DNA of 64,000 bases from Microcaldota archaeon (lineage in GTDB: Archaea; Micrarchaeota; Micrarchaeia; Micrarchaeales; Micrarchaeaceae), in assembly GCA_021799475.1 (NCBI GenBank), contig JAJZAJ010000001.1:310001-374000 (forward strand), written 5' to 3'. Positions 1 to 64,000 of the stretch are shown piece after piece (position 1 is the stretch's first letter; each line of letters begins with the position of its first letter). Under the pieces are notes generated by a model that saw nothing but the letters and a program-made list of their open reading frames with translations, made no database searches and had not been told where the DNA came from. The translations under genes were made by a program, and so were the position numbers.

Positions 1-152
1 GATACAGTATTGCTGCTATTGGACGATACGGATGTCAAGGGTGTTGGTTTTGGCTGAGACTGATATTGATGACCCAATGCGATTACAGCTGCAAGGATAA
101 CGGCCATTATAAAAACTGCCGATATCACGAATAGAAAATGTCTCCCACGCAT
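1..152 (-). CDS. N-terminus of a secreted/membrane-anchored protein (truncated by window edge)
   Basis: Minus-strand frame from ATG at 152: MRGRHFLFVISAVFIMAVILAAVIALGHQYQSQPKPTPLTSVSSNSSNTV...; one TM/signal helix then Pro/Ser/Thr-rich; runs off the window start. Confidence 0.6.
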   Translation of the reverse strand, partial: MRGRHFLFVISAVFIMAVILAAVIALGHQYQSQPKPTPLTSVSSNSSNTV

Positions 153-232
153 GGATGTTAATGCGCAATAAGTATATAAATACAAACCTGTAGAACCGAC
201 GAATTGCTGGCAATGATCTAGAAATCAGAAAC

Positions 233-305
233 CGCCTTGGCCGGGATTCGAACCCGGGTCGCAACCGTGACAGGGTCGCATCCTAGACCACTAGACGACC
301 AAGGC
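233..305 (-). tRNA. tRNA-Asp (GTC)
   Basis: Reverse complement GCCTTGGTCGTCTAGTGGTCTAGGATGCGACCCTGTCACGGTTGCGACCCGGGTTCGAATCCCGGCCAAGGC; 7-bp acceptor, loop CTGTCAC, T-loop GGTTCGAATCCC. Confidence 0.93.
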
Positions 306-346
306 AGCAACTATCTTTTTACGCACGATATTATAAACTGTTTCTT

Positions 347-754
347 TTAGCTCTTCAGCCTCTCCCATACTGTTTTCAATTCCTTTCCATCCTTCCCGAA
401 GTTCTGTATGCTGATTGTATGGCCATCATTTTCCTTTCTTGGAATTATGTGCACATGGAGATGGAATACATCCTGTTGCGCCGCTTTTCCATTTGACGAG
501 AGAATGTTTACCCCGTCCAGACTCATCCTATCCTTATAACGTACAGAGAGTCTCTTTGCCGCTGACATTACCATCCCCAAAAGATCATCAGGTATTTCGA
601 AAATGTTCTCATAGTGCTCCTTCGGGATAACCAAGGTATGACCCTCACAGATAGGGTTTATGTCAAGGAAGGCGAATACCTTTTCGTCCTCGTATACCTT
701 ATACGATGGGAGTTCTCCCTTAACAATCCTGCAGAACACGCAGCTTTCAACCAC
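347..754 (-). CDS. HIT family hydrolase
   Basis: CVFCRIVKGELPSYKVYEDEKVFAFLDINPICEGHTLVIPKEHYENIF...HLHVHIIPR; HIT motif HLHVHI. The ORF-track ATG at 814 lies in the tRNA-Tyr, so a GTG near 754 (or TTG 757) is a better start. Confidence 0.88.
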   Translation of the reverse strand: MVESCVFCRIVKGELPSYKVYEDEKVFAFLDINPICEGHTLVIPKEHYENIFEIPDDLLGMVMSAAKRLSVRYKDRMSLDGVNILSSNGKAAQQDVFHLHVHIIPRKENDGHTISIQNFGKDGKELKTVWERLKS

Positions 755-769
755 CAAATCACTTTTATT

Positions 770-869
770 TCCCGACGGGGAGAGTTGAACTCCCAACCTA
801 TCGCTTTCTGGCATATCTTATACCATTTGCAAACTACAGGCGATCGCTCTACCATTGAGCTACGTCGGG
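770..869 (-). tRNA. tRNA-Tyr (GTA) with anticodon-loop intron of about 28 nt
   Basis: Reverse complement CCCGACG TA GCTC AATGGTA GAGC G ATCGC CTGTAG[TTTGCAAATGGTATAAGATATGCCAGAA]A GCGAT AGGTT GGGAG TTCAACT CTCCC CGTCGGG A; C1-G72 pair as in archaeal tRNA-Tyr; intron after position 37. Confidence 0.9.
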
Positions 870-972
870 TCATAGGTAAGTAGCTATTATTTTGGCAAGA
901 TTAATATATATTGGTGCCTGAGCAACTTCTATATATTAAAACAGAGGAAAATATAATATTGCAAAAGAGAGG

Positions 973-3765
973 ATGGATTTGGTGGCGGCCCATACTGTAG
1001 ACGGAAGTGCGAGAAGCACCGAGAGGAAAGCAAAGCGTGTCGACTTACACGGGAGGCTGTCAGAGAAGATAGTAAGAAAGCAGTACAGGACGCCACTGGG
1101 AATATACCACATAAAGGACACCCTGAGCCACATGCTGAGCTCAGGCAATTTTATAGACGCACTGCTTGCCACGATAACATTCCTTGTAGTTTCCACAGCA
1201 CTGGGATTCTATCCCCTGCCTATTGCAGTTCTCTGTGCTGTGATATTGTTCTTCGTTGCGCTATATCAGCCATTTCTGGGGCTCATATTATACACAGCAC
1301 TGTCATTTCCAATATTCATGTACCAGGCGCCTGTCCTTGCATGGTCTTTCCTGTTCCTTGTCAGTGCTATGCTAATTTACGGTTATATGCACTACAGGAC
1401 AATAATGTTCACCTATCTGCTCACTGTCCTTGCGTTTTCTCCAATCGGGTACCTGCTCGCGATACCGGCACTGATATTTTCAGCAATAATCATAGGCAAT
1501 AAGCGCTCTGTTTTCGTAGTGCTCCTGAGTTTCCTTCTAGTGATATCTTTCTCGGCCGTTACCGGGATACAGAACAGTGCATATTTTGCATACAACGCAG
1601 CACAGGGGCATACGGCAATAGGAAACAACCCAATACTGCAGTTCGACACCGGAACAAACACGGGGTTCAGCATGGGAAATCTGATTCCGGGTTTTGCGTC
1701 TACCTCGTCGATCTTCTTCAGCAGGCAGGTAACGAGCCTGATACCAAATGCAGTGGCAGCAATAGCAGCGGCGCTCGGAAGTGGCATTGCGACGTATCTA
1801 TCGCAGATACTTCTGTTGATAGTCATAGTGATTGCAATAGACTGGTTTGCGGTTACCAGCAGATCGAAGCACAAAGGGGCTGTATCAAGTATGTTCGGCG
1901 TCATATATCCTTTGTCCTATGTCTTACTGTCAGGTTATTCGTATGATGTTTCAGCTCTGGTCCCTCTCCTGAGCTTCATACTGGCTCCTGCCAGCTTATA
2001 CTTATTGGAAAGCGCCGGTATCGGCGTGGTGAAGGCACTAGATGTGAAGAAGCAGGATATAAGGATGAAATTCGGAGAGGCATTCGAGGACCTTACAAGC
2101 GGCAACGTAAATGAGACTTTCGACGATGTCGGAAATTACGAAGGGACAAAGAAGGAGCTGCGCGATGCGATAATAACTCCAATGGAAGAATCCGGCATAT
2201 CCCGAGCATACAACGTGGAACCCGCGAAAGGGATACTGCTGTTCGGGCCTCCAGGGACCGGGAAAACCATGCTGATGAGGGCACTCGCCAATGAGGTCCA
2301 TGCGGGATTCTATTATGTTAAAGCAAGCAACATGATATCAGCCTTCCCCGGAGAATCAGAAAGGCTGATAACCCAGATGTTTTCGATAGCCAAGAAGAAT
2401 GCTCCATGTATACTGTTCTTTGACGAGTTGGATGCCATAACGCTTTCTAGGGAAAACCCATCTATGGACGAGACACACAGGCATGCGCTTTCCCAGCTTC
2501 TTGTAGAGATGGACGGATTCCAAAAAACGAAGGATGTCATAATAGTAGGCGCCACAAATGCGCCTAATCTAATAGACCCAGCAATACTGAGACCGGGAAG
2601 GTTCGACAAGCTGATATTCATGCCCCTTCCTGACCTGGAGGGAAGGAAGAAGATACTGAAAATCTACTTAGACAAGCTGCCGATCTCGAGAAAGGTGCAT
2701 ATCGACAAGATAGCGATAATGACTGAACGCTATTCTGGAGCTGACCTGAAGGCAGTCGTTGAAAGCGTGGCACAGATAGTTGCGCAGGATGCAGCAAGCG
2801 AGCACAAGGTGCTAGAGATAACGGAAGCGGATATACTAAATGTCATACGTTCTACCAAGCCGTCTACGACTCTTGCGCAGCTCGAGGACTACAAGAAGTT
2901 CAAGCTTGATTACGAGCGGAGCATATTCAAGGAAGGCGATACGGAAAACACAAAACAGGTAACCTTTGATGACATAGTTGACCTGAGCGAAGCGAAGAAG
3001 GCAGTAAGGGAAGCAGTGCAGATACCTCTCTTGCACCCAGAGCTGATGGTCAAGTATGACATAAAGAGCGTCAACGGCCTTCTGCTGTTCGGGCCTCCAG
3101 GGACCGGGAAAACTATGCTGATGCGTGCCATCAGCAGCGAGATCCGCGGAGTTACTATGTTGGAGCTCAAGGGATCGGAAGTTGCCGAGGCGGGGCTCGA
3201 CAAGGCGACCGCAACTATAAGCGAGGTGTTCAACAGGGCAAAGGAGAACGCTCCATCTGTAATAATGATAGACGAAGTTGACGGTCTGCTTCCGAAGAGG
3301 GAGGGTGCGAGCGAAGTTATGGTGCAGATAACGAGCGAAGTGCTAAAGCAGCTTGACGGCATCACGCAGATGTCAAACGTTGTAGTGGTCGGCGCAACGA
3401 ATATGCCGGATTCCCTAGACCCGGCAATATTACGACCTGGAAGGTTTGACAGACTCCTTTTCATAAAACCCCCTTCATCACAGGGCAGGGTGGAGCTGCT
3501 CCAGAGGTTCCTTGCCTCTGTTCCATGCGACAAAATCGACTTCCAGAACCTCGGCAGCATAACAAAAGGATTTACCGGGGCAGACCTGATGGAGGTTACG
3601 AGAGAGGCTAAAACCGAGGCAATGGAGAAGGAACTTGATACCGGTACAGAGGGCAAAGTAACGACAGAAATGCTCAAGAGGCTGATAGCAAAAACGAAAC
3701 CATCTGCGCCGGACATGGTCATGAGCAGATATCTCGGATTCCTGGCAAAATACGGCCAGAGATAA
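973..3765 (+). CDS. Membrane-anchored double AAA+ ATPase (CDC48/VAT-like AAA modules)
   Basis: Hydrophobic multi-TM N-terminal third, then two AAA modules with GPPGTGKT Walker A, FFDELDAI / MIDEVDGL Walker B, RPGRFD second region of homology. Confidence 0.9.
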   Translation: MDLVAAHTVDGSARSTERKAKRVDLHGRLSEKIVRKQYRTPLGIYHIKDTLSHMLSSGNFIDALLATITFLVVSTALGFYPLPIAVLCAVILFFVALYQPFLGLILYTALSFPIFMYQAPVLAWSFLFLVSAMLIYGYMHYRTIMFTYLLTVLAFSPIGYLLAIPALIFSAIIIGNKRSVFVVLLSFLLVISFSAVTGIQNSAYFAYNAAQGHTAIGNNPILQFDTGTNTGFSMGNLIPGFASTSSIFFSRQVTSLIPNAVAAIAAALGSGIATYLSQILLLIVIVIAIDWFAVTSRSKHKGAVSSMFGVIYPLSYVLLSGYSYDVSALVPLLSFILAPASLYLLESAGIGVVKALDVKKQDIRMKFGEAFEDLTSGNVNETFDDVGNYEGTKKELRDAIITPMEESGISRAYNVEPAKGILLFGPPGTGKTMLMRALANEVHAGFYYVKASNMISAFPGESERLITQMFSIAKKNAPCILFFDELDAITLSRENPSMDETHRHALSQLLVEMDGFQKTKDVIIVGATNAPNLIDPAILRPGRFDKLIFMPLPDLEGRKKILKIYLDKLPISRKVHIDKIAIMTERYSGADLKAVVESVAQIVAQDAASEHKVLEITEADILNVIRSTKPSTTLAQLEDYKKFKLDYERSIFKEGDTENTKQVTFDDIVDLSEAKKAVREAVQIPLLHPELMVKYDIKSVNGLLLFGPPGTGKTMLMRAISSEIRGVTMLELKGSEVAEAGLDKATATISEVFNRAKENAPSVIMIDEVDGLLPKREGASEVMVQITSEVLKQLDGITQMSNVVVVGATNMPDSLDPAILRPGRFDRLLFIKPPSSQGRVELLQRFLASVPCDKIDFQNLGSITKGFTGADLMEVTREAKTEAMEKELDTGTEGKVTTEMLKRLIAKTKPSAPDMVMSRYLGFLAKYGQR

Positions 3766-3780
3766 AAATATGCACTGTCG

Positions 3781-4041
3781 CTATGTCGGGCGTGGTGCCA
3801 ATCCTAGGAATTTTCTCAAGACTACCTGGAATTTTTCCATAGCCACTATGAAGTTGAATCCTCCCAGGACCGCAAGCGTGGAACCCTGGAAATAGTCCCC
3901 GCGCAAAAGAGTTTCCGTTGCAATTGTTGCGGCGAATAAGCTGACGGTGTAATGAACAATCCCGCTATCGTAGGTTGTGCGCAGTAGCCTATACGGCAAC
4001 CGCGATGACGCCCGAGCATTCACCTCTTTAGTTCCTCCCAT
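3781..4041 (-). CDS. Small hypothetical membrane protein
   Basis: 86-aa ORF with a hydrophobic central segment, tightly packed between neighbours. Confidence 0.45.
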   Translation of the reverse strand: MGGTKEVNARASSRLPYRLLRTTYDSGIVHYTVSLFAATIATETLLRGDYFQGSTLAVLGGFNFIVAMEKFQVVLRKFLGLAPRPT

Positions 4042-4051
4042 CTAATCACCA

Positions 4052-5455
4052 TCATTGTTTTGCATCTTTCTCTTTCTTCTTCTTCGCTCCGCTTTTCCGC
4101 ATCTTCTTTGGTGCATGGGTCGGAGGCTGCAACGGCGCGCCGATTTCCGGTGGCGGAGTATATGCAGCATCAGGCAGTTTTGGCTGTGCATCATTCTCAT
4201 CTTTTCCGTCTTTGCCCTGTTCTTTCTCTTCAGCAGCTACATACTGAGATGCTGCAGCCGGCTGATTCTGCTGCACCGACAAACCAAATTCCTGCACTAT
4301 ATCGCGTATATTCCTTACTCTGTCAACGAAATACGTGAAGAGCACTCCGAATACCGCTGCGAGAGCAACAGCAAAAATCATATAGCCCATGATAAAGAGC
4401 CAAACTGTTGCGGCGAGCACCACTATTTCAAATACTCCAAGCTCCTCCAGAACCCTTCTAATCCCTTCCTTCCTTTCGTAGGAATACTCCTCTGTAGAAT
4501 CTTTGCTTCTGACTCTGTCCACGAGGTAAGTCATTGTTATCCCGAATCCGAATGCGACTATCACGCTTAGCAGGAAATAATTGTAGACGAAAAACAGCAC
4601 CGCGGCAGCAGCCGCTATTATCTCTATAACTCCTGCTTCCTCTATTAGCTTTAGCGCGCCGGGTTGCAGCTGCAGCGCATGCTTCTTCCTTCCTCTAGAA
4701 AGCCTCCTTCTAATCTTGCTGAATCCAGCACCTGCGACTAGGAATCCTCCGAGCGTTGGCAGATTGGTCCCTACTCCCTGCGATTGCGTACTCTGCGGCG
4801 CCGCTATTTTCGGTGGCGCAGGCAATGGCGGCGGGGTATTGCTTATCGTAGTTGCCTGTTTTGCTGTTTGCTGTATGAAACATAACTGTACGTCCATCGT
4901 ATTCGACACTATGCTCGTTACATTGGCTGTGACAAGCACATTTTTGCTCGAGAATGATTCTGTTTCATTAGTGCTGTGCAGAACATAGCTGTTCCCATTG
5001 AGCGATATGTTGTAGAAACCGTTACCTATCATGTTATCGACAAACCTAGCAGTAACGTTGTATTCGCTCCATGTATAGCTCTTACCTTCAGCTATTCCGA
5101 CACCCTGAACGCAAAATGTAGTAGGAATGGGCTGCGGCGTGTATATGTAAGAGCTGTTGTAGTTCGAATATGAGCCTCCATATGCCCCTCCGCCCCCGCC
5201 ACCGCTTCCTCCTCCACCGCCCCCTCCAGAGCCGCCGCCTCCGCCAGTCTGCGACCCCGTCCCATTAACAAGCCCTCCTGGATTTACGATACACGATGGC
5301 GCTCCGCATCCGCTTGGACCAGTATATGTCCCGTTGGAATTCGGAGGTGGTGTATAAAAAGCATAAGCACTCGGCGTTGCAAGCAAAGCTGTGAGAGCGA
5401 AGACTGCTAAAGCTGCTGTTATGATACCTTGGACACGGCATACATCAACGCGCAT
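4052..5455 (-). CDS. Secreted/membrane protein with Gly-rich linker and duplicated 2-TM module
   Basis: N-terminal signal, GGGGSGGGGGGGSGGGGGG linker, two homologous hydrophobic units each ending TYxVDRVR, Lys-rich C-terminus. Confidence 0.75.
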   Translation of the reverse strand: MRVDVCRVQGIITAALAVFALTALLATPSAYAFYTPPPNSNGTYTGPSGCGAPSCIVNPGGLVNGTGSQTGGGGGSGGGGGGGSGGGGGGAYGGSYSNYNSSYIYTPQPIPTTFCVQGVGIAEGKSYTWSEYNVTARFVDNMIGNGFYNISLNGNSYVLHSTNETESFSSKNVLVTANVTSIVSNTMDVQLCFIQQTAKQATTISNTPPPLPAPPKIAAPQSTQSQGVGTNLPTLGGFLVAGAGFSKIRRRLSRGRKKHALQLQPGALKLIEEAGVIEIIAAAAAVLFFVYNYFLLSVIVAFGFGITMTYLVDRVRSKDSTEEYSYERKEGIRRVLEELGVFEIVVLAATVWLFIMGYMIFAVALAAVFGVLFTYFVDRVRNIRDIVQEFGLSVQQNQPAAASQYVAAEEKEQGKDGKDENDAQPKLPDAAYTPPPEIGAPLQPPTHAPKKMRKSGAKKKKEKDAKQ

Positions 5456-5600
5456 ATATTACGACTGTATTTCTCAAATATATATAGCTTGCTCCAAACT
5501 GCGTTTGACTGTGAGCGCGAAACTCATACTGTTGGTAGGAGGATGCCACACAAGACACTGACTTTAATCCAACCACCTATGTCGCCGTATTTTTCAAAAA

Positions 5601-5672
5601 TGGGCCTGAGGAGAGTCGAACTCCTGTCTCAAGCGTGTAAGGCTAGCGTCTTAGCCGTTGGACGACAGGCCC
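5601..5672 (-). tRNA. tRNA-Val (TAC)
   Basis: Reverse complement GGGCCTGTCGTCCAACGGCTAAGACGCTAGCCTTACACGCTTGAGACAGGAGTTCGACTCTCCTCAGGCCC; acceptor 7 bp, loop CTTACAC. Confidence 0.88.
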
Positions 5673-5766
5673 ATAATAAGCTTACACTAGCTCCAGATAT
5701 TATTCCGGAGCTAATAGGTATCCGGAGCATGCAATAATAGCCTTTTCGGTCATCGCCATAAATCTT

Positions 5767-6432
5767 TTATTTTTCCTGCAGTTCGGCTTCCTCCATTACG
5801 AGCTGGCCAACGCTGCCCTTCCATTCGATATGCGATTTCCTGATGACAACCCTCTTCCTGAAGAGCGGGCCATCGAGGACGAAGGATTCAGCTTCTCCGC
5901 CTTCAAAAAGGAGATTGGTCTTGTGCGTATTGTGAAGCGCGACCAGCCTGTCTATCATAAACTCATCGAGCCTGTGCCCGAGGATCTGGTCGTCGAACCC
6001 TTCTGCGGCAACCTGCGTTACTATGACATTGAAATTTTCCGATAGTTCTTTAAGTTCCTCAAGCGGGTCGATTCCCCAGAGCGGCGCATGGTGCAGGATT
6101 CCTAATTTTCCGCATATGCTGTTGATTCTATCGGCTTGATACCTGCTTGCTATTGCGCCTGTAACGAGCTCAGTCACGCCACACTCCTTCAGCGCGCTTT
6201 CAAGGTCTTCCAACTCTTTTTCCTTCTCTCCCTTTGTATTGAAATACCTGTGCTCTATCCCCATCGACTCTGCCTGCATCTGCGTATATCTTATATTGGG
6301 CCTGTGGAACATATAGCTGAACTCGTTTTCTGATACCATGCTTATGAGCAGGTCTACCGGCATGCCGCGTTCGTGCATCTTATGGACCGCAAGTGTAGAA
6401 TCCTTCCCCCCGCTAAATAAAGCAGCCCTCAT
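5767..6432 (-). CDS. ATP-pyrophosphatase family protein, diphthine--ammonia ligase-like
   Basis: MRAALFSGGKDSTLAVHKM (PP-loop SGGKDS) ... FEGGEAESFVLDGPLF; ATG at 6432 overlaps the stop of the upstream ORF. Confidence 0.85.
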   Translation of the reverse strand: MRAALFSGGKDSTLAVHKMHERGMPVDLLISMVSENEFSYMFHRPNIRYTQMQAESMGIEHRYFNTKGEKEKELEDLESALKECGVTELVTGAIASRYQADRINSICGKLGILHHAPLWGIDPLEELKELSENFNVIVTQVAAEGFDDQILGHRLDEFMIDRLVALHNTHKTNLLFEGGEAESFVLDGPLFRKRVVIRKSHIEWKGSVGQLVMEEAELQEK

Positions 6433-7082
6433 TTCCTCACCGTGCTTGATGGGCATATGTCATTCAGCACGCATCTTTCGCAGTACTTCCTCCTGGCGGT
6501 ACAGACATCCCTTCCCAAGGCGATCAAGAGGTGCGTCAGGTTTCCCCACTCCTTTCTCGGAGTGAATTCCATCAGGCTTCTCTCTATCTTTTCAGCATTC
6601 TTAGTGTTGAAAAGGAAGAGCCTGTTCGACACCGTTATGCAGTGAGTGTCCACCGCTATGCCCTCATTTTTCTCAAAAGCGTTTACCAGGATTACATTCG
6701 CAGTTTTCCTGCCTACTCCCGGTATCGTAATCAGCTTGTCCATGCTGTCAGGCACGCGACCGTTAAACTCGCTGGTTATCCTATTTGCTGCCGCTATTAT
6801 GTTCTTTGATTTGTTTCTGTATAGCCCGAGGGTTTTCACATAACGGTACAGCTGCTGAGGTTTCAGGCGCGTATAGCTTGAGACCTTGGGGTATTTCCTG
6901 AAAAGCAAAGGGGTTACCTTGTTGACCTGCGCGTCCTGTGACTGCGCCGACAATTCAGTAGCAACAAGCAGCTCCCATGCGTTTCTGAAACCAAGCCTGG
7001 TGCGCAGTTCATCAGGATATCTTTTTTTCAGCCGCGCTATGATACTTCTTATCTCTGATTTTGCGGTTTTCATAAAGATCAT
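6429..7082 (-). CDS. nth: Endonuclease III-like DNA glycosylase
   Basis: ELSAQSQDAQVN; helix-hairpin-helix TIPGVGRKTANVIL; VDTH; C-terminal Fe-S cysteines CTARRKYCERCVLNDIC. Confidence 0.92.
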   Translation of the reverse strand: MIFMKTAKSEIRSIIARLKKRYPDELRTRLGFRNAWELLVATELSAQSQDAQVNKVTPLLFRKYPKVSSYTRLKPQQLYRYVKTLGLYRNKSKNIIAAANRITSEFNGRVPDSMDKLITIPGVGRKTANVILVNAFEKNEGIAVDTHCITVSNRLFLFNTKNAEKIERSLMEFTPRKEWGNLTHLLIALGRDVCTARRKYCERCVLNDICPSSTVRK

Positions 7083-7207
7083 TTATAGCCTCTTTATATA
7101 TCGTTTTGCATGCTGCTCCTCCACTTCCAATAGCACCGCCTTACAGCCTAATGCTGCTCCACTGCATTGGCTGGCAAGAAACAAGGAATGGAAAATATAT
7201 GGCGCGG

Positions 7208-8038
7208 TTACTTTATTCCTTTGAAATCGGCAAACAGCCACAGTATAGTTCCAACTGCTATGAGCAATACCCCTGTCCATATGTACTGCAGGAGGCCGCC
7301 GCTGTAGTCGCCATATAGCCATACAATCACTCCTATTGCTATCAGCGCCGCGCTGAACAATATCAGCCTGTTATTCTTCTGTTTCATCTTGAACATCGCA
7401 ATAGCCATCGCAACAAGCGTTATTATTATGCCGATAACGAGATACATGTTATTTGCGGTTTGCGCGCTCCATCCTGAACTGCCGGAGCTGCTGCCATATC
7501 CTCCAGATTGCGCTATCGATGTTGTCGTCTGCTTCTGCGCTATGGTTGTCGTTGCCGTCGTAGTTGCCGAAACGGTAGTGGTGCCGGCGCCTGACGTGCT
7601 GCTTGTGCCGTTCGTTATCGTGATGGCAAGGGCCGCATTGCTTGTAGTCGGATCGTCACCAGTGGTATTCAGGAAAAGGTAATATGTACCTAGGACAGCT
7701 CCAGTAGACGGTTGTATCCTGATAACTCCCGACCATGGGGGATCCTGCATTTGCTGATTGGTTATAGATACGTTTATCCCGAGAAAAGATAGCTGTCCTG
7801 AATTTATTATATTTATGTTAGTGCCCCACGGCTTTCCAGAAGCAAGAGTTACAGTATAATTTACCGCGGCGCTGGAGCCTCTGGCAAGGCTTATGCTGCT
7901 CTGCGACAAGGCTATGTTCGCGGTTCCATACTGCAATTGCGCAGAAACCGAAGGAGCCAGCATCATTGCTGCAAGCACCAGCATAAAACCGCCTGTAATG
8001 ATAATACTCCTCATGCTATCTGATGAAATGGGTCGCAA
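7208..8038 (-). CDS. Secreted protein with Thr-rich linker and C-terminal TM helices
   Basis: Signal peptide, beta-rich ectodomain, TTTVSATTTATTTIAQ linker, three hydrophobic C-terminal helices. Confidence 0.65.
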   Translation of the reverse strand: MRPISSDSMRSIIITGGFMLVLAAMMLAPSVSAQLQYGTANIALSQSSISLARGSSAAVNYTVTLASGKPWGTNINIINSGQLSFLGINVSITNQQMQDPPWSGVIRIQPSTGAVLGTYYLFLNTTGDDPTTSNAALAITITNGTSSTSGAGTTTVSATTTATTTIAQKQTTTSIAQSGGYGSSSGSSGWSAQTANNMYLVIGIIITLVAMAIAMFKMKQKNNRLILFSAALIAIGVIVWLYGDYSGGLLQYIWTGVLLIAVGTILWLFADFKGIK

Positions 8039-8088
8039 TACAATTTATATCTTTCGGACATGTGCCAACAACGCCGTATAGCGCGCTC

Positions 8089-8448
8089 TTACTGCAGCGG
8101 CCGCAGTGCCAGCGCGAGCAGCCTGCCAAGCAGGAAACGGTACCTGCTTGATTTAGGATATTTGCTATTGAATGTGATGCGGTTCATATTCACTATTATG
8201 CCTCTGTAATGCTTGAGTGCTATCATAGCAACGAACATGGTTGCCGCAATTATCACCTCCGCAAAAAGCAGATACCCTCCAACAAGGAGCATGAAAGAAG
8301 AGAAGGAATAACCCCTTATAACCAGATAGGTTGCAACAGCGACGAAGAAGTCAAGGCCGACAGACAGATAAGCGAGCTTCTCCAGATATCTTTCTATACG
8401 CTTTATCCTCTGGAATTCCCCGTAGTACATGCTGTAAACCATTCCCAT
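8089..8448 (-). CDS. Hypothetical membrane protein
   Basis: 119-aa ORF with two to three hydrophobic helices. Confidence 0.5.
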   Translation of the reverse strand: MGMVYSMYYGEFQRIKRIERYLEKLAYLSVGLDFFVAVATYLVIRGYSFSSFMLLVGGYLLFAEVIIAATMFVAMIALKHYRGIIVNMNRITFNSKYPKSSRYRFLLGRLLALALRPLQ

Positions 8449-8541
8449 CGCCCACTCAATTTTGCATACGATAGTTTTTTAAATAAATGCGCAACTAGGT
8501 AAATCCGGAAGTACTAATGATGGTTCCCGTCAATGCCCTAT

Positions 8542-9654
8542 TTACTGTATCAAATTCCTCAAAAAAAGCCTTTTGAACATCAAGTATGGGCTGTCCATAT
8601 CCCCGTATCTGCCAAGGAACCTGTCGGCATGCGCAAGCTTTGCCCATCTGATCAGCACCGCCAGGCTTCTGTTCCCCAATGAGGAATAATACCTGTGCAC
8701 CATCCTGTGCAGCTCAAGGTCCAGATTGTACTGCCTCCTCCATTCGTGTTCATATTCAGCAATCGGTTTTCCTTCAAAGACATGTTTTGCTATGCACCTG
8801 GCAGCCACCATGGCGCATGCACTCCCGAATATGACCCCTCCTCCTGTCGTTGCTTTCACCTGCCCCGCAGCATCGCCGACAAGGAGCACGTTTCCGCTCA
8901 CAGTCCTCTTTCTCGTAGTCAGCGGTATTATGCTTGCATAACCCACAGTCCTGACAGCATTCCCTATGGCTCCGTCAATCTCTTTCATGCGTATGAAGTC
9001 ATTGAATGCCGCAGCGCTGTTCTTATTCGATAGACTGCTGATACCGATTCCTATCTCTATCTTGCTCTTTGAATACGGGACGGTCCAGCCGAAGAACCTT
9101 TTTGCTATTCTGTTGTTGAAGAAAAGCCTGACTCTGTCGCTTCTGTCTATATCTGCATGGTCGTATTCCGCTTTGTACGTCAGGATGTATTCCTTTACAG
9201 GAGGAAAACCAAACGCGTTCGCAACTGTCGATACTGCCCCATCCGCGCCTACCAGTATAATATCCTTGTCTGATGCGAGATCCATAAGCCTTTCCTTGTC
9301 AATCCTTCTTGCGAGCTCGAGCTTCGCTCCTTCAGATACCGCTTCCTTGGCAAGAGTTTCGGCAAACCTGCCTCTGTCAAGCACATATGCCTTCGTTACA
9401 TCCGCATCTATCGCAATGCTCTCGCCTCCTCCGTGCACAATGGCTCCGCTGAGCTCGTTCACCTTTGCTCCAGAGAAATCTATCCCTATGGTATCAAGGC
9501 CCTTCTTGGAAAATATGCCCGAAGCCTTTGCCGCTCCGTCCGATACTCTGTTCTTGCCATCGTATACAGTGGCATAAACCCCTCTACGCGCAAGGTCTCT
9601 TGCGAGTATCAATCCGGCAGGCCCTGCCCCGACAATCACGACCTCTTTAGTCAT
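8542..9654 (-). CDS. Geranylgeranyl reductase family flavoprotein
   Basis: MTKEVVIVGAGPAGLILARDLA (FAD Rossmann) ... GNVLLVGDAAGQVKATTGGGVIFG; ATG at 9654. Confidence 0.9.
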   Translation of the reverse strand: MTKEVVIVGAGPAGLILARDLARRGVYATVYDGKNRVSDGAAKASGIFSKKGLDTIGIDFSGAKVNELSGAIVHGGGESIAIDADVTKAYVLDRGRFAETLAKEAVSEGAKLELARRIDKERLMDLASDKDIILVGADGAVSTVANAFGFPPVKEYILTYKAEYDHADIDRSDRVRLFFNNRIAKRFFGWTVPYSKSKIEIGIGISSLSNKNSAAAFNDFIRMKEIDGAIGNAVRTVGYASIIPLTTRKRTVSGNVLLVGDAAGQVKATTGGGVIFGSACAMVAARCIAKHVFEGKPIAEYEHEWRRQYNLDLELHRMVHRYYSSLGNRSLAVLIRWAKLAHADRFLGRYGDMDSPYLMFKRLFLRNLIQ

Positions 9655-9702
9655 ACGATCAGACGTGCCAAGACTACTGACCGGCATCGGTATTTAAAGC
9701 TT

Positions 9703-10098
9703 TTGATTCAAAAAGTATCCATAGGTGTTTTCACGGCAGCAAAATCTGGCAAATCAGGGTCGGGCAAATCTGGAGGCTCTATACCTTCACCGAACATAAA
9801 AATACAGAACATAGTGGTCAGCGCAGACCTTCACGCAGTCATAGACTTATACGCTCTTTCAAACGAGGTGAAGGCCGTGGATTACGAACCTGAGCAGTTT
9901 CCAGGCGCAATATTCAAGATAACGGAGCCAAAGGCAAGAATAATATTGTTCAAGAACGGCAAGATGATTTGCACGGGGACCAACACAGAGGCAAACATAA
10001 AAAAAGTGCTGGAGTACGCATCGAAGATAATATCGAAGTACGTGATATCGATGAACCCCCCGCAAAGCAAAGCTATTACGGCAAAGTCCTCAAAGTAG
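9703..10098 (+). CDS. TATA-box-binding-protein-like protein with a single TBP repeat (start uncertain: TTG 9703 or a later non-ATG codon)
   Basis: IKIQNIVVSADLHAVIDLYALSNEVKAVDYEPEQFPGAIFKITEPKARIILFKNGKMICTGTNTEANIKKVLEYASKIISK matches one TBP half-repeat; no second repeat upstream (antisense to reductase) or downstream; TTTAAA at about 9693. Confidence 0.85.
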   Translation: MIQKVSIGVFTAAKSGKSGSGKSGGSIPSPNIKIQNIVVSADLHAVIDLYALSNEVKAVDYEPEQFPGAIFKITEPKARIILFKNGKMICTGTNTEANIKKVLEYASKIISKYVISMNPPQSKAITAKSSK

Positions 10099-10113
10099 GG
10101 GCAAGGTGATCTA

Positions 10114-10365
10114 TTGGTATATAAGGTCAGGCTGACGCTACTGTTAGTTCTCCTCGTGGTTCTCGTATTGGGATTCATGTCATTAAGACACGACCTGCAT
10201 ATAGCGAAGTCCGAAATAACATCAATGGCTGGTCCAGCTCCGGTAGGCGTCTGGGGTTATACCATATCAGGACTGAAACACCTCTATGTGTCGCTTTCCT
10301 CCGGAACTGCGCAATACCTTTCCTCTTCAAACACACTTGCAGCCAATATGATAAAACAGGCATAA
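10114..10365 (+). CDS. Small hypothetical protein with N-terminal TM helix
   Basis: 83-aa ORF, TTG start, hydrophobic N-terminus LTLLLVLLVVLVLGFM; follows TBP-like gene. Confidence 0.45.
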   Translation: MVYKVRLTLLLVLLVVLVLGFMSLRHDLHIAKSEITSMAGPAPVGVWGYTISGLKHLYVSLSSGTAQYLSSSNTLAANMIKQA

Positions 10366-10368
10366 GCT

Positions 10369-11508
10369 CTATCTCATCTTTGCTATTTTAGCAACCCTCT
10401 CATCGAACCTGCTGAAGAACATATCCCACGAATAATTCTTTTTAACCCTGTCATATCCTGATTTGCCCATCTGCTTCGCGACAGATTTGTGCTCCGATAT
10501 GTAGAGCATTCTGTCAGCCATCTCCTCCTCGCTGTTGACAAGCAGCCCTGTTTTCCCGTCGAGTATCGTAAATCTCGGTTCGCCCTCGTTGACCGATATG
10601 ACGGGCTTGCGGCTCGCCATCCCCTCCAAAGGGACAAGACCATAATCCTCGTTGATCGGAGCATACATCACCGCTGTGCACTCCGCAAACAAATCCCTCA
10701 TCCGTTCATCGGTCGGATCGTCTATAATCAGCACGTCTCCTGCCTTTGCCGCCATCTTCCTTATGCCTTCCTTGTATGCACGGTGCGCCTTGTCCCTGCT
10801 TGTTGCACCTGCAAGCACAAGCCTGTAGCTTTTCTTTGTCCTTTTCTTGAAGATTTCAAATGCCCTTATCACGTAATCCTGTCTCTTGTTCGGCGAGAAT
10901 CTCGAAGGATAAAAGAAATATCTTCCATCTCCCTCATCATTGTAAAGCTCATAGTCAATCCCACCGCCAAGCACCTCAACATCCTTCCTGCCAAAGAACT
11001 CCATGATTCTCGATCTGGTATTTTCGCTATTCGCGTATATGAACTCTATATCATCCACTATCGCCTTATCTATCCTCCGTATAGCGGTTGCTCCTAGCGC
11101 ATGTATGGGCTTCTGCCATGCCCTCTTAAGCATCATTCTCTGTTCGTACAGGTCCCATACCTCCCTAAGAGGAGTATGGCAATACCAGAGCACGCGCTCA
11201 TTGTTCCTCCTTATCCAGTGTGATGGTGCGATGTGCGCATTCAGCACGTCATAGTCCTCCTGCAGTTTGAAGTTGAGGAACCCTATCCCGTAAGAGAGCC
11301 CCTGTGCGGCCCTCCCGTATGGCAGTGCCTTGAGCAGCATCCCTCTATTTATAGTCTCAACATCAAGCTCTCCGAACTCCGGAAACGTCATTTCCGGAGC
11401 ATATTCCCCGACATATATCTTTGCATCGTAGTGCTGAGCTATTTTCAGAAGTATGCGCTCCGCTCCTCCCTTTACTGTCAGGTTTGCGGTTGCCATAACG
11501 AGTTTCAT
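10369..11508 (-). CDS. Glycosyltransferase family 4-like
   Basis: GGAERILLKIA ... FFYPSRFSPNKRQDYVIRAFEIFKK ... MYAPINEDYGLVPLEGMASRKPVISVNEGEPRFTI. Confidence 0.88.
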   Translation of the reverse strand: MKLVMATANLTVKGGAERILLKIAQHYDAKIYVGEYAPEMTFPEFGELDVETINRGMLLKALPYGRAAQGLSYGIGFLNFKLQEDYDVLNAHIAPSHWIRRNNERVLWYCHTPLREVWDLYEQRMMLKRAWQKPIHALGATAIRRIDKAIVDDIEFIYANSENTRSRIMEFFGRKDVEVLGGGIDYELYNDEGDGRYFFYPSRFSPNKRQDYVIRAFEIFKKRTKKSYRLVLAGATSRDKAHRAYKEGIRKMAAKAGDVLIIDDPTDERMRDLFAECTAVMYAPINEDYGLVPLEGMASRKPVISVNEGEPRFTILDGKTGLLVNSEEEMADRMLYISEHKSVAKQMGKSGYDRVKKNYSWDMFFSRFDERVAKIAKMR

Positions 11509-11715
11509 AGCAGTACCGCTTACCCTTCTTACTCTACAGCTAAATAACTTATCAAATCATGAGCGAAAGCAGCAATACTTATCAGCCAAAGGGGCAAAGA
11601 AGGAGCAAAGACCGGGCAAAAAACATGCAAAACAGGTGAACCAAAGAGTATATAATCATACAGAACAAAAAAGATAACGCTGATTCAACAAGAGCGTAGT
11701 GCTCCAGGTAGTTCG

Positions 11716-13011
11716 ATGGATTTAGGAGAAGGCATCAGGAAAGCGCTTGCGAAAATCACGCGCTCCACCATAATAGATGCCAAAGTGATAAAGGAGTTCA
11801 ACAAAGAACTCCAGAAGACTCTGATAAGCGCAGATGTGGAAATAGAGCTCGTGCTGAAATTCACAAAAGATATAGAGGAGAAGGCACTGAAGAGCAAACC
11901 TCCGGCAGGATTAGCGCCTACTGATTACATAACAAACATAGTCTACGAGGAACTCGTCAGCCTGATGGGCGCCACGTATGTGCCAAAACTCCAGAAGAAA
12001 AAGATACTGCTTATGGGTCTCTACGGATCCGGAAAAACCACATCAGCAGCCAAGCTGGCCAAATATTACCAGGATAGGGGTCTTAGCGCCGGAGTGATAT
12101 GCTGCGACGTTTCCCGTCCTGCCGCATACGAGCAGCTTGAGACTCTCTCAAAGTCCGCCAATATATCATTTTTCGGAATGAAAAACGAAAAGGGTGCTGC
12201 AAAGATAGCAAAGCTGGGGCTCGAGAAGATGAAGGACAAGCAGGTCTTGATATGCGATACGAGCGGCAGGAGCGCGCTTGACGACAGGTTAACTGAAGAG
12301 CTCAAGGAGGTAGTCAAGGAGTTCAGCCCTGATGAGAAAGCTCTTGTCATAAGCGCCGATATAGGGCAGGTGGCCGGCAGACAGGCGAGGGCGTTCGATT
12401 CGGCCGTAGGCATCTCCGGAGTAATAGTGACGAAAATGGACGGTTCCGGCAAGGGCGGCGGAGCACTGAGCGCCGCAAACGCAGCCAATGCCCACGTGAT
12501 GTTCATAGGAACAGGGGAAAAGCTCGCTAACATCGAGCCGTACAATTCCGAGAAATTCATCGGAGGGCTTCTCGGTATGCCGGACATAGCTTCTCTCGTA
12601 TCAAATGTCCAGGAAGCGGTAAAGGAAGCGAATATAAAACCGGAGGAAATGGAAATGAATGAGCTGAACTTCGAGAGCTTCTATACTCAGCTGAAGGCCA
12701 TGGGGAAGATGGGTCCTTTAAAAAATGTCTTCGGCATGATGGGCGCCCCAGACATGCCAAAAGAGGCAATGGAACAGAGTGAAGAGAAACTGAAGAAATT
12801 CAAGAATATAATCGCATCGATGACGAAGGAAGAGAGGATGGACGAGAGGCTGCTGCACGAACCCGGCAGGGTAAAAAGGATAGCGCAGGGCAGCGGCACT
12901 ACGGAAAGAGACGTGCACTCTCTGATATCCGACTTTAACAAAATGAAGAAAGTGTTCGACAGCCTGAAGAATGACAGGAACTTCAAAAGGAAGTTCGCGA
13001 AATTCATGTGA
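11716..13011 (+). CDS. srp54: Signal recognition particle 54 kDa protein
   Basis: GLYGSGKTTSAAKLAKYY, DVSRPAAYEQL, DTSGR, TKMDGSGKGGGALSA, GLLGMPDI and M-domain. Confidence 0.95.
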   Translation: MDLGEGIRKALAKITRSTIIDAKVIKEFNKELQKTLISADVEIELVLKFTKDIEEKALKSKPPAGLAPTDYITNIVYEELVSLMGATYVPKLQKKKILLMGLYGSGKTTSAAKLAKYYQDRGLSAGVICCDVSRPAAYEQLETLSKSANISFFGMKNEKGAAKIAKLGLEKMKDKQVLICDTSGRSALDDRLTEELKEVVKEFSPDEKALVISADIGQVAGRQARAFDSAVGISGVIVTKMDGSGKGGGALSAANAANAHVMFIGTGEKLANIEPYNSEKFIGGLLGMPDIASLVSNVQEAVKEANIKPEEMEMNELNFESFYTQLKAMGKMGPLKNVFGMMGAPDMPKEAMEQSEEKLKKFKNIIASMTKEERMDERLLHEPGRVKRIAQGSGTTERDVHSLISDFNKMKKVFDSLKNDRNFKRKFAKFM

Positions 13012-14123
13012 TAGTTATGGGAGAAAAGACCGGTGCATTAGAGCAGAAGCTGGAGGAGCTGAAGGAAGAATATTCAAAAACCAAAGCCAACAAGAAGACA
13101 AACTACCACCTCGGGCTCCTAAGGGCTAAAATATCGGAGACGAAGAAGGATATTGTAGCTTCAAAGAAGAGGATGCACGGCGAAGGATTCTTCATAAAAA
13201 AGACAGGAGATGCTACCGTAGCGCTTGTCGGTTTCCCAAGCGCCGGCAAATCCTCTCTTATAAATGTGATAGCGAACACAAGATCGAAAACTGCGCAATA
13301 CGCGTTCACCACCACACAGATAATCCCAGGCACTATGATACACAAGGACGCACACATACAGGTGTTCGACATGCCTGGATTGATAGAAGACGCACATCTT
13401 GGGAAAGGCGGAGGCAGGATGGTGATTGCAGCAGCGAAGTCTGCCGATTTGATAGTATTCGTTATCGATGTCAACCAGACCCACCAGTTTGAAAAGCTGA
13501 TGGCTGAGCTCGCTGCGCTCGAGATAAACATCAACAAGAAGAAGCCGCTTATCCAGATTGTAGAGCGCATAACCGGCGGCATAGACATAGAAGTCGACAA
13601 ATCAGGGCTTCCGGAAGAAGACATAAAGGAAATATTGATAGGACTCGGAATACACAACGCAACCATATCAATATGGGGGAAGGTAAGCGATGACGAGCTG
13701 ATATCGATAATATCCGGAAGAGCCATCTACATGAGGGCGATACTTGCTCTCAACAAAATCGACACCAACAGGGAGTACGAGAAGATCGCACAGGAGTTAA
13801 GGGACAGGTACAAGATAGAGGTGGTTCCTATAAGTGCAACAAACCAGACAAACATCCCGCAGCTCAAGGACAGGATCTATGCCAACCTTGGGATAATTAC
13901 CGTGTACCTGAAACCGAGGACAGGCGATGAGAAACTGAAGCCGATGATATTGGGAACCGGCGCCACGATAGAGAACGCAGCAAAGAAATTCCACACTAAA
14001 TTGGCCGATGAGCTAAACTGCGCGATAATAAACGGGCCAAGCGCCAAGTTCGCGAACCAGAAGGTCGGAGCCGAACATGAGCTCAAGGAAGGCGACGTGA
14101 TAACATTCATAAAAAATAAATAG
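13008..14123 (+). CDS. OBG/DRG-type GTPase with C-terminal TGS-like domain
   Basis: VGFPSAGKSSLINVIANT, DMPGLIEDAHLGKGGG, NKID; overlaps the srp54 stop. Confidence 0.9.
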   Translation: MIVMGEKTGALEQKLEELKEEYSKTKANKKTNYHLGLLRAKISETKKDIVASKKRMHGEGFFIKKTGDATVALVGFPSAGKSSLINVIANTRSKTAQYAFTTTQIIPGTMIHKDAHIQVFDMPGLIEDAHLGKGGGRMVIAAAKSADLIVFVIDVNQTHQFEKLMAELAALEININKKKPLIQIVERITGGIDIEVDKSGLPEEDIKEILIGLGIHNATISIWGKVSDDELISIISGRAIYMRAILALNKIDTNREYEKIAQELRDRYKIEVVPISATNQTNIPQLKDRIYANLGIITVYLKPRTGDEKLKPMILGTGATIENAAKKFHTKLADELNCAIINGPSAKFANQKVGAEHELKEGDVITFIKNK

Positions 14124-14152
14124 GCTGAGTGCAGCAAACACCGCAAAGCGCA

Positions 14153-15028
14153 TCACGGTGGCGTATATCCTATCTGCCATGTTCCGTTGAATGCGACACC
14201 ATCAGTACTGTATACTTGTCCATTCTGGTTGTACCCTGAATAATCGTTTATGTTGCCATTGAGCGGCCACCATCCTACAAGGCTTTGTAAATTTATTGGC
14301 GCACCGCCGATGCCCTCTATATACAGTGCATCAATTTCATTTACTGTAAGCGACTTATTGTATATTTGAACGTTGCTTATCATACCATTAAACCCCTGCA
14401 CATTAGAGCCGTCGGCCCCTATATTAAGTTGTGACAGCTTTATTGTCGGTAGGATAGAAAGGGTGCCTGTCACTACATTTCCATCCATGAAAAGAGTTAC
14501 GCTTTGACCGTTGAGTGATACTGCCTCGAAGTTCCACTTGTCCGGGGTTGCGGCAGTTCCCCACGATGGATTAAAATCATTGCACCATGTTGCCATTTGC
14601 GGAAGAAACCCTCTGGCAGAGCTGTCTTGCATGCTTAAACCTATAGCATTGGCAGTGCACCCAGACCCGTAATTAGCGATGAAGTTGTAAGAGTTCAAAT
14701 TTTGTACGGGATTTGGATTAAACCAGGCAGTTATCGTGACTACGCTCCCGGTAGGTAGCATAGTAGGGCTGGAAATATACGCAGCGCCGGTAGTATCTGG
14801 TGTCTGCAACACATACTGAGGCAACTGCCCCTGGCATTCTCCCTCAAGGGACACCTGCCCTCCAAACCGCACGAGTTGGCACGATCCCGGAGCTGCCTTC
14901 GGCGTCAGCGCGCTGCCGGAAAAGACTCCCAGCTGGAACAGCACTCCCAATACTACGGCGATGATGAGTATCGCCCACCCGTACGTCATCAGATACTCCA
15001 TCGCTGACTGTGATTTTTTCCCGTTCAT
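14153..15028 (-). CDS. Class III signal peptide (pilin-like) protein with LamG-like core, copy A
   Basis: KSQSAMEYLMTYGWAILIIAVVLGVLFQLGVFSGSALTPKAAPGSCQLVRFGG ... SLTVNEIDALYIEGIGGAPINLQSLVGWWPLNGNINDYSGYNQNGQ. Confidence 0.88.
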   Translation of the reverse strand: MNGKKSQSAMEYLMTYGWAILIIAVVLGVLFQLGVFSGSALTPKAAPGSCQLVRFGGQVSLEGECQGQLPQYVLQTPDTTGAAYISSPTMLPTGSVVTITAWFNPNPVQNLNSYNFIANYGSGCTANAIGLSMQDSSARGFLPQMATWCNDFNPSWGTAATPDKWNFEAVSLNGQSVTLFMDGNVVTGTLSILPTIKLSQLNIGADGSNVQGFNGMISNVQIYNKSLTVNEIDALYIEGIGGAPINLQSLVGWWPLNGNINDYSGYNQNGQVYSTDGVAFNGTWQIGYTPP

Positions 15029-15129
15029 TGCAGCACAATGTCAAACATAAAATATAATAACTTGCTATAAGAAGGAATAAAAAACAGTGCGGGCAAACAG
15101 AATAGGCTTTCTGCTAGCAGAACAACCCA

Positions 15130-16599
15130 GTGAACACAATGGTTTTAGAGTTCATGGATCATATCTCAAAGTTCATACCGTCAATAGCGAAGCCAAAGAA
15201 TCCGCTTTCTCTGAGAGAAAAGGTCATGTGGACGCTTGCAGTGCTCGTAGTATATTTCGTGCTGTACAATGTCATCGCTTACGGCGTAAGCCAGCAGGCA
15301 ATCCTCTCTAACCCTTTCCTTCAGCTGATGAACATCATATTCGCGGCAAAGATAGGTAGCCTTATAACCGTCGGCATCGGACCAATCGTGCTCTCGAGCA
15401 TAATACTGCAGCTGCTTGCCGGTTCAGGCCTTTTGAATATAGATCAGAATGACATGGTGCAGAAGGCAAGGTACCAGAGCCTGCAGAAGCTCGCATCAAT
15501 AGTCGTGGCCATTGCCGAGGCGTTTATCTATACCGCGACCGGTTTCGTTCCGCTCGCTAATCCGTCGCTCTTCGCTGTCGTGGCATTGCAGCTTGTCATC
15601 GGGGCTATCATCATAATATACCTGGATGAAGTAATGACAAAATGGGGAGTGATGTCAGGCATCAACGTCTTCATAGCAAGCGGTGTGTCATATTCCATAA
15701 TAGCGGGCACTGCATACGTCCTGATACCAGGTGCAATAAGCGCAGTGCAGAGCGGTGGCGCGGCGGCACTTTCAAACGCATTTCTCGCATTCGGTCCCTT
15801 ATTCTTCTCCATTTTGATATTCCTGATAAGCATCTATGCTTATGAGACAAAGGTAGAGATACCACTCGCGTTCGAACAGCTGCGGGGCGTAGGCGGGAGG
15901 CTGCCCATACCTTTCCTGTATGTGAGCGTGCTGCCCGTGATACTCGCGTCGTCGCTTGAGCTGAGCTTTACCGTATGGTTCAGGTTCTTATCGGGAGTCA
16001 CAGGCAGCTTTGCAAACCTCGCGAAATTTTTTGCGCTATACCAGCAGACAGCCGCCGGGGCACAGTCCCAGCTCACAGGCGGCATAATATACCTGATATC
16101 TCCGACATTCCCATCTCCTTATGCCGCTCCGTACGGGATAGGAGGCTATGGAGCATATTTCAACTACTTGCTTACATCTTCTTCGCAGCTGTATCTGCCA
16201 TGGGGCGGCATCATGCTTGTGCCTGAATGGCTCCACGCAATATTCTATGTGGTAGTGCTTGTTGCTCTATGTGTCGTGTTCGGAAAGTTCTGGATAGAAA
16301 TGACGGGCCAGAATCCGAAAGCGCTGGCGGAGCAGCTTGGTGACATGGGCTGGCAGATACCGGGCTTCAGAAGGGATCCGAGGATAGTGGAAAGCATGCT
16401 GAACAAGTATATACCTACCGTTACTATACTGGGAAGCGTATTCGTTGGGCTGCTTGCGGCGCTCGCAACCCTTACCGGCGCTGTGGGAACAGGGATGGGC
16501 ATACTGCTGACAGTAGGCATAATCTACATGCTATACCAGCAGCTCCAGCAGGAACACCTCTTCGAGACATATCCTATACTGGACAAAATAGTCAAGTAG
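15130..16599 (+). CDS. secY: Preprotein translocase subunit SecY
   Basis: Multi-TM 489 aa; RGVGGRLPIPFLYVSVLPVILASSLE, FGKFWIEMTGQNPKALAEQL, GTGMGILLTVGIIYMLYQQL. Confidence 0.95.
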   Translation: MNTMVLEFMDHISKFIPSIAKPKNPLSLREKVMWTLAVLVVYFVLYNVIAYGVSQQAILSNPFLQLMNIIFAAKIGSLITVGIGPIVLSSIILQLLAGSGLLNIDQNDMVQKARYQSLQKLASIVVAIAEAFIYTATGFVPLANPSLFAVVALQLVIGAIIIIYLDEVMTKWGVMSGINVFIASGVSYSIIAGTAYVLIPGAISAVQSGGAAALSNAFLAFGPLFFSILIFLISIYAYETKVEIPLAFEQLRGVGGRLPIPFLYVSVLPVILASSLELSFTVWFRFLSGVTGSFANLAKFFALYQQTAAGAQSQLTGGIIYLISPTFPSPYAAPYGIGGYGAYFNYLLTSSSQLYLPWGGIMLVPEWLHAIFYVVVLVALCVVFGKFWIEMTGQNPKALAEQLGDMGWQIPGFRRDPRIVESMLNKYIPTVTILGSVFVGLLAALATLTGAVGTGMGILLTVGIIYMLYQQLQQEHLFETYPILDKIVK

Positions 16600-16706
16600 C
16601 AATACGGCAGCAGCAACAGCAGCGTAGTGTTACGATCATCTTTAGCGTATATCTAGTGCAGAGTGCGGCAGCTGATCCTATATTTGACTGATGCGAAGGC
16701 TGAAGC

Positions 16707-16781
16707 TTACAGCTCTCCTACTCTTCTCTTCTGCGCTCTCTTTAGTCTCTTACGCCTTTTCTTCTTCCATTTCCAGCGCAT
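16707..16781 (-). CDS. Ribosomal protein eL41-like 24-aa protein (missing from ORF track)
   Basis: Minus-strand ATG 16781 to TAA 16707: MRWKWKKKRRKRLKRAQKRRVGEL*, resembling the eukaryotic eL41 pattern MRxKWRKKRxRRLKRKRRKxR. Confidence 0.72.
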   Translation of the reverse strand: MRWKWKKKRRKRLKRAQKRRVGEL

Positions 16782-16904
16782 TCTTCCCTTTTTCTTCCAT
16801 TTCCTCGGTATGCTTCCCAAAAATACACCTAATGATAGTGATAAGCGATAGTATTAATGCAGTTAGTAATAAATACCTATTACAATCCAAACATACTGAT
16901 TCGT

Positions 16905-17972
16905 ATGCATAAGGGAGTGGCTGCCTATATAGCAGTTCTTTTGATAATAATAATACTCTGGTATTTCTTTGCGGGCTTCAAGCTGCCAGGGCATACCAGC
17001 ACAACTATAACAAGCAATGGGATTTCGAACACGCCAACAACCAGTGCATCAACAACTGTCACTGTATACAGCTCGCCGTGCTCCAATACCGGCATATTCA
17101 ACACCACGGCATTCAACACCACGCTTGCGACCACCTGCAGATGGACTGGAGGGGCGCTTGGGTTATGGGTCGCATCCGGAGACGCGCAGTATGAAAGCGT
17201 TCTGATAACGGGGACAAACAAAACAGAATATATAAACCAGACCTCGCAGTATAAGTGCCCGACGCTGTACAAGAACTTCACGGCAAAGGCTAACGACACT
17301 CTCACTATAAGGCTGTACATAGGGCCAAAAGCGGCAAACGCAACCGCATCGGGCTGCACCACAGCGCTGGCGAAGCTGAACACTACTACAGTGCTTCCGC
17401 AGAGCAGCGTCTACAACAATGTCTATAATGGCAACTTCAGCAGCGACTCATTTACCGGATGGACGCTGGCAAGCCAGGGATTCGGCACTGCCCCTATGAA
17501 TATAATATGGGCAAACCTGCCGAACGTATCCTGCTACATTGGAGCGCCATGGTCAAATGCGAACTTCACGTTCTTTGCATCTACATTCCACTGCGGCACT
17601 GCAGTCGCTCCAGGGAATCTCACATCTAGCCTGTTCATGGTAACAGAACCGTATCTAGACTTCAGGATAATAAGCCCAGCCAATGCGGATCTGTATGTCG
17701 AGATAATAAACCAGTCTTATGTTCCGGAGATAGTTGCGCACTACGGCACTTTCAACAGCAGCTCAAATCCGGAAGCGTTCAGCACGTTCAGGAATGCGAG
17801 CATACCCCTGTCGACAGTCTACGGCAAGCCTGTCCGAATAAAGGTAGTCGCAGTTCCATTCGGCAACAAGCTGCGCCATCTATACATAGCCCTCGGCGGA
17901 TTTGGATTATCAAGTACTATACATCAGGATAGGGGTGTACTGGTAAACGAGTCATTCAACAGCACCGGCTGA
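16905..17972 (+). CDS. Secreted/membrane-anchored hypothetical protein
   Basis: MHKGVAAYIAVLLIIIILWYFFAG then Thr/Asn-rich ectodomain with many N-x-S/T sequons. Confidence 0.7.
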   Translation: MHKGVAAYIAVLLIIIILWYFFAGFKLPGHTSTTITSNGISNTPTTSASTTVTVYSSPCSNTGIFNTTAFNTTLATTCRWTGGALGLWVASGDAQYESVLITGTNKTEYINQTSQYKCPTLYKNFTAKANDTLTIRLYIGPKAANATASGCTTALAKLNTTTVLPQSSVYNNVYNGNFSSDSFTGWTLASQGFGTAPMNIIWANLPNVSCYIGAPWSNANFTFFASTFHCGTAVAPGNLTSSLFMVTEPYLDFRIISPANADLYVEIINQSYVPEIVAHYGTFNSSSNPEAFSTFRNASIPLSTVYGKPVRIKVVAVPFGNKLRHLYIALGGFGLSSTIHQDRGVLVNESFNSTG

Positions 17973-18038
17973 GAGAAGAAGGGATGACAGGCAGCACCGG
18001 CAACCCTTTTTAACCTGCATGGCATAACACTACAGGAG

Positions 18039-19481
18039 ATGGCAATGGCACTTTTCCTTTTCAATACGCTTTCCGGGAAGAAAGAGGCGTTCAAGCCATT
18101 GCATGACAGCTCAGTAAAATTTTTCGTCTGCGGGCAGACTGTATACGATGACGCACACATTGGCCATGCCAAGGCGTACATAGATTTCGATGTCATAATC
18201 AGGTGGCTGCGAAACAGCGGTTATAGTGTCAAATATGTGCAGAACATAACGGATGTGGACGACAAGATAATAATACGCGCCAAGGAAACAGGTATCCAGC
18301 CTATGGAGCTCGCACGGCACTACGAGAAACGCTTCATGGAAGACATGGAAGCGATAGGCGTAAAGCAGGGAGTTGACGAGTATCCGAGATCGCACGACTT
18401 CATAGAAGAGATTAGACAGCAGATACAGCTGCTGCTAGACAAAGGATACGCCTACATAATTGAAGGAGACGTCTATTTCGATGTTAAAAAATTCAAGGAT
18501 TACACGAAGCTGTCGCACATGAAGATAGAGGAACTTGAGAAACACAGGATAGAGCCGAAAGAAGGCAAGAAAAATGTGTATGATTTCGCACTGTGGAAGA
18601 TGGCGAAGGAAGGAGAGCCCAGCTGGAAGATATCTGTCAAGAGCAATGGGAAGGCTGTGGAGCTCAATGGGAGGCCGGGTTGGCATATAGAGGACACCGC
18701 GATGACATGGAAGATATTCGGCGAGCAGTATGACATACACGGCGGCGCGAGAGAGCTGGTATTCCCGCATCACAGCAATGAGATAGCGCAGGCAGAGGCG
18801 GCATTCGGGAAGAAACCTTTCGTAAAGTACTGGCTGCACTGCGGCGTCCTTACTGTTGATGGGGTGAAGATGAGCAAGAGCCTGAAGAACTTCATAACCA
18901 TCAGGGATGTGCTAAAGATGTATGATGCGGAGGTTCTTAGGCTGCTGATCCTATCAACCCATTACAGGAAAGCGGTTGACTATACGGAAGAACTGGCGAA
19001 AGCGGCTAATAAAAAGCTAAATGCCATGTACGAAGCCCTCTCTTCCTTTTATTCCATGAAGGTTTCTGCGACAGCGCAAGAGGGAGACCGCGATCTCCTC
19101 CTCAAATCAAAACAATATATCGAGGAATTTGCCGATTCTATGGACAACGATTTCAACACTCCGCTCGCTCTTTCAAAGCTAACCGCTTTCCTCGGCTACA
19201 TGAGGGCATTCGCGGAATCGAACGGTTCTGTTGGCAGCAAGGCAAGGGATGCGGCATTTGATGCTGTGGACCGCACAGCAAACAGAGTGCTCGGCATATT
19301 GATGAAAGAGGAATATAAGAGAGGTGCAAGCCATGATGTCGAGAGCCTGATAGCGCAGCGCGAAGCCGCAAGGAAAACAAAGGATTTCAAGAAGGCGGAC
19401 GAGATAAGGAAGACGCTTAAAGAAAGATACAATGTCATACTTGAGGATACTGATACCGGGGTAAAATGGCACAGGGCATAA
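18039..19481 (+). CDS. cysS: Cysteinyl-tRNA synthetase
   Basis: CGQTVYDDAHIGHAKAYIDFDVI, GWHIEDTAM, HGGARELVFPHHSNEIAQAEA, KMSKSLKNF. Confidence 0.96.
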   Translation: MAMALFLFNTLSGKKEAFKPLHDSSVKFFVCGQTVYDDAHIGHAKAYIDFDVIIRWLRNSGYSVKYVQNITDVDDKIIIRAKETGIQPMELARHYEKRFMEDMEAIGVKQGVDEYPRSHDFIEEIRQQIQLLLDKGYAYIIEGDVYFDVKKFKDYTKLSHMKIEELEKHRIEPKEGKKNVYDFALWKMAKEGEPSWKISVKSNGKAVELNGRPGWHIEDTAMTWKIFGEQYDIHGGARELVFPHHSNEIAQAEAAFGKKPFVKYWLHCGVLTVDGVKMSKSLKNFITIRDVLKMYDAEVLRLLILSTHYRKAVDYTEELAKAANKKLNAMYEALSSFYSMKVSATAQEGDRDLLLKSKQYIEEFADSMDNDFNTPLALSKLTAFLGYMRAFAESNGSVGSKARDAAFDAVDRTANRVLGILMKEEYKRGASHDVESLIAQREAARKTKDFKKADEIRKTLKERYNVILEDTDTGVKWHRA

Positions 19482-19489
19482 AAAGAGAG

Positions 19490-20161
19490 TTACTTTTTCT
19501 TTAATACTGCAAATAGGTGCGCGCTGTCATACGGTTCGAGCTCCAGAGTCTGCACCACATCGAAGATATCCTCGAGCTGCGCCAATTCCTGCCTAAAAAC
19601 GCTCTCTGGATCCTTAGTCATGTCGACGCTCTGGGATTTTATTATGAAGTATGCGTATCCTCCCTTATTAAGAAACCGCGAGTTAGCCTTAAGTATCTGT
19701 GCCTGCTCCCTTGCAGATACGTCCTGATATATGACATCGCAGGTTCCCACTATACTAGAATACAGTTCTGTGCGGTGCGCATCCGCAAGTATCGGAAGCA
19801 TATTCTCCCTTGTCTCGCATACGGATATGAGGTCGCGCATGCTGCGCTCCGACATCTCAACCGCAAATACGCGGCCGCCGGCTCCCACTATGTCGCTGAT
19901 ATGGCTAGGTGTCGTGCCGTTGGCCGCCCCTAGGTAAAGGACGCTGCCCCCTTCTTCTATATGGAATTCCTTAAGGCCTTTCATTATTGCCGCGGACAAT
20001 TTGCTCCTGTACGGAGTCCACATCCTGAACTCCCTGCCGTCATCACGAACGAGATCCTCTCCGTATACCTTTTTCCCCTTAACGAGATTCAGCGTAGCAA
20101 GCTTCCCGTCTACAGAATAGACTCCGTTAAAAATCTGTTTGATGATCACAAAACCGACCAA
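19490..20161 (-). CDS. flpA: Fibrillarin-like rRNA 2'-O-methyltransferase
   Basis: RMWTPYRSKLSAAIMKGL, VLYLGAANGTTPSHISDIVG, VFAVEMSERSMRDL, YQDVSAREQAQI. Confidence 0.93.
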   Translation of the reverse strand: MVGFVIIKQIFNGVYSVDGKLATLNLVKGKKVYGEDLVRDDGREFRMWTPYRSKLSAAIMKGLKEFHIEEGGSVLYLGAANGTTPSHISDIVGAGGRVFAVEMSERSMRDLISVCETRENMLPILADAHRTELYSSIVGTCDVIYQDVSAREQAQILKANSRFLNKGGYAYFIIKSQSVDMTKDPESVFRQELAQLEDIFDVVQTLELEPYDSAHLFAVLKKK

Positions 20162-20206
20162 GCACGCTATCCATGCGGCTGCATGACGGCTTTGAACTCT
20201 TTGTAT

Positions 20207-20608
20207 TTATAAGGTTGTCGTCGCTCTTGCATAGTCCAGCAGCTTCCTTACTGACTCACGCTTGCTCAACGCGCCGCGGTACTCGCTCCTCACTGCCAGA
20301 TGGGAATGCTCCCCATCATCGTATTCCTGCAGTCCCTCCTCTTCCAGCATTTCCGTCATCTCGTCGGGCATGTTGGTTATCTCATCGTAGAGATTCTCTG
20401 GGAGATTCGCCTGCATTGCGAGGTACTCTATGGTTGCGTTCTTCGGTAGTCGTGAGTTCTTCTTTCGGACTATGAGCGCCTTCAGTGCCTTCTCCGTGGC
20501 CATCCTGTACAGCGTCGACGCGGTCAGATATTCGCGCGAATTGCTGTACCTGCGTGCCAGTTCAAAGTCCTTCACCGCTCTTCTTATGAAAGACAGTCCC
20601 TTCCTCAT
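20207..20608 (-). CDS. HEPN-like domain protein
   Basis: Helical 133 aa: AVKDFELARRYSNSREYLTASTLYRMATEKALKALIVRK; recognised by pattern only. Confidence 0.5.
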   Translation of the reverse strand: MRKGLSFIRRAVKDFELARRYSNSREYLTASTLYRMATEKALKALIVRKKNSRLPKNATIEYLAMQANLPENLYDEITNMPDEMTEMLEEEGLQEYDDGEHSHLAVRSEYRGALSKRESVRKLLDYARATTTL

Positions 20609-20721
20609 CCAAACCCCTTTATAAAATCAGTTAGAACGCTTAAATACCTTGTGCGCCAAATTCATACTTGACGAACGCGACCTTTGATTCATGTACATCA
20701 AAACCCTCGTAAGTGAACAAA

Positions 20722-22968
20722 ATGGCAGAGATTTTCGAGGACATTGCCATGAGCAGATTACTGCTCGAAATGATGCCCATAGCGGCAAGTGCCGCCGCGG
20801 AAGAAGAGATAGTGGCAGGTTTCTCAAAATCGATCAGCTCTTTCTTCGGAATAGATGAAGTATTGCTATATAATATCAAGGACAGGACAGACAAACAGCT
20901 CGATGACTATCTGATAAACACCAAGAAGCCATACGTTGACAACCTTCTGAGCGCTTATTCCGCATTTCCCGAGTTTATCGAGTTCAAAAACAATGGGTTC
21001 AAGAGCTGTGCTATGGTTCCCCTCATCGCCGACGGGAAGGTCCATTCAATTCTCCGCATGCTCTCGAAAAAGGAGAACTGCTTCTCAGATGGCATGCTGA
21101 GAAGCGTATCTTTCGTCGCATCGTTCATGTCATTCGCCCTAATGTATAAATCGGAAAAAAGCAAGAACCTGAGGCTGGCATCGTATTTCGACGCTTCCTT
21201 CGGCTCGCCATTCTCGCAATTCCTCGTGTCTTCCGATGGAACGGTGATAAAGAACAACAAATCCGCTGTCAAGGAATTCGGCATATCTATAAACTCACAG
21301 ATGAACGTGAAGAATCTTTTTGGCGTTGATTTCAGCCGGCTTTCAACTGCAAGAACGCCGATTACTGTCACGGGCGGCAAAAACGAAAATAGGATATACT
21401 CGATAAGCGCGCAGCCGATAAGCAGCAATCTCATACATATGTCTGTCAGCGACATAACCGACCAGTATTCCTACCTTGCGCTCAACTCCGCTTTCTCGGC
21501 GAGCAGGGAAACGTGCCTGATTGTCCTGGATGCATCTTTCACAATAAAAAACATGAGCGATAATTCAGAGCATGTGTTCGGATACTCAAAGAACGTATTC
21601 CTCAACAGCAACTTCATCGACCTGGTCAAAAAAGGAGACCAACAAAGCTTCAGAAGCAGGGTATTCTCAGTCGCGCAGAATCAAGCGATAGCAGAAACGG
21701 CGGATCTGTCGCTTGGAGATGCGGGTCAAAGGTTCATGAGGTGTGCAATCACAAGGATACCAAACGGGTTCCTAATGCTGGTTACCAGGGCGGATTACGA
21801 AAAAGGGATACTGGAAATGAAGAAAGACCTAGAGAATTTCACCGAAAGCAGTTCAGAGATGGTAATAGGTGTAGACGAAATAGGATACATAAGGAGCTGC
21901 AACATGTCAATAGAGCAGGCTCTTGGGTACAAGAAAGATGAAATAATAGGCACGGAGATAAAAGCGCTATACGACCAGAAGGAAATACTCGACAGGGATA
22001 TAAGCTATGTTAAAAACGGGGGGAAGGTCGACAACTCATATTTCAACCTGATAGCGAAGGATTCCCACCTCGTTCCGGCAACCCATTCTGTCAGGATGAT
22101 GAGTGCAGTAGATGAAGATTCCCCAAAATACCTGTTTGTGATAAAGGAGCTGGAAAGCAAGGCGAGGCTCAGGGAGCAGGCGGACGAGATAAGGAAACAA
22201 CAGACAGAGATAAACAGGCTGAAAGCGGATGGGCAGCTGAAATCACAGTTCCTTTACAACATATCACATGAGCTGAAGACGCCTTTGACGAACATAAAAG
22301 GGTTTTCCACTCTTATGTACAACGGCGAATTCGGCAAGCTCAACTCTGACCAGATGCAGTATCTGAGCACAATAATGAGCGAAGCCGAAAGGCTCACCAC
22401 CGTAATACAGCAGGTCCTCGAGGCGGCGAAACTCGAGGCGGAGAAAGTCAAGCTCGATTACAAGCAAGTAGACATCAGGGCGATGGCGGAGAATCCGACT
22501 ATAAAATCACTGGAGGAGAGCGCAAGGAACAAGGGCCTTTCATTCGAATGGAAAGTGGATTTCGATGTGCCGGAAATAGCTGCCGATCCGAACAGGCTGA
22601 TACAGGTGATCGTGAACCTGGTGGGGAACTCGATAAAGTTCACGAACAGCGGAAGCATAACTGTCAGGGCATTCCGCGAGCGCAAGAAATACGTGAAGTT
22701 CGAGGTTTCCGATACCGGCATAGGGATAAACGAAGAAGACAGGAGGAAGCTGTTCAAGAAGAAGTTCTTCGAAGCAGCGAAGAAGGGGCTGGTGCAGCAG
22801 CCAGGCGCAGGCACCGGCCTAGGCCTCTCAATAACGAAGGATATAGTAAAGCTCCATCACGGAAACGTCGGCGTAGAATCCACTGTAGGGAAAGGCAGCA
22901 AGTTCTGGTTCACACTGCCAATAGCGCAGCAGCAGCGCAAGAAGACCCAGCCGCAGACGGCGCAGTGA
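20722..22968 (+). CDS. Cytosolic PAS-containing sensor histidine kinase
   Basis: Internal PAS-like modules; YNISHELKTPLTNIKGFSTLM (H-box), NLVGNSIKFTNSG (N-box), DTGIGI, GTGLGLSI (G-boxes). Confidence 0.93.
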   Translation: MAEIFEDIAMSRLLLEMMPIAASAAAEEEIVAGFSKSISSFFGIDEVLLYNIKDRTDKQLDDYLINTKKPYVDNLLSAYSAFPEFIEFKNNGFKSCAMVPLIADGKVHSILRMLSKKENCFSDGMLRSVSFVASFMSFALMYKSEKSKNLRLASYFDASFGSPFSQFLVSSDGTVIKNNKSAVKEFGISINSQMNVKNLFGVDFSRLSTARTPITVTGGKNENRIYSISAQPISSNLIHMSVSDITDQYSYLALNSAFSASRETCLIVLDASFTIKNMSDNSEHVFGYSKNVFLNSNFIDLVKKGDQQSFRSRVFSVAQNQAIAETADLSLGDAGQRFMRCAITRIPNGFLMLVTRADYEKGILEMKKDLENFTESSSEMVIGVDEIGYIRSCNMSIEQALGYKKDEIIGTEIKALYDQKEILDRDISYVKNGGKVDNSYFNLIAKDSHLVPATHSVRMMSAVDEDSPKYLFVIKELESKARLREQADEIRKQQTEINRLKADGQLKSQFLYNISHELKTPLTNIKGFSTLMYNGEFGKLNSDQMQYLSTIMSEAERLTTVIQQVLEAAKLEAEKVKLDYKQVDIRAMAENPTIKSLEESARNKGLSFEWKVDFDVPEIAADPNRLIQVIVNLVGNSIKFTNSGSITVRAFRERKKYVKFEVSDTGIGINEEDRRKLFKKKFFEAAKKGLVQQPGAGTGLGLSITKDIVKLHHGNVGVESTVGKGSKFWFTLPIAQQQRKKTQPQTAQ

Positions 22969-23052
22969 TACTATCTTCCAGATACTGCCTGCTGGTGGAG
23001 AACATATTTATAGGTTGATTGAGCAATAAAATTGCTGTTTGTAGGTGTAAAA

Positions 23053-23373
23053 ATGGCTATGATAGATGTCAATGAGTCTAACTTCGATGCAGAAGTCGTA
23101 AATTCTGATGTGCCTGTTGTCGCGGACATGTGGGCATCATGGTGCGGACCGTGCAGGTTCTACGGTCCGATAATAGAGGAAGTGTCGGCCGACTTCGCGA
23201 AAAAGGCCAAGTTTGTCAAGATAAACGTGGACGATAACGAAAACCTTGCTACGCGGTTCAATGTGCAGAGCATACCGACTACCCTGATTCTCGTCAAAGG
23301 GAAAGTGAAGGCAGCCAATGTAGGCGCACTGCCGAAAGAAGCGCTCAAGAGCTGGCTCAACAAGAACCTGTAG
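23053..23373 (+). CDS. Thioredoxin-like protein
   Basis: VADMWASWCGPCRFYGPIIEEVSADF ... VQSIPTTLILVKGK. Confidence 0.92.
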   Translation: MAMIDVNESNFDAEVVNSDVPVVADMWASWCGPCRFYGPIIEEVSADFAKKAKFVKINVDDNENLATRFNVQSIPTTLILVKGKVKAANVGALPKEALKSWLNKNL

Positions 23374-23389
23374 CTGCCTGTGATTCCAT

Positions 23390-24661
23390 ATGACGGATAT
23401 TCCTTTTCCAAGGGGAGTGCGGGACCTGATGCCGAATGAGGCGCTTTTCAGGAACACACTGCTTAGCGACTTAGAGAAGGTGTTCCAGAATTTTGGCTTC
23501 CTTTCAATAGACACACCAACTTTCGAAAGCCTGAAAGTGCTCAAGGCAAAGAACGCGATAGGCGAGGACATGAAGCTTATCTTTGAGATGAAAGACGAGG
23601 ACGTGGGCTTGCGATACGATCACACGATATCCCTTGCAAGGTACGTTGCAATGCACGGCGACCTTCCAATGCCTTTCAAGAGGTACTTTATAGGGAAATC
23701 ATGGAGAAGGGAGGAGCCGCAGAGGCTCAGGTATCGCGAATTCACGCAAGCGGACGTTGATATAATAGGAGGGTCTCCGGCACAGGCGGATGCCGAAGCG
23801 ATCGCTGTCCCATGCGTCTTCCTAGAGCATATAAACATGGATTATAAAGTAGCGATGAACAACAGACGCTTCATCGACGGTCTTTTGAAAAGTGCCGGAG
23901 TGCGGCAGGAGCTTTTCACAGACATAATGAGGATAATCGATAAGCTCGACAAGATCGGCAGGGACGGAGTGCTCGACCGCCTTACAAAACTCGGGCTCGG
24001 CAGGGATACTGTGGCAAAGATAGACTCGATGATTGGCATAACCGGTACAAATGACGCAAAGCTTGATTTTGTCGAACGCACTATAGAGGACAAAGAAGCA
24101 GTCAGAGAAATGAGGCAGATGATGGAAATTCTCGAACTCTACAAGCTGAAAGGCACATTCGAGATTGACTTCTCACTCATGCGGGGATTGGATTACTATA
24201 CGGGAGTAGTAATGGAAATAAAAGTGAACGATAAGGACGTCGGATATTCTATAGGAGGCGGTGGCAGATACGACAATCTCATCGGAACGCTTGGAGGCAA
24301 GAAGCTGCCTGCCGTCGGAATCTCGCTCGGCATCGACAGGATACTAGACGTCATGAAGTTCTCCTCCTCTATAGATTATACTTACGCTAGAATATTCATA
24401 ATAAACGTAAAGGATTCAAATTACGGATACGCGCTGCAGCTTGCTAATGCGCTCCGTGCCAACGAAATAGCAACAGATATAAACCTTGCAAACAGGAACA
24501 TATCGAATCAACTCAGTTATGCAAATTCTCTCCACTTCAAATTCGCGGCGATAGTCGGCGATGAGGAGCAGAAGCAGAGCAAAGTAAAACTCAGGAACCT
24601 CAGTGACGGGAGTGAACAGATGCTTTCATTGCAGGAGCTGATTGATATGCTTAAAGCGTGA
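23390..24661 (+). CDS. hisS: Histidyl-tRNA synthetase
   Basis: PRGVRDLMP, LRYDHTISLARYVA, REFTQADVDIIG, MRGLDYYTGVVMEI, GGGGRYDNLIG. Confidence 0.94.
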   Translation: MTDIPFPRGVRDLMPNEALFRNTLLSDLEKVFQNFGFLSIDTPTFESLKVLKAKNAIGEDMKLIFEMKDEDVGLRYDHTISLARYVAMHGDLPMPFKRYFIGKSWRREEPQRLRYREFTQADVDIIGGSPAQADAEAIAVPCVFLEHINMDYKVAMNNRRFIDGLLKSAGVRQELFTDIMRIIDKLDKIGRDGVLDRLTKLGLGRDTVAKIDSMIGITGTNDAKLDFVERTIEDKEAVREMRQMMEILELYKLKGTFEIDFSLMRGLDYYTGVVMEIKVNDKDVGYSIGGGGRYDNLIGTLGGKKLPAVGISLGIDRILDVMKFSSSIDYTYARIFIINVKDSNYGYALQLANALRANEIATDINLANRNISNQLSYANSLHFKFAAIVGDEEQKQSKVKLRNLSDGSEQMLSLQELIDMLKA

Positions 24662-24665
24662 TATA

Positions 24666-25187
24666 ATGGCAAAGTCGGAAGGAGAAAAGCTTACGGAAGA
24701 GAAGATCGCCAGCGGAGGAGTTCTTGTCAAGTTCTATTTTGATATGCAGAGCCCAGACAAGGAAAAACTGCAGCCCCTGCTTGCAGATCTAATAAACCAG
24801 AGACTGATGAGGGAGAAAGGAGTAGTATACTGCTTTGGCAGCATAGATGAGCCCATTGAACACAAGGGAATATACACATCAAACGCGATTGTAACAGTGC
24901 TGTTCGATAATTTCTTCTCTTTGATAAGCATAGCCTTCAATTATGCTCCAGCGGGAATAGAGATCCTCAAACCGACAGGAGAGATGCGGTTCAAGATGTC
25001 AGAGCTACAGTCTCTTCTCATGGAGCTGGTCGGGATATCCGTCACTTATTCAAAATTCGTCCTAGACCATGTGCTGAAACCGGAAGACAAAGAGAACTTG
25101 CAGAAGCAGCTCGAGGCGAGAGAGGCATTGGGAAGGAAGCTGCTCGATACAAAGAAAACCGCGGAAGAAAGCAAGAAAACCAAATAG
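24666..25187 (+). CDS. Conserved hypothetical protein
   Basis: 173-aa ORF overlapping or abutting hisS stop; soluble alpha/beta composition, Lys/Glu-rich C-terminus AEESKKTK*. Confidence 0.65.
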   Translation: MAKSEGEKLTEEKIASGGVLVKFYFDMQSPDKEKLQPLLADLINQRLMREKGVVYCFGSIDEPIEHKGIYTSNAIVTVLFDNFFSLISIAFNYAPAGIEILKPTGEMRFKMSELQSLLMELVGISVTYSKFVLDHVLKPEDKENLQKQLEAREALGRKLLDTKKTAEESKKTK

Positions 25188-25222
25188 CTTTTATAGTTTG
25201 GTTAACAATTCGGCATGATACT

Positions 25223-26089
25223 ATGGTATCAATGAAATCGCAGTCAGCGATGGAGTATCTGATGACATACGGCTGGGCGATACTCATCATCGCCGTCGTA
25301 TTGGGAGTGCTGTTCCAATTGGGTGTCTTTTCCGGCAGCGCACTGACGCCGAAGGCGGCTCCAGGAGCGTGCCAGGTGGTGCGGTTGGGAGGACAGGCGT
25401 CATTAGAAGGAGAATGCCAGGGGCAGCTGCCTCAGTATGTTGGACAGTTTGACGGATCGACAGGCTATATTACAATACCAGAAAATCTGATTATTACTAC
25501 AGCCATGACAGCCTCGATTTGGTTTGACCCAAGTGTATCTGAGAATACTGGACTGTGCAGAGATTCTTTTGCATACTATGACTTCGGTTACAAATACTGG
25601 ATTATAAGACCCTTCGACTGCAACGGCAATAACTGGGTGGTCTATTTTAATTCTGGTAATGGTGGAAACCATGCAGGCGCGTCACCATATCCGGCTTTAG
25701 GAGCGTGGCAAAATATGGTGCTTACTTACAACGGATACTACGTGCAGGGCTATCTTAACGGGGTTGCAGCGTCTCCCGCGCCGACAACCGGATCTTTGGT
25801 TGTAAACGGCGTGACAGTAATCGGAGGAGGAGGGTATAGCACACCGTCAGAACTTTTCCAAGGTGAACTTGCTAATGCACAGTTATACAACACTAGCTTT
25901 TCTGCAAACGAGGTTCTTGCGCTTTATCAGGAAGGTATCGGTGGTGCGCCGATAAAGATACAGAATCTTGTCGGGTGGTGGCCTCTCAACGGCAACGCAC
26001 AGGACTATTCCGGAAATAACGACAACGGTCAGATAACCGGAGGGGTTTCCTTCAATGGCACATGGCAGGCAGAATATACTCCGCCATAA
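25223..26089 (+). CDS. Class III signal peptide (pilin-like) protein with LamG-like core, copy B
   Basis: MVSMKSQSAMEYLMTYGWAILIIAVVLGVLFQLGVFSGSALTPKAAPGACQVVRLGGQ ... NLVGWWPLNGNAQDYSGNNDNGQ. Confidence 0.9.
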   Translation: MVSMKSQSAMEYLMTYGWAILIIAVVLGVLFQLGVFSGSALTPKAAPGACQVVRLGGQASLEGECQGQLPQYVGQFDGSTGYITIPENLIITTAMTASIWFDPSVSENTGLCRDSFAYYDFGYKYWIIRPFDCNGNNWVVYFNSGNGGNHAGASPYPALGAWQNMVLTYNGYYVQGYLNGVAASPAPTTGSLVVNGVTVIGGGGYSTPSELFQGELANAQLYNTSFSANEVLALYQEGIGGAPIKIQNLVGWWPLNGNAQDYSGNNDNGQITGGVSFNGTWQAEYTPP

Positions 26090-26093
26090 TCAA

Positions 26094-27185
26094 TTATGCG
26101 CTCTTGATACTGACTGTGTATTGTCCGTTCTGCACGTTCTCAGTCGCGACTGCCCTTCCGGCAAAGCTGCTGGAGAGTAGGCCGTTTATAAAAGATACTG
26201 ACATGTCGACGAATCCCTGTCTCGAAGACAGCTCATCAAAACTCACCTTTATGTCGAGCGGTTTTACGCTCTTCACCGACGGAATCCCTAAATTCAGCAG
26301 CTTTATCGCCTGCTCTATTGACTGCGCTGCCCCCTTCCCATTCCTGCCGTGTGAAGATGTAAACAATTCAGAGCCGACAGAACTGCCTATATACGACACT
26401 ATCTGTTTCATATACTCTGAATATGCCTTGTCGAGCATCGGCAGATAAACAAGACTCTGATAAATGCTGTCTATTTCACCGCTTTTGCTTTCAATCATGC
26501 TTTTGCGTTTTACCATATCCGCAAGCCTATCCAGACTGGAGGAGTTGTCGCACGAGCTGAATTCCGGAATCTGTGTCTCAACAAATCGGCATGTTCCACC
26601 ATCAGAGCTGGCGCACGAGCTTTCAGTGAAATTGACAAGCTGTCCTTTTGCCGCAGTGAAGTATCCAGATATTATACCGGACTCAAAAACATGGATCTTT
26701 GCCCCAAGGTCGTGAGAAGGTGTTCCGTCGCCATGAAATTCGATTGACAATATTTTCCCGTTCTGCATCGAATATGTGACGTTCTTATAGCCTATCCTCT
26801 CGAAGAATGCGATGATGCCTTCTATAGATTCTTCAGGTATCAGGTAATTAGACTGCGCGGCGTTCAGCTTGTACAGCACCCTACCAACCTGCTCTCCAGA
26901 TTTATAGTACAGTTCGCTCATGGATGGTGATATGCTTGACAGCATGGAACAGAAAACCAGCGCTTCCCGTGGCGCGCTATGCGTTTTGGCTGGCTGCTGC
27001 AGGATATGCTTGATGACAGTTTCCTCATAGCTAAGCCCTTCCTGTGAATGCTCCTGTTTATACGGTACAGTGCTCACTCTCATATTGCCTGTTTTTTTCC
27101 TGCTTCTCTTGTCGCCAGGCTTTCGGGTCGCGTGATTTCCTGGTGCTGGTCTTCTGGCCGCCATAGACCGAACCCATCTGCCCAC
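26094..27185 (-). CDS. Hypothetical protein with V4R-like domain
   Basis: FESGIISGYFTAAKGQLVNFTESSCASSDGGTCRFVETQ resembles the V4R signature (..G...G....E..C...G...C.F); basic N-terminus. Confidence 0.55.
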   Translation of the reverse strand: MGRWVRSMAARRPAPGNHATRKPGDKRSRKKTGNMRVSTVPYKQEHSQEGLSYEETVIKHILQQPAKTHSAPREALVFCSMLSSISPSMSELYYKSGEQVGRVLYKLNAAQSNYLIPEESIEGIIAFFERIGYKNVTYSMQNGKILSIEFHGDGTPSHDLGAKIHVFESGIISGYFTAAKGQLVNFTESSCASSDGGTCRFVETQIPEFSSCDNSSSLDRLADMVKRKSMIESKSGEIDSIYQSLVYLPMLDKAYSEYMKQIVSYIGSSVGSELFTSSHGRNGKGAAQSIEQAIKLLNLGIPSVKSVKPLDIKVSFDELSSRQGFVDMSVSFINGLLSSSFAGRAVATENVQNGQYTVSIKSA

Positions 27186-27196
27186 CTGCAGAATGC

Positions 27197-27703
27197 TCAG
27201 CGCACTTTGCAGGCAGACTTTGAAATCCTATTCAAATAGTATATCGCAGCAAAGAGATTTATAGCTATCATCAATGAGAAGAGCAGGAAAATGTTTGCGG
27301 ATACGGCGTTCATGAAAGAGACTATGCCTGTTGTGCCAATGCCTATTGAGACAAGCGAGAATAGTATCGGCGCGCTGCAGCCGCAGCCACCAAACAGTCC
27401 TCCTAAAAACATTGCCGCAGTGCCGATTGCTCCTGCCGACGCATCAAGTTTGCTTCTTCGCAGGAGAAACGCGCGGGTAGTTACCGTGAACAGGACGGAT
27501 GACGCAGCTGCAAGCGAGTATATCATATAGGAAGGGACAACCGTGATCTCCAGCCCGTTATTCTGGACACTGACCAGCCAGTAGAATAGCGCGACGTAGG
27601 CGGCTAATGTCACGATATTAAGCAGAATGTATTTCGGAGAGTACACCTGCCGCAGCGCAGCCCCAAGCCTTCGTATCGTGCCATTACTGGACTCTTTCTT
27701 CAT
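27197..27703 (-). CDS. Multi-TM protein with GGCGCSAP motif
   Basis: 168 aa, about four TM helices, MFLGGLFGGCGCSAPILFSLVSIGIG; upstream DUF929-like gene on same strand. Confidence 0.6.
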   Translation of the reverse strand: MKKESSNGTIRRLGAALRQVYSPKYILLNIVTLAAYVALFYWLVSVQNNGLEITVVPSYMIYSLAAASSVLFTVTTRAFLLRRSKLDASAGAIGTAAMFLGGLFGGCGCSAPILFSLVSIGIGTTGIVSFMNAVSANIFLLFSLMIAINLFAAIYYLNRISKSACKVR

Positions 27704-27733
27704 GTAATCATATGTCTTTTTGCGCGGAAATAT

Positions 27734-28738
27734 TTATGCGCTTTGATTTGCCGCCGTGAGGTTCATCAGGCCTTCCAACGTCTTTATAGCAGGCAGACCG
27801 CATACCGGTATGGTATTCGAGTCCTGCAGTGCAGGACATACCTGTGCGGCATAGACATCTGCAGCGGCATATTCCGACCATGCAAACTGGTCATTGAATG
27901 AGGACAACTGCGACAGTATCTGCGCATGCGTCCAGTTTGATATCGGCAGTGAATTGCCAGATGGGATGGAATTGCCGAATATCGATGCGTCTGCTCCGCC
28001 TACGAGAGACGTGCCCCAGAATGTGAACGGAGTGCCTCCAAACTTGCCCGTGCTGTTCATGAACAGCATCGCATCCTTGTAGGTAACGTTTGTCGCCTGA
28101 GACGCGAACCAAGCTGGAGTCTGGATCTGCAGCGACAGGTCTATAGGAGAATCGTATTCTGCGCTTATGAAATTTATATACTTGCTCTGGTAGAAGTTGC
28201 CGAACGACGCGCCTATCGCGTTATAGTTGTCCGCATTCCAGTACAGCGTCCTGACATCATGGTCTCCTAAAGAACTGTATCCTTTGAACAGCTGCGTGAA
28301 GCTGCCGAAGCGAGAGAGGGCGAGTGCCATGGCCCACCTGTTTTCCCCGCAGTATACGCATGAGATAGCCCCTACATATATCACGCTCGGTTTGCCATTA
28401 ACTATGAAAGGAGCATACTGCGGATTTTTTCCGACTGATATATAATTGGTAAGGGATTGGTTGAGCAGCATCTGGCCCGCCTCTTCGAAATAGCTGTCAG
28501 GCGCATTGTTTATCACAGACAGCTCGCTGGAATTCAGCGGCTGTCCTATATTGGAAAGAGTTTCCACCGAAGCGTTGCTTGCAGGCACATTTCCTGAAGC
28601 AGAAGGCTTTTGCTGAGATGAGGATGATATAACCACAAGAAGCGCAAATGCGAGAGCGGCTATGGTGACTGCCTGTATTATGTTGAGCGCCATCGAAATA
28701 TGGAATTTCCTGTCATTGTTCCTTGTTGTTTTCGGCAT
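27734..28738 (-). CDS. DUF929-like secreted thioredoxin-fold protein
   Basis: N-terminal TM; KPSVIYVGAISCVYCGENRWAMALALSRFGSF (CVYC) ... GGTPFTFWGTSLVGGA. Confidence 0.75.
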   Translation of the reverse strand: MPKTTRNNDRKFHISMALNIIQAVTIAALAFALLVVISSSSQQKPSASGNVPASNASVETLSNIGQPLNSSELSVINNAPDSYFEEAGQMLLNQSLTNYISVGKNPQYAPFIVNGKPSVIYVGAISCVYCGENRWAMALALSRFGSFTQLFKGYSSLGDHDVRTLYWNADNYNAIGASFGNFYQSKYINFISAEYDSPIDLSLQIQTPAWFASQATNVTYKDAMLFMNSTGKFGGTPFTFWGTSLVGGADASIFGNSIPSGNSLPISNWTHAQILSQLSSFNDQFAWSEYAAADVYAAQVCPALQDSNTIPVCGLPAIKTLEGLMNLTAANQSA

Positions 28739-28977
28739 AATAACCAGCAGATAATAATTTCGTAGTAAAGTATTCCAGCGTCATGTCCTGTGCTTTATAG
28801 CGTCTGTGCGCCTATAGTGCGCTATTCTAGTACTACTTCATGTAGACTTGCTTATATAATTGTTATGTTATCTTTATTCTTGGTATCTCTATGGTGCAGA
28901 AAACCGTTGCAGTCTATAAAGTTCAACGCGTGCAGAGACAGGATGAGATCGGCATCGCAACAAAACAGAAGACGGAG

Positions 28978-29733
28978 ATGGCTGATGCCCACTGCCATCT
29001 TGACATGATAAAGGACAGTGAGCTGATAAGCAGATCGATAGCCAATGGCGTCAAGACAATAATAACCAACGGAATAAATTTCTCATCCAGCAGGAAGGCG
29101 ATCGAGCTTTCCGACGGTAGAAACATATTTGCCGCATGCGGCGTGGATCCGGAAACAGCGTCGAGGCTCAGCGAAGAGGCACTGGAAGACGAGATGGCAA
29201 AGACGATAGAGCTCATAAAGAAAAACAGGAAGAGGATAGTTGCGATAGGAGAGATCGGGTTAGATTATACAAAGGCAAAGGACCAGCAGATGAAGGCCAA
29301 GCAGCAGACTGTATTCGAAGCAATGCTCGAGATCGCCAAATTGCTTGACCTGCCTGTCAGCGTGCATTCCAGGGAGTCGCTCGCGATAGTGATGATGACA
29401 TTGAGGAAGAAGGATATGATGAAAGTGCATCTGCATTTTTTTGAAGGAAATGTTGCAGAGGCAAAAGAAGCGGAAAGGCAAGGCTATATGATATCGATAC
29501 CGCCGATAGAGTCTTCAAAAAGGAGGCTTATCGCAAAGGATATATCGATAAACAGCCTCATGGCAGAAAGCGATTCTCCGGCAGTAGGCGAGAGTCCTGC
29601 ATGGGTTGAAAAATCGATAAGGATGATTGCCGAAATGAAGACGATGCAGTTCGAAAAGGCGGCAGAAGCCTTAACCTTAAATACTAAAAGGTTCTTCAAC
29701 ATTAATACAGCTCCGGCTGTTATGCGCATGTAA
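28978..29733 (+). CDS. TatD family metal-dependent hydrolase
   Basis: MADAHCHLDMI, AIGEIGLDY, PVSVHSRES, HFFEG, AESDSPAVG. Confidence 0.9.
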   Translation: MADAHCHLDMIKDSELISRSIANGVKTIITNGINFSSSRKAIELSDGRNIFAACGVDPETASRLSEEALEDEMAKTIELIKKNRKRIVAIGEIGLDYTKAKDQQMKAKQQTVFEAMLEIAKLLDLPVSVHSRESLAIVMMTLRKKDMMKVHLHFFEGNVAEAKEAERQGYMISIPPIESSKRRLIAKDISINSLMAESDSPAVGESPAWVEKSIRMIAEMKTMQFEKAAEALTLNTKRFFNINTAPAVMRM

Positions 29734-29737
29734 ACGC

Positions 29738-29827
29738 GGGCTCCTAGCTCAGCTTGGATAGAGCGACGTCCTCCTATTATATTTAAGAGAAAGACGTAGG
29801 TCGCGGGTTCAAATCCCGCGGAGCCCG
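29738..29827 (+). tRNA. tRNA-Arg (CCT) with 15-nt anticodon-loop intron
   Basis: GGGCTCC TA GCTC AGCTTGGATA GAGC G ACGTC CTCCTA[TTATATTTAAGAGAA]A GACGT AGGTC GCGGG TTCAAAT CCCGC GGAGCCC G. Confidence 0.92.
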
Positions 29828-29970
29828 TAACTGCTGTCATATAAGTACTGTGCCTAGTGCAAAGCCCTGCCATGGCATGCTGGAGACAGATCTGCATAGC
29901 ACTCTGCCGCTTGTTTTCTGGAACTGATATCATCAATATCTTTTTATTACTAGCATGAGAATGCTGCAGC

Positions 29971-30870
29971 ATGCGGATCCTTGAAAGCCAGAGTGCGATG
30001 GAATACCTTATGACGTATTCCTGGGCGATATTGCTGCTGGCAATAACGCTGGGCGCCCTTTTTTACATAGGCGTGCTAGGTGGCGCATCAGCCCACAAAG
30101 GATCTGCTCCACCTGGAGCGTGCAGGGTAGTCAGGCCGAACGGCGTGAACACAACCCAATTCATATCGCTAAACGGGGAATGCAATGGCGCTCTGCCGCA
30201 GTATGTTGCGCAGTTCAGCGGACAGAACAGTTATGTAAATCTAGGAAATAACCCGTCGCTCAGCCCAGAAGCGGGCAGCAGCGGAAAAATGACGGTCTGC
30301 GGATGGTTTGATGTTCTATCTCTAAACAACTATTATGGGTTTTTGATAAAAGGGAAATCTTTTCCAAGCAGCGGGAGCGAATGGGAATATACTATCGGCC
30401 AAGGAAATTCAGAAAGTTATATAGTCTGGACAGGCTCCGGAACAAATATTGCAACCTATACTGTTTCGCTTCCTGCTGTAAGCACTTGGTACTTTACCTG
30501 TTTTGCCTATAACTATGCGACAGGCAGCGCCTTCACAGTTGTAAACAAAACCGTTTATTCAGCAAGTTTCACAAGCGGCGTGACTGCGACTGCAGGCACT
30601 GGGAACCTTATATTGGGCTCAGGAGAAAGTGGATTTTCAAACGTCGAGTTGGCAAATTTCCAAATCTACAACACATCGCTGTCAACAAACGAAATAAAGT
30701 CCCTTTATCTAGAAGGCATCGGCGGCGCGCCGATAGATCTGCAGAACCTTGTAGGATGGTGGCCCCTTAACGGCAACGCGCAGGACTATTCCGGCAATAA
30801 CAACAACGGGCAGATAAACGGTCCCGTCCTTTTCAACACTAGCTGGGAAAGCGGCTACACTACGCCGTGA
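29971..30870 (+). CDS. Class III signal peptide (pilin-like) protein with LamG-like core, copy C (divergent N-terminus)
   Basis: MRILESQSAMEYLMTYSWAILLLAITLGALFYIGVLGG ... SLSTNEIKSLYLEGIGGAPIDLQNLVGWWPLNGNAQDYSGNNNNGQ. Confidence 0.88.
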   Translation: MRILESQSAMEYLMTYSWAILLLAITLGALFYIGVLGGASAHKGSAPPGACRVVRPNGVNTTQFISLNGECNGALPQYVAQFSGQNSYVNLGNNPSLSPEAGSSGKMTVCGWFDVLSLNNYYGFLIKGKSFPSSGSEWEYTIGQGNSESYIVWTGSGTNIATYTVSLPAVSTWYFTCFAYNYATGSAFTVVNKTVYSASFTSGVTATAGTGNLILGSGESGFSNVELANFQIYNTSLSTNEIKSLYLEGIGGAPIDLQNLVGWWPLNGNAQDYSGNNNNGQINGPVLFNTSWESGYTTP

Positions 30871-31307
30871 TCTTCCGCCTTGACGGGCTCATCATTCTTT
30901 ACCTCTGCTCTTCCACCTCTCTTAATCTGCTTTTCCATCTTGGCATTTATGAATTGGGTCGACAAATCCTCATCCTGTGCGTTCTCCATCCACGCTTTTA
31001 TGTATGCAGCTATGTTCCTGAATGGTTTTGAATATCTGTCTGTCAGAGAATAAGCGGCATTCTCGTGTTTCAGTAGACCTATCTGCACAGCGAAGTCGAG
31101 ATACCTCTTTGCCGTCGCAATCGGGATTGATTCTGGCACATCTTTTAGCTTCATCGTGCCTTTCTTTTTCACCTCAAGAAGAAGCATCGAGAACCGATAA
31201 GCTTCCGTTTCATTGTCATAGAATATCCTTGAGATTGTTCCGACTCTGAGATCCTTCAGCTTTTCCTTCATCGGCGCATCCTCGAATTCCCAGTACTTGA
31301 TCGACAT
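30855..31307 (-). CDS. Predicted winged-helix DNA-binding protein
   Basis: 150 aa; RFSMLLLEVKKKGTMKLKDVPESIPIATAKRYLDFAVQIGLLKHENAAYSLTDRY looks like a wHTH; 3' end overlaps copy C. Confidence 0.6.
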   Translation of the reverse strand: MSIKYWEFEDAPMKEKLKDLRVGTISRIFYDNETEAYRFSMLLLEVKKKGTMKLKDVPESIPIATAKRYLDFAVQIGLLKHENAAYSLTDRYSKPFRNIAAYIKAWMENAQDEDLSTQFINAKMEKQIKRGGRAEVKNDEPVKAEDHGVV

Positions 31308-31586
31308 AGTTCAAAATGGTAACACACATATAAATTCTTTTCTTGCGCTCTCCAATATCTATTACCTAAAAATTCCTTTGCGAAAATATTTTTTCAATAG
31401 TTTTTTGCGAAATTCATGAGAAATTCAACCAAATTCGGAGATTGCCGCATGCGATTTACATAAAATATTATTGTGACAAAATCCTCTAACTGCAAAAAAC
31501 GTGTAACTAACTGATTCCGAGAATTTTCAGAAAGCTTTTAAAGCTTGACATGATAATAGGAAGTGCGACTAAGTTAGGGCGATACA

Positions 31587-32660
31587 ATGAGCGACCTTGT
31601 AAACGAGATTTTGGGACAAAGTGGGGGTTCTGCACAACAGAGCGACAGTGGATCTGATGATTTTAGTTCATCGCAGATCAAGATTGTTACGGCTGGGTTT
31701 GGTGGTGCAGGCAACAACATAGTGAACAGGCTCCTAAAAGCGGGAGTCAAGGGCACAGAATTTGTTGCGGTAAACACGGACGCACAGCATTTCAAGATAA
31801 TAGATGACAGGATAAAAAAGGTGCTAATAGGAAGGACGCTTACAAGAGGTTTGGGGGCAGGAGGTGATCCCGCTCTTGGTGCAAAGGCGGCAGAAGTTGA
31901 CAGGAGCGCGATAGAATCTGCGTTTTCCGGAGCCCAACTAATCTTCCTGTGTGCAGGAATGGGTGGAGGAACAGGAACCGGTAGCATAAAAGTTGCGGCG
32001 CAGATTGCAAAAGAGCAGGGCGCAATAGTAGTCGCAATGGTAACATATCCATTCGACCTCGAAAGGATAAGGAAGAAGAAGGCGGAAGACGGAATACAGG
32101 AGCTAAGGAAGTACTGCGACTCCGTGATAATCCTGGACAACAACAGGCTGGTCAAGCTTGTGCCTAACCTGCCGTTGGACAAGGCATTTGCAATGGCTGA
32201 TAATGTTCTCTCAATGGCAATCGGTGGGCTGGTATGGACAATAACACAGCCAAGCCTGATAAACATAGACTTTGCCGATGTGAGGGCCATATTAGGAGGA
32301 GGACAGGTAGGATTCATCGCAGTAGGAAGCGGAAAGGGTGCATCGAAAGTGGACCTTGCCTCGGAAGCTGTATTAAAGAACAAGCTGCTTGATGTGACAT
32401 TCGAGGAAGCAACTGGCGCACTGGTACACATATCTGGCGGCGCATCGCTCACTATAGGCGACGCGATAAGGGCTGGAGAGATAATCACCGCACAGATGGA
32501 CCCGAAGGCGAATATCAAGTGGGGAGCGAGGCTGATACCTGGATTCGACGACCAGCTTGAAATAGTTGCTATAGTCACAGGCGTGAAGGGAGCTTCAATA
32601 ATCGGAAACCTGCAGGAAAGAAGGGAACCGATGGCAGGCGGAATAGAAATGATTGGCTAA
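31587..32660 (+). CDS. ftsZ: Cell division protein FtsZ (first of tandem pair)
   Basis: GFGGAGNNIVNRL, NTDAQHF, GMGGGTGTGSI tubulin signature, NIDFADVRAIL T7 loop. Confidence 0.95.
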   Translation: MSDLVNEILGQSGGSAQQSDSGSDDFSSSQIKIVTAGFGGAGNNIVNRLLKAGVKGTEFVAVNTDAQHFKIIDDRIKKVLIGRTLTRGLGAGGDPALGAKAAEVDRSAIESAFSGAQLIFLCAGMGGGTGTGSIKVAAQIAKEQGAIVVAMVTYPFDLERIRKKKAEDGIQELRKYCDSVIILDNNRLVKLVPNLPLDKAFAMADNVLSMAIGGLVWTITQPSLINIDFADVRAILGGGQVGFIAVGSGKGASKVDLASEAVLKNKLLDVTFEEATGALVHISGGASLTIGDAIRAGEIITAQMDPKANIKWGARLIPGFDDQLEIVAIVTGVKGASIIGNLQERREPMAGGIEMIG

Positions 32661-32723
32661 CGGATAGGAAGAGGCGGGCGCAAGCCCGCATTTTTATTTA
32701 TTTTATATTAAAAAGGTGTTTGG

Positions 32724-33743
32724 ATGGAGAACATGGATAACTTCGTGGCGAGGCTGGCAGTTGTTGGGCTTGGAGGTGCAGGCAGCAATCTGATAAACAG
32801 GGTCTATAATTCAGGGATAAAAAGCGCCACAACCATAGCACTAAACACCGATGCGAAGCATCTAAACATGATTGGCGCACATAAAAAGATACTGATGGGA
32901 AAACAGCTTACTCACGGGCTTGGAGCCGGAGGATACCCAGAAGTAGGCCAAAAATGCGCTGAAGCCAGCAAGGATGAAATATCCCAGGCATTGCAAGGGT
33001 ACGACATGGTGTTTCTTGCGGCTGGAATGGGTGGAGGGACAGGAGGAGGATCTATAACAGAAGTGGCAAAAATAGCAAGGGAACAGGGCTCGCTGGTAGT
33101 CGCGTTCGTAACATATCCATTTTCGCTTGAAAGGAGCAGGAGAAACAAGGCAGATTGGGGCATCAAGCAGCTGACTAATGTTGCTGACACTACTATAATA
33201 ATCGAGAACGACAAGCTGTTAAGCTATGCTCCAAACCTTCAGATAGAGAAGGCATTCGAGCTTGTTGACAATGTGGCATCAAATGCAATAAGGGGTATAG
33301 CAGATACAATAATGCTCCCGAGCCTGATAAACCTTGACTTTGCCGATGTGAGGGCCGTGATGGGCAATATGGGTACAGCTGTGATAAATCTCGGCTCTGG
33401 TTCTGGCCCTGACAGAGTAAGCAAAGCGGTTGCATCAACGATTAACCACCCTCTGCTTGAAGTCGACATGGAAGGCGCAAAGAGTGCTATGATACATGTG
33501 GCTGGCGGGACTGAGCTTACTATAGAAGAAGCAACCAGCGTGGGCAGCGGCGTTACGAGCGCACTTGACGCTAAGGCAAATGTAATCTTCGGTGCAAGGC
33601 TAGTGCCGGAACTAAACGACCAAATAAAGGTGATGTCGATAGTGACTGGGGTCACTCCAAAGTTCAGCAATGCTCCATCTTTTACTAAGAAGGAGCAACA
33701 GGGAGCGTCAGCATATCTTGACAGCATCACAGATTTTGTTTAA
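32724..33743 (+). CDS. ftsZ: Cell division protein FtsZ (second of tandem pair)
   Basis: GLGGAGSNLINRV, NTDAKHL, GMGGGTGGGSI (variant signature), NLDFADVRAVM T7 loop. Confidence 0.94.
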   Translation: MENMDNFVARLAVVGLGGAGSNLINRVYNSGIKSATTIALNTDAKHLNMIGAHKKILMGKQLTHGLGAGGYPEVGQKCAEASKDEISQALQGYDMVFLAAGMGGGTGGGSITEVAKIAREQGSLVVAFVTYPFSLERSRRNKADWGIKQLTNVADTTIIIENDKLLSYAPNLQIEKAFELVDNVASNAIRGIADTIMLPSLINLDFADVRAVMGNMGTAVINLGSGSGPDRVSKAVASTINHPLLEVDMEGAKSAMIHVAGGTELTIEEATSVGSGVTSALDAKANVIFGARLVPELNDQIKVMSIVTGVTPKFSNAPSFTKKEQQGASAYLDSITDFV

Positions 33744-33946
33744 CTGTTTCTCTTTCTTATTTTATTCACATCATACAGTAGCAGCAGCTCCGTAAAATAC
33801 CCTCAGCAAAAATGAGCTAATCACGGTCCACAAATCATCGAGACAGTACGACATCACAGGGCTATAGGATTGCCCCTAAGAAAGTATTTAAACCTTCCCG
33901 GCGCAATACTGCTGTAGATCTGCTTCTAAGCGTCTATGGTTTTTCA

Positions 33947-34348
33947 ATGGAGGAAGGCACTTATGAGAGGGTCCCAGCAGGCGGCATAAAGGAAGGGAGG
34001 TTTGTCATAATCGATGGCGTGCCATGTAAGGTGGTGCAGGTCGAGACAAGCTCTCCCGGGAAGCACGGCTCGGCAAAAGTGCGCATAACCGCAATAGGTA
34101 TGTTCGACGGGCAGAAGAAAGGCATAATACTTCCGAGCCACTCAGACATAGAAGTGCCGGTGCTTACAAAAAAGAAGGCGCAGGTCGTGTCACTGACGGA
34201 CAGTACGGTGCAGCTTATGGATTCGGAAACATACGAAGTGTTCGAAGTCCCGGTAACGGAAGAATTCCAGGGCAAACTGGCCCCGGGCAAGGAAGTCGAA
34301 GTTATAGAAGCGATGGGCAGGAGAGCAGTATCGCGCGTATGGAGCTGA
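33947..34348 (+). CDS. Translation initiation factor 5A
   Basis: GRFVIIDGVPCKVVQVETSSPGKHGSAKVRITAIGMFDGQKK (hypusination loop SSPGKHG). Confidence 0.95.
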   Translation: MEEGTYERVPAGGIKEGRFVIIDGVPCKVVQVETSSPGKHGSAKVRITAIGMFDGQKKGIILPSHSDIEVPVLTKKKAQVVSLTDSTVQLMDSETYEVFEVPVTEEFQGKLAPGKEVEVIEAMGRRAVSRVWS

Positions 34349-34716
34349 TTGTCAAAAAATACGGACGTGATGTTATGGAAATAGAAATAACCAAAGATAG
34401 CAAGAACCCGCTTCTCGGAAGGAGGGAGCTGGAGTTCTACATAATAGAAGATGACAGGACCCCATCAAAAAATGAGATAAAAGAGAAGCTCTGCAAGAAG
34501 CTCAACCTGAGTCCTGACGGCACAGTGATAGTAAGGATAGATCAGGAATTCGGCATGAAGAGAAGCAAGGGCGTCGCTAACTCATACGAGAAGAAAGAGG
34601 ATATACAGAAGTATGAGCAGAAGAGGCTTATAAAGAGATGGAGCAAGAAGCCGAAAGGCGCAGCCGCATCTTCCGCACAGCAGGCTGCAGAAGCCCAGGC
34701 TGCAAAAGAAAAGTAA
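34339..34716 (+). CDS. rps24e: Ribosomal protein eS24
   Basis: KDSKNPLLGRRELEFYIIEDDRTPSKNEIKEKLCKKL ... GMKRSKGVANSYEKKEDIQKYE. Confidence 0.9.
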   Translation: MELIVKKYGRDVMEIEITKDSKNPLLGRRELEFYIIEDDRTPSKNEIKEKLCKKLNLSPDGTVIVRIDQEFGMKRSKGVANSYEKKEDIQKYEQKRLIKRWSKKPKGAAASSAQQAAEAQAAKEK

Positions 34717-34731
34717 ACAACAGGTGTTTCA

Positions 34732-34878
34732 ATGGCCGAGAAAAAAAAGGAAAAGAAGAAAGTGGCTCCTTACAAGCCCGGAAGGATATGCCCAAAATGC
34801 GGGAAGAGGATGGCGGAACACCAGAACAGGTTCTCATGCGGCAACTGCACATACACGGAATTCAAATCCAATAAGTGA
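34732..34878 (+). CDS. rps27ae: Ribosomal protein S27ae-like Zn-ribbon protein (below ORF-track cutoff)
   Basis: ATG 34732 to TGA 34878: [48 protein letters not shown]; four Cys; follows eS24. Confidence 0.88.
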
Positions 34879-34887
34879 GGTGCGCGC

Positions 34888-35583
34888 TTGGCCAGAAAAA
34901 AAGCCGGAAAGCAAAAGCCGGAAAGCAAGATAATGTACTCGCTTCTATTTTTCGGGATAATAGCGACCCTGAACATACTGTTTATCTACGTGGTGCTTGC
35001 GGCAACCGGATTCAACCAGAATTCTACAACGGCACAGGTATATCTAGATATACTGACCTCGCTCTCATTCCCTCTTTCGGTTATCCTTTACCTGTTGGCA
35101 AGAGGAATGAGTGCAAAAGAGATGGTCGCGCAGATAGGTCTTTCAAAATCCGGCTTCAATACCAAGTCGCTTAAATACGGGATTATGCTCATAGGAGCAT
35201 TGCTGCTTTTCGAATTCCTTGTTTCTGCATTCTCTGCAGCAACAGGCATAAGCCTGCCAACAAACGTCAGCGCTGTGTTCTGCGGCGCGCCTCTCTATCT
35301 GCTGACATACGCGGTCATCGGCGCGCCCATAAGCGAAGAGATACTGTTCAGGGGGTTCATGGTTCCGAGGCTGGGGATAATAGCCAGCGCTGTCATCTTT
35401 GCTGTTTTGCACCTTTCATACCTGTCGGTATCGGAATTTGCCGCTGCTTTCATATTCGGGCTTCTGGCAGGGTACGTGTTCAGAAAGGCCCGCTCTATAT
35501 ATCCGACAATATTCGCGCATATGGCTATCAACGGGATAAGCATGGTCGCGCTCGTACTGTCCGGCGGACTTTGCCTGCCGTAA
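34888..35583 (+). CDS. CPBP (CAAX-like) intramembrane metalloprotease
   Basis: GAPISEEILFRGFMVPRLG ... FAVLHLSYL ... SIYPTIFAHMAING; multi-TM. Confidence 0.88.
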   Translation: MARKKAGKQKPESKIMYSLLFFGIIATLNILFIYVVLAATGFNQNSTTAQVYLDILTSLSFPLSVILYLLARGMSAKEMVAQIGLSKSGFNTKSLKYGIMLIGALLLFEFLVSAFSAATGISLPTNVSAVFCGAPLYLLTYAVIGAPISEEILFRGFMVPRLGIIASAVIFAVLHLSYLSVSEFAAAFIFGLLAGYVFRKARSIYPTIFAHMAINGISMVALVLSGGLCLP

Positions 35584-35587
35584 CGGC

Positions 35588-36307
35588 ATGGGTGGCAGAA
35601 TGAGAAGCAGCGGCATAAGTATAAGGGTTGTGCTTGTAGAGCCGAAGTACCAGATAAATCTAGGGTATGCTGCAAGAGTGGCGAAAAACTTCGGCATCAG
35701 AAGGCTATACCTTGTCAATCCAAAATGCAGGTATTCCGGGAAAAACGCGATAAAATACTCGAAACACGCGCGAGATCTGTTAGAAGGCGCAAAAGTCTGC
35801 AGGGATATCCGTAGCGCAGTGAATGGCGCTGCACTTGTAGTAGGAACAACCGGCATCCCATCGAAAGCGAGCGGAGGGATGTTCAACCTGTATTCATCAA
35901 GACAGCTTCACAAAATGCTCCGGGAAGCAAAGTCAATGGCTCTGCTAATAGGCAGGGATGGAACCGGACTCACAAAAGAAGAGCTATCCGATTGCGATGC
36001 TGTCGTAACGATACCGACAAGCAGCGATTATCCTATAATGAACATATCGCATGCGCTTGCAGTGCTGCTATACGAGCTTTATTCGTATCAGAACAAGGAG
36101 GGCAAAACAGATGCAGAAAAAATATCGCGGGAGCTAGAAAGAAAACGGCTTGCAAAACTCTTCTCATACAGAGTGAACAGAATCGGAAGCGTGAAAGATA
36201 AGAGCGGAGTTATACGCGCGTTCACCCATGTGATAAACAGGGCAAACCCCTCAAAGAAGGAGCTAAGGGCGCTAGAAGCTGCTTTTTCTCTCAATTGGAA
36301 AGAGTGA
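35588..36307 (+). CDS. SPOUT (TrmH/TrmJ-like) RNA methyltransferase
   Basis: IRVVLVEPKYQINLGYAARVAKNFGIRRLYLVNPKC ... LLIGRDGTGLTKEEL ... NISHALAVLLYEL. Confidence 0.88.
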   Translation: MGGRMRSSGISIRVVLVEPKYQINLGYAARVAKNFGIRRLYLVNPKCRYSGKNAIKYSKHARDLLEGAKVCRDIRSAVNGAALVVGTTGIPSKASGGMFNLYSSRQLHKMLREAKSMALLIGRDGTGLTKEELSDCDAVVTIPTSSDYPIMNISHALAVLLYELYSYQNKEGKTDAEKISRELERKRLAKLFSYRVNRIGSVKDKSGVIRAFTHVINRANPSKKELRALEAAFSLNWKE

Positions 36308-36517
36308 TATCCTAAGAGTGACAAATGCCGCAGGCGTACAATATCAACAGAGTCTTTTTGAGATATCATCGTGAGCAACCAAGCGTAGTTCCTGATCCGG
36401 TTACCTTCTGTAAATAACCTTGCATGCTGTCAAGAACACGATGAGCAAAAGGAATACGGAAAACGAAAACGAGAAACCGCAAATAAGAATAAAACAAAAT
36501 GAAAAAGGCGCTTGGCT

Positions 36518-36895
36518 TTACCTCTTCTGTTGCGCCTTTCTGCTCTTTATTATCTTGACTTTCGTAGGAGTCAGCAGTATCTTCTGGTCATCCAGCCTGG
36601 CTATGTCTCCGTCTATTTTAGTGACATAACTCTTGAGGTTGTCGACTATCCCCTTAAGCGTCTGCGGCCTCTTCTCCATCTCTGATATGTTGAGCAGGAT
36701 TATATTCTTCCTCTGGAGTTCTGATTCTATAAGTGCAACATCGGCATCGCTCTGCAATGCAACCGGTTTTACATAGAAATCAGCCGGCTCGTTCATTATG
36801 TCAACGCCCTCCATTTCCTCAGAATTCATGTATTCTTCTACATCGAGTCCCTTCGATGTGCCTATCATTCCTCCCAGTTTAGTAAAGAGTCCCAT
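36518..36895 (-). CDS. sepF: SepF-like cell division protein
   Basis: MGLFTKLGGMIG membrane-targeting-like N-terminus; FYVKPVALQSDADVALIESELQRKNIILLNISEM ... GDIARLDDQKILLTPTKVKI. Confidence 0.82.
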   Translation of the reverse strand: MGLFTKLGGMIGTSKGLDVEEYMNSEEMEGVDIMNEPADFYVKPVALQSDADVALIESELQRKNIILLNISEMEKRPQTLKGIVDNLKSYVTKIDGDIARLDDQKILLTPTKVKIIKSRKAQQKR

Positions 36896-37077
36896 CTTAT
36901 CGCCTTAGTGGTTCTTGGTTTGTCGCCACTAATAATCTACCATTCTGTTTTAAATACTTTCTGCTTTTATCTTGGAAGCTTTCACTCTCACAAATCGGAG
37001 CCGGAAGCCCAAAAGCGAGGTTTTAATGCCCAAAAACATATAAAGACCACCATTCAAAACGTATTACAAACTTCGCG

Positions 37078-37494
37078 ATGCCCATGATAAAAATCAAACG
37101 AGTATACGAAAAGGCAGATGTGAGAGATGGGGTACGTATACTTGTCGATAGGATGTGGCCCAGAGGGGTAAGAAGGAGCACACCAAACATCGATATATGG
37201 ATGAGGGATGTGGCACCGACCGATGAGCTTAGGAAATGGTTTAACCACGATCCAAGGAAATGGCTTTCTTTCAAGAAGAAGTACAAGATGGAACTGCATG
37301 GCGGCAAGACTTTCGAGGAACTTGCGGAATTCTGTGCGAGGAACGATCCTGTCACGCTGCTATACGCGACCAAAGATATAAAACACAACAATGCCGTCGT
37401 GCTGATATCGGAGCTTGATCGCGAGGTAAAAAAACTGAAGAAAAAGCTGCCGAGGGTACGCACGATACCAAACGCATCGGCATCTCTCTACTGA
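37078..37494 (+). CDS. DUF488 family protein
   Basis: IKIKRVYEKADVRDGVRILVDRMWPRGVRRSTPNIDIWMRDVAPTDELRKWF. Confidence 0.88.
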   Translation: MPMIKIKRVYEKADVRDGVRILVDRMWPRGVRRSTPNIDIWMRDVAPTDELRKWFNHDPRKWLSFKKKYKMELHGGKTFEELAEFCARNDPVTLLYATKDIKHNNAVVLISELDREVKKLKKKLPRVRTIPNASASLY

Positions 37495-37584
37495 TATGAT
37501 ATGCCGCAGCGACAAAGCGGCATTGGATTGAAAGCTTTTTAAACTAATTATGAGATATAGCATTAATTTCTACGGGTCTTACAA

Positions 37585-38493
37585 ATGGAGCCACAAGAGG
37601 CGTATAGGCAGATACTGAATGAGGTAAAGAAGAAAATATCCGGAAAGAGCGAAGTCATAGAGCTTATGGTAATAGCAATGGTCGCGAATGGCCATGTGCT
37701 TCTGGAAGGAGTTCCTGGAGTCGCAAAGACCACCATGACAAAGACCCTTGCCGATGCAGTAACCGCGCAGTTTTCAAGGATACAGGGAACGCCGGATCTC
37801 GAAATAAGGGATATAATAGGATACACGTATGTAGATGAGCACAACGAGCTGCAGCTGAAAAAAGGCCCGATATTCACAAATATATTGCTGATAGACGAGC
37901 TCAACAGGGCGCCTCCGAAGACAACGACCGCCCTGCTCGAGGCATTGGAGGAGCGGCAAGTTACCCTTGCCAACGATACCAGGAAGCTGATGAACCCGTT
38001 TATCGCATTCGCGACTCAGAATCCCTTGAATATAGAGGGTACTACCCCGCTGCCTAAAGTGCTGGCTGACAGGTTCCTTATGAGAATAGCCGTCACTTAT
38101 CCGACAATGGAAGAAGAAGAACAGATGCTGCGCATAAAAGAGAGGGATGAGCAGATCACTGTTTCAAAAGTGATAGATACGAAAGGGATACTGGAAATGC
38201 AGTCGAAACTTTCACAGATAAGCATGCCCGATTCAGTCGTCGAGTATATAGCAAAGATAGTTAATGCGACAAGGACAGACATACATGTAGTAATGGGAGC
38301 AAGCCCGAGAGCCGAGATAGCGTTCATGAGATGCGCCAAGGCCAAGGCACTTATCGAAGGGAAGAAGGAGGTAGCAATCGACGACATAAAGTTCCTGGCA
38401 AGGCCGGTGCTCAGCCACAGGATTGTAGTAAAATCGACCGGAGGCCTTGGCGTAAATGGAATAATAGACGGAATAGTCGCAACGGTCCGCTAG
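37585..38493 (+). CDS. MoxR-family AAA+ ATPase
   Basis: GHVLLEGVPGVAKTTMTKTLADAV, LLIDELNRAPPKTTTALLEALEERQVT, FATQNPLNIEGTTPLPKVLADRF. Confidence 0.93.
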   Translation: MEPQEAYRQILNEVKKKISGKSEVIELMVIAMVANGHVLLEGVPGVAKTTMTKTLADAVTAQFSRIQGTPDLEIRDIIGYTYVDEHNELQLKKGPIFTNILLIDELNRAPPKTTTALLEALEERQVTLANDTRKLMNPFIAFATQNPLNIEGTTPLPKVLADRFLMRIAVTYPTMEEEEQMLRIKERDEQITVSKVIDTKGILEMQSKLSQISMPDSVVEYIAKIVNATRTDIHVVMGASPRAEIAFMRCAKAKALIEGKKEVAIDDIKFLARPVLSHRIVVKSTGGLGVNGIIDGIVATVR

Positions 38494-38532
38494 TTTCTGC
38501 AAATGCGTTTACAAATATAGGTAAAAATTATC

Positions 38533-39009
38533 ATGATGAAATCACAATCCGCGCTTGAGTACCTGACGATGTATGGTTGGGCCATAATAATAATATCAGT
38601 GATAGTCGCAGCATTGTTCTCCCTTGGACTTTTCAACCCTGGTTCTCTGGTAAACACCTCATGTGTCTTCCCAGCGGATTTCAACTGCCTGAGCGCGGTT
38701 CTGACGGGCTCTAACGGCACTCTTGCCATCAACATACAGCAGGCACTGCCGTACAATATAAACATAACTGCATGGGGCTGCAACAACCAAGGCACATTCA
38801 CAAACATGGTAAAGACGCCGAGTGCGCTGGGTAACACCCTGCTTATACAGGGGAATACGACACTTAGCATGACCTGTTATACAAACAGCACCGCTGTCGA
38901 CATATCTCCAGGTCAGATATTCAAAGGATATGTGCTGATAAACTATACCAATTTGCAGACTGGGTTCCCCCATACTGTTGACGGGAGCCTGATAGCAAAG
39001 GCGACATGA
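38533..39009 (+). CDS. Short class III signal peptide (pilin-like) protein
   Basis: MMKSQSALEYLTMYGWAIIIISVIVAALFSLGLFNPGSLVNTSCVFPADFNCL. Confidence 0.82.
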   Translation: MMKSQSALEYLTMYGWAIIIISVIVAALFSLGLFNPGSLVNTSCVFPADFNCLSAVLTGSNGTLAINIQQALPYNINITAWGCNNQGTFTNMVKTPSALGNTLLIQGNTTLSMTCYTNSTAVDISPGQIFKGYVLINYTNLQTGFPHTVDGSLIAKAT

Positions 39010-39144
39010 GCAGCCTGCTTTCCGTCATTGAAATAGAAACAGAACGGTCCAATATGAAAGGCTGACTAATGCCTAAATAAGCCTTGAAGAAAGCAAGAAA
39101 ACCAAATAGCTTTTATAGTTTGGTTAACAATTCGGCATGATACT

Positions 39145-39996
39145 ATGGTATCAATGAAATCGCAGTCTGCGATGGAGTATCTGATGACGTACGGATGGGC
39201 GATACTCATCATCGCGGTGGTGTTGGGAGTGCTGTTCCAGTTGGGTGTTTTCTCCGGCAGCGCGCTGACGCCGAAGGCGGCTCCGGGTGCGTGCCAGGTG
39301 GTGCGGCTGGGAGGACAGGCGTCCCTTGAAGGAGAATGCCAGGGGCAGCTGCCGCAGTATGTGGCATACTTCAATGGTAACGGTCAGACAAGCTACATGG
39401 ATGTACCTAGTTCATCTTCCACTACCCTGCAAGGCAGTTTCACTTATATAGCATGGGTAGACCTGAACAAGACATCACAAGAGGCATATGAATTTGCCGG
39501 AGACCGCTCGAATTCTGCATTTACTCTGTATGTATATACTGACAGGACAGCTCCAGGTATACTGGCATCTGTTTTTGAGACAGGTCATATACAGGTGTTT
39601 TCTGGACAATATTCGTTCACCTTCGGCACATGGCATCAGATCGGAGAGGTGTTTAACGGAGTAACTGTCTCGGTAATACTTGATGGTCAGATCTTAGGTC
39701 CCGGTCCGGCGAATAGTATAAGTCCAAATTCCGGTGGACTGAACATAGACCAAAGATCCCTACACACTGGCAATATTGCCAATATGCAGCTTTACAACAC
39801 CTCATTGACAAGCAATGAAGTCTTAGCATTGTATAGGGAAGGTGTAGGCGGAGCCCCTATCAAGATACAGAACATTGATGGATGGTGGCCTCTCAACGGA
39901 AATGCGCAGGACTATTCCGGAAATAACGACAACGGTCAGATTGGCAGTGGTGTATCGTTCAACGGAACATGGCAGAGCGGGTATACGCCACCATAA
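39145..39996 (+). CDS. Class III signal peptide (pilin-like) protein with LamG-like core, copy D
   Basis: N-terminus through QLPQYV identical to copy B; SLTSNEVLALYREGVGGAPIKIQNIDGWWPLNGNAQDYSGNNDNGQ. Confidence 0.9.
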   Translation: MVSMKSQSAMEYLMTYGWAILIIAVVLGVLFQLGVFSGSALTPKAAPGACQVVRLGGQASLEGECQGQLPQYVAYFNGNGQTSYMDVPSSSSTTLQGSFTYIAWVDLNKTSQEAYEFAGDRSNSAFTLYVYTDRTAPGILASVFETGHIQVFSGQYSFTFGTWHQIGEVFNGVTVSVILDGQILGPGPANSISPNSGGLNIDQRSLHTGNIANMQLYNTSLTSNEVLALYREGVGGAPIKIQNIDGWWPLNGNAQDYSGNNDNGQIGSGVSFNGTWQSGYTPP

Positions 39997-40035
39997 CCCT
40001 TTTATTTGATTTTTACTATACCTTTCCGTGTTCTG

Positions 40036-41817
40036 ATGCTATTCAGGAGGCTTGGAGAATATTTCGAGAAGCTGGAAACGATGTCTTCCAGATTGCTAAT
40101 GGTTGAGGTACTCACCGAAATGTTCAAGGAGGCTAAGGCATCGGAGATTTCCAAGATAATATATATAACACAGGGGGTCCTTGCACCGCCTTTCGAGGGT
40201 ATAAAGTTCAATCTTGCCGAGAAGATAGCTGAGGAGTCTATTGCAATAGCTACCGGGCATTCAAAGGAAGATGTCAGCAAGGCATACAGGAAAAGCGGCG
40301 ACATGGGCATTACTGCGATGGAGCTGCAGGAGAAGAGCCGGCTAAAAAAAATGTCAAACAAAGAATTTACTGTGAGTGAGTTTTATGATGCGATGAGGAA
40401 GATAGCCGAGACGTCAGGAGCAGGAAGCAAAGACCATAAAATAAAGATGCTTGCCAACGTTATCGCCGCGTCTACCCCAACAGAGGCAAAATATGCGGTC
40501 AAATACCCACTAGACGAGCTTCGCATGGGGGTCGGAGATGCGACTGTGATGGAAGCCCTTGCAGCCGCATTCCTTGGGGATAGGAAGCTCAAAGAGAAGC
40601 TGGAGGTTGCATACAATCTATGCAGCGATCTCGGCTCTGTAGGAGAGGAGGTAGCCGAGCACGGCATCAAAGGCATAGAATCATTCAAGGTTTCACTGTT
40701 CAAGCCTATAAGGCCCGCCCTTGCGGAGAGGCTTCCCACTGCCGAGGAAATTATAGAAAAGATGGGAGGCTCCGCATCCGTGGAGCAAAAATATGACGGC
40801 TTCAGGTGTCAGATTCATAAGAAAAGCAATAAGGTAAGGATATTCTCGAGGAGGCTTGAGGACACAACAGAAATGTTTCCCGACCTGAGGGATGCGATGG
40901 TGAACGAGATCAGGGCAGAAGAGATTATCCTTGACGGCGAGGCACTGGCGTACAACGAGAAAACACAGCAGTTCCTGCCATTTCAGGAAACCATCCAGAG
41001 AAAAAGAAAACATAGGGTAGACGAGAAGGCACTGGAGATGCCGCTAAAGCTGTTCGCATTCGACATCATGTATCTAGAAGGAAAAAACCTGATGGACGAG
41101 CCTTACAAAAAGAGAAGGGAGCTGCTTGAAAAGGTGACATCGGCTTCAGATACGATAAGGCCTTCCACAAGGATAATCACAAGTTCTCCGAAAGAACTGG
41201 AGGAGTTTTTCCAGACTAGCATAGAAAACGGCCTTGAAGGAATAGTCGCAAAGGAGCAGAACGGCAAATATGTTGCAGGCGCAAGGAAGTTCGGATGGAT
41301 AAAAATGAAAAGGAGCTATAAAGGAGAGCTTGAGGATACGCTTGATCTTGTTATAATAGGATATTTCCTCGGCAAGGGGCAAAGGAGCGAGTTCAAGTTC
41401 GGCGGGCTGCTCTGCGCCGCATACAATGAAAAGAGGGACATGTTCGAATCAGTCTCAAGGATAGGCAGCGGATTTTCTGAGGCGCAGATGGTGGAGCTGA
41501 AAAGGGCATTGGACAAAATAATAGTGAAGTCCAGGCCTGCAAGGGTCGACAGCATAGTCGAACCGGATTTCTGGGTTATTCCAAAGTATGTGGTCACGAT
41601 AAAAGCCGATGAGATAACTAAAAGCCCGATGCACACATGCGGCAAGGGGCTGCAGAAGGATGGGACGGAAGCCGGTTATGCATTAAGATTCCCGAGGTTG
41701 GTGGGCAACGAGGCTATAAGGAGCGATAAGAGTATTGAAGATGCGACAACGACTGAAGAGGTAATAGAAATGTATAATCAGCAGAGGAAGGTCAGCATCG
41801 GGAAGGAGCAAGAATGA
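40036..41817 (+). CDS. lig: ATP-dependent DNA ligase
   Basis: EQKYDGFRCQIHK (motif I), ILDGEALAY, FAFDIMYLEGKNL, EGIVAK, WIKMKRSY. Confidence 0.95.
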   Translation: MLFRRLGEYFEKLETMSSRLLMVEVLTEMFKEAKASEISKIIYITQGVLAPPFEGIKFNLAEKIAEESIAIATGHSKEDVSKAYRKSGDMGITAMELQEKSRLKKMSNKEFTVSEFYDAMRKIAETSGAGSKDHKIKMLANVIAASTPTEAKYAVKYPLDELRMGVGDATVMEALAAAFLGDRKLKEKLEVAYNLCSDLGSVGEEVAEHGIKGIESFKVSLFKPIRPALAERLPTAEEIIEKMGGSASVEQKYDGFRCQIHKKSNKVRIFSRRLEDTTEMFPDLRDAMVNEIRAEEIILDGEALAYNEKTQQFLPFQETIQRKRKHRVDEKALEMPLKLFAFDIMYLEGKNLMDEPYKKRRELLEKVTSASDTIRPSTRIITSSPKELEEFFQTSIENGLEGIVAKEQNGKYVAGARKFGWIKMKRSYKGELEDTLDLVIIGYFLGKGQRSEFKFGGLLCAAYNEKRDMFESVSRIGSGFSEAQMVELKRALDKIIVKSRPARVDSIVEPDFWVIPKYVVTIKADEITKSPMHTCGKGLQKDGTEAGYALRFPRLVGNEAIRSDKSIEDATTTEEVIEMYNQQRKVSIGKEQE

Positions 41818-41855
41818 CAGGATAACAGAATGACAGGATAACAGGACAACATGAA

Positions 41856-42830
41856 TCACATAATAAGATATACGGCGTAAAGTGATACCATAGCAAGCGC
41901 AATTGTAAAGTTATCGTCAAGCCTGCTATCAACGCTTTCCAGAAGGGCCAGGAGCGCGCCGAACATAATCGAATAGTAACCGACAAGAGGGTAGCCTATA
42001 AGCGCAACCGCGGCAAAGAACGCGATGGTTCCGCTCACCGTCTTCCTTTTATTGTAGAACAGCTTTATCCCGTCAAAATTCTTCCCGACTATCGTAGCGA
42101 GAGAGTCCGCGATGAAGAGCGCAGCAATTCCTATCATTATGAAGTGTGCATCATGCACGAATCCGACTATTATTGCGGTGCCTATTGCAAGGTAGATGGC
42201 TCCTATGCCGAACAGCGCATCCGGTCTTTCAAGCGTGCTGAGCGCCTTGTATAATATGTTATGCTTCCTGCCTAGGAGAAGCCCTCCGCTTATGTATCCC
42301 GCGAATATCAGTATAAGGATAGAGTATGCCGCGGTGAAGACGTCAAGATAATAAAACAGCAGGAGCAGAATGACCCCCATCATTATCTGCACAATATCCC
42401 TCCTGACTTCAATCGCCTTATTCTCCCTGGAATGGTTGGCGAGCCCAGTGCTGCCTGCATTCGGAATTCCATACAGCGTGCCTACCGCGAATGCCTGTAT
42501 GAACGGAAAGAGCATCTCCCCGCTGAAGTGTATCGCATAGACAAATTCTGCGACAAGCAGCACCAGGGTCCCTACAAAAGCCCATCTATTCATCACGAAA
42601 TATGAAGGAAGCAGTGGTAGGAGCACCGCAAAACTGCCTATCATAAAGAAGTAGGGTACTCCGGGCACTTCGTTGAGTATTACCGCTATACCAATCATGG
42701 TAATCGCGCTCAGCACAACGGGGTATGTCCTTTCCAAAAATCTTTTTGCGGAATGCAGCCTAAAGTAGTAAAGAACGGAAACAAGGTCTAATAAGAGAAA
42801 AACTGATACGACTATAAGATTTATCGGCAT
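41856..42830 (-). CDS. Polytopic membrane protein, dolichol/phytol-kinase (CTP kinase)-like
   Basis: About 9-10 TM; FIADSLATIVGKNFDGIKLFYNKRKTVSGTIAFF resembles the GDSLA.LVG..K.....KT.EGS motif. Confidence 0.65.
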   Translation of the reverse strand: MPINLIVVSVFLLLDLVSVLYYFRLHSAKRFLERTYPVVLSAITMIGIAVILNEVPGVPYFFMIGSFAVLLPLLPSYFVMNRWAFVGTLVLLVAEFVYAIHFSGEMLFPFIQAFAVGTLYGIPNAGSTGLANHSRENKAIEVRRDIVQIMMGVILLLLFYYLDVFTAAYSILILIFAGYISGGLLLGRKHNILYKALSTLERPDALFGIGAIYLAIGTAIIVGFVHDAHFIMIGIAALFIADSLATIVGKNFDGIKLFYNKRKTVSGTIAFFAAVALIGYPLVGYYSIMFGALLALLESVDSRLDDNFTIALAMVSLYAVYLIM

Positions 42831-42839
42831 CCAACCGCC

Positions 42840-44144
42840 TTATGGCGAGATCCTGTTTATCAGCCTCGGGAAAGGTATTGCATCCCTTATGTGATCAAGG
42901 TTCAGCAGCCATTTCAGCACCCTCTCAACTCCCATCCCGAAGCCCGCATGCGGCACCGAACCGTACTTTCGCAGGTCCAGGTACCATCCATAGTTTTCTA
43001 TGTTAAGATGGACCTCTTTCATACGCTCCATCAGCTCATCAAGCTTCCATATCCTCTCACTGCTTCCGATTATCTCGCCGTGCCCGTGCGGCGCCTGCAT
43101 GTCTGCACACAGCACGGTTCTGTCATCCTTCGGGTTGACCGGCATGTAGAAGGCCTTCATCTCCTTCGGCCAGTTGTATATAAAGACGGGCTTCTCCTCA
43201 TCTTCGGTAAATATCTTCTCCTCGTCTGCGCCGAAGTCGTCCCCCCACTTCATTTTTACTCCTTTCTCGTTCATTATCTGTATTGCTTTCTCGTAGCTTA
43301 TCCTTTTGAAAGGCGGCCTTATTTTCAGAAGGCTCTCCTTATTTATGCTGAAATGCTCCAGTATATCTTCATTGTTTTTTGCTAGCGAGTTGGCGATATA
43401 ACTTACCAGCTTCTCCTGCAGCTTCATGTTCATCACGTTGTTGTAATACGCCATCTCCGGCTCCAGATGCCAGTATTCGGTAAGATGCTTAGTCGTCCTG
43501 CTCTTTTCCGCCCTGTACGACGGCGCGAAAGAGTACACCTTTTCAAGAGAGGTTATCATTGCCTCGGCATAGAGCTGCGACGATTCCGTAAGGTAAGCCT
43601 TCTGCCCGAAATAGTCGACCTCGAACATGCTTGCCCCTGTCTCGCCTCCTGATTTCGTAAGCAGCGGCGGAGTTATCTCGTAGAAGCCCTGCCTGTCGAG
43701 GAATTTCCTGACATAGCGGAAGAGATATGCTCTGGCTTCCATTGCCTTTATCATCTTTTGGCTTCTCAGCCACAGATGTCTGACATCAAGCAGGAACTCG
43801 GGGCTCTGGTATTCCGTGATAGGGAACTGCTCGCCGCTGTGCACTATAGAAACGCTTTTCACATCCATCTCTACGCCATGGGGCGCCCTCTCGTCTTTCC
43901 TGACAGACCCTGACACAATGATGCTAGATTCAAGATATGCCTTGTCGAGAGCCTCCCACTCTTTCTCGCTTACCTTGCTCTTATCCACAACGCACTGTAT
44001 CGTATCGGTCCTGTCCCTGACGACTATGAACGATTTGCCTCCAGAGCTCCTCTTCCTGTATATCCATCCTTTTATCGTTATCCCTTTGCCCTCAGAGCCT
44101 ATCGCCTCGGAAACCGGAATTCCTTTCTTGTAATAATCGCGCAT
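42840..44144 (-). CDS. asnS: Asparaginyl-tRNA synthetase (class IIb)
   Basis: GWIYRKRSSGGKSFIVVRDRTDTIQCVV, TPPLLTKSGGETGASMFEVDYFGQKAYLTESSQLYAEAMI, HAGFGMGVERVLKWLL. Confidence 0.9.
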   Translation of the reverse strand: MRDYYKKGIPVSEAIGSEGKGITIKGWIYRKRSSGGKSFIVVRDRTDTIQCVVDKSKVSEKEWEALDKAYLESSIIVSGSVRKDERAPHGVEMDVKSVSIVHSGEQFPITEYQSPEFLLDVRHLWLRSQKMIKAMEARAYLFRYVRKFLDRQGFYEITPPLLTKSGGETGASMFEVDYFGQKAYLTESSQLYAEAMITSLEKVYSFAPSYRAEKSRTTKHLTEYWHLEPEMAYYNNVMNMKLQEKLVSYIANSLAKNNEDILEHFSINKESLLKIRPPFKRISYEKAIQIMNEKGVKMKWGDDFGADEEKIFTEDEEKPVFIYNWPKEMKAFYMPVNPKDDRTVLCADMQAPHGHGEIIGSSERIWKLDELMERMKEVHLNIENYGWYLDLRKYGSVPHAGFGMGVERVLKWLLNLDHIRDAIPFPRLINRISP

Positions 44145-44159
44145 CAGATCACGAAGATA

Positions 44160-46007
44160 TCAGACAATCGTTATAAGCCATGCGGCAATCACGAAACCGA
44201 TAACTATCAAAAGGGGCACGACGACCCTTGCAAGCATGAACACCGAACCCACTACTGCATTCATCTTTTCCCTTACGTTGGCTCCCCAGATGGCGAAGTT
44301 CCTGATTACCTTTCTGCTGTGATAGATTCTTACTGCTTCTGTATTTAAAACCGCTGTCTCAACCGCCTTGTCCACAAATGGCAGCAGTCTCTCGATGTCC
44401 GTGTATCTGCCAAGCACGTTGCTTGCTGTCCTGTCGAGCGCATTGACAAAATGCGTATCTGTAGTATATACCTCCGCGCTTATCGAATATTTCCTTTTTA
44501 TGTGGTCTATTATCCCATTGCGCATAGATGGCATCATATTATTCGCGTTGAACATTACCATGGCGTGCCTGAATCCGTTGTATTTGAACAGGACTACATT
44601 TATATTTCCCGGAGCGAGGTCTTTCGGAGAGCCGAGCTCATTGTAAGGATTGGAGAACCCGAACCCGATTTTCTGGTGCCTGCTCCTATGTCTGACCTTA
44701 AGCGATTTTATCGCTTCTACATAGTCCTTCATGTAGGTGCCGTCCGGCTGCACCCCCATAAGCTCTTTTTTCGAAGCGGTCTCGTATCTGGAGTTGTGCG
44801 CGTCTATAAGCATGTGCTGTTTCCCATCGTGCTCCAGCAGCCTCTTCAGCAGCATTCCGGCTTCAGGAGCCACGTCTTCCGTCACTTTAGGCGCCCTGCT
44901 AAGTGTGGTAAAGCACAGGTTTCCTACAGATATGCAGCTGACTCTTGCGCCGTTGCAACTCCCCTCTGAATGCAAAGCGCCTTTGCCTTTGACTAACGTA
45001 TTTTCATGCACCGAAGAGTCGAGCGCAGATCTCAGCTCCGATATCTGCGTATCTAAAAGAGGGTTCATGTCCTCGTTCAGCGTAGGGTGCATGATTACGC
45101 CAGGCACTCCGTATTTTTTCCATATATGCCTTTCAAGGACGTACGGGAAATTGCTGCCGCCTATAGTGCCGGCTGGTCCGTAATGGACCCACGGCGAGAA
45201 TATAATTCCCTTGGTCCTTCCATCCAGGTTTTTCACTACCACTGTATCTGCATCAATGTCCTGCCGTGTACCGAACCTGCCCGTCTTACTTCCTTCGAAC
45301 GTCGCATCGATATTGAAGAGCCAGCTCTGCACCATCTGCGAGAAAAATGCTATGCCGTCTATGCCTATCCCTTTCTTTATCGGGTTATCAAAGATAAACA
45401 GTATCAGGTAGCTGATGGCTATGAATATCGCTATGCTGGCATAGAGCTTTATCAGCAGGACATTAACCGGTATGGAAAAATTTAGAAGGAATCCGCTTGT
45501 CGGGGCGAAAAGCAGCAGGTTTATCGATGGCTGCAGCAGGGCGTACAGCGAAGCGCTTTTCCTCCTCCCGAGCGCTATCTTGCTTACCATGAACCACCAT
45601 GCGAATACGCTAGCGTCACCGAGAAGAGATACAAGGACAAACAGCGCCTGGCTGGATGTAACCGCGTAGACCGCTCCTCCAAGGGCGAAGAATATGCCAT
45701 ATATCCCGTTGGCAACCATCGCGAATGCTATTACGTGTTTTATTCTTGCAATGCGCTTCAGGAGCTTTATCGTCAGTACGGTTATCAGCGTCGGCATCAT
45801 GAAGAGCAGCAGCCCGGCAAATGCTCCTTTTATGAGCACATCAGGCAAAAGTCTTCCCAGTAACGGGTAATCCATAAGGGCTACTGAAGAGATTCCGATA
45901 CCTATGCTGAATAGGGACAGGATAGCAAACAGCCACTTAGAGCTCGGAAGCTGCCTGCTGAAAAAACCCAGCCTGTTTTCTAAACCATCATCGCGCTTAA
46001 CAGCCAT
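44160..46007 (-). CDS. DUF2070-like archaeal membrane protein
   Basis: 615 aa, about 7 N-terminal TM, soluble IIFSPWVHYGPAGTIGGSNFPYVLE / HMLIDAHNS region, C-terminal TM. Confidence 0.75.
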   Translation of the reverse strand: MAVKRDDGLENRLGFFSRQLPSSKWLFAILSLFSIGIGISSVALMDYPLLGRLLPDVLIKGAFAGLLLFMMPTLITVLTIKLLKRIARIKHVIAFAMVANGIYGIFFALGGAVYAVTSSQALFVLVSLLGDASVFAWWFMVSKIALGRRKSASLYALLQPSINLLLFAPTSGFLLNFSIPVNVLLIKLYASIAIFIAISYLILFIFDNPIKKGIGIDGIAFFSQMVQSWLFNIDATFEGSKTGRFGTRQDIDADTVVVKNLDGRTKGIIFSPWVHYGPAGTIGGSNFPYVLERHIWKKYGVPGVIMHPTLNEDMNPLLDTQISELRSALDSSVHENTLVKGKGALHSEGSCNGARVSCISVGNLCFTTLSRAPKVTEDVAPEAGMLLKRLLEHDGKQHMLIDAHNSRYETASKKELMGVQPDGTYMKDYVEAIKSLKVRHRSRHQKIGFGFSNPYNELGSPKDLAPGNINVVLFKYNGFRHAMVMFNANNMMPSMRNGIIDHIKRKYSISAEVYTTDTHFVNALDRTASNVLGRYTDIERLLPFVDKAVETAVLNTEAVRIYHSRKVIRNFAIWGANVREKMNAVVGSVFMLARVVVPLLIVIGFVIAAWLITIV

Positions 46008-46037
46008 CGAAAAACCAAGGGCGGTTGCCTCTTCTGT

Positions 46038-46748
46038 TTACTTTCCAAACCTCCTCTGCCTGCTGGAGAAGGTCTTTATCGCCTTGTCAAAGTCCTTTTT
46101 CCTGAAATCAGGCCAGTATCTGTCGCTGAAATAGAGCTCTGAATATGCGGCCTGCCACGGCAGGAGCCCGGAGAGCCTCTGCTCTCCCGACGTCCTTATT
46201 ATCATGTCTACATCCGGCAGCATAGCAGTCCTAAGATTTCTTTCTACAAATTTCTCATCTATCAGTACGCCTCTCTTCTTAGACTCCTTCGCTATCTGCC
46301 TGGCAGAATATACCAGATCGTCCCTGCCGCCGTAATTAATCAGCAGGTTTATCGTGTAGTCGCCGTATCCTCTGGTCTTCCTCTCTATATCCATGAGAGC
46401 ATCCCTGAGCTTTGCAGGGAGCACCGAGAGGTTGCCTATTATCCTTAGCTTTATTCCGTTCTCGTAGAGCATCTTCCTTAAGCTTTCATCCCGCGCCGCC
46501 TTTATATAAAGGTTGAACAGGGCTTTGAGCTCTATGGTAGGCCTGTTGCTGAGATTTTCCGTAGAGAGTCCCCAGACCGTTATCATCTTTATACCTCTAT
46601 CTTTAGACCATCTCGCGAACTCCACGAACTTCTTTATTCCAGAGCTATGTCCCCTGAATATCTCGAGACCATGGGTCTTTGCCCACCTCCTATTTCCATC
46701 AGGAATCAGCGCAAGATGCTTTGGCACTATAAGGTCCTTCTCGTTTGT
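46038..46748 (-). CDS. uppS: Cis-prenyltransferase (undecaprenyl/polyprenyl diphosphate synthase)
   Basis: HLALIPDGNRRWAKTHG, GIKMITVWGLSTENLSNRP, NYGGRDDLVYSARQIA, DVDMIIRTSGEQRLSGLLPWQAAYSELYF. Confidence 0.94.
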   Translation of the reverse strand, partial: TNEKDLIVPKHLALIPDGNRRWAKTHGLEIFRGHSSGIKKFVEFARWSKDRGIKMITVWGLSTENLSNRPTIELKALFNLYIKAARDESLRKMLYENGIKLRIIGNLSVLPAKLRDALMDIERKTRGYGDYTINLLINYGGRDDLVYSARQIAKESKKRGVLIDEKFVERNLRTAMLPDVDMIIRTSGEQRLSGLLPWQAAYSELYFSDRYWPDFRKKDFDKAIKTFSSRQRRFGK

Positions 46749-46946
46749 CATGCAATTCGCCGCCGGCTTTTGCCGGTGAAAACGCATTACTTATTAAAAA
46801 AGCAGCTTAAAAGCTTTATCGTTCCGGCCTATTTGCATGAGATGCTGCTGCATGCGGCGGCGCAAGCCGGAAAATCAAAAACTATATATTTGGGAACACA
46901 CAATAATAGTATGCGTATGCGCATGATCCTTTCCTGGTAGTTATGC

Positions 46947-48176
46947 ATGGGTTTTGACACTGCTTTTGAAATCACGTCTTTCGATCAGCTGTTAGGCAAT
47001 GCCGATTGCATCGGCAAGCTGGTGCAGTATGCTTCCGAAATAAAACGCGGCATGCGCAGGACCCCTATCATGCTGTGCGGGCCTTCCGGCACAGGAAAAT
47101 CCGCAGCAGTTCGCGTTCTCGCAAAGCAGATGGATTGGAATATTGTTGAATTGAACGCCAGCGATTACAGGGACGGCGAATCGATAAGCAACCTCCTCGT
47201 AGCCGCCTCGCAGTCGATGACGCTGTTCAACAGGAAGAACCTGATACTGCTGGATGAAATCGACAGGCTTATTCCGAAATTTGACAGGGATGCTGCCACT
47301 GCGATAAGGAAACTGATAGAAGTATCTAAGAACCCTGTTATATTCATAGCGAATGACAGATGGGACAGGAGTATATCTTTCCTAAGGAATTCCATAGAAT
47401 ACATAGAGTTCAAAAGGCTCCCGACGAATACTGTAGCGCTAGGACTGCAGCGCATCGCTTCTTCGAACTCATTAAAGGTAAGCGCCCAGACTATAGAGAC
47501 AATAGCGAAGAGGAGCAACGGGGACATGCGCAGCGCGATAAACGACCTTTTAGTCCTTGACGGAGCAGCAGAAGAGACTGCAGAAATAGTCGGAATGAGA
47601 GACAGGAAAGCTGACGTGTTCAACACATTAGACAAGATATTCCTGTCAAGCACATTTACATCTCCGATAATAGCTGCGGCGAACGCGGATGTAGACAACG
47701 ATATGCTTATACAGTGGCTCGACGAGAACATTCCAAAGCGCTATACGGACAAGCGCGACAGAAATGCAGCATTCCATATGCTCTCTTTGGCTACTATATA
47801 CAACACAAGGGCGATGAGGGCACAGTACTATACTTACTGGAGGTATATGAACGCATTCATGTCGAGCGGCGTAGCGCTGTCGAAAAGCGTATATCCGAGC
47901 ACGATGAAAAGATACGAGTTTCCTAAGGCTATCAGCTCCCTGAGCAAGAGCAAGGAGATGCGCGGCGCGGAGAAGAGCGTGGCAATGAAGCTGAAAAGGA
48001 AACTGCACCTATCGATGTCGAGGATGAAGAAGTCAGAGATGAAAATAATGTCGAATGTCATAAGGGAGTCAACGGAGCGCATAGGAAAAGAACAGACTTA
48101 CGATTTCTTCACTGCAAAGCTGGGCCTGGACGAGAAGGAGATAGCATGGCTGGCGGAGAACAATACCGGTATTTGA
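46947..48176 (+). CDS. rfcL: Replication factor C large subunit
   Basis: MLCGPSGTGKSAAVRVLAKQMDWNIVELNASDYRDGESI, LILLDEIDRL, NGDMRSAINDLLVL. Confidence 0.9.
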   Translation: MGFDTAFEITSFDQLLGNADCIGKLVQYASEIKRGMRRTPIMLCGPSGTGKSAAVRVLAKQMDWNIVELNASDYRDGESISNLLVAASQSMTLFNRKNLILLDEIDRLIPKFDRDAATAIRKLIEVSKNPVIFIANDRWDRSISFLRNSIEYIEFKRLPTNTVALGLQRIASSNSLKVSAQTIETIAKRSNGDMRSAINDLLVLDGAAEETAEIVGMRDRKADVFNTLDKIFLSSTFTSPIIAAANADVDNDMLIQWLDENIPKRYTDKRDRNAAFHMLSLATIYNTRAMRAQYYTYWRYMNAFMSSGVALSKSVYPSTMKRYEFPKAISSLSKSKEMRGAEKSVAMKLKRKLHLSMSRMKKSEMKIMSNVIRESTERIGKEQTYDFFTAKLGLDEKEIAWLAENNTGI

Positions 48177-48283
48177 CGGTATGCACAGCACTCACAGATT
48201 CTGGAGCTGGGCGCGAGCATGCTTCTGCGGAAGATAAGGCGATAAAGAATATCCAATGCGTCAGTGCTCAATACGATACCGCA

Positions 48284-49723
48284 TCATTCCGGATTTGCGC
48301 CAAGCCTTTTGAGCAGGAGTTTGGCGACTTTATCTATATGTGACTTGTCTGTCTTTATCCCGAACGCGCACTCATGGCCTCCGAAAGAATAGACATCATC
48401 GCTCTCCTGCTTAAGGTTCTCCATCACTCCAATCAAACTGACTGTGCCCAGCAGAGACCTGCTCATGCGCACCGATATGAAGTTTCCGTAATGCACCAGC
48501 GTGATGGCTCCTTTCTCAGATGCTCCTTCAAACCTCTCATGCAGCCTGCTGCTATACCTTCCCGGAAGCGGGTATTTCGAATCAGGGCTTGCGGCGTCAC
48601 TGAAGTCGACCAGATAGATGTCAGATGCAGCAGACCTGTATCTTTTAGCGAACCTCTCTCCCCTATCAAGCGAATCATTGAGCAGCGCCACCGCATGTGA
48701 ATACGTCTCATCAAATTTTTTCTTGTCTGATATGAACTGGGCAATGCTTTTCGGCACGACCTTCTGCACCGGGGCTCCAGGAGTGCCGTCAAGGCTGGTG
48801 AGGTAATCAAGGACTATAGCAAGCCTGTCCGCATACACTTTGCTCCTGTCCCTGTGCTTGCTGAAGTCGCCGATAAGCGATGACATCATTATATCATTAA
48901 TCTTATCGACATGCGAGATATGCTCCGCAAAAACGCATCCGAGGAATCCCGCAGTGAAGTCAGAATCTCCGCCAAAAAGCCAGGTGTTTATGCAGCGCGG
49001 AATTTTATCCTTAGGAAATCCTTCATATACTGGATGGTGGTCGAGCACCATTATGTCGAATTTCCCGTAAGCAGAAATAATCTGCGCCTCGCTCTCCGCA
49101 GAGGTGCCGAAATCCAGTATAAGGATTACCGGTTTCTCTGCGCTGGATATAGAACCGAAAAGGAAAGAGTCTTCGTTGTATGCAAGCTCCGTGTACGCAA
49201 TGCTTTTGTTCATCCTCCAGAACAGGTTCATTTCAGGCAGTCCGCATGCAGACAAGAGGTTCTCAATAGCAAGATATATCCCAAGCGCTCCACTGCTTCC
49301 ATCGCAGTCATTGTGGAACCTTACTACGATCGGTGCGCCAGATACATATCTACGGACCAATTCATCTGCTGCGCCCCTCAGCTCTTTCCTGATAGACCCG
49401 ACAGCTTTCGCAAGGCCTTTCGGCACGCCCGTCATTTCTTCCATATCTGCCATCTTTCCGCGCACCCTAGAGAACAGGGAATCCAGCGTCTTCCTGTATT
49501 CCCGTTCCGATGCCTTTCCCACCACCTCGCACGATGCGAATGCCAGCGTGCCGGATTTAAGCGCTGCTGTTGTCGTCTTTACTGTGTCCATCATCTCCAG
49601 TACTGCTTCACTTTTTATGCAGTATACATTAAGGTCATCCGTAATCAGCGTATATAGGTTTCCCGCCGCGCTGCCGCCTCTTCTTATAGCCGATATAATC
49701 CCAGATACGATTTTTCCTGCCAT
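48284..49723 (-). CDS. DHH/RecJ-like phosphoesterase
   Basis: IVVRFHNDCDGSSGALGIYLAIE, VILILDFGTSAES, IMVLDHHPVYEG; C-terminal SFGGHECAFGIK. Confidence 0.82.
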   Translation of the reverse strand: MAGKIVSGIISAIRRGGSAAGNLYTLITDDLNVYCIKSEAVLEMMDTVKTTTAALKSGTLAFASCEVVGKASEREYRKTLDSLFSRVRGKMADMEEMTGVPKGLAKAVGSIRKELRGAADELVRRYVSGAPIVVRFHNDCDGSSGALGIYLAIENLLSACGLPEMNLFWRMNKSIAYTELAYNEDSFLFGSISSAEKPVILILDFGTSAESEAQIISAYGKFDIMVLDHHPVYEGFPKDKIPRCINTWLFGGDSDFTAGFLGCVFAEHISHVDKINDIMMSSLIGDFSKHRDRSKVYADRLAIVLDYLTSLDGTPGAPVQKVVPKSIAQFISDKKKFDETYSHAVALLNDSLDRGERFAKRYRSAASDIYLVDFSDAASPDSKYPLPGRYSSRLHERFEGASEKGAITLVHYGNFISVRMSRSLLGTVSLIGVMENLKQESDDVYSFGGHECAFGIKTDKSHIDKVAKLLLKRLGANPE

Positions 49724-49766
49724 TCTACCAATGCTTTGTTTTATTGCATCTCAATCTCTCAATCTG

Positions 49767-50909
49767 CTATGTTGCAGCAGTAGAGCTGCTCGTGGTGTTT
49801 ACGGGAGGCGAGATTATTGAGGTCAGGTTGGCGTTCGAGTAACAGAGATTCTCGAGGCTGTTGCTTGATATGAATCTGCACTCGCTGGTGTTGCCGGTAA
49901 GCGTTGCAGAGCTATAGATGCAGCTGTCCCTGTCAGGCTGGCTCGTTATGTTGAGGCACGGAGCATAATTTCCTGTCCTGATGGCCTTAAGCGAGTAATA
50001 AAGCTCTAGGCATGTGCTGGTGTTCAGCGGTCCGGAGCCGTTGCACGCAATCGACGGGCTCGTGGCGTTGAAATCATAAGTGTAATTGATCGATGTAGAC
50101 ACCAGCTCGTTGGCTACGAGAGCATAGCACTGGCCCGAGTCCTGCTGCGTTATGCTGCCGCACAGCGATTGATTGCCTGTAGCGCCGGCGAACGCATAAT
50201 AACAGTAGTCGCGCGGGTTTAACGAGAGGGCGTATCCGGAGCTCAAGCTGCTGGGTTTCGGCTTGTATGCAAACTCCATCGCAAACGTCTGATTGAAATC
50301 GCTCTGGTTGCTAAGCGAAGAGCAATATCCCTGGTTTCCTGAAGAGACAGCATTCTTGAAAGAATATGCTGCGGAGCAGACGGCCCTCATCGTCGAATTG
50401 CCTGTATATTCGCAGACCGACGAATTCGTGAAGTTCTCTGCTATAGAAACATTGAGCACGCATCCGTACGCACCAGAACCTAGCAGCGAACAGGCGCTCG
50501 CGTTCATGGATTTCTCCGCATATGATTCAATACACTGCGGATAAAGGGAGGAGTTGCGGCCAAGAGCGCTGCATGAGAAGCTGCTGTTGGTTTTTGCCGT
50601 TATGGCAGAAATGCAGCGCTGCGCATATGCTCCTACAAGATACGAGCAGTATGAGGCATTATCTGTCTGGTTGACCACTGCAAGCACGCATCCGTACTGC
50701 TGCTGGGTCTTTAGGCTTGCGCAGGCATTTATCTGTGCCAAGGCGGGCGTGCCTTTCGGAGACGATATCAGCAGCACGCCGGCAAGCATTATGATGACTG
50801 CGCCGGCGAGCAGCGTCAGCCGCTGTCTTTGTTCATTGCTGAGCCCACCAATTCCCTGCCTGCTGCTTTTTTGCAAAGACTTTCCCGCTGCCATTTGAAC
50901 GCACTTCAA
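49767..50909 (-). CDS. Secreted Cys-repeat protein with TM anchor
   Basis: One N-terminal TM; recurring C-x(10-16)-C blocks (SYCSYL...RCISA...FSCSAL...QCIESY...SACSLL...GCVLN); many N-x-S/T sequons. Confidence 0.75.
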   Translation of the reverse strand: MKCVQMAAGKSLQKSSRQGIGGLSNEQRQRLTLLAGAVIIMLAGVLLISSPKGTPALAQINACASLKTQQQYGCVLAVVNQTDNASYCSYLVGAYAQRCISAITAKTNSSFSCSALGRNSSLYPQCIESYAEKSMNASACSLLGSGAYGCVLNVSIAENFTNSSVCEYTGNSTMRAVCSAAYSFKNAVSSGNQGYCSSLSNQSDFNQTFAMEFAYKPKPSSLSSGYALSLNPRDYCYYAFAGATGNQSLCGSITQQDSGQCYALVANELVSTSINYTYDFNATSPSIACNGSGPLNTSTCLELYYSLKAIRTGNYAPCLNITSQPDRDSCIYSSATLTGNTSECRFISSNSLENLCYSNANLTSIISPPVNTTSSSTAAT

Positions 50910-50914
50910 CTTCG

Positions 50915-51661
50915 TCAGTCAAGAGTCTGAACCTCGAATCCATCCTGCGTGATGTGGTAAGGAGCGAAGAACATGCTATGATCAGTTCCGCGCATCTTGA
51001 GCACTTCTAGCACAAAACTCCTCTTCTCGTTATCTCCCGTCTGATACATGGATATCACGCCGTCGAAAAGGAAGAATTCAGGGGAATATCTTACGTCATT
51101 CTTCTCTGTGTACGGTGTCTCAAGCGTTATGAATGATGTGACATCAAGCCTCCTGAGGTTAGATATCAACTGCGCTATTGATTTTCTGTATATGAAACCG
51201 TCGCTGCTGAGGACCAGCCTGAAAAGAGATATAGAGTCAAGGGCTATGACCTTGGCCTTGTTTGTCATTACTATATCTTCTATATAAGATACCACATTCC
51301 CAAATGAATACGTCTCAGTGCTCCCTGTCGTATCCTCCATTCGTGCTGCAAGCTCTTCACCTCCGACCACCATATTGCCCTGCTGCATCAATGAATCTAC
51401 GTCAGCAAACCCTCCGAATGCGCTCTTCGCATTCCTGATAAGCTGCGCAGGCTGCTCCTCGAATGCTATGTATGCGGAAGGTATTCCGGCCTTCGCGCAC
51501 CTGTATATTATCTCGAAGCTCAACAGAGTCTTTCCCGAACCAGGTCCTCCTGCGATTATAACCTGGTTTTTTTCCGGCACGCCCCCGTTGAGCATGCTAT
51601 CGATTCCCTTTATGCCAGTCTTTATCCTCTCTATTCCAGTCCCTGAAGCCATCAAAATCAC
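50915..51661 (-). CDS. KaiC/RadA-like RecA-superfamily ATPase
   Basis: GIERIKTGIKGIDSMLNGGVPEKNQVIIAGGPGSGKTLLSFEIIYRCAKAGIPSAYIAFEEQP ... VIALDSISLFRLVL. Confidence 0.88.
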   Translation of the reverse strand: MILMASGTGIERIKTGIKGIDSMLNGGVPEKNQVIIAGGPGSGKTLLSFEIIYRCAKAGIPSAYIAFEEQPAQLIRNAKSAFGGFADVDSLMQQGNMVVGGEELAARMEDTTGSTETYSFGNVVSYIEDIVMTNKAKVIALDSISLFRLVLSSDGFIYRKSIAQLISNLRRLDVTSFITLETPYTEKNDVRYSPEFFLFDGVISMYQTGDNEKRSFVLEVLKMRGTDHSMFFAPYHITQDGFEVQTLD

Positions 51662-51760
51662 ACGGCAATAGCGCCATAAAGTTACGATGGCGCAGATGGT
51701 TTTACTTTGGAATGTACTGCTTATATATCTTAGTATGCATTAATTTCGCTAGGGGTTTCA

Positions 51761-52558
51761 ATGTTCAATCTGAACGGCATGCTGAAGACGGGCATAATAC
51801 TGATAATCATCGCGTTCGTAGTGCTCCTTGTAGGGGGCTTTGCGCAGCAGGGCATAGGCAACACTCTCCAGAACACTACCGTAGCATCGAATTTCACGGT
51901 AGCGCCAAACAGCTACCATAGCTACTTGCTGCATCTTTCAAATTATTCCTACCTTATACTCTTCGCGAAGTTCAGCTCTCCGTTGAACGTCTATTTCGTA
52001 AACAGCTCCGCATTCAATGCATGGAGCTCAAGCAATTCAATAGGAAAAAGGAACGGGCTGAATTCAATGCTCAGCTATGAGAACAACGGCCTGTTCATCG
52101 CGTACAAGGACCAGCTTCTTGCTACGGTCCCGCAAGGATTGAGCAACTCAACAAACGTAACGGCAATATATGCAAGCAACACTGCTCTTTACTCTCCCGG
52201 CACTTACTATCTTATTGCGGACAATACCAACGGAAGCCTCTCTTCACAGACATCAGTTAGCGGCACTATCGCGTATCTTCCGCCAATAAGCAACCAGACT
52301 ATTGCATCAGGGCCTTACTCGCAGATAAAGAACCAGATATACCAGAGTTTGGCGATAGGGCTGCTGTTCTATGTGCTTCTGTTTGCCGGAATAATAATAG
52401 CGATATACGGATTGTTCAGGAAGCCAAAAACTGCTGTAGTTGTATCTTCTACCGACAAAAATGGAGCTCCTTCAAAAGAGGAGATAGACAGGCTCTACAA
52501 AGGCATTGGCAAAAAGCCGGTTAAGCCAAAATCAGGGAAAGCTAAAAAGCAACGATAA
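51761..52558 (+). CDS. Membrane protein with N- and C-terminal TM helices
   Basis: N-terminal TM, extracytoplasmic domain rich in N-x-S/T, second TM near C-terminus, Lys-rich tail. Confidence 0.65.
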   Translation: MFNLNGMLKTGIILIIIAFVVLLVGGFAQQGIGNTLQNTTVASNFTVAPNSYHSYLLHLSNYSYLILFAKFSSPLNVYFVNSSAFNAWSSSNSIGKRNGLNSMLSYENNGLFIAYKDQLLATVPQGLSNSTNVTAIYASNTALYSPGTYYLIADNTNGSLSSQTSVSGTIAYLPPISNQTIASGPYSQIKNQIYQSLAIGLLFYVLLFAGIIIAIYGLFRKPKTAVVVSSTDKNGAPSKEEIDRLYKGIGKKPVKPKSGKAKKQR

Positions 52559-52569
52559 AGGATGAAGAA

Positions 52570-53262
52570 ATGGACGAACTAAAGGAAAAGATAGCTGGAG
52601 AAGTAACCCTGTCGGAGAGCCCGGGAAGCACCATGAAGAAGTGGAGGGAGCTGTTCGGCATAACGCAGGTAGAGCTGGCAAAACAGGTAAAGATATCGAC
52701 ATCTACAATATCTGATTACGAGAGCAATAGGAGGCTTAGCCCAGGCGTCGGCGTCATAAGGAGGTTTGTCGATGCCCTGTTCACGATAGATGAAGCAAAA
52801 GGGGGCAGCGTCCGGCAGGGACTCGAGAAGTTCTCGAACAGCAAGGAAGAGAAGCTGCCGGTTTACACGATACACGATTTCATTGCTCCGATATCCGGAG
52901 TTGATTTCTCAAGGATAATAGAAAGCAAAGTGATAGCGAACCCGAGTTATCTTGATGCTGTAAAGATATTCGGGTATACGAAGGTGGACAGCCTAAGGGT
53001 GCTCCTAGAGATGTCGCCGTCAGAGTACCCGAAGCTCTTCGGTTCTACAACAGAGAGGGCATTTTTGTTTGAGCACGTGAGCACAGGGAGGAGCCCGCTT
53101 GTGGTTATAAGGGTGGCGCCGATAAAGCCGAAGGTTGTGGTGCTGCACAACATCACCACCGTGGACAAGCTTGCAGTAAAGATCGCGCAGATAGAGAAGA
53201 TCCCTCTGCTGACCACCAAACTCGACATAAAGGAGATAGAGGCAAGATTGAGCAAGATATGA
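52570..53262 (+). CDS. XRE-type HTH transcriptional regulator
   Basis: WRELFGITQVELAKQVKISTSTISDYESNRRLSPGVGVIRRFVDAL. Confidence 0.85.
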   Translation: MDELKEKIAGEVTLSESPGSTMKKWRELFGITQVELAKQVKISTSTISDYESNRRLSPGVGVIRRFVDALFTIDEAKGGSVRQGLEKFSNSKEEKLPVYTIHDFIAPISGVDFSRIIESKVIANPSYLDAVKIFGYTKVDSLRVLLEMSPSEYPKLFGSTTERAFLFEHVSTGRSPLVVIRVAPIKPKVVVLHNITTVDKLAVKIAQIEKIPLLTTKLDIKEIEARLSKI

Positions 53263-53332
53263 CCGTCACTTCCTACTGTTTCTGTACTATGGTATGGTTT
53301 ATCTGATACCAGGCGCTGCTCAAGAGTAAAAA

Positions 53333-53608
53333 TCATTTCTTGAAGGAGCTGCACGCGACCGCTGTGCCAAGTTTGCCTCCTACGCTCCTGGTTATGAGCC
53401 TTTCAGTCTCCCTGTCGCTCTTGTCGGAGAAAAGCCTCGTTTTTACTATATAACCGACATCACCCTCTGTCATTATGACCTCCTGTACGTTCCTGAGGGA
53501 AATGAGCTTCTCCGCCACCGCATTCGCATCCACGTTGGCTTTTGGCCTGAGGAAGAAGAATTTATGCAGAGGATTGCTGTTCTTTGCGCTCTTTGATGTG
53601 CGTACCAT
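53333..53608 (-). CDS. Small Lrp/AsnC ligand-binding-domain-like protein
   Basis: MVRTSKSAKNSNPLHKFFFLRPKANVDANAVAEKLISLRNVQEVIMTEGDVGYIVKTRLFSDKSDRETERLI; ATG at 53608. Confidence 0.6.
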   Translation of the reverse strand: MVRTSKSAKNSNPLHKFFFLRPKANVDANAVAEKLISLRNVQEVIMTEGDVGYIVKTRLFSDKSDRETERLITRSVGGKLGTAVACSSFKK

Positions 53609-53640
53609 ACAATTACCAGACAAACAAGACAACCAGAGGA

Positions 53641-53820
53641 TCAATGCAGCCGTAATGACGGAATCGACTCGCTCTTCTTCATTGCAGTCATGACTGCACA
53701 CTCCTTGACATGCCATGCCAACGTATAAACGTCGTTGCAGAGCCTGCCGCAGCTCGGGCATTCATGAACCTTAAAATTATTGCCAACAAGCCATCTCACT
53801 AGTCTGGTTCGTATTCTCAT
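53641..53820 (-). CDS. 59-aa Zn-finger-like protein (below ORF-track cutoff)
   Basis: ATG 53820 to TGA 53641: MRIRTRLVRWLVGNNFKVHECPSCGRLCNDVYTLAWHVKECAVMTAMKKSESIPSLRLH; CPSC...H...C. Confidence 0.6.
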   Translation of the reverse strand: MRIRTRLVRWLVGNNFKVHECPSCGRLCNDVYTLAWHVKECAVMTAMKKSESIPSLRLH

Positions 53821-53864
53821 TCAATACACCTAAACGGAAACGGAAGAATAAACGGTGGGTACCG

Positions 53865-53889
53865 CCCGGTACGGCTGTTCCGTACCGGG
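53865..53889. other. Perfect 10-bp stem / 5-nt loop hairpin
   Basis: CCCGGTACGG ctgtt CCGTACCGGG. Confidence 0.85.
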
Positions 53890-54156
53890 GAAGAGTGTAT
53901 GGGAAATGTTGCCGATGGATGGGTTTGGCGGCTTTAAATCTGAGAATTTGTTGCTTATTTGTGCTCCCAATATTACACCCTTCTAGAGGATATTATGAAT
54001 TTTATAGTATATATAAATAAGTCAGTTTTAACAGAATCTACCTATCATGTTTTCTATATATTGTCGCAAATAATGCATATTTTATTCTAATTTAATTATG
54101 TTAAATACATGATTTTAACACAAATTATAAATATTAGTTAGTGTGTTATAATAGAT

Positions 54157-55614
54157 ATGGCAGAGATCAGCAGCAAGATAAGAGAGGTGTTCGAAAAAGT
54201 AAAAAAAGCACATGCTCCCTACAGGGCTGTACTCAGGCGGATAAACAACGGCTACTACGTCTACATCGATACCGCAACATACAACAAGGAAACGAAAAAC
54301 GCAAAAATCCATTCAAAATATCTTGGCAGGATTACTGAAGAAGGAAAATTCATAGAGAAGCAGCACACAACATCAAAGGACAGGCTGGCCATGGCTGTTG
54401 AGCTTATAGAAGCCAATGGCGGCAAGGTCATCATGCAGAAGCAGAAGGAAGAGGATACTGCACTAAGACAGGTTCAGCAGCAGACGACGGCAATCAATAA
54501 AGTCGATGCATCAGTGCTCATGGCTCTGAGCATGAACGGCGCGATGACATACGCATCGCTAGCAAGAAGGCTTGGAATGTCAGAGACGGGGATGGATTAC
54601 AAGGTAAAGCACCTCGAAGAGCTGTACGGGATAAAATATGTGCCTGAACTTGACATGGAGGCATTGGGATATTCAAAGTACTTGTTGATGGTAAAGTTTA
54701 CATCAGATAAACCGGATCCCGCTCTAATAAAGGAGGTTTTCTCGAAAGATCCGAGAGTGCTCCTTGCCGCGCTGGTAACAGGGGATTACGACCTTATTGT
54801 TTATTTTTTTGCGAAGGACAACAAGGAAGTCACTTATTTTGTCCACGAAACAAGGATAGAGACAAAACTCAGGAGCTACAACGGCATGTGGTACGCAGCA
54901 CCTTTCTTCGACAGCTACAACTTTGTTCCACTGCGCCAGGAATGTTATGTCGTATTCAAGGAAAAGGTGTGGAAGAAATCAAGCAAACGATTGCACCCAG
55001 GAGAAGTAATATTCGGCACGGTAAAGGAGCCAGCGCCAAAAAAATACAACAGATCAACAGACATCACTGAAAACGAATACAATGTGCTATGCAAACTAGC
55101 ATCTGGCAACAGGGTTAACTTCAAACAAATCGGAAAGCAGATAGGAATAAGCCCTATCTCAGTCAGCTACGCATTTGATTCGCTGAGGACGAAAGGCTTT
55201 CTCAAAAGATTAACTATTAACATGGAGAAACTGCCGATCAGGTACAACGCACTATTGTTTACTGATATAATCGATGGAGAGAAATTCAACAATAGCAGGA
55301 AAGAACTTCTAATGGAGATCGTAGAGGATTCAGACAGACAAACGGGCAGGTATGTGCTGGTTGGAGATATAGAGAATCCACATAGTGTAGTATTCGTACT
55401 GCCAGTTTTTGACAAAGACGATGCAATTGTCGCAGAACAAAGAATAAGGAAAATGGTCAAAGGGGTAATAATAAGATCAAGCATGGTGACTAATATACTT
55501 GTAGGCAACTTTCTCTACAGAAAATTCGATAATGGCTACACAAATCAGCACAAGATACTGAATGAAGAATACAAGACACTAGAAAGCAGAGAGCTAATAA
55601 ACTATGACAAATAG
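54157..55614 (+). CDS. Multidomain Lrp/AsnC-like regulator with two HTH modules and a transposase-type N-terminal domain
   Basis: N-term RRINNGYYVYIDTATYNKETKNAKIHSKYLGRITEEGKF; HTH1 YASLARRLGMSETGMDYKVKHLEELYGI; HTH2 NFKQIGKQIGISPISVSYAFDSLRTKGFL. Confidence 0.75.
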   Translation: MAEISSKIREVFEKVKKAHAPYRAVLRRINNGYYVYIDTATYNKETKNAKIHSKYLGRITEEGKFIEKQHTTSKDRLAMAVELIEANGGKVIMQKQKEEDTALRQVQQQTTAINKVDASVLMALSMNGAMTYASLARRLGMSETGMDYKVKHLEELYGIKYVPELDMEALGYSKYLLMVKFTSDKPDPALIKEVFSKDPRVLLAALVTGDYDLIVYFFAKDNKEVTYFVHETRIETKLRSYNGMWYAAPFFDSYNFVPLRQECYVVFKEKVWKKSSKRLHPGEVIFGTVKEPAPKKYNRSTDITENEYNVLCKLASGNRVNFKQIGKQIGISPISVSYAFDSLRTKGFLKRLTINMEKLPIRYNALLFTDIIDGEKFNNSRKELLMEIVEDSDRQTGRYVLVGDIENPHSVVFVLPVFDKDDAIVAEQRIRKMVKGVIIRSSMVTNILVGNFLYRKFDNGYTNQHKILNEEYKTLESRELINYDK

Positions 55615-55930
55615 AGTAAAGAAACGACGGACAAATATGCACAAATCCGACTAATGCTGATCTAACCTCCTGATGAATTTCCTGGCATTTCAATCACTTA
55701 ATTCAAACTTTAGTAGCACGGTTTAAATATCTTTCCTTCAGGCCTGTGTTTTTACGTCAAATTCGTAACGATGGAATATGCCCTATACTGTAGCCACGGT
55801 GGGGGATGAAAGACGAGAACAGGACCATGGCTGAATAAGCGGCAGAGTGTTTTTATACATTACTAGTGCATTACCCACAGGTGTCTGATTGGCTGCTTCA
55901 TCAAGCAATTCTATTCATCAAAGGAAAAAG

Positions 55931-58762
55931 ATGTTGCACAGGAGGAAAGCGCAGTCCTCAATGGAGTATCTTGTCACTTACGGCTGGGCGATACTGATAA
56001 TAGCGATTGCGGTAGGCGTGCTGGTATTCTTTGTTGTTCTTCCCTCATTTGCCGCACCCCCTGTCTGCAATGTAAGCGCCCCCCTGGTCTGCCAGGACCT
56101 TCTGGTATCGGCAAATCCTACTAATACTGTAATAATGGTTAATATAATCAACAACCAGCAGCTTGCCCTCGACAACCCGACATTATTCGCCAATATCAAC
56201 GGCACAAATACTTCCGCGGCAGCGTGCCTTCCAGCCTACATGCCTTCCGGACAGTTTTCTGTCTGCAGGCTGACGATAAATCTGCCGTCAAAACAAAACC
56301 AGGCGTATTCCGGAAGCCTTTATTTCAAGGTCAACAACTGCGCGCTGCTCCCTAATTTCAGCATAACCGGCAACTGCATCGGCGCTCCTGTACAGACAAT
56401 ATCCGGCTCATTCGATACAAAAGTCGGCGGCCCATCCTCATATTCCGCATCAACCACAAGCATCTCAACAACGACTGCTCTTATAAACAGCACGACTACC
56501 TTAGGAACGTCTACCGCAACGACCACTGCTCCTGCAACTACAACTTTCACTCCGCTGACGATAGCAGCTCCATCAGCAAGCGTTGCAGCAATGGATCTCG
56601 GTACAGGCTCAATATCATTATCCGATTCCGGCGCATCAGGGGGTGAATCGCCTTACAGCTACCAGTGGTACAACAACTGGAATGGCGGCGCTTACGGGGC
56701 AATATCCGGTTGCACGTATACAACATGCTCCTTCACTCCTGCCGTTTCAGGTACGTTCGACTTTTACATAGTGGCTGATGATTCGGAAACGCCGGTAGCA
56801 ACAGCGCAGTCATCCATCGTGTCAGTGACTGTATATCCGACGCTAACTCTTGCGGCTCCATCTCCTTCAAACGTAAAGATGGACCAACGCCAGGGCATAA
56901 CGCTGTCCACAAGCGCCTCAGGAGGCGAATCGCCTTACACTTATTCATGGTATTTCGAGCCTCCGGGATCCGGAACCTACTATCTGGATAGCAGTTGCTT
57001 AAATTCATCATGCACCTTCCCGACAAACACTCTGACAACTATAGGCACATTCAATTTCCGTGCCACAGCTACAGACTCGCTCAGCAATGTGGTCACATCC
57101 TCAAGCAATCCTGTCACATTGTACAATGGGCTCTCCGTTCCGGTAGGCCAGCCTTCCGGCAACCTGGATGTTGGTCAGTCAATAGAAATGTTCGGCAATG
57201 ACGTCAGTGAGGGCACCGGCAGCTACAGCTACCAGTGGTACCATCTGCTTCCGTCGGCACAGACCGGCGGCTGTGCAAACGGCTATACTACATATTCATG
57301 CTACAGCGTAATCTCAGGGGCTACCAGCCACTCATATACCTATTCATCCAGCGCTGGAGATTTATATCCGGCAGGCCACAACAGCACAATATTCTTCTAT
57401 ATGAACTATACAGATACGGGAGTATCAAGCCAGGCGACTCCCGCGGCCACAGCCGCAATGAATGTGTCTGGCTCCGATGAGATATACTACACAATAAGAC
57501 CGGCAATCGCACCAACGCAGACGCCAACAAGCCTTACGATAATGGCGGGCAATACCGTCGACATATCTGTTGCAGCCAACGGCGGCACCGGCAGCTACAG
57601 CTACCAGTGGTACTCGGAATCTCCATCGCAGTACAGCAGCTGCGGTGACTATGCTGATCCTCTGCATTCCGGTTGCGGGACTGTGGTAGGTAGCGCTGTC
57701 AGTGAATATGCGGTTCAATGGGGCAATGTCCAGTTCTCGTTCCCGACAAGCACAAGCATGCAGCAGGGCACATGGTATTATGCAGTCGTCATCTGTGATA
57801 TCGCAACGATACATCCTGGTCAGCCTTGCACTGGCGACACGGGTGTGGTCACCAGCGTCGATGTGGTAGCGCCGCCACCATCTTGCCCATCTCCAATCGT
57901 CTTCAGCAGCAGCACCTCTCTAACATCTGATCTCAAGACAGCCTGCGCCGTAACTGTCAATAGCGGTGTTACTCTTTACACTGATGGATATAGTATAATC
58001 ACTGCAGGAACATTCACAAATGATGGAACTATACAATCTTCATATAGCTCATTGAGTGCTCCTGGGTATGGAGGATCCTCCTGGGTCGATTGCTGGAACA
58101 ACAAAGGAATTCAAAACGCTGCTGCTGGTAATGCCGGAGGTACTATTGGCGGCGGGGGCGGAGGAGGGGGTGGTGGTAACTACTTTTCATTCGGGTCTTG
58201 CGGGAATCATTACCTAGTAAATGAGGCTGGTGCAAGCGGAGGTGGCGGCGCTTCAGGAGGTTCACCAACCGGTGGCGGAGGTGCAGCAGGGACAACTCCT
58301 TCATATGCTCCGTCTAACTGGGAGACTACTATATCAACATGGTATAGCAGCGGAATGAACAGCTATCTATACGGCGGTGCCGGCGGAGGAGGTGGAAGCG
58401 ATTCAGTAGTGGGCTATTCTTCTGATGGTGCTGTCGGCGGTCTTGGCGCTTCCGGTGTATACATACAGGCCGGAAGCATCGATAACGCAGGAACGATAAA
58501 TACCGAAGGCCAAAACGGCTATCATTCAACCTGCCAAGGTACCTATGTAGCAGGAGGCGCCGGCGGAGGTGGAGGAGGTGGAGGTGTTATTCTAGCGTAT
58601 AACGGAGTTTTAACAGAGGGCACGATTTTAACATCTGGGGGCACAGCGCCGTTCCAATCTTGCTCTGGATGGAATGGTGGCGGTGGAGGCGGAGGAGGTG
58701 CAGGCGGATCGGGACAGATAGTAACATACAACTATGGTAATTCGCCTCCGGTTGCTCCATAA
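55931..58762 (+). CDS. Large class III signal peptide (pilin-like) adhesin with Ig/PKD-like repeats and Gly-rich C-terminus
   Basis: MLHRRKAQSSMEYLVTYGWAILIIAIAVGVLVFFVVLPSFA; repeated GESPYSYQWY / GESPYTYSWY / GSYSYQWY modules; long G-tracts. Confidence 0.88.
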   Translation: MLHRRKAQSSMEYLVTYGWAILIIAIAVGVLVFFVVLPSFAAPPVCNVSAPLVCQDLLVSANPTNTVIMVNIINNQQLALDNPTLFANINGTNTSAAACLPAYMPSGQFSVCRLTINLPSKQNQAYSGSLYFKVNNCALLPNFSITGNCIGAPVQTISGSFDTKVGGPSSYSASTTSISTTTALINSTTTLGTSTATTTAPATTTFTPLTIAAPSASVAAMDLGTGSISLSDSGASGGESPYSYQWYNNWNGGAYGAISGCTYTTCSFTPAVSGTFDFYIVADDSETPVATAQSSIVSVTVYPTLTLAAPSPSNVKMDQRQGITLSTSASGGESPYTYSWYFEPPGSGTYYLDSSCLNSSCTFPTNTLTTIGTFNFRATATDSLSNVVTSSSNPVTLYNGLSVPVGQPSGNLDVGQSIEMFGNDVSEGTGSYSYQWYHLLPSAQTGGCANGYTTYSCYSVISGATSHSYTYSSSAGDLYPAGHNSTIFFYMNYTDTGVSSQATPAATAAMNVSGSDEIYYTIRPAIAPTQTPTSLTIMAGNTVDISVAANGGTGSYSYQWYSESPSQYSSCGDYADPLHSGCGTVVGSAVSEYAVQWGNVQFSFPTSTSMQQGTWYYAVVICDIATIHPGQPCTGDTGVVTSVDVVAPPPSCPSPIVFSSSTSLTSDLKTACAVTVNSGVTLYTDGYSIITAGTFTNDGTIQSSYSSLSAPGYGGSSWVDCWNNKGIQNAAAGNAGGTIGGGGGGGGGGNYFSFGSCGNHYLVNEAGASGGGGASGGSPTGGGGAAGTTPSYAPSNWETTISTWYSSGMNSYLYGGAGGGGGSDSVVGYSSDGAVGGLGASGVYIQAGSIDNAGTINTEGQNGYHSTCQGTYVAGGAGGGGGGGGVILAYNGVLTEGTILTSGGTAPFQSCSGWNGGGGGGGGAGGSGQIVTYNYGNSPPVAP
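57212..57240 (+). repeat. 29-bp exact intragenic repeat, copy 1 (copy 2 at 57584-57612)
   Basis: ggcaccggcagctacagctaccagtggta present at both sites. Confidence 0.9.
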
Positions 58763-58834
58763 AGAGTAAAAATTCACAAAGTGTTTAATGATATTTTGTG
58801 AAAACAATAGGATTTTATATTTAATGCCTTTCAT

Positions 58835-58879
58835 GGCTTCTGAAATCCCTTGCGTTTACGCATGTGGATGAAAGAAGCC
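58835..58879. other. Stem-loop GGCTTCT...AGAAGCC with internal ATCC/GGAT and TGCG/CGCA pairing
   Basis: GGCTTCTgaaATCCctTGCGtttaCGCAtgtGGATgaaAGAAGCC. Confidence 0.7.
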
Positions 58880-58904
58880 ACTAAATTTTTGCTCTGAGAA
58901 ATTT

Positions 58905-58933
58905 GCCTAGCGCGGCCTTTGGGCCGCACAGGC
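58905..58933. other. Second hairpin GCCT-agc-GCGGCC tttg GGCCGC-aca-GGC
   Basis: Read directly; just upstream of TnpA remnant. Confidence 0.6.
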
Positions 58934-59291
58934 GAATGTACGAATAGTGAAAATCTTCGAGAAAATATAAATCTATCGAATTATGAACGCAATTCGCAAT
59001 CAGTCGGATACAGCGAATACCATCTGCAGTGGGTGACGAAATATCGATTCCAGCCGCTCGGAAAGGAGTCGCATTTCGTCGATTGCGAAAACGCGGTTCG
59101 CAGCGTTGTGGAAAGGCATGGAATAAAGATTCAGGAGATCGGCGTCATGCCGGATCATGTCCATGTCATCGTGATTATTGCCTTCTGAAATGAGCGTTTC
59201 AAAAGCGATCGGGCTTCTGAAGGGAGATTACAAAAAAAGAATGCAGATGTATCTACTAGTATTATCGCCAATGCCATTGCTATGGGATTAG
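58919..59291 (+). pseudogene. Decayed IS200/IS605 family TnpA (HUH transposase) remnant
   Basis: YSEYHLQWVTKYRFQPLGKESHFVDCENAVRSVVERHGIKIQEIGVMPDHVHVIVIIAF* then +1 frame MSVSKAIGLLKGDYKKR; HUH motif kept, C-terminal catalytic Tyr region lost. Confidence 0.82.
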
Positions 59292-59320
59292 GCATGGTTG
59301 ACAGCTGCTCAAAACTGTAA

Positions 59321-60151
59321 TCACTCGATTCTAATCGTTGTCTCTCCGCTGACACTTACAACAGGGCCATACGGGCTGTTCTTCCAGTGGCTGCCAGCAA
59401 GAACTATGTTGTTTACCGGGTCTGCTAGGTATTTATAGCTGATTTTATTGTTTTTTTCGTCAACGGCTTCTACCGATATTTCTAGCCATGTGTGCGGGCG
59501 TCCAATCAAGGATTCATTCTTCGAGTAGTTGTAGAATAGCACAGCACCTCCATGCTCGACTATGTTGCCGCGCACTCTGGTTATAGATACATATCTAAAG
59601 CTAAACTCGATCAGATACTGCAACAACACCGCCTGCTGTACGGCTGTGCCTGATTTGCGCTCTATCGCATCTGTAACCATGTGCCATTCCTTGTCGGTGT
59701 ACCATTTGCTGTCGAGCTTTATTGCATTATGCACGAATGAAGTGAGCCTTATTAAATCATCCTCTATATCGTCCATTCCTACTTTTTCTTTTTGCAATAC
59801 CGTATATTTATCTGCAGCTTTTTTGAATGAAACCATTACCGGATCATTCATGTAGGGCAACAGGAAACGATGCTTTCCATCAAAACCTATCCTGCCAGGC
59901 ATAAGGTGCCCCATATCCCACGATTTTCTGCTGCTTTCAAAAAATTCTTGCATCTCGCCCTGTGTGCGCAGAAAGCTGACGACGTCAGAAAGCCGGTCGC
60001 TCAGACTTGTTCTAAGTCTAAACCTAATCCCGAGGGATTTGAATGCATCTCTCTTCATTAGATAAGTCTTGCCGTTTAGCACTGGGCTGTCGTGAAGGTA
60101 CAGTTCATTATCCCCTGTGGGTTTACTAAACTCGTCGGTGGTTGTTACCAT
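59321..60151 (-). CDS. Transglutaminase-like-fold protein, apparently lacking the catalytic Cys
   Basis: ERKSGTAVQQAVLLQYLIEFSFRYVSITRVRG ... PHTWLEISVEA ... KYLADPVNN follows transglutaminase-core spacing. Confidence 0.55.
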   Translation of the reverse strand: MVTTTDEFSKPTGDNELYLHDSPVLNGKTYLMKRDAFKSLGIRFRLRTSLSDRLSDVVSFLRTQGEMQEFFESSRKSWDMGHLMPGRIGFDGKHRFLLPYMNDPVMVSFKKAADKYTVLQKEKVGMDDIEDDLIRLTSFVHNAIKLDSKWYTDKEWHMVTDAIERKSGTAVQQAVLLQYLIEFSFRYVSITRVRGNIVEHGGAVLFYNYSKNESLIGRPHTWLEISVEAVDEKNNKISYKYLADPVNNIVLAGSHWKNSPYGPVVSVSGETTIRIE

Positions 60152-60271
60152 TGAATCACTCTACAACAATAAACGCACGATATAATATTTCTATGTTTCG
60201 GTTGCCCTGGCTTTGGGACAATATTACCCGCCATGAAGCGGTATCCTAGTCATGGTGGGCGAAAGATATGA

Positions 60272-61255
60272 TTAGCGCTTTCTGTTACTCTTGTATTCCG
60301 GATTCACGAGATACTTGTCGCTGCCAGTCTTCAACAGGTTTACTATCGTCTTTGTAACCATACTGCTTGTCGTCGCATTGGCATCGATTGTGTTGTATGC
60401 TGTTTGCATGTTGGACGCGAAGAACTGCCACGGCGGAATATCTCCGTAATCCCGATGCGGCGGCGCATCATATGCTGCGCGCAGCCTTCCAGCCTTTATC
60501 TCTGATTTCAGGGCATCAAAATCGACAAGTTCTGCGTTCGCCACATCTATGAGTATCGAGCCATCCTTCATTTTCCTCAGCTTATCGGCATCAATGAAGT
60601 TTTTACCAACCGTTATTGGCACATGCAGGGTTACAACATCGCTCTTTCCGAGCAGTTCATCGAGCTCCGCATATTTTATGCTCAGCTTCTTTTCCGCATC
60701 TGCCTTCCTTGTCTTGCTGTAGTACAGCACCTCTTTCGTTCCGAGTGCCTTAAGCAGTCTTGCCACTTCCGTGCCTGTCTTTCCCAACCCAACAATACCG
60801 AAGGTTGCGTCCCTGAGGCTCCTTGTCGTCTGGAACTTTTTGGTCCCGGTCCTTCCAAGCTCAAAGACGTTGCGTAGCATCGCAAGAGAGAGAGTCACAG
60901 TATACTCGGCTACGCTTGAGGCGTTGGCTCCTGGCGCATTGCCTATGGCTATGCCTTTTGCAGTTGCATCTTTCCATGCTGGTATGAATTCAGCGTAGGC
61001 TGATCCTGCAAAAACTATCGCTTCCAGTCTGTCCGCGGAGTCTATTACCTTTTTGGTGACACGCTCGATCCCGCCTAATATATATCCCGATTTGCCCTTC
61101 ACGGCCTCGCACAACTCAGCCTCTGTCGCCTCAGGTTTGTCGAGCCTCGTTACCCTGAAACCAGCGCGCTCTAACTCTTCGACATTATTCTGGTCTATGA
61201 ATAAGGAATCTGTTACGAGTATCTCTCTTCCATCTCTTTCTCTCTGATCCGTCAT
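60272..61255 (-). CDS. D-isomer-specific 2-hydroxyacid dehydrogenase (SerA-like)
   Basis: GNAPGANASSVAEYTVTLSLAMLRN, TFGIVGLGKTGTEVARLLKALG, SDVVTLHVP, DGSILIDVANAELVD. Confidence 0.88.
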   Translation of the reverse strand: MTDQRERDGREILVTDSLFIDQNNVEELERAGFRVTRLDKPEATEAELCEAVKGKSGYILGGIERVTKKVIDSADRLEAIVFAGSAYAEFIPAWKDATAKGIAIGNAPGANASSVAEYTVTLSLAMLRNVFELGRTGTKKFQTTRSLRDATFGIVGLGKTGTEVARLLKALGTKEVLYYSKTRKADAEKKLSIKYAELDELLGKSDVVTLHVPITVGKNFIDADKLRKMKDGSILIDVANAELVDFDALKSEIKAGRLRAAYDAPPHRDYGDIPPWQFFASNMQTAYNTIDANATTSSMVTKTIVNLLKTGSDKYLVNPEYKSNRKR

Positions 61256-61573
61256 ACTCCCACGGTAGTGTTAACACATATAGCTATTTATCTATAGTGT
61301 TTATGGCGTGAGGGTGTTGAAAATGTCGGGGCTTCAATGGCACATACTGTCGAGTGTTCCAGTATAATGGAAAATCATAGATTGGTTCTGTTTTATATCC
61401 CGTACAACATTCTACAGCCGCAATCTGCCCAATTCTGCATGCTTATTGACTTGCTGGAAGACACGGGTTCCAAAACTCTCCAAGAAAGATTTTCGGCCGC
61501 CTCGTTTATGGCGCATGATACTAATAGGAAGAATCCCTGTCCTTGCTCTACAAGGCATATGTGCAGGTCCGTG

Positions 61574-62383
61574 TCAGCCCCAGACATCCGCCTTTATCTC
61601 GTTCTGCGGCACTCCGAGAGAGATGAGTGCATCCTTTATTGCCTTGACGAAAGCAAGAGGACCGCAGACGTAGTTCGCCCTGCTCTTTATGTCAGGCACG
61701 CAATTAATCAGCATATTCGCATCGATATGACCAGTCTGCCCCTTCCATCCGTCCCCCGGCTGCGGCCGCGTAACACTTACAACCATATTTCCATGCAATT
61801 CGGAGACTAGCTGCTCCAGTTCCTGCTTCCTTATAATCTCAGTCGGATATTTGATGCTGTACATCAGCACAACGTCGCAATTCATGCTCTTTTCCTTTAT
61901 CATACGCAGCATTGACATGAAAGGCGCGAGGCCGGTGCCTCCAGCTATGAAGGTAACCTTGCGGTTTATCTTCGGGTCGAATCTGAACTGCCCGTTTGCG
62001 AACATCCCACTAGCGTCCTTTCTAAGATAAAACTCAGTACCTATAGGTGCATTGACGAAGAATGATTCATGCATGATCGGAGGGTTGCCGAAGGGATGGC
62101 TCTTTATGATAAACAGCTCAACCTCATCAGAGTCTGGTATCGATGCAATGGAGAATGCCCTTGCAGCCATTATCTTTTTAGTCTGCTTATCGATTCCATA
62201 GATCATCACGAACATGCCTGGCTCGAACTGCAGCATATGGCCATCAGCGGACTTGAATCTCACTATAAGCACTTCCGGAGTCTCATCTATCTTTTCAGTC
62301 AAAATAAACTTCTTATCGACATTAGGATCAGACACCACCATAGAACCACCTATCCGCATTACACGCACTGCAATTTTTGCCAC
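61574..62383 (-). CDS. Ferredoxin-NADP reductase-like flavoprotein
   Basis: FEPGMFVMIYGI, ARAFSIASIP, VTFIAGGTGLAPFMSMLRMI, YVCGPLAFVKAIKDALISLGVPQNEIKADVWG. Confidence 0.85.
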   Translation of the reverse strand: MAKIAVRVMRIGGSMVVSDPNVDKKFILTEKIDETPEVLIVRFKSADGHMLQFEPGMFVMIYGIDKQTKKIMAARAFSIASIPDSDEVELFIIKSHPFGNPPIMHESFFVNAPIGTEFYLRKDASGMFANGQFRFDPKINRKVTFIAGGTGLAPFMSMLRMIKEKSMNCDVVLMYSIKYPTEIIRKQELEQLVSELHGNMVVSVTRPQPGDGWKGQTGHIDANMLINCVPDIKSRANYVCGPLAFVKAIKDALISLGVPQNEIKADVWG

Positions 62384-62568
62384 GTGCGTACTCAGCAGGA
62401 AAATCCGTATCTACATCATCATATACTTATTTATAGTATTTCACTTGCCGTTTTCATCCAGCTTCTGGAAGATGCGGGAGTTGCCAGATGTGAAAAGAGG
62501 ATAAACAAACGTCATGCAAAACCATATCTACGCTAATCTATTTATACAAGTGTGCCAAATTCAATATC

Positions 62569-62847
62569 ATGCAGATATCAAGCATCTACAAAGCAGAGAA
62601 AGGGCTCATAAAAATTACGGCAGATTTTGAGCAGCAGGAGATAAAAGAGATCAGCATCACGGGAGATTTCTTCATGATACCCGAAGAGGCGATAGTTATA
62701 TTGGAAAGAAACCTGAAAGGAAAACCCCTTGAGACCAACGCGATAGCAAAAGTCGTAGAGGATTTTTACTCTCTCGGGATAATAACTCCATCGGTGGAGA
62801 AAGAGGATTTCATAAAGGCGATAATGAGCATAAAGGCGCTGGAATGA
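62569..62847 (+). CDS. lplB: Lipoate-protein ligase accessory (C-terminal domain) subunit
   Basis: KAEKGLIKITADFEQQEIKEISITGDFFMIPEEAIVILERNLKG; directly before LplA catalytic ORF with 4-bp overlap. Confidence 0.82.
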   Translation: MQISSIYKAEKGLIKITADFEQQEIKEISITGDFFMIPEEAIVILERNLKGKPLETNAIAKVVEDFYSLGIITPSVEKEDFIKAIMSIKALE

Positions 62848-63617
62848 ATGAGTTCAGGTTTTTGGACATAGAATATCCGGAAGAGCCGCACCTCAGCCTT
62901 GCGACCGAAGAAGCGATATTCCTAGAAGTGATGCGCGGCAATTCTCCGCCAACTTTCAGGTTCTACAGGCACAGCAATGCTGTGATACTGGGATGCTTCC
63001 AGCTGGCGGATCAGGAAGTCGACATGGATGTGGCAGAAAGGAACAGCATCAAGATAGTAAAGAGGTTCACCGGAGGGGGTGCGGTATACCATGATATGGG
63101 GAACCTTAATTTTTCTATCATAACGAGGGATACATTTGATATAGGGCTTAATGTAACGAAGCTGTACAGTACGATGATAGGCGGTGCAGTAAACGCCTTC
63201 AGGGGCATGGGAATGGACGCAGTCAGCGGGAAGCTTAATGATGTGACTGTAAACGGCAGGAAGATACTCGGGGCAGCGGCGACCATACGGGAAAAGACAC
63301 TTCTGTTTCATGCGGCGGTGCTGGTGGATACAAACTTAAACACTTTAGCCTCGGTGCTGAAGGTGCCAGGAGTGAAGCTGAAGGACAAAGGAGTGCAGAC
63401 TATACTCGAAAGGGTCACGAACATAAAGAAGCTGTCAGGCCATGATATTACAGATGTAAGGAAGGCGCTGATGGACTCGTATTCAATAGAACTAGGAATA
63501 ACTATGAAAGAAGGAGATATCACGGAAAAGGAAAAGAGGCTTGCCAGGGAGCTCCTAGCAAAGAAATACAGCAGGAAGGAGTGGACGCACGGAAGGGAGA
63601 TGATAAACCCGGCCTGA
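62844..63617 (+). CDS. lplA: Lipoate-protein ligase A catalytic subunit
   Basis: TFRFYRHSNAVILGCFQLADQEVD, VKRFTGGGAVYHDMGNLNFSII, GKLNDVTVNGRKILGAAATIREKTLLFHAAVLVD. Confidence 0.92.
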   Translation: MNEFRFLDIEYPEEPHLSLATEEAIFLEVMRGNSPPTFRFYRHSNAVILGCFQLADQEVDMDVAERNSIKIVKRFTGGGAVYHDMGNLNFSIITRDTFDIGLNVTKLYSTMIGGAVNAFRGMGMDAVSGKLNDVTVNGRKILGAAATIREKTLLFHAAVLVDTNLNTLASVLKVPGVKLKDKGVQTILERVTNIKKLSGHDITDVRKALMDSYSIELGITMKEGDITEKEKRLARELLAKKYSRKEWTHGREMINPA

Positions 63618-63657
63618 AAGCGTCGAGTTCAAAACAACGCACGCAGATTAGGAAACC

Positions 63658-63733
63658 GGCTTTGTTGATTTAGTCCTACTTTCTCAACAAAAATCATACT
63701 TTATCAACAAATTTTGGCTTTTTCAACAAAGCC
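63658..63733. repeat. Three direct repeats TTTNTCAACAAA within an 11-bp inverted repeat GGCTTTGTTGA / TCAACAAAGCC
   Basis: Repeats at 63680-63691, 63700-63711, 63719-63730; arms 63658-63668 and 63723-63733. Confidence 0.9.
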
Positions 63734-63737
63734 AGGC

Positions 63738-63768
63738 TTACTGTAAGATTATTATAGTGTTACTGTAA
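63738..63768. promoter_or_regulatory. Pair of palindromic TTACTGTAA sites 22 bp apart, just upstream of the ATG at 63778
   Basis: TTACTGTAA at 63738-63746 and 63760-63768 with ATTATTATA between them. Confidence 0.6.
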
Positions 63769-63777
63769 TTGTTAGGT

Positions 63778-64000
63778 ATGACAAAAACAGGCAATCCAAA
63801 ATCTAATGATATCCCTTACTTGCCCATTATCATTACTTTGGTTTTGGTGGTAATTGGCGTTGGGTTCCTATACATTCAAAAATCATCTGCATACTCTCAA
63901 GAGATTAACTCTTATGGCAGCCTGAACTCAAATTATACCTCATTCAAAACACAATCACAAAATGCATATAACCGTCTAAACTCCTCATTAAGTAACTTGC
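63778..64000 (+). CDS. N-terminally anchored membrane protein (truncated by window end)
   Basis: ATG 63778: MTKTGNPKSNDIPYLPIIITLVLVVIGVGFLYIQKSSAYSQEINSYGSLNSNYTSFKTQSQNAYNRLNSSLSNL...; open to window end. Confidence 0.75.
   Translation, partial: MTKTGNPKSNDIPYLPIIITLVLVVIGVGFLYIQKSSAYSQEINSYGSLNSNYTSFKTQSQNAYNRLNSSLSNL

Follow-up and report, generated by a model that had tools for sequence, protein, structure and literature searches.

In archaea and eukaryotes the TATA-binding protein (TBP) is, to our knowledge, treated as universally two-lobed. The canonical protein spans the TATA box with its two lobes, and the pair of Glu residues in the YEPE motif of the C lobe provides contacts for TFIIB/TFB, as established in work on TBP and TFIIB. 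That TBP arose when a single lobe was duplicated has long been inferred, and we know of no living system that would allow this to be tested. Single-TBP-domain proteins were reportedly described in some Archaea by Brindefalk et al. in 2013. A further point of comparison is the infC gene of E. coli, which starts at AUU, a non-AUG codon that is used for regulation.

A survey of DPANN genomes merely lists TBP as conserved [PMC8407392], and a literature search on TBP in Micrarchaeota, on half-size TBPs and on ACG as a start codon in archaea found no case of a single-lobe TBP as the only TBP. The window analysed here is a stretch of 64,000 nucleotides from a Micrarchaeota draft genome (814 kb in 3 contigs, 95% complete), and it carries a gene, here called paralog A, that an earlier note had described as a TBP of half the usual size. 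The findings below make it quite probable that half-TBPs of this kind are general transcription factors that have lost one lobe, act as dimers at the TATA box, were rebuilt into a two-lobed form in some relatives and, in the case of paralog A, are translated from an ACG codon.

The half-TBP gene and its neighbours

The product of paralog A includes one complete TBP lobe, which scores 84.5 bits against PF00352 (curated cut-off 22.9). NCBIfam models for full-length TBP align to it over only half of the model length, and the whole-protein NCBIfam scores of the half-TBP are 62–86 bits versus cut-offs of 181–347. No second TBP lobe was found in the paralog A chain or in the neighbouring frames. A frameshifted or adjacent second half was considered and rejected on this basis, in agreement with the earlier note, which had recognised a single repeat and seen no frameshifted partner. 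A Pfam profile search found no other domain in the product, RNase H included. All of the DNA-contact residues examined are kept in the lobe of the window, namely the Asn and Val of strand 1, the Thr of the CTG motif, and the Phe pair, with one Phe in QFPG and one in LLF/ILF (here ILF), which the earlier note had correctly identified as the retained intercalating pair. Glu is kept at the TFB-contact positions. The coordinates of these and other features are given in Table 1.

Table 1. Features of the paralog A locus, and location of paralog B. Positions are those of the window, except for paralog B, which is given by genome and contig.
Feature	Position	Strand	Details
FAD-dependent (geranylgeranyl-reductase-like) oxidoreductase, divergent neighbour	8542..9654	-	PF01494 45.6 bits, PF22578 weak; synteny
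TATTTAAA TATA-like box	9691..9698	.	between divergent reductase and half-TBP; part of conserved TATA-NCTTT element; putative role
Shine-Dalgarno-like GGTGTT	9724..9729	+	3 bases before ACG; GGTGAT/GGTGTT/GGTGGT conserved in orthologs
CDS of half-size TBP, paralog A	9733..10098	+	121 codons and TAG stop; proposed start ACG 9733-9735
Single TBP lobe	9793..10041	+	PF00352 1-85/85; motifs YEPEQFPG, ILFKNGK, MICTG
Glycosyltransferase, conserved downstream neighbour	10369..11508	-	PF00534 79.8 bits; synteny 66/80 loci
Paralog B, single lobe in 111-codon ORF	G000:C1:32769-33011		PF00352

The single repeat is conserved in relatives, as orthologs of paralog A with 65–88% identity were found in 80 contigs. 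The gene order is shared as well, with the reductase (GGR) present at 57/80, the glycosyltransferase (GT) at 66/80 and SRP54 at 41/80 of the loci. Contig ends truncate some of these. Orthologs at this level of identity together with shared neighbours place paralog A far beyond chance. Named relatives are in records labelled Micrarchaeota, Micrarchaeaceae, Micrarchaeum, Mancarchaeum or, apparently misnamed, Marsarchaeota. Judged by its sequence, the window gene is a true single-lobe TBP that is conserved in relatives.

Because the window comes from a 3-contig draft, an artefact was also considered, whereby an assembly deletion or a pseudogene, both raised in the earlier note, would explain the single lobe, and a sequencing error the non-ATG start. 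This reading is refuted by conservation, since tens of independent assemblies, that of the closed M. harzensis genome among them, share the same single lobe, synteny and ACG, and its probability is practically nil.

The putative promoter region of the divergent reductase gene

The likely start of the reductase gene is ATG 9654, its longest ORF beginning at 9687, and TATTTAAA is located roughly midway between this ATG and the ACG at 9733. The TATA-NCTTT element to which it belongs is present in 43/77 orthologous upstream regions, versus 1.3 expected from shuffles. Read on the opposite strand, the element consists of a BRE-like GAAAG and TATA, and faces the reductase gene. We infer that it is the BRE-TATA promoter of the reductase. 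An inverted promoter of the half-TBP gene was also considered for this element and rejected, as the element is better read as the promoter of the divergent gene.

A conserved ACG as the proposed start codon

The earlier note had suggested a non-ATG start, placed at TTG 9703. The first part of this holds and the position does not, as TTG 9703 is only 5 bases past the TATA-like box, and the start conserved in orthologs is ACG 9733. In A-type genes of the Micrarchaeaceae, a Shine-Dalgarno (SD)-like GGTGAT, GGTGTT or GGTGGT is followed, usually after a spacer of 3 bases, by ACG. Using a search pattern that was picked after inspecting the sequences, SD-spaced ACG was found in 45/86 distinct A-type genes. 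In sixteen of these 45, the stretch from the upstream stop to the lobe contains no ATG, GTG or TTG, and in-frame stops are often found directly upstream of the conserved ACG (A-type genes L050–L129). The other Thr codons, ACA, ACC and ACT, do not occur at the start position. The Thr codon of the CTG motif in the same genes, a control that has the same relatedness as the start-position set, is ACC in 15, ACA in 14, ACT in 9 and ACG in 5. In other lineages, ATG or TTG is found at this SD spacing, together with one ATA and one GCG.

Translation of paralog A in the Micrarchaeaceae thus most likely starts at the conserved ACG behind the Shine-Dalgarno sequence, and such a start might perhaps keep the level of paralog A low or regulated. 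Should the codon not be read directly, ACG may be converted to AUG by C-to-U editing. The pattern GGTGWTNNNACG, which is narrow, has three matches in the host genome, one being paralog A and another lying inside an ATPase gene region, and these two give no sign of a genome-wide ACG habit. For a general transcription factor, a conserved start at ACG would, if true, be rare among prokaryotes. A B-type gene in a further genome (L191, G030) includes no ATG, and may start at an in-frame GTG or at an ACG further downstream.

TBP and TFB genes of the host genome

A PF00352 search of the 3 contigs of the host genome gave two matches, both single-lobe, corresponding to paralog A and a diverged paralog B, and no full-length TBP. 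A full-length TBP elsewhere in the host was rejected on this result, and the option put forward in the earlier note, of an accessory half-TBP beside a normal TBP, falls with it, as the only other match is paralog B. The host has one TFB gene, predicting a zinc ribbon and two cyclin repeats, and TFB domains were detected in 12 of 13 other genomes examined.

Distribution across Micrarchaeota

A survey of 223 Micrarchaeota genomes, each at least 80% complete, was confined to this phylum and found PF00352 in 214 of them. The single-lobe families (f1, f2 and f14–f26) include 144 genomes with a match. The two-lobed families (f3–f13) include 70, nearly all of which are two-lobed as judged with the full-length model (f8 was confirmed as two-lobed). 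No single-lobe Micrarchaeota family was found to have a two-lobed TBP of its own, and the two-repeat TFB is kept in single-lobe families wherever examined. In the sister family, which belongs to the same order as the host (n = 36), B is found alone in 19 genomes, two single-lobe genes in 14, an A-like gene alone in one and neither in one. In the remaining genome (G059), B is accompanied by a partial tandem copy located where a contig ends. Here, an in-frame, near-identical partial copy of the lobe precedes the full lobe (L020, G059:C39), and this is either a nascent tandem TBP or a contig-end assembly artefact.

The one-contig genome G039 and genome G037 (97% complete) each have a single lobe in total. 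In G207, taken to be the closed chromosome of M. harzensis [CP060530], A lies at 156040, B at 786685, and no tandem or further TBP was found. Candidatus Micrarchaeum harzensis A_DKE, one of the named relatives, has a closed genome of 989,838 bases that was obtained from a co-culture [PMC8975820].

Unusual arrangements were also seen. In f15 and f16, two or three single-lobe TBP genes are possible, one of them strongly diverged (42 bits), as in L164–L166 (G136) and L325 (G142:C12:19300-19539). One genome of the host's own family carries a canonical-looking two-lobed TBP of 220 bits (L132, G022:C43) beside the two usual single lobes. It was rejected as a genuine exception to the family pattern, as its score is unlike that of every Micrarchaeota TBP and the contig is probably a contaminant.

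In the host's own family, two single-lobe genes are present in 44/46 genomes, as would be expected if an ancestral TBP gene had been split, in the style of Nanoarchaeum, into an N half and a C half, now A and B, that form an obligate A/B pair. However, many sister-family genomes have B alone (19/36), both A and B carry the C-lobe-like YEPEQFPG, and A and B cluster together in the Micrarchaeota clade rather than one with canonical N lobes and the other with canonical C lobes. A split gene is therefore very unlikely. It is also very unlikely that the half-TBPs are accessory regulators, acting as competitors or sequestering TFB, with the work of TBP done by some other diverged protein or with TBP-free initiation. 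Single TBP domains are indeed said to occur in other contexts, such as the N-domain of RNase HIII and DNA glycosylases, but no further PF00352 match is present in the host or in the closed and one-contig relatives, the DNA-intercalating and TFB-contact residues of the half-TBPs are strictly conserved, and TATA-like boxes are found upstream of genes.

Evolutionary history of the lobes

The two lobes of two-lobed Micrarchaeota TBPs mostly share 0.56–0.77 identity, with lower values of 38–50% in f6 and f7. Inter-lobe identity in canonical TBPs (Sulfolobus, Methanocaldococcus, Pyrococcus, haloarchaeal and one other) is 0.42–0.55. In a tree of 97 lobes, based on only 84 columns, every Micrarchaeota lobe falls in one clade (100/97) that excludes all canonical N and C lobes, and single lobes are found on either side of the first Micrarchaeota split. 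An arrangement grouping the N lobes of two-lobed Micrarchaeota TBPs with canonical N lobes, and their C lobes with canonical C lobes, was rejected (p-AU 0.023, delta lnL 50), and a single origin of the two-lobed Micrarchaeota form was not rejected (p-AU 0.17).

Three archaeal EF-2 sequences taken from PDB alignments served to root an EF-2 tree of 60 genomes, in which all two-lobed families form one nested clade with a support of 98 and one reversal (G066). The single-lobe f21–f26, f20, f1/f2, f14–f19 and f16 fall outside this clade. This single gene did not reject an alternative with all single-lobe lineages as one clade (p-AU 0.079), under which two-lobed TBP could be ancestral, and the direction of change is thus favoured rather than proven. 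The single-lobe TBP of G066 (L178, G066:C11:137433-137675), found in a genome that is 84% complete, appears to be a reversal within the two-lobed clade.

The ancestry of the lobes in a single lobe, the earlier branching of single-lobe lineages and the position of f3–f13 as one later clade suggest loss of a lobe, followed by rebuilding of the two-lobed form by duplication. The history favoured by the trees is that the Micrarchaeota ancestor lost a lobe and that a two-lobed TBP was re-made once. The description of the half-TBP as ancestral-like in the earlier note is misleading, as, by the trees, the single lobe arose secondarily through simplification of a two-lobed TBP.

The likeness of tandem lobes could also have been produced by gene conversion, without re-duplication. 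On this view, the two-lobed TBP would be ancestral, its lobes homogenised by concerted evolution, and the single lobes would result from later deletion. The G066 lobe indicates that deletion does happen, and the p-AU of 0.079 leaves one single-lobe clade standing. However, the best rooted EF-2 tree places several single-lobe lineages below the nested two-lobed clade, and the lobe tree has singles on both sides of the first split. This history is unlikely, though with an appreciable chance of being correct, and loss of a lobe followed by rebuilding is preferred.

The two-lobed TBPs of f4 (L135, L140, L149–L151 and other f4 loci) have the minor-groove Thr replaced by Val in the N lobe and by Ala in the C lobe. 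Because the replacement differs between the lobes, asymmetry is re-emerging in this family.

Proposed dimer formation and promoter direction

An AlphaFold2 monomer model of the half-TBP, built with 34 orthologs and of moderate confidence (pLDDT 67.7), has the topology of a TBP lobe, and its best match is TBP, with a TM(query) of 0.65 and an rmsd of 1.4 over 85 columns to 1qna. The Asn, Val and Thr residues and the Phe pair are present in nearly all single lobes, and both Glu of YEPE in all single lobes except one. At the first of these Glu positions, the canonical N lobes sampled usually have Asn, His or Asp. As this position is Glu in every Micrarchaeota lobe sampled, each chain might in principle be able to contact TFB.

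Two single-lobe chains would be expected to pair via their first beta strands, like the lobes inside canonical TBP, forming a saddle that would bend the TATA box. A homodimer is the simplest arrangement, given that canonical TBP needs two lobes and that B-only genomes such as G039 combine one lobe gene with a two-repeat TFB. The homodimer proposed in the earlier note is accordingly the sole option for a saddle in relatives with one lobe gene, and would be a B homodimer where only B is present. It is less secure for the host, where the existence of the diverged single-lobe paralog B makes an A/B heterodimer equally possible. The host and its family may use this heterodimer or alternative homodimers (A2, B2).

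The half-TBP would have lost the built-in asymmetry of TBP. Since each lobe offers the Glu pair for TFB, promoter orientation would be set mainly by recognition of the BRE through TFB. In G039, the motif GnnAAnnTATATATA upstream of genes scores 93.7 versus 49–56 in shuffles, and includes a BRE-like GnnAA upstream of a TATA-like box. Going by this motif, TFB could be oriented on a symmetric TBP by a BRE-like element that flanks the TATA box on its usual side. Symmetry of the TATA motif does not discriminate between a symmetric and an asymmetric TBP, as in small samples the motifs are near-palindromic in both one-lobe and two-lobed genomes. The more specific account, with a basal reduction to a symmetric homodimer, A/B asymmetry regained through gene duplication in the window's order, the fused form rebuilt elsewhere and an ACG start, appears slightly more probable than its contrary.

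There seem to be living cells that rely on single lobes for transcription, with relatives that seem to have re-made the fused form. It thus becomes possible to test how the duplication took place, whether asymmetry is needed and what gives promoters their direction. For M. harzensis, which is kept in co-culture, RNA reads have been deposited (BioSamples SAMN15702898 and SAMN15702859 [PMC8975820]).

Comparison with known systems

The half-TBP shares with canonical archaeal TBP (PF00352, NF001593/NF001597; 1mp9, 2z8u, 1pcz/1ais) a homologous lobe, the fold, the Phe pair, Asn/Thr and Glu, with TFB alongside, but it has one lobe per chain instead of two, and FKNGK replaces F.SGK. The two-lobed TBPs of f3–f13, whose lobes are very alike and belong to the clade of single lobes, differ from it in being a fused tandem. 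The N-terminal domain of RNase HIII is also a TBP-like single unit, but the structural match is weak (E 0.12) and the half-TBP has no RNase H. A free-standing single TBP domain is reportedly likewise found in the proteins of Brindefalk et al., from which the Micrarchaeota half-TBPs would differ as the sole TBP-domain proteins of whole families. The proposed ACG resembles the AUU of E. coli infC in being a conserved near-cognate start behind a good ribosome-binding site, but here the codon is ACG, the gene is that of an archaeal transcription factor, and the regulatory role is putative.
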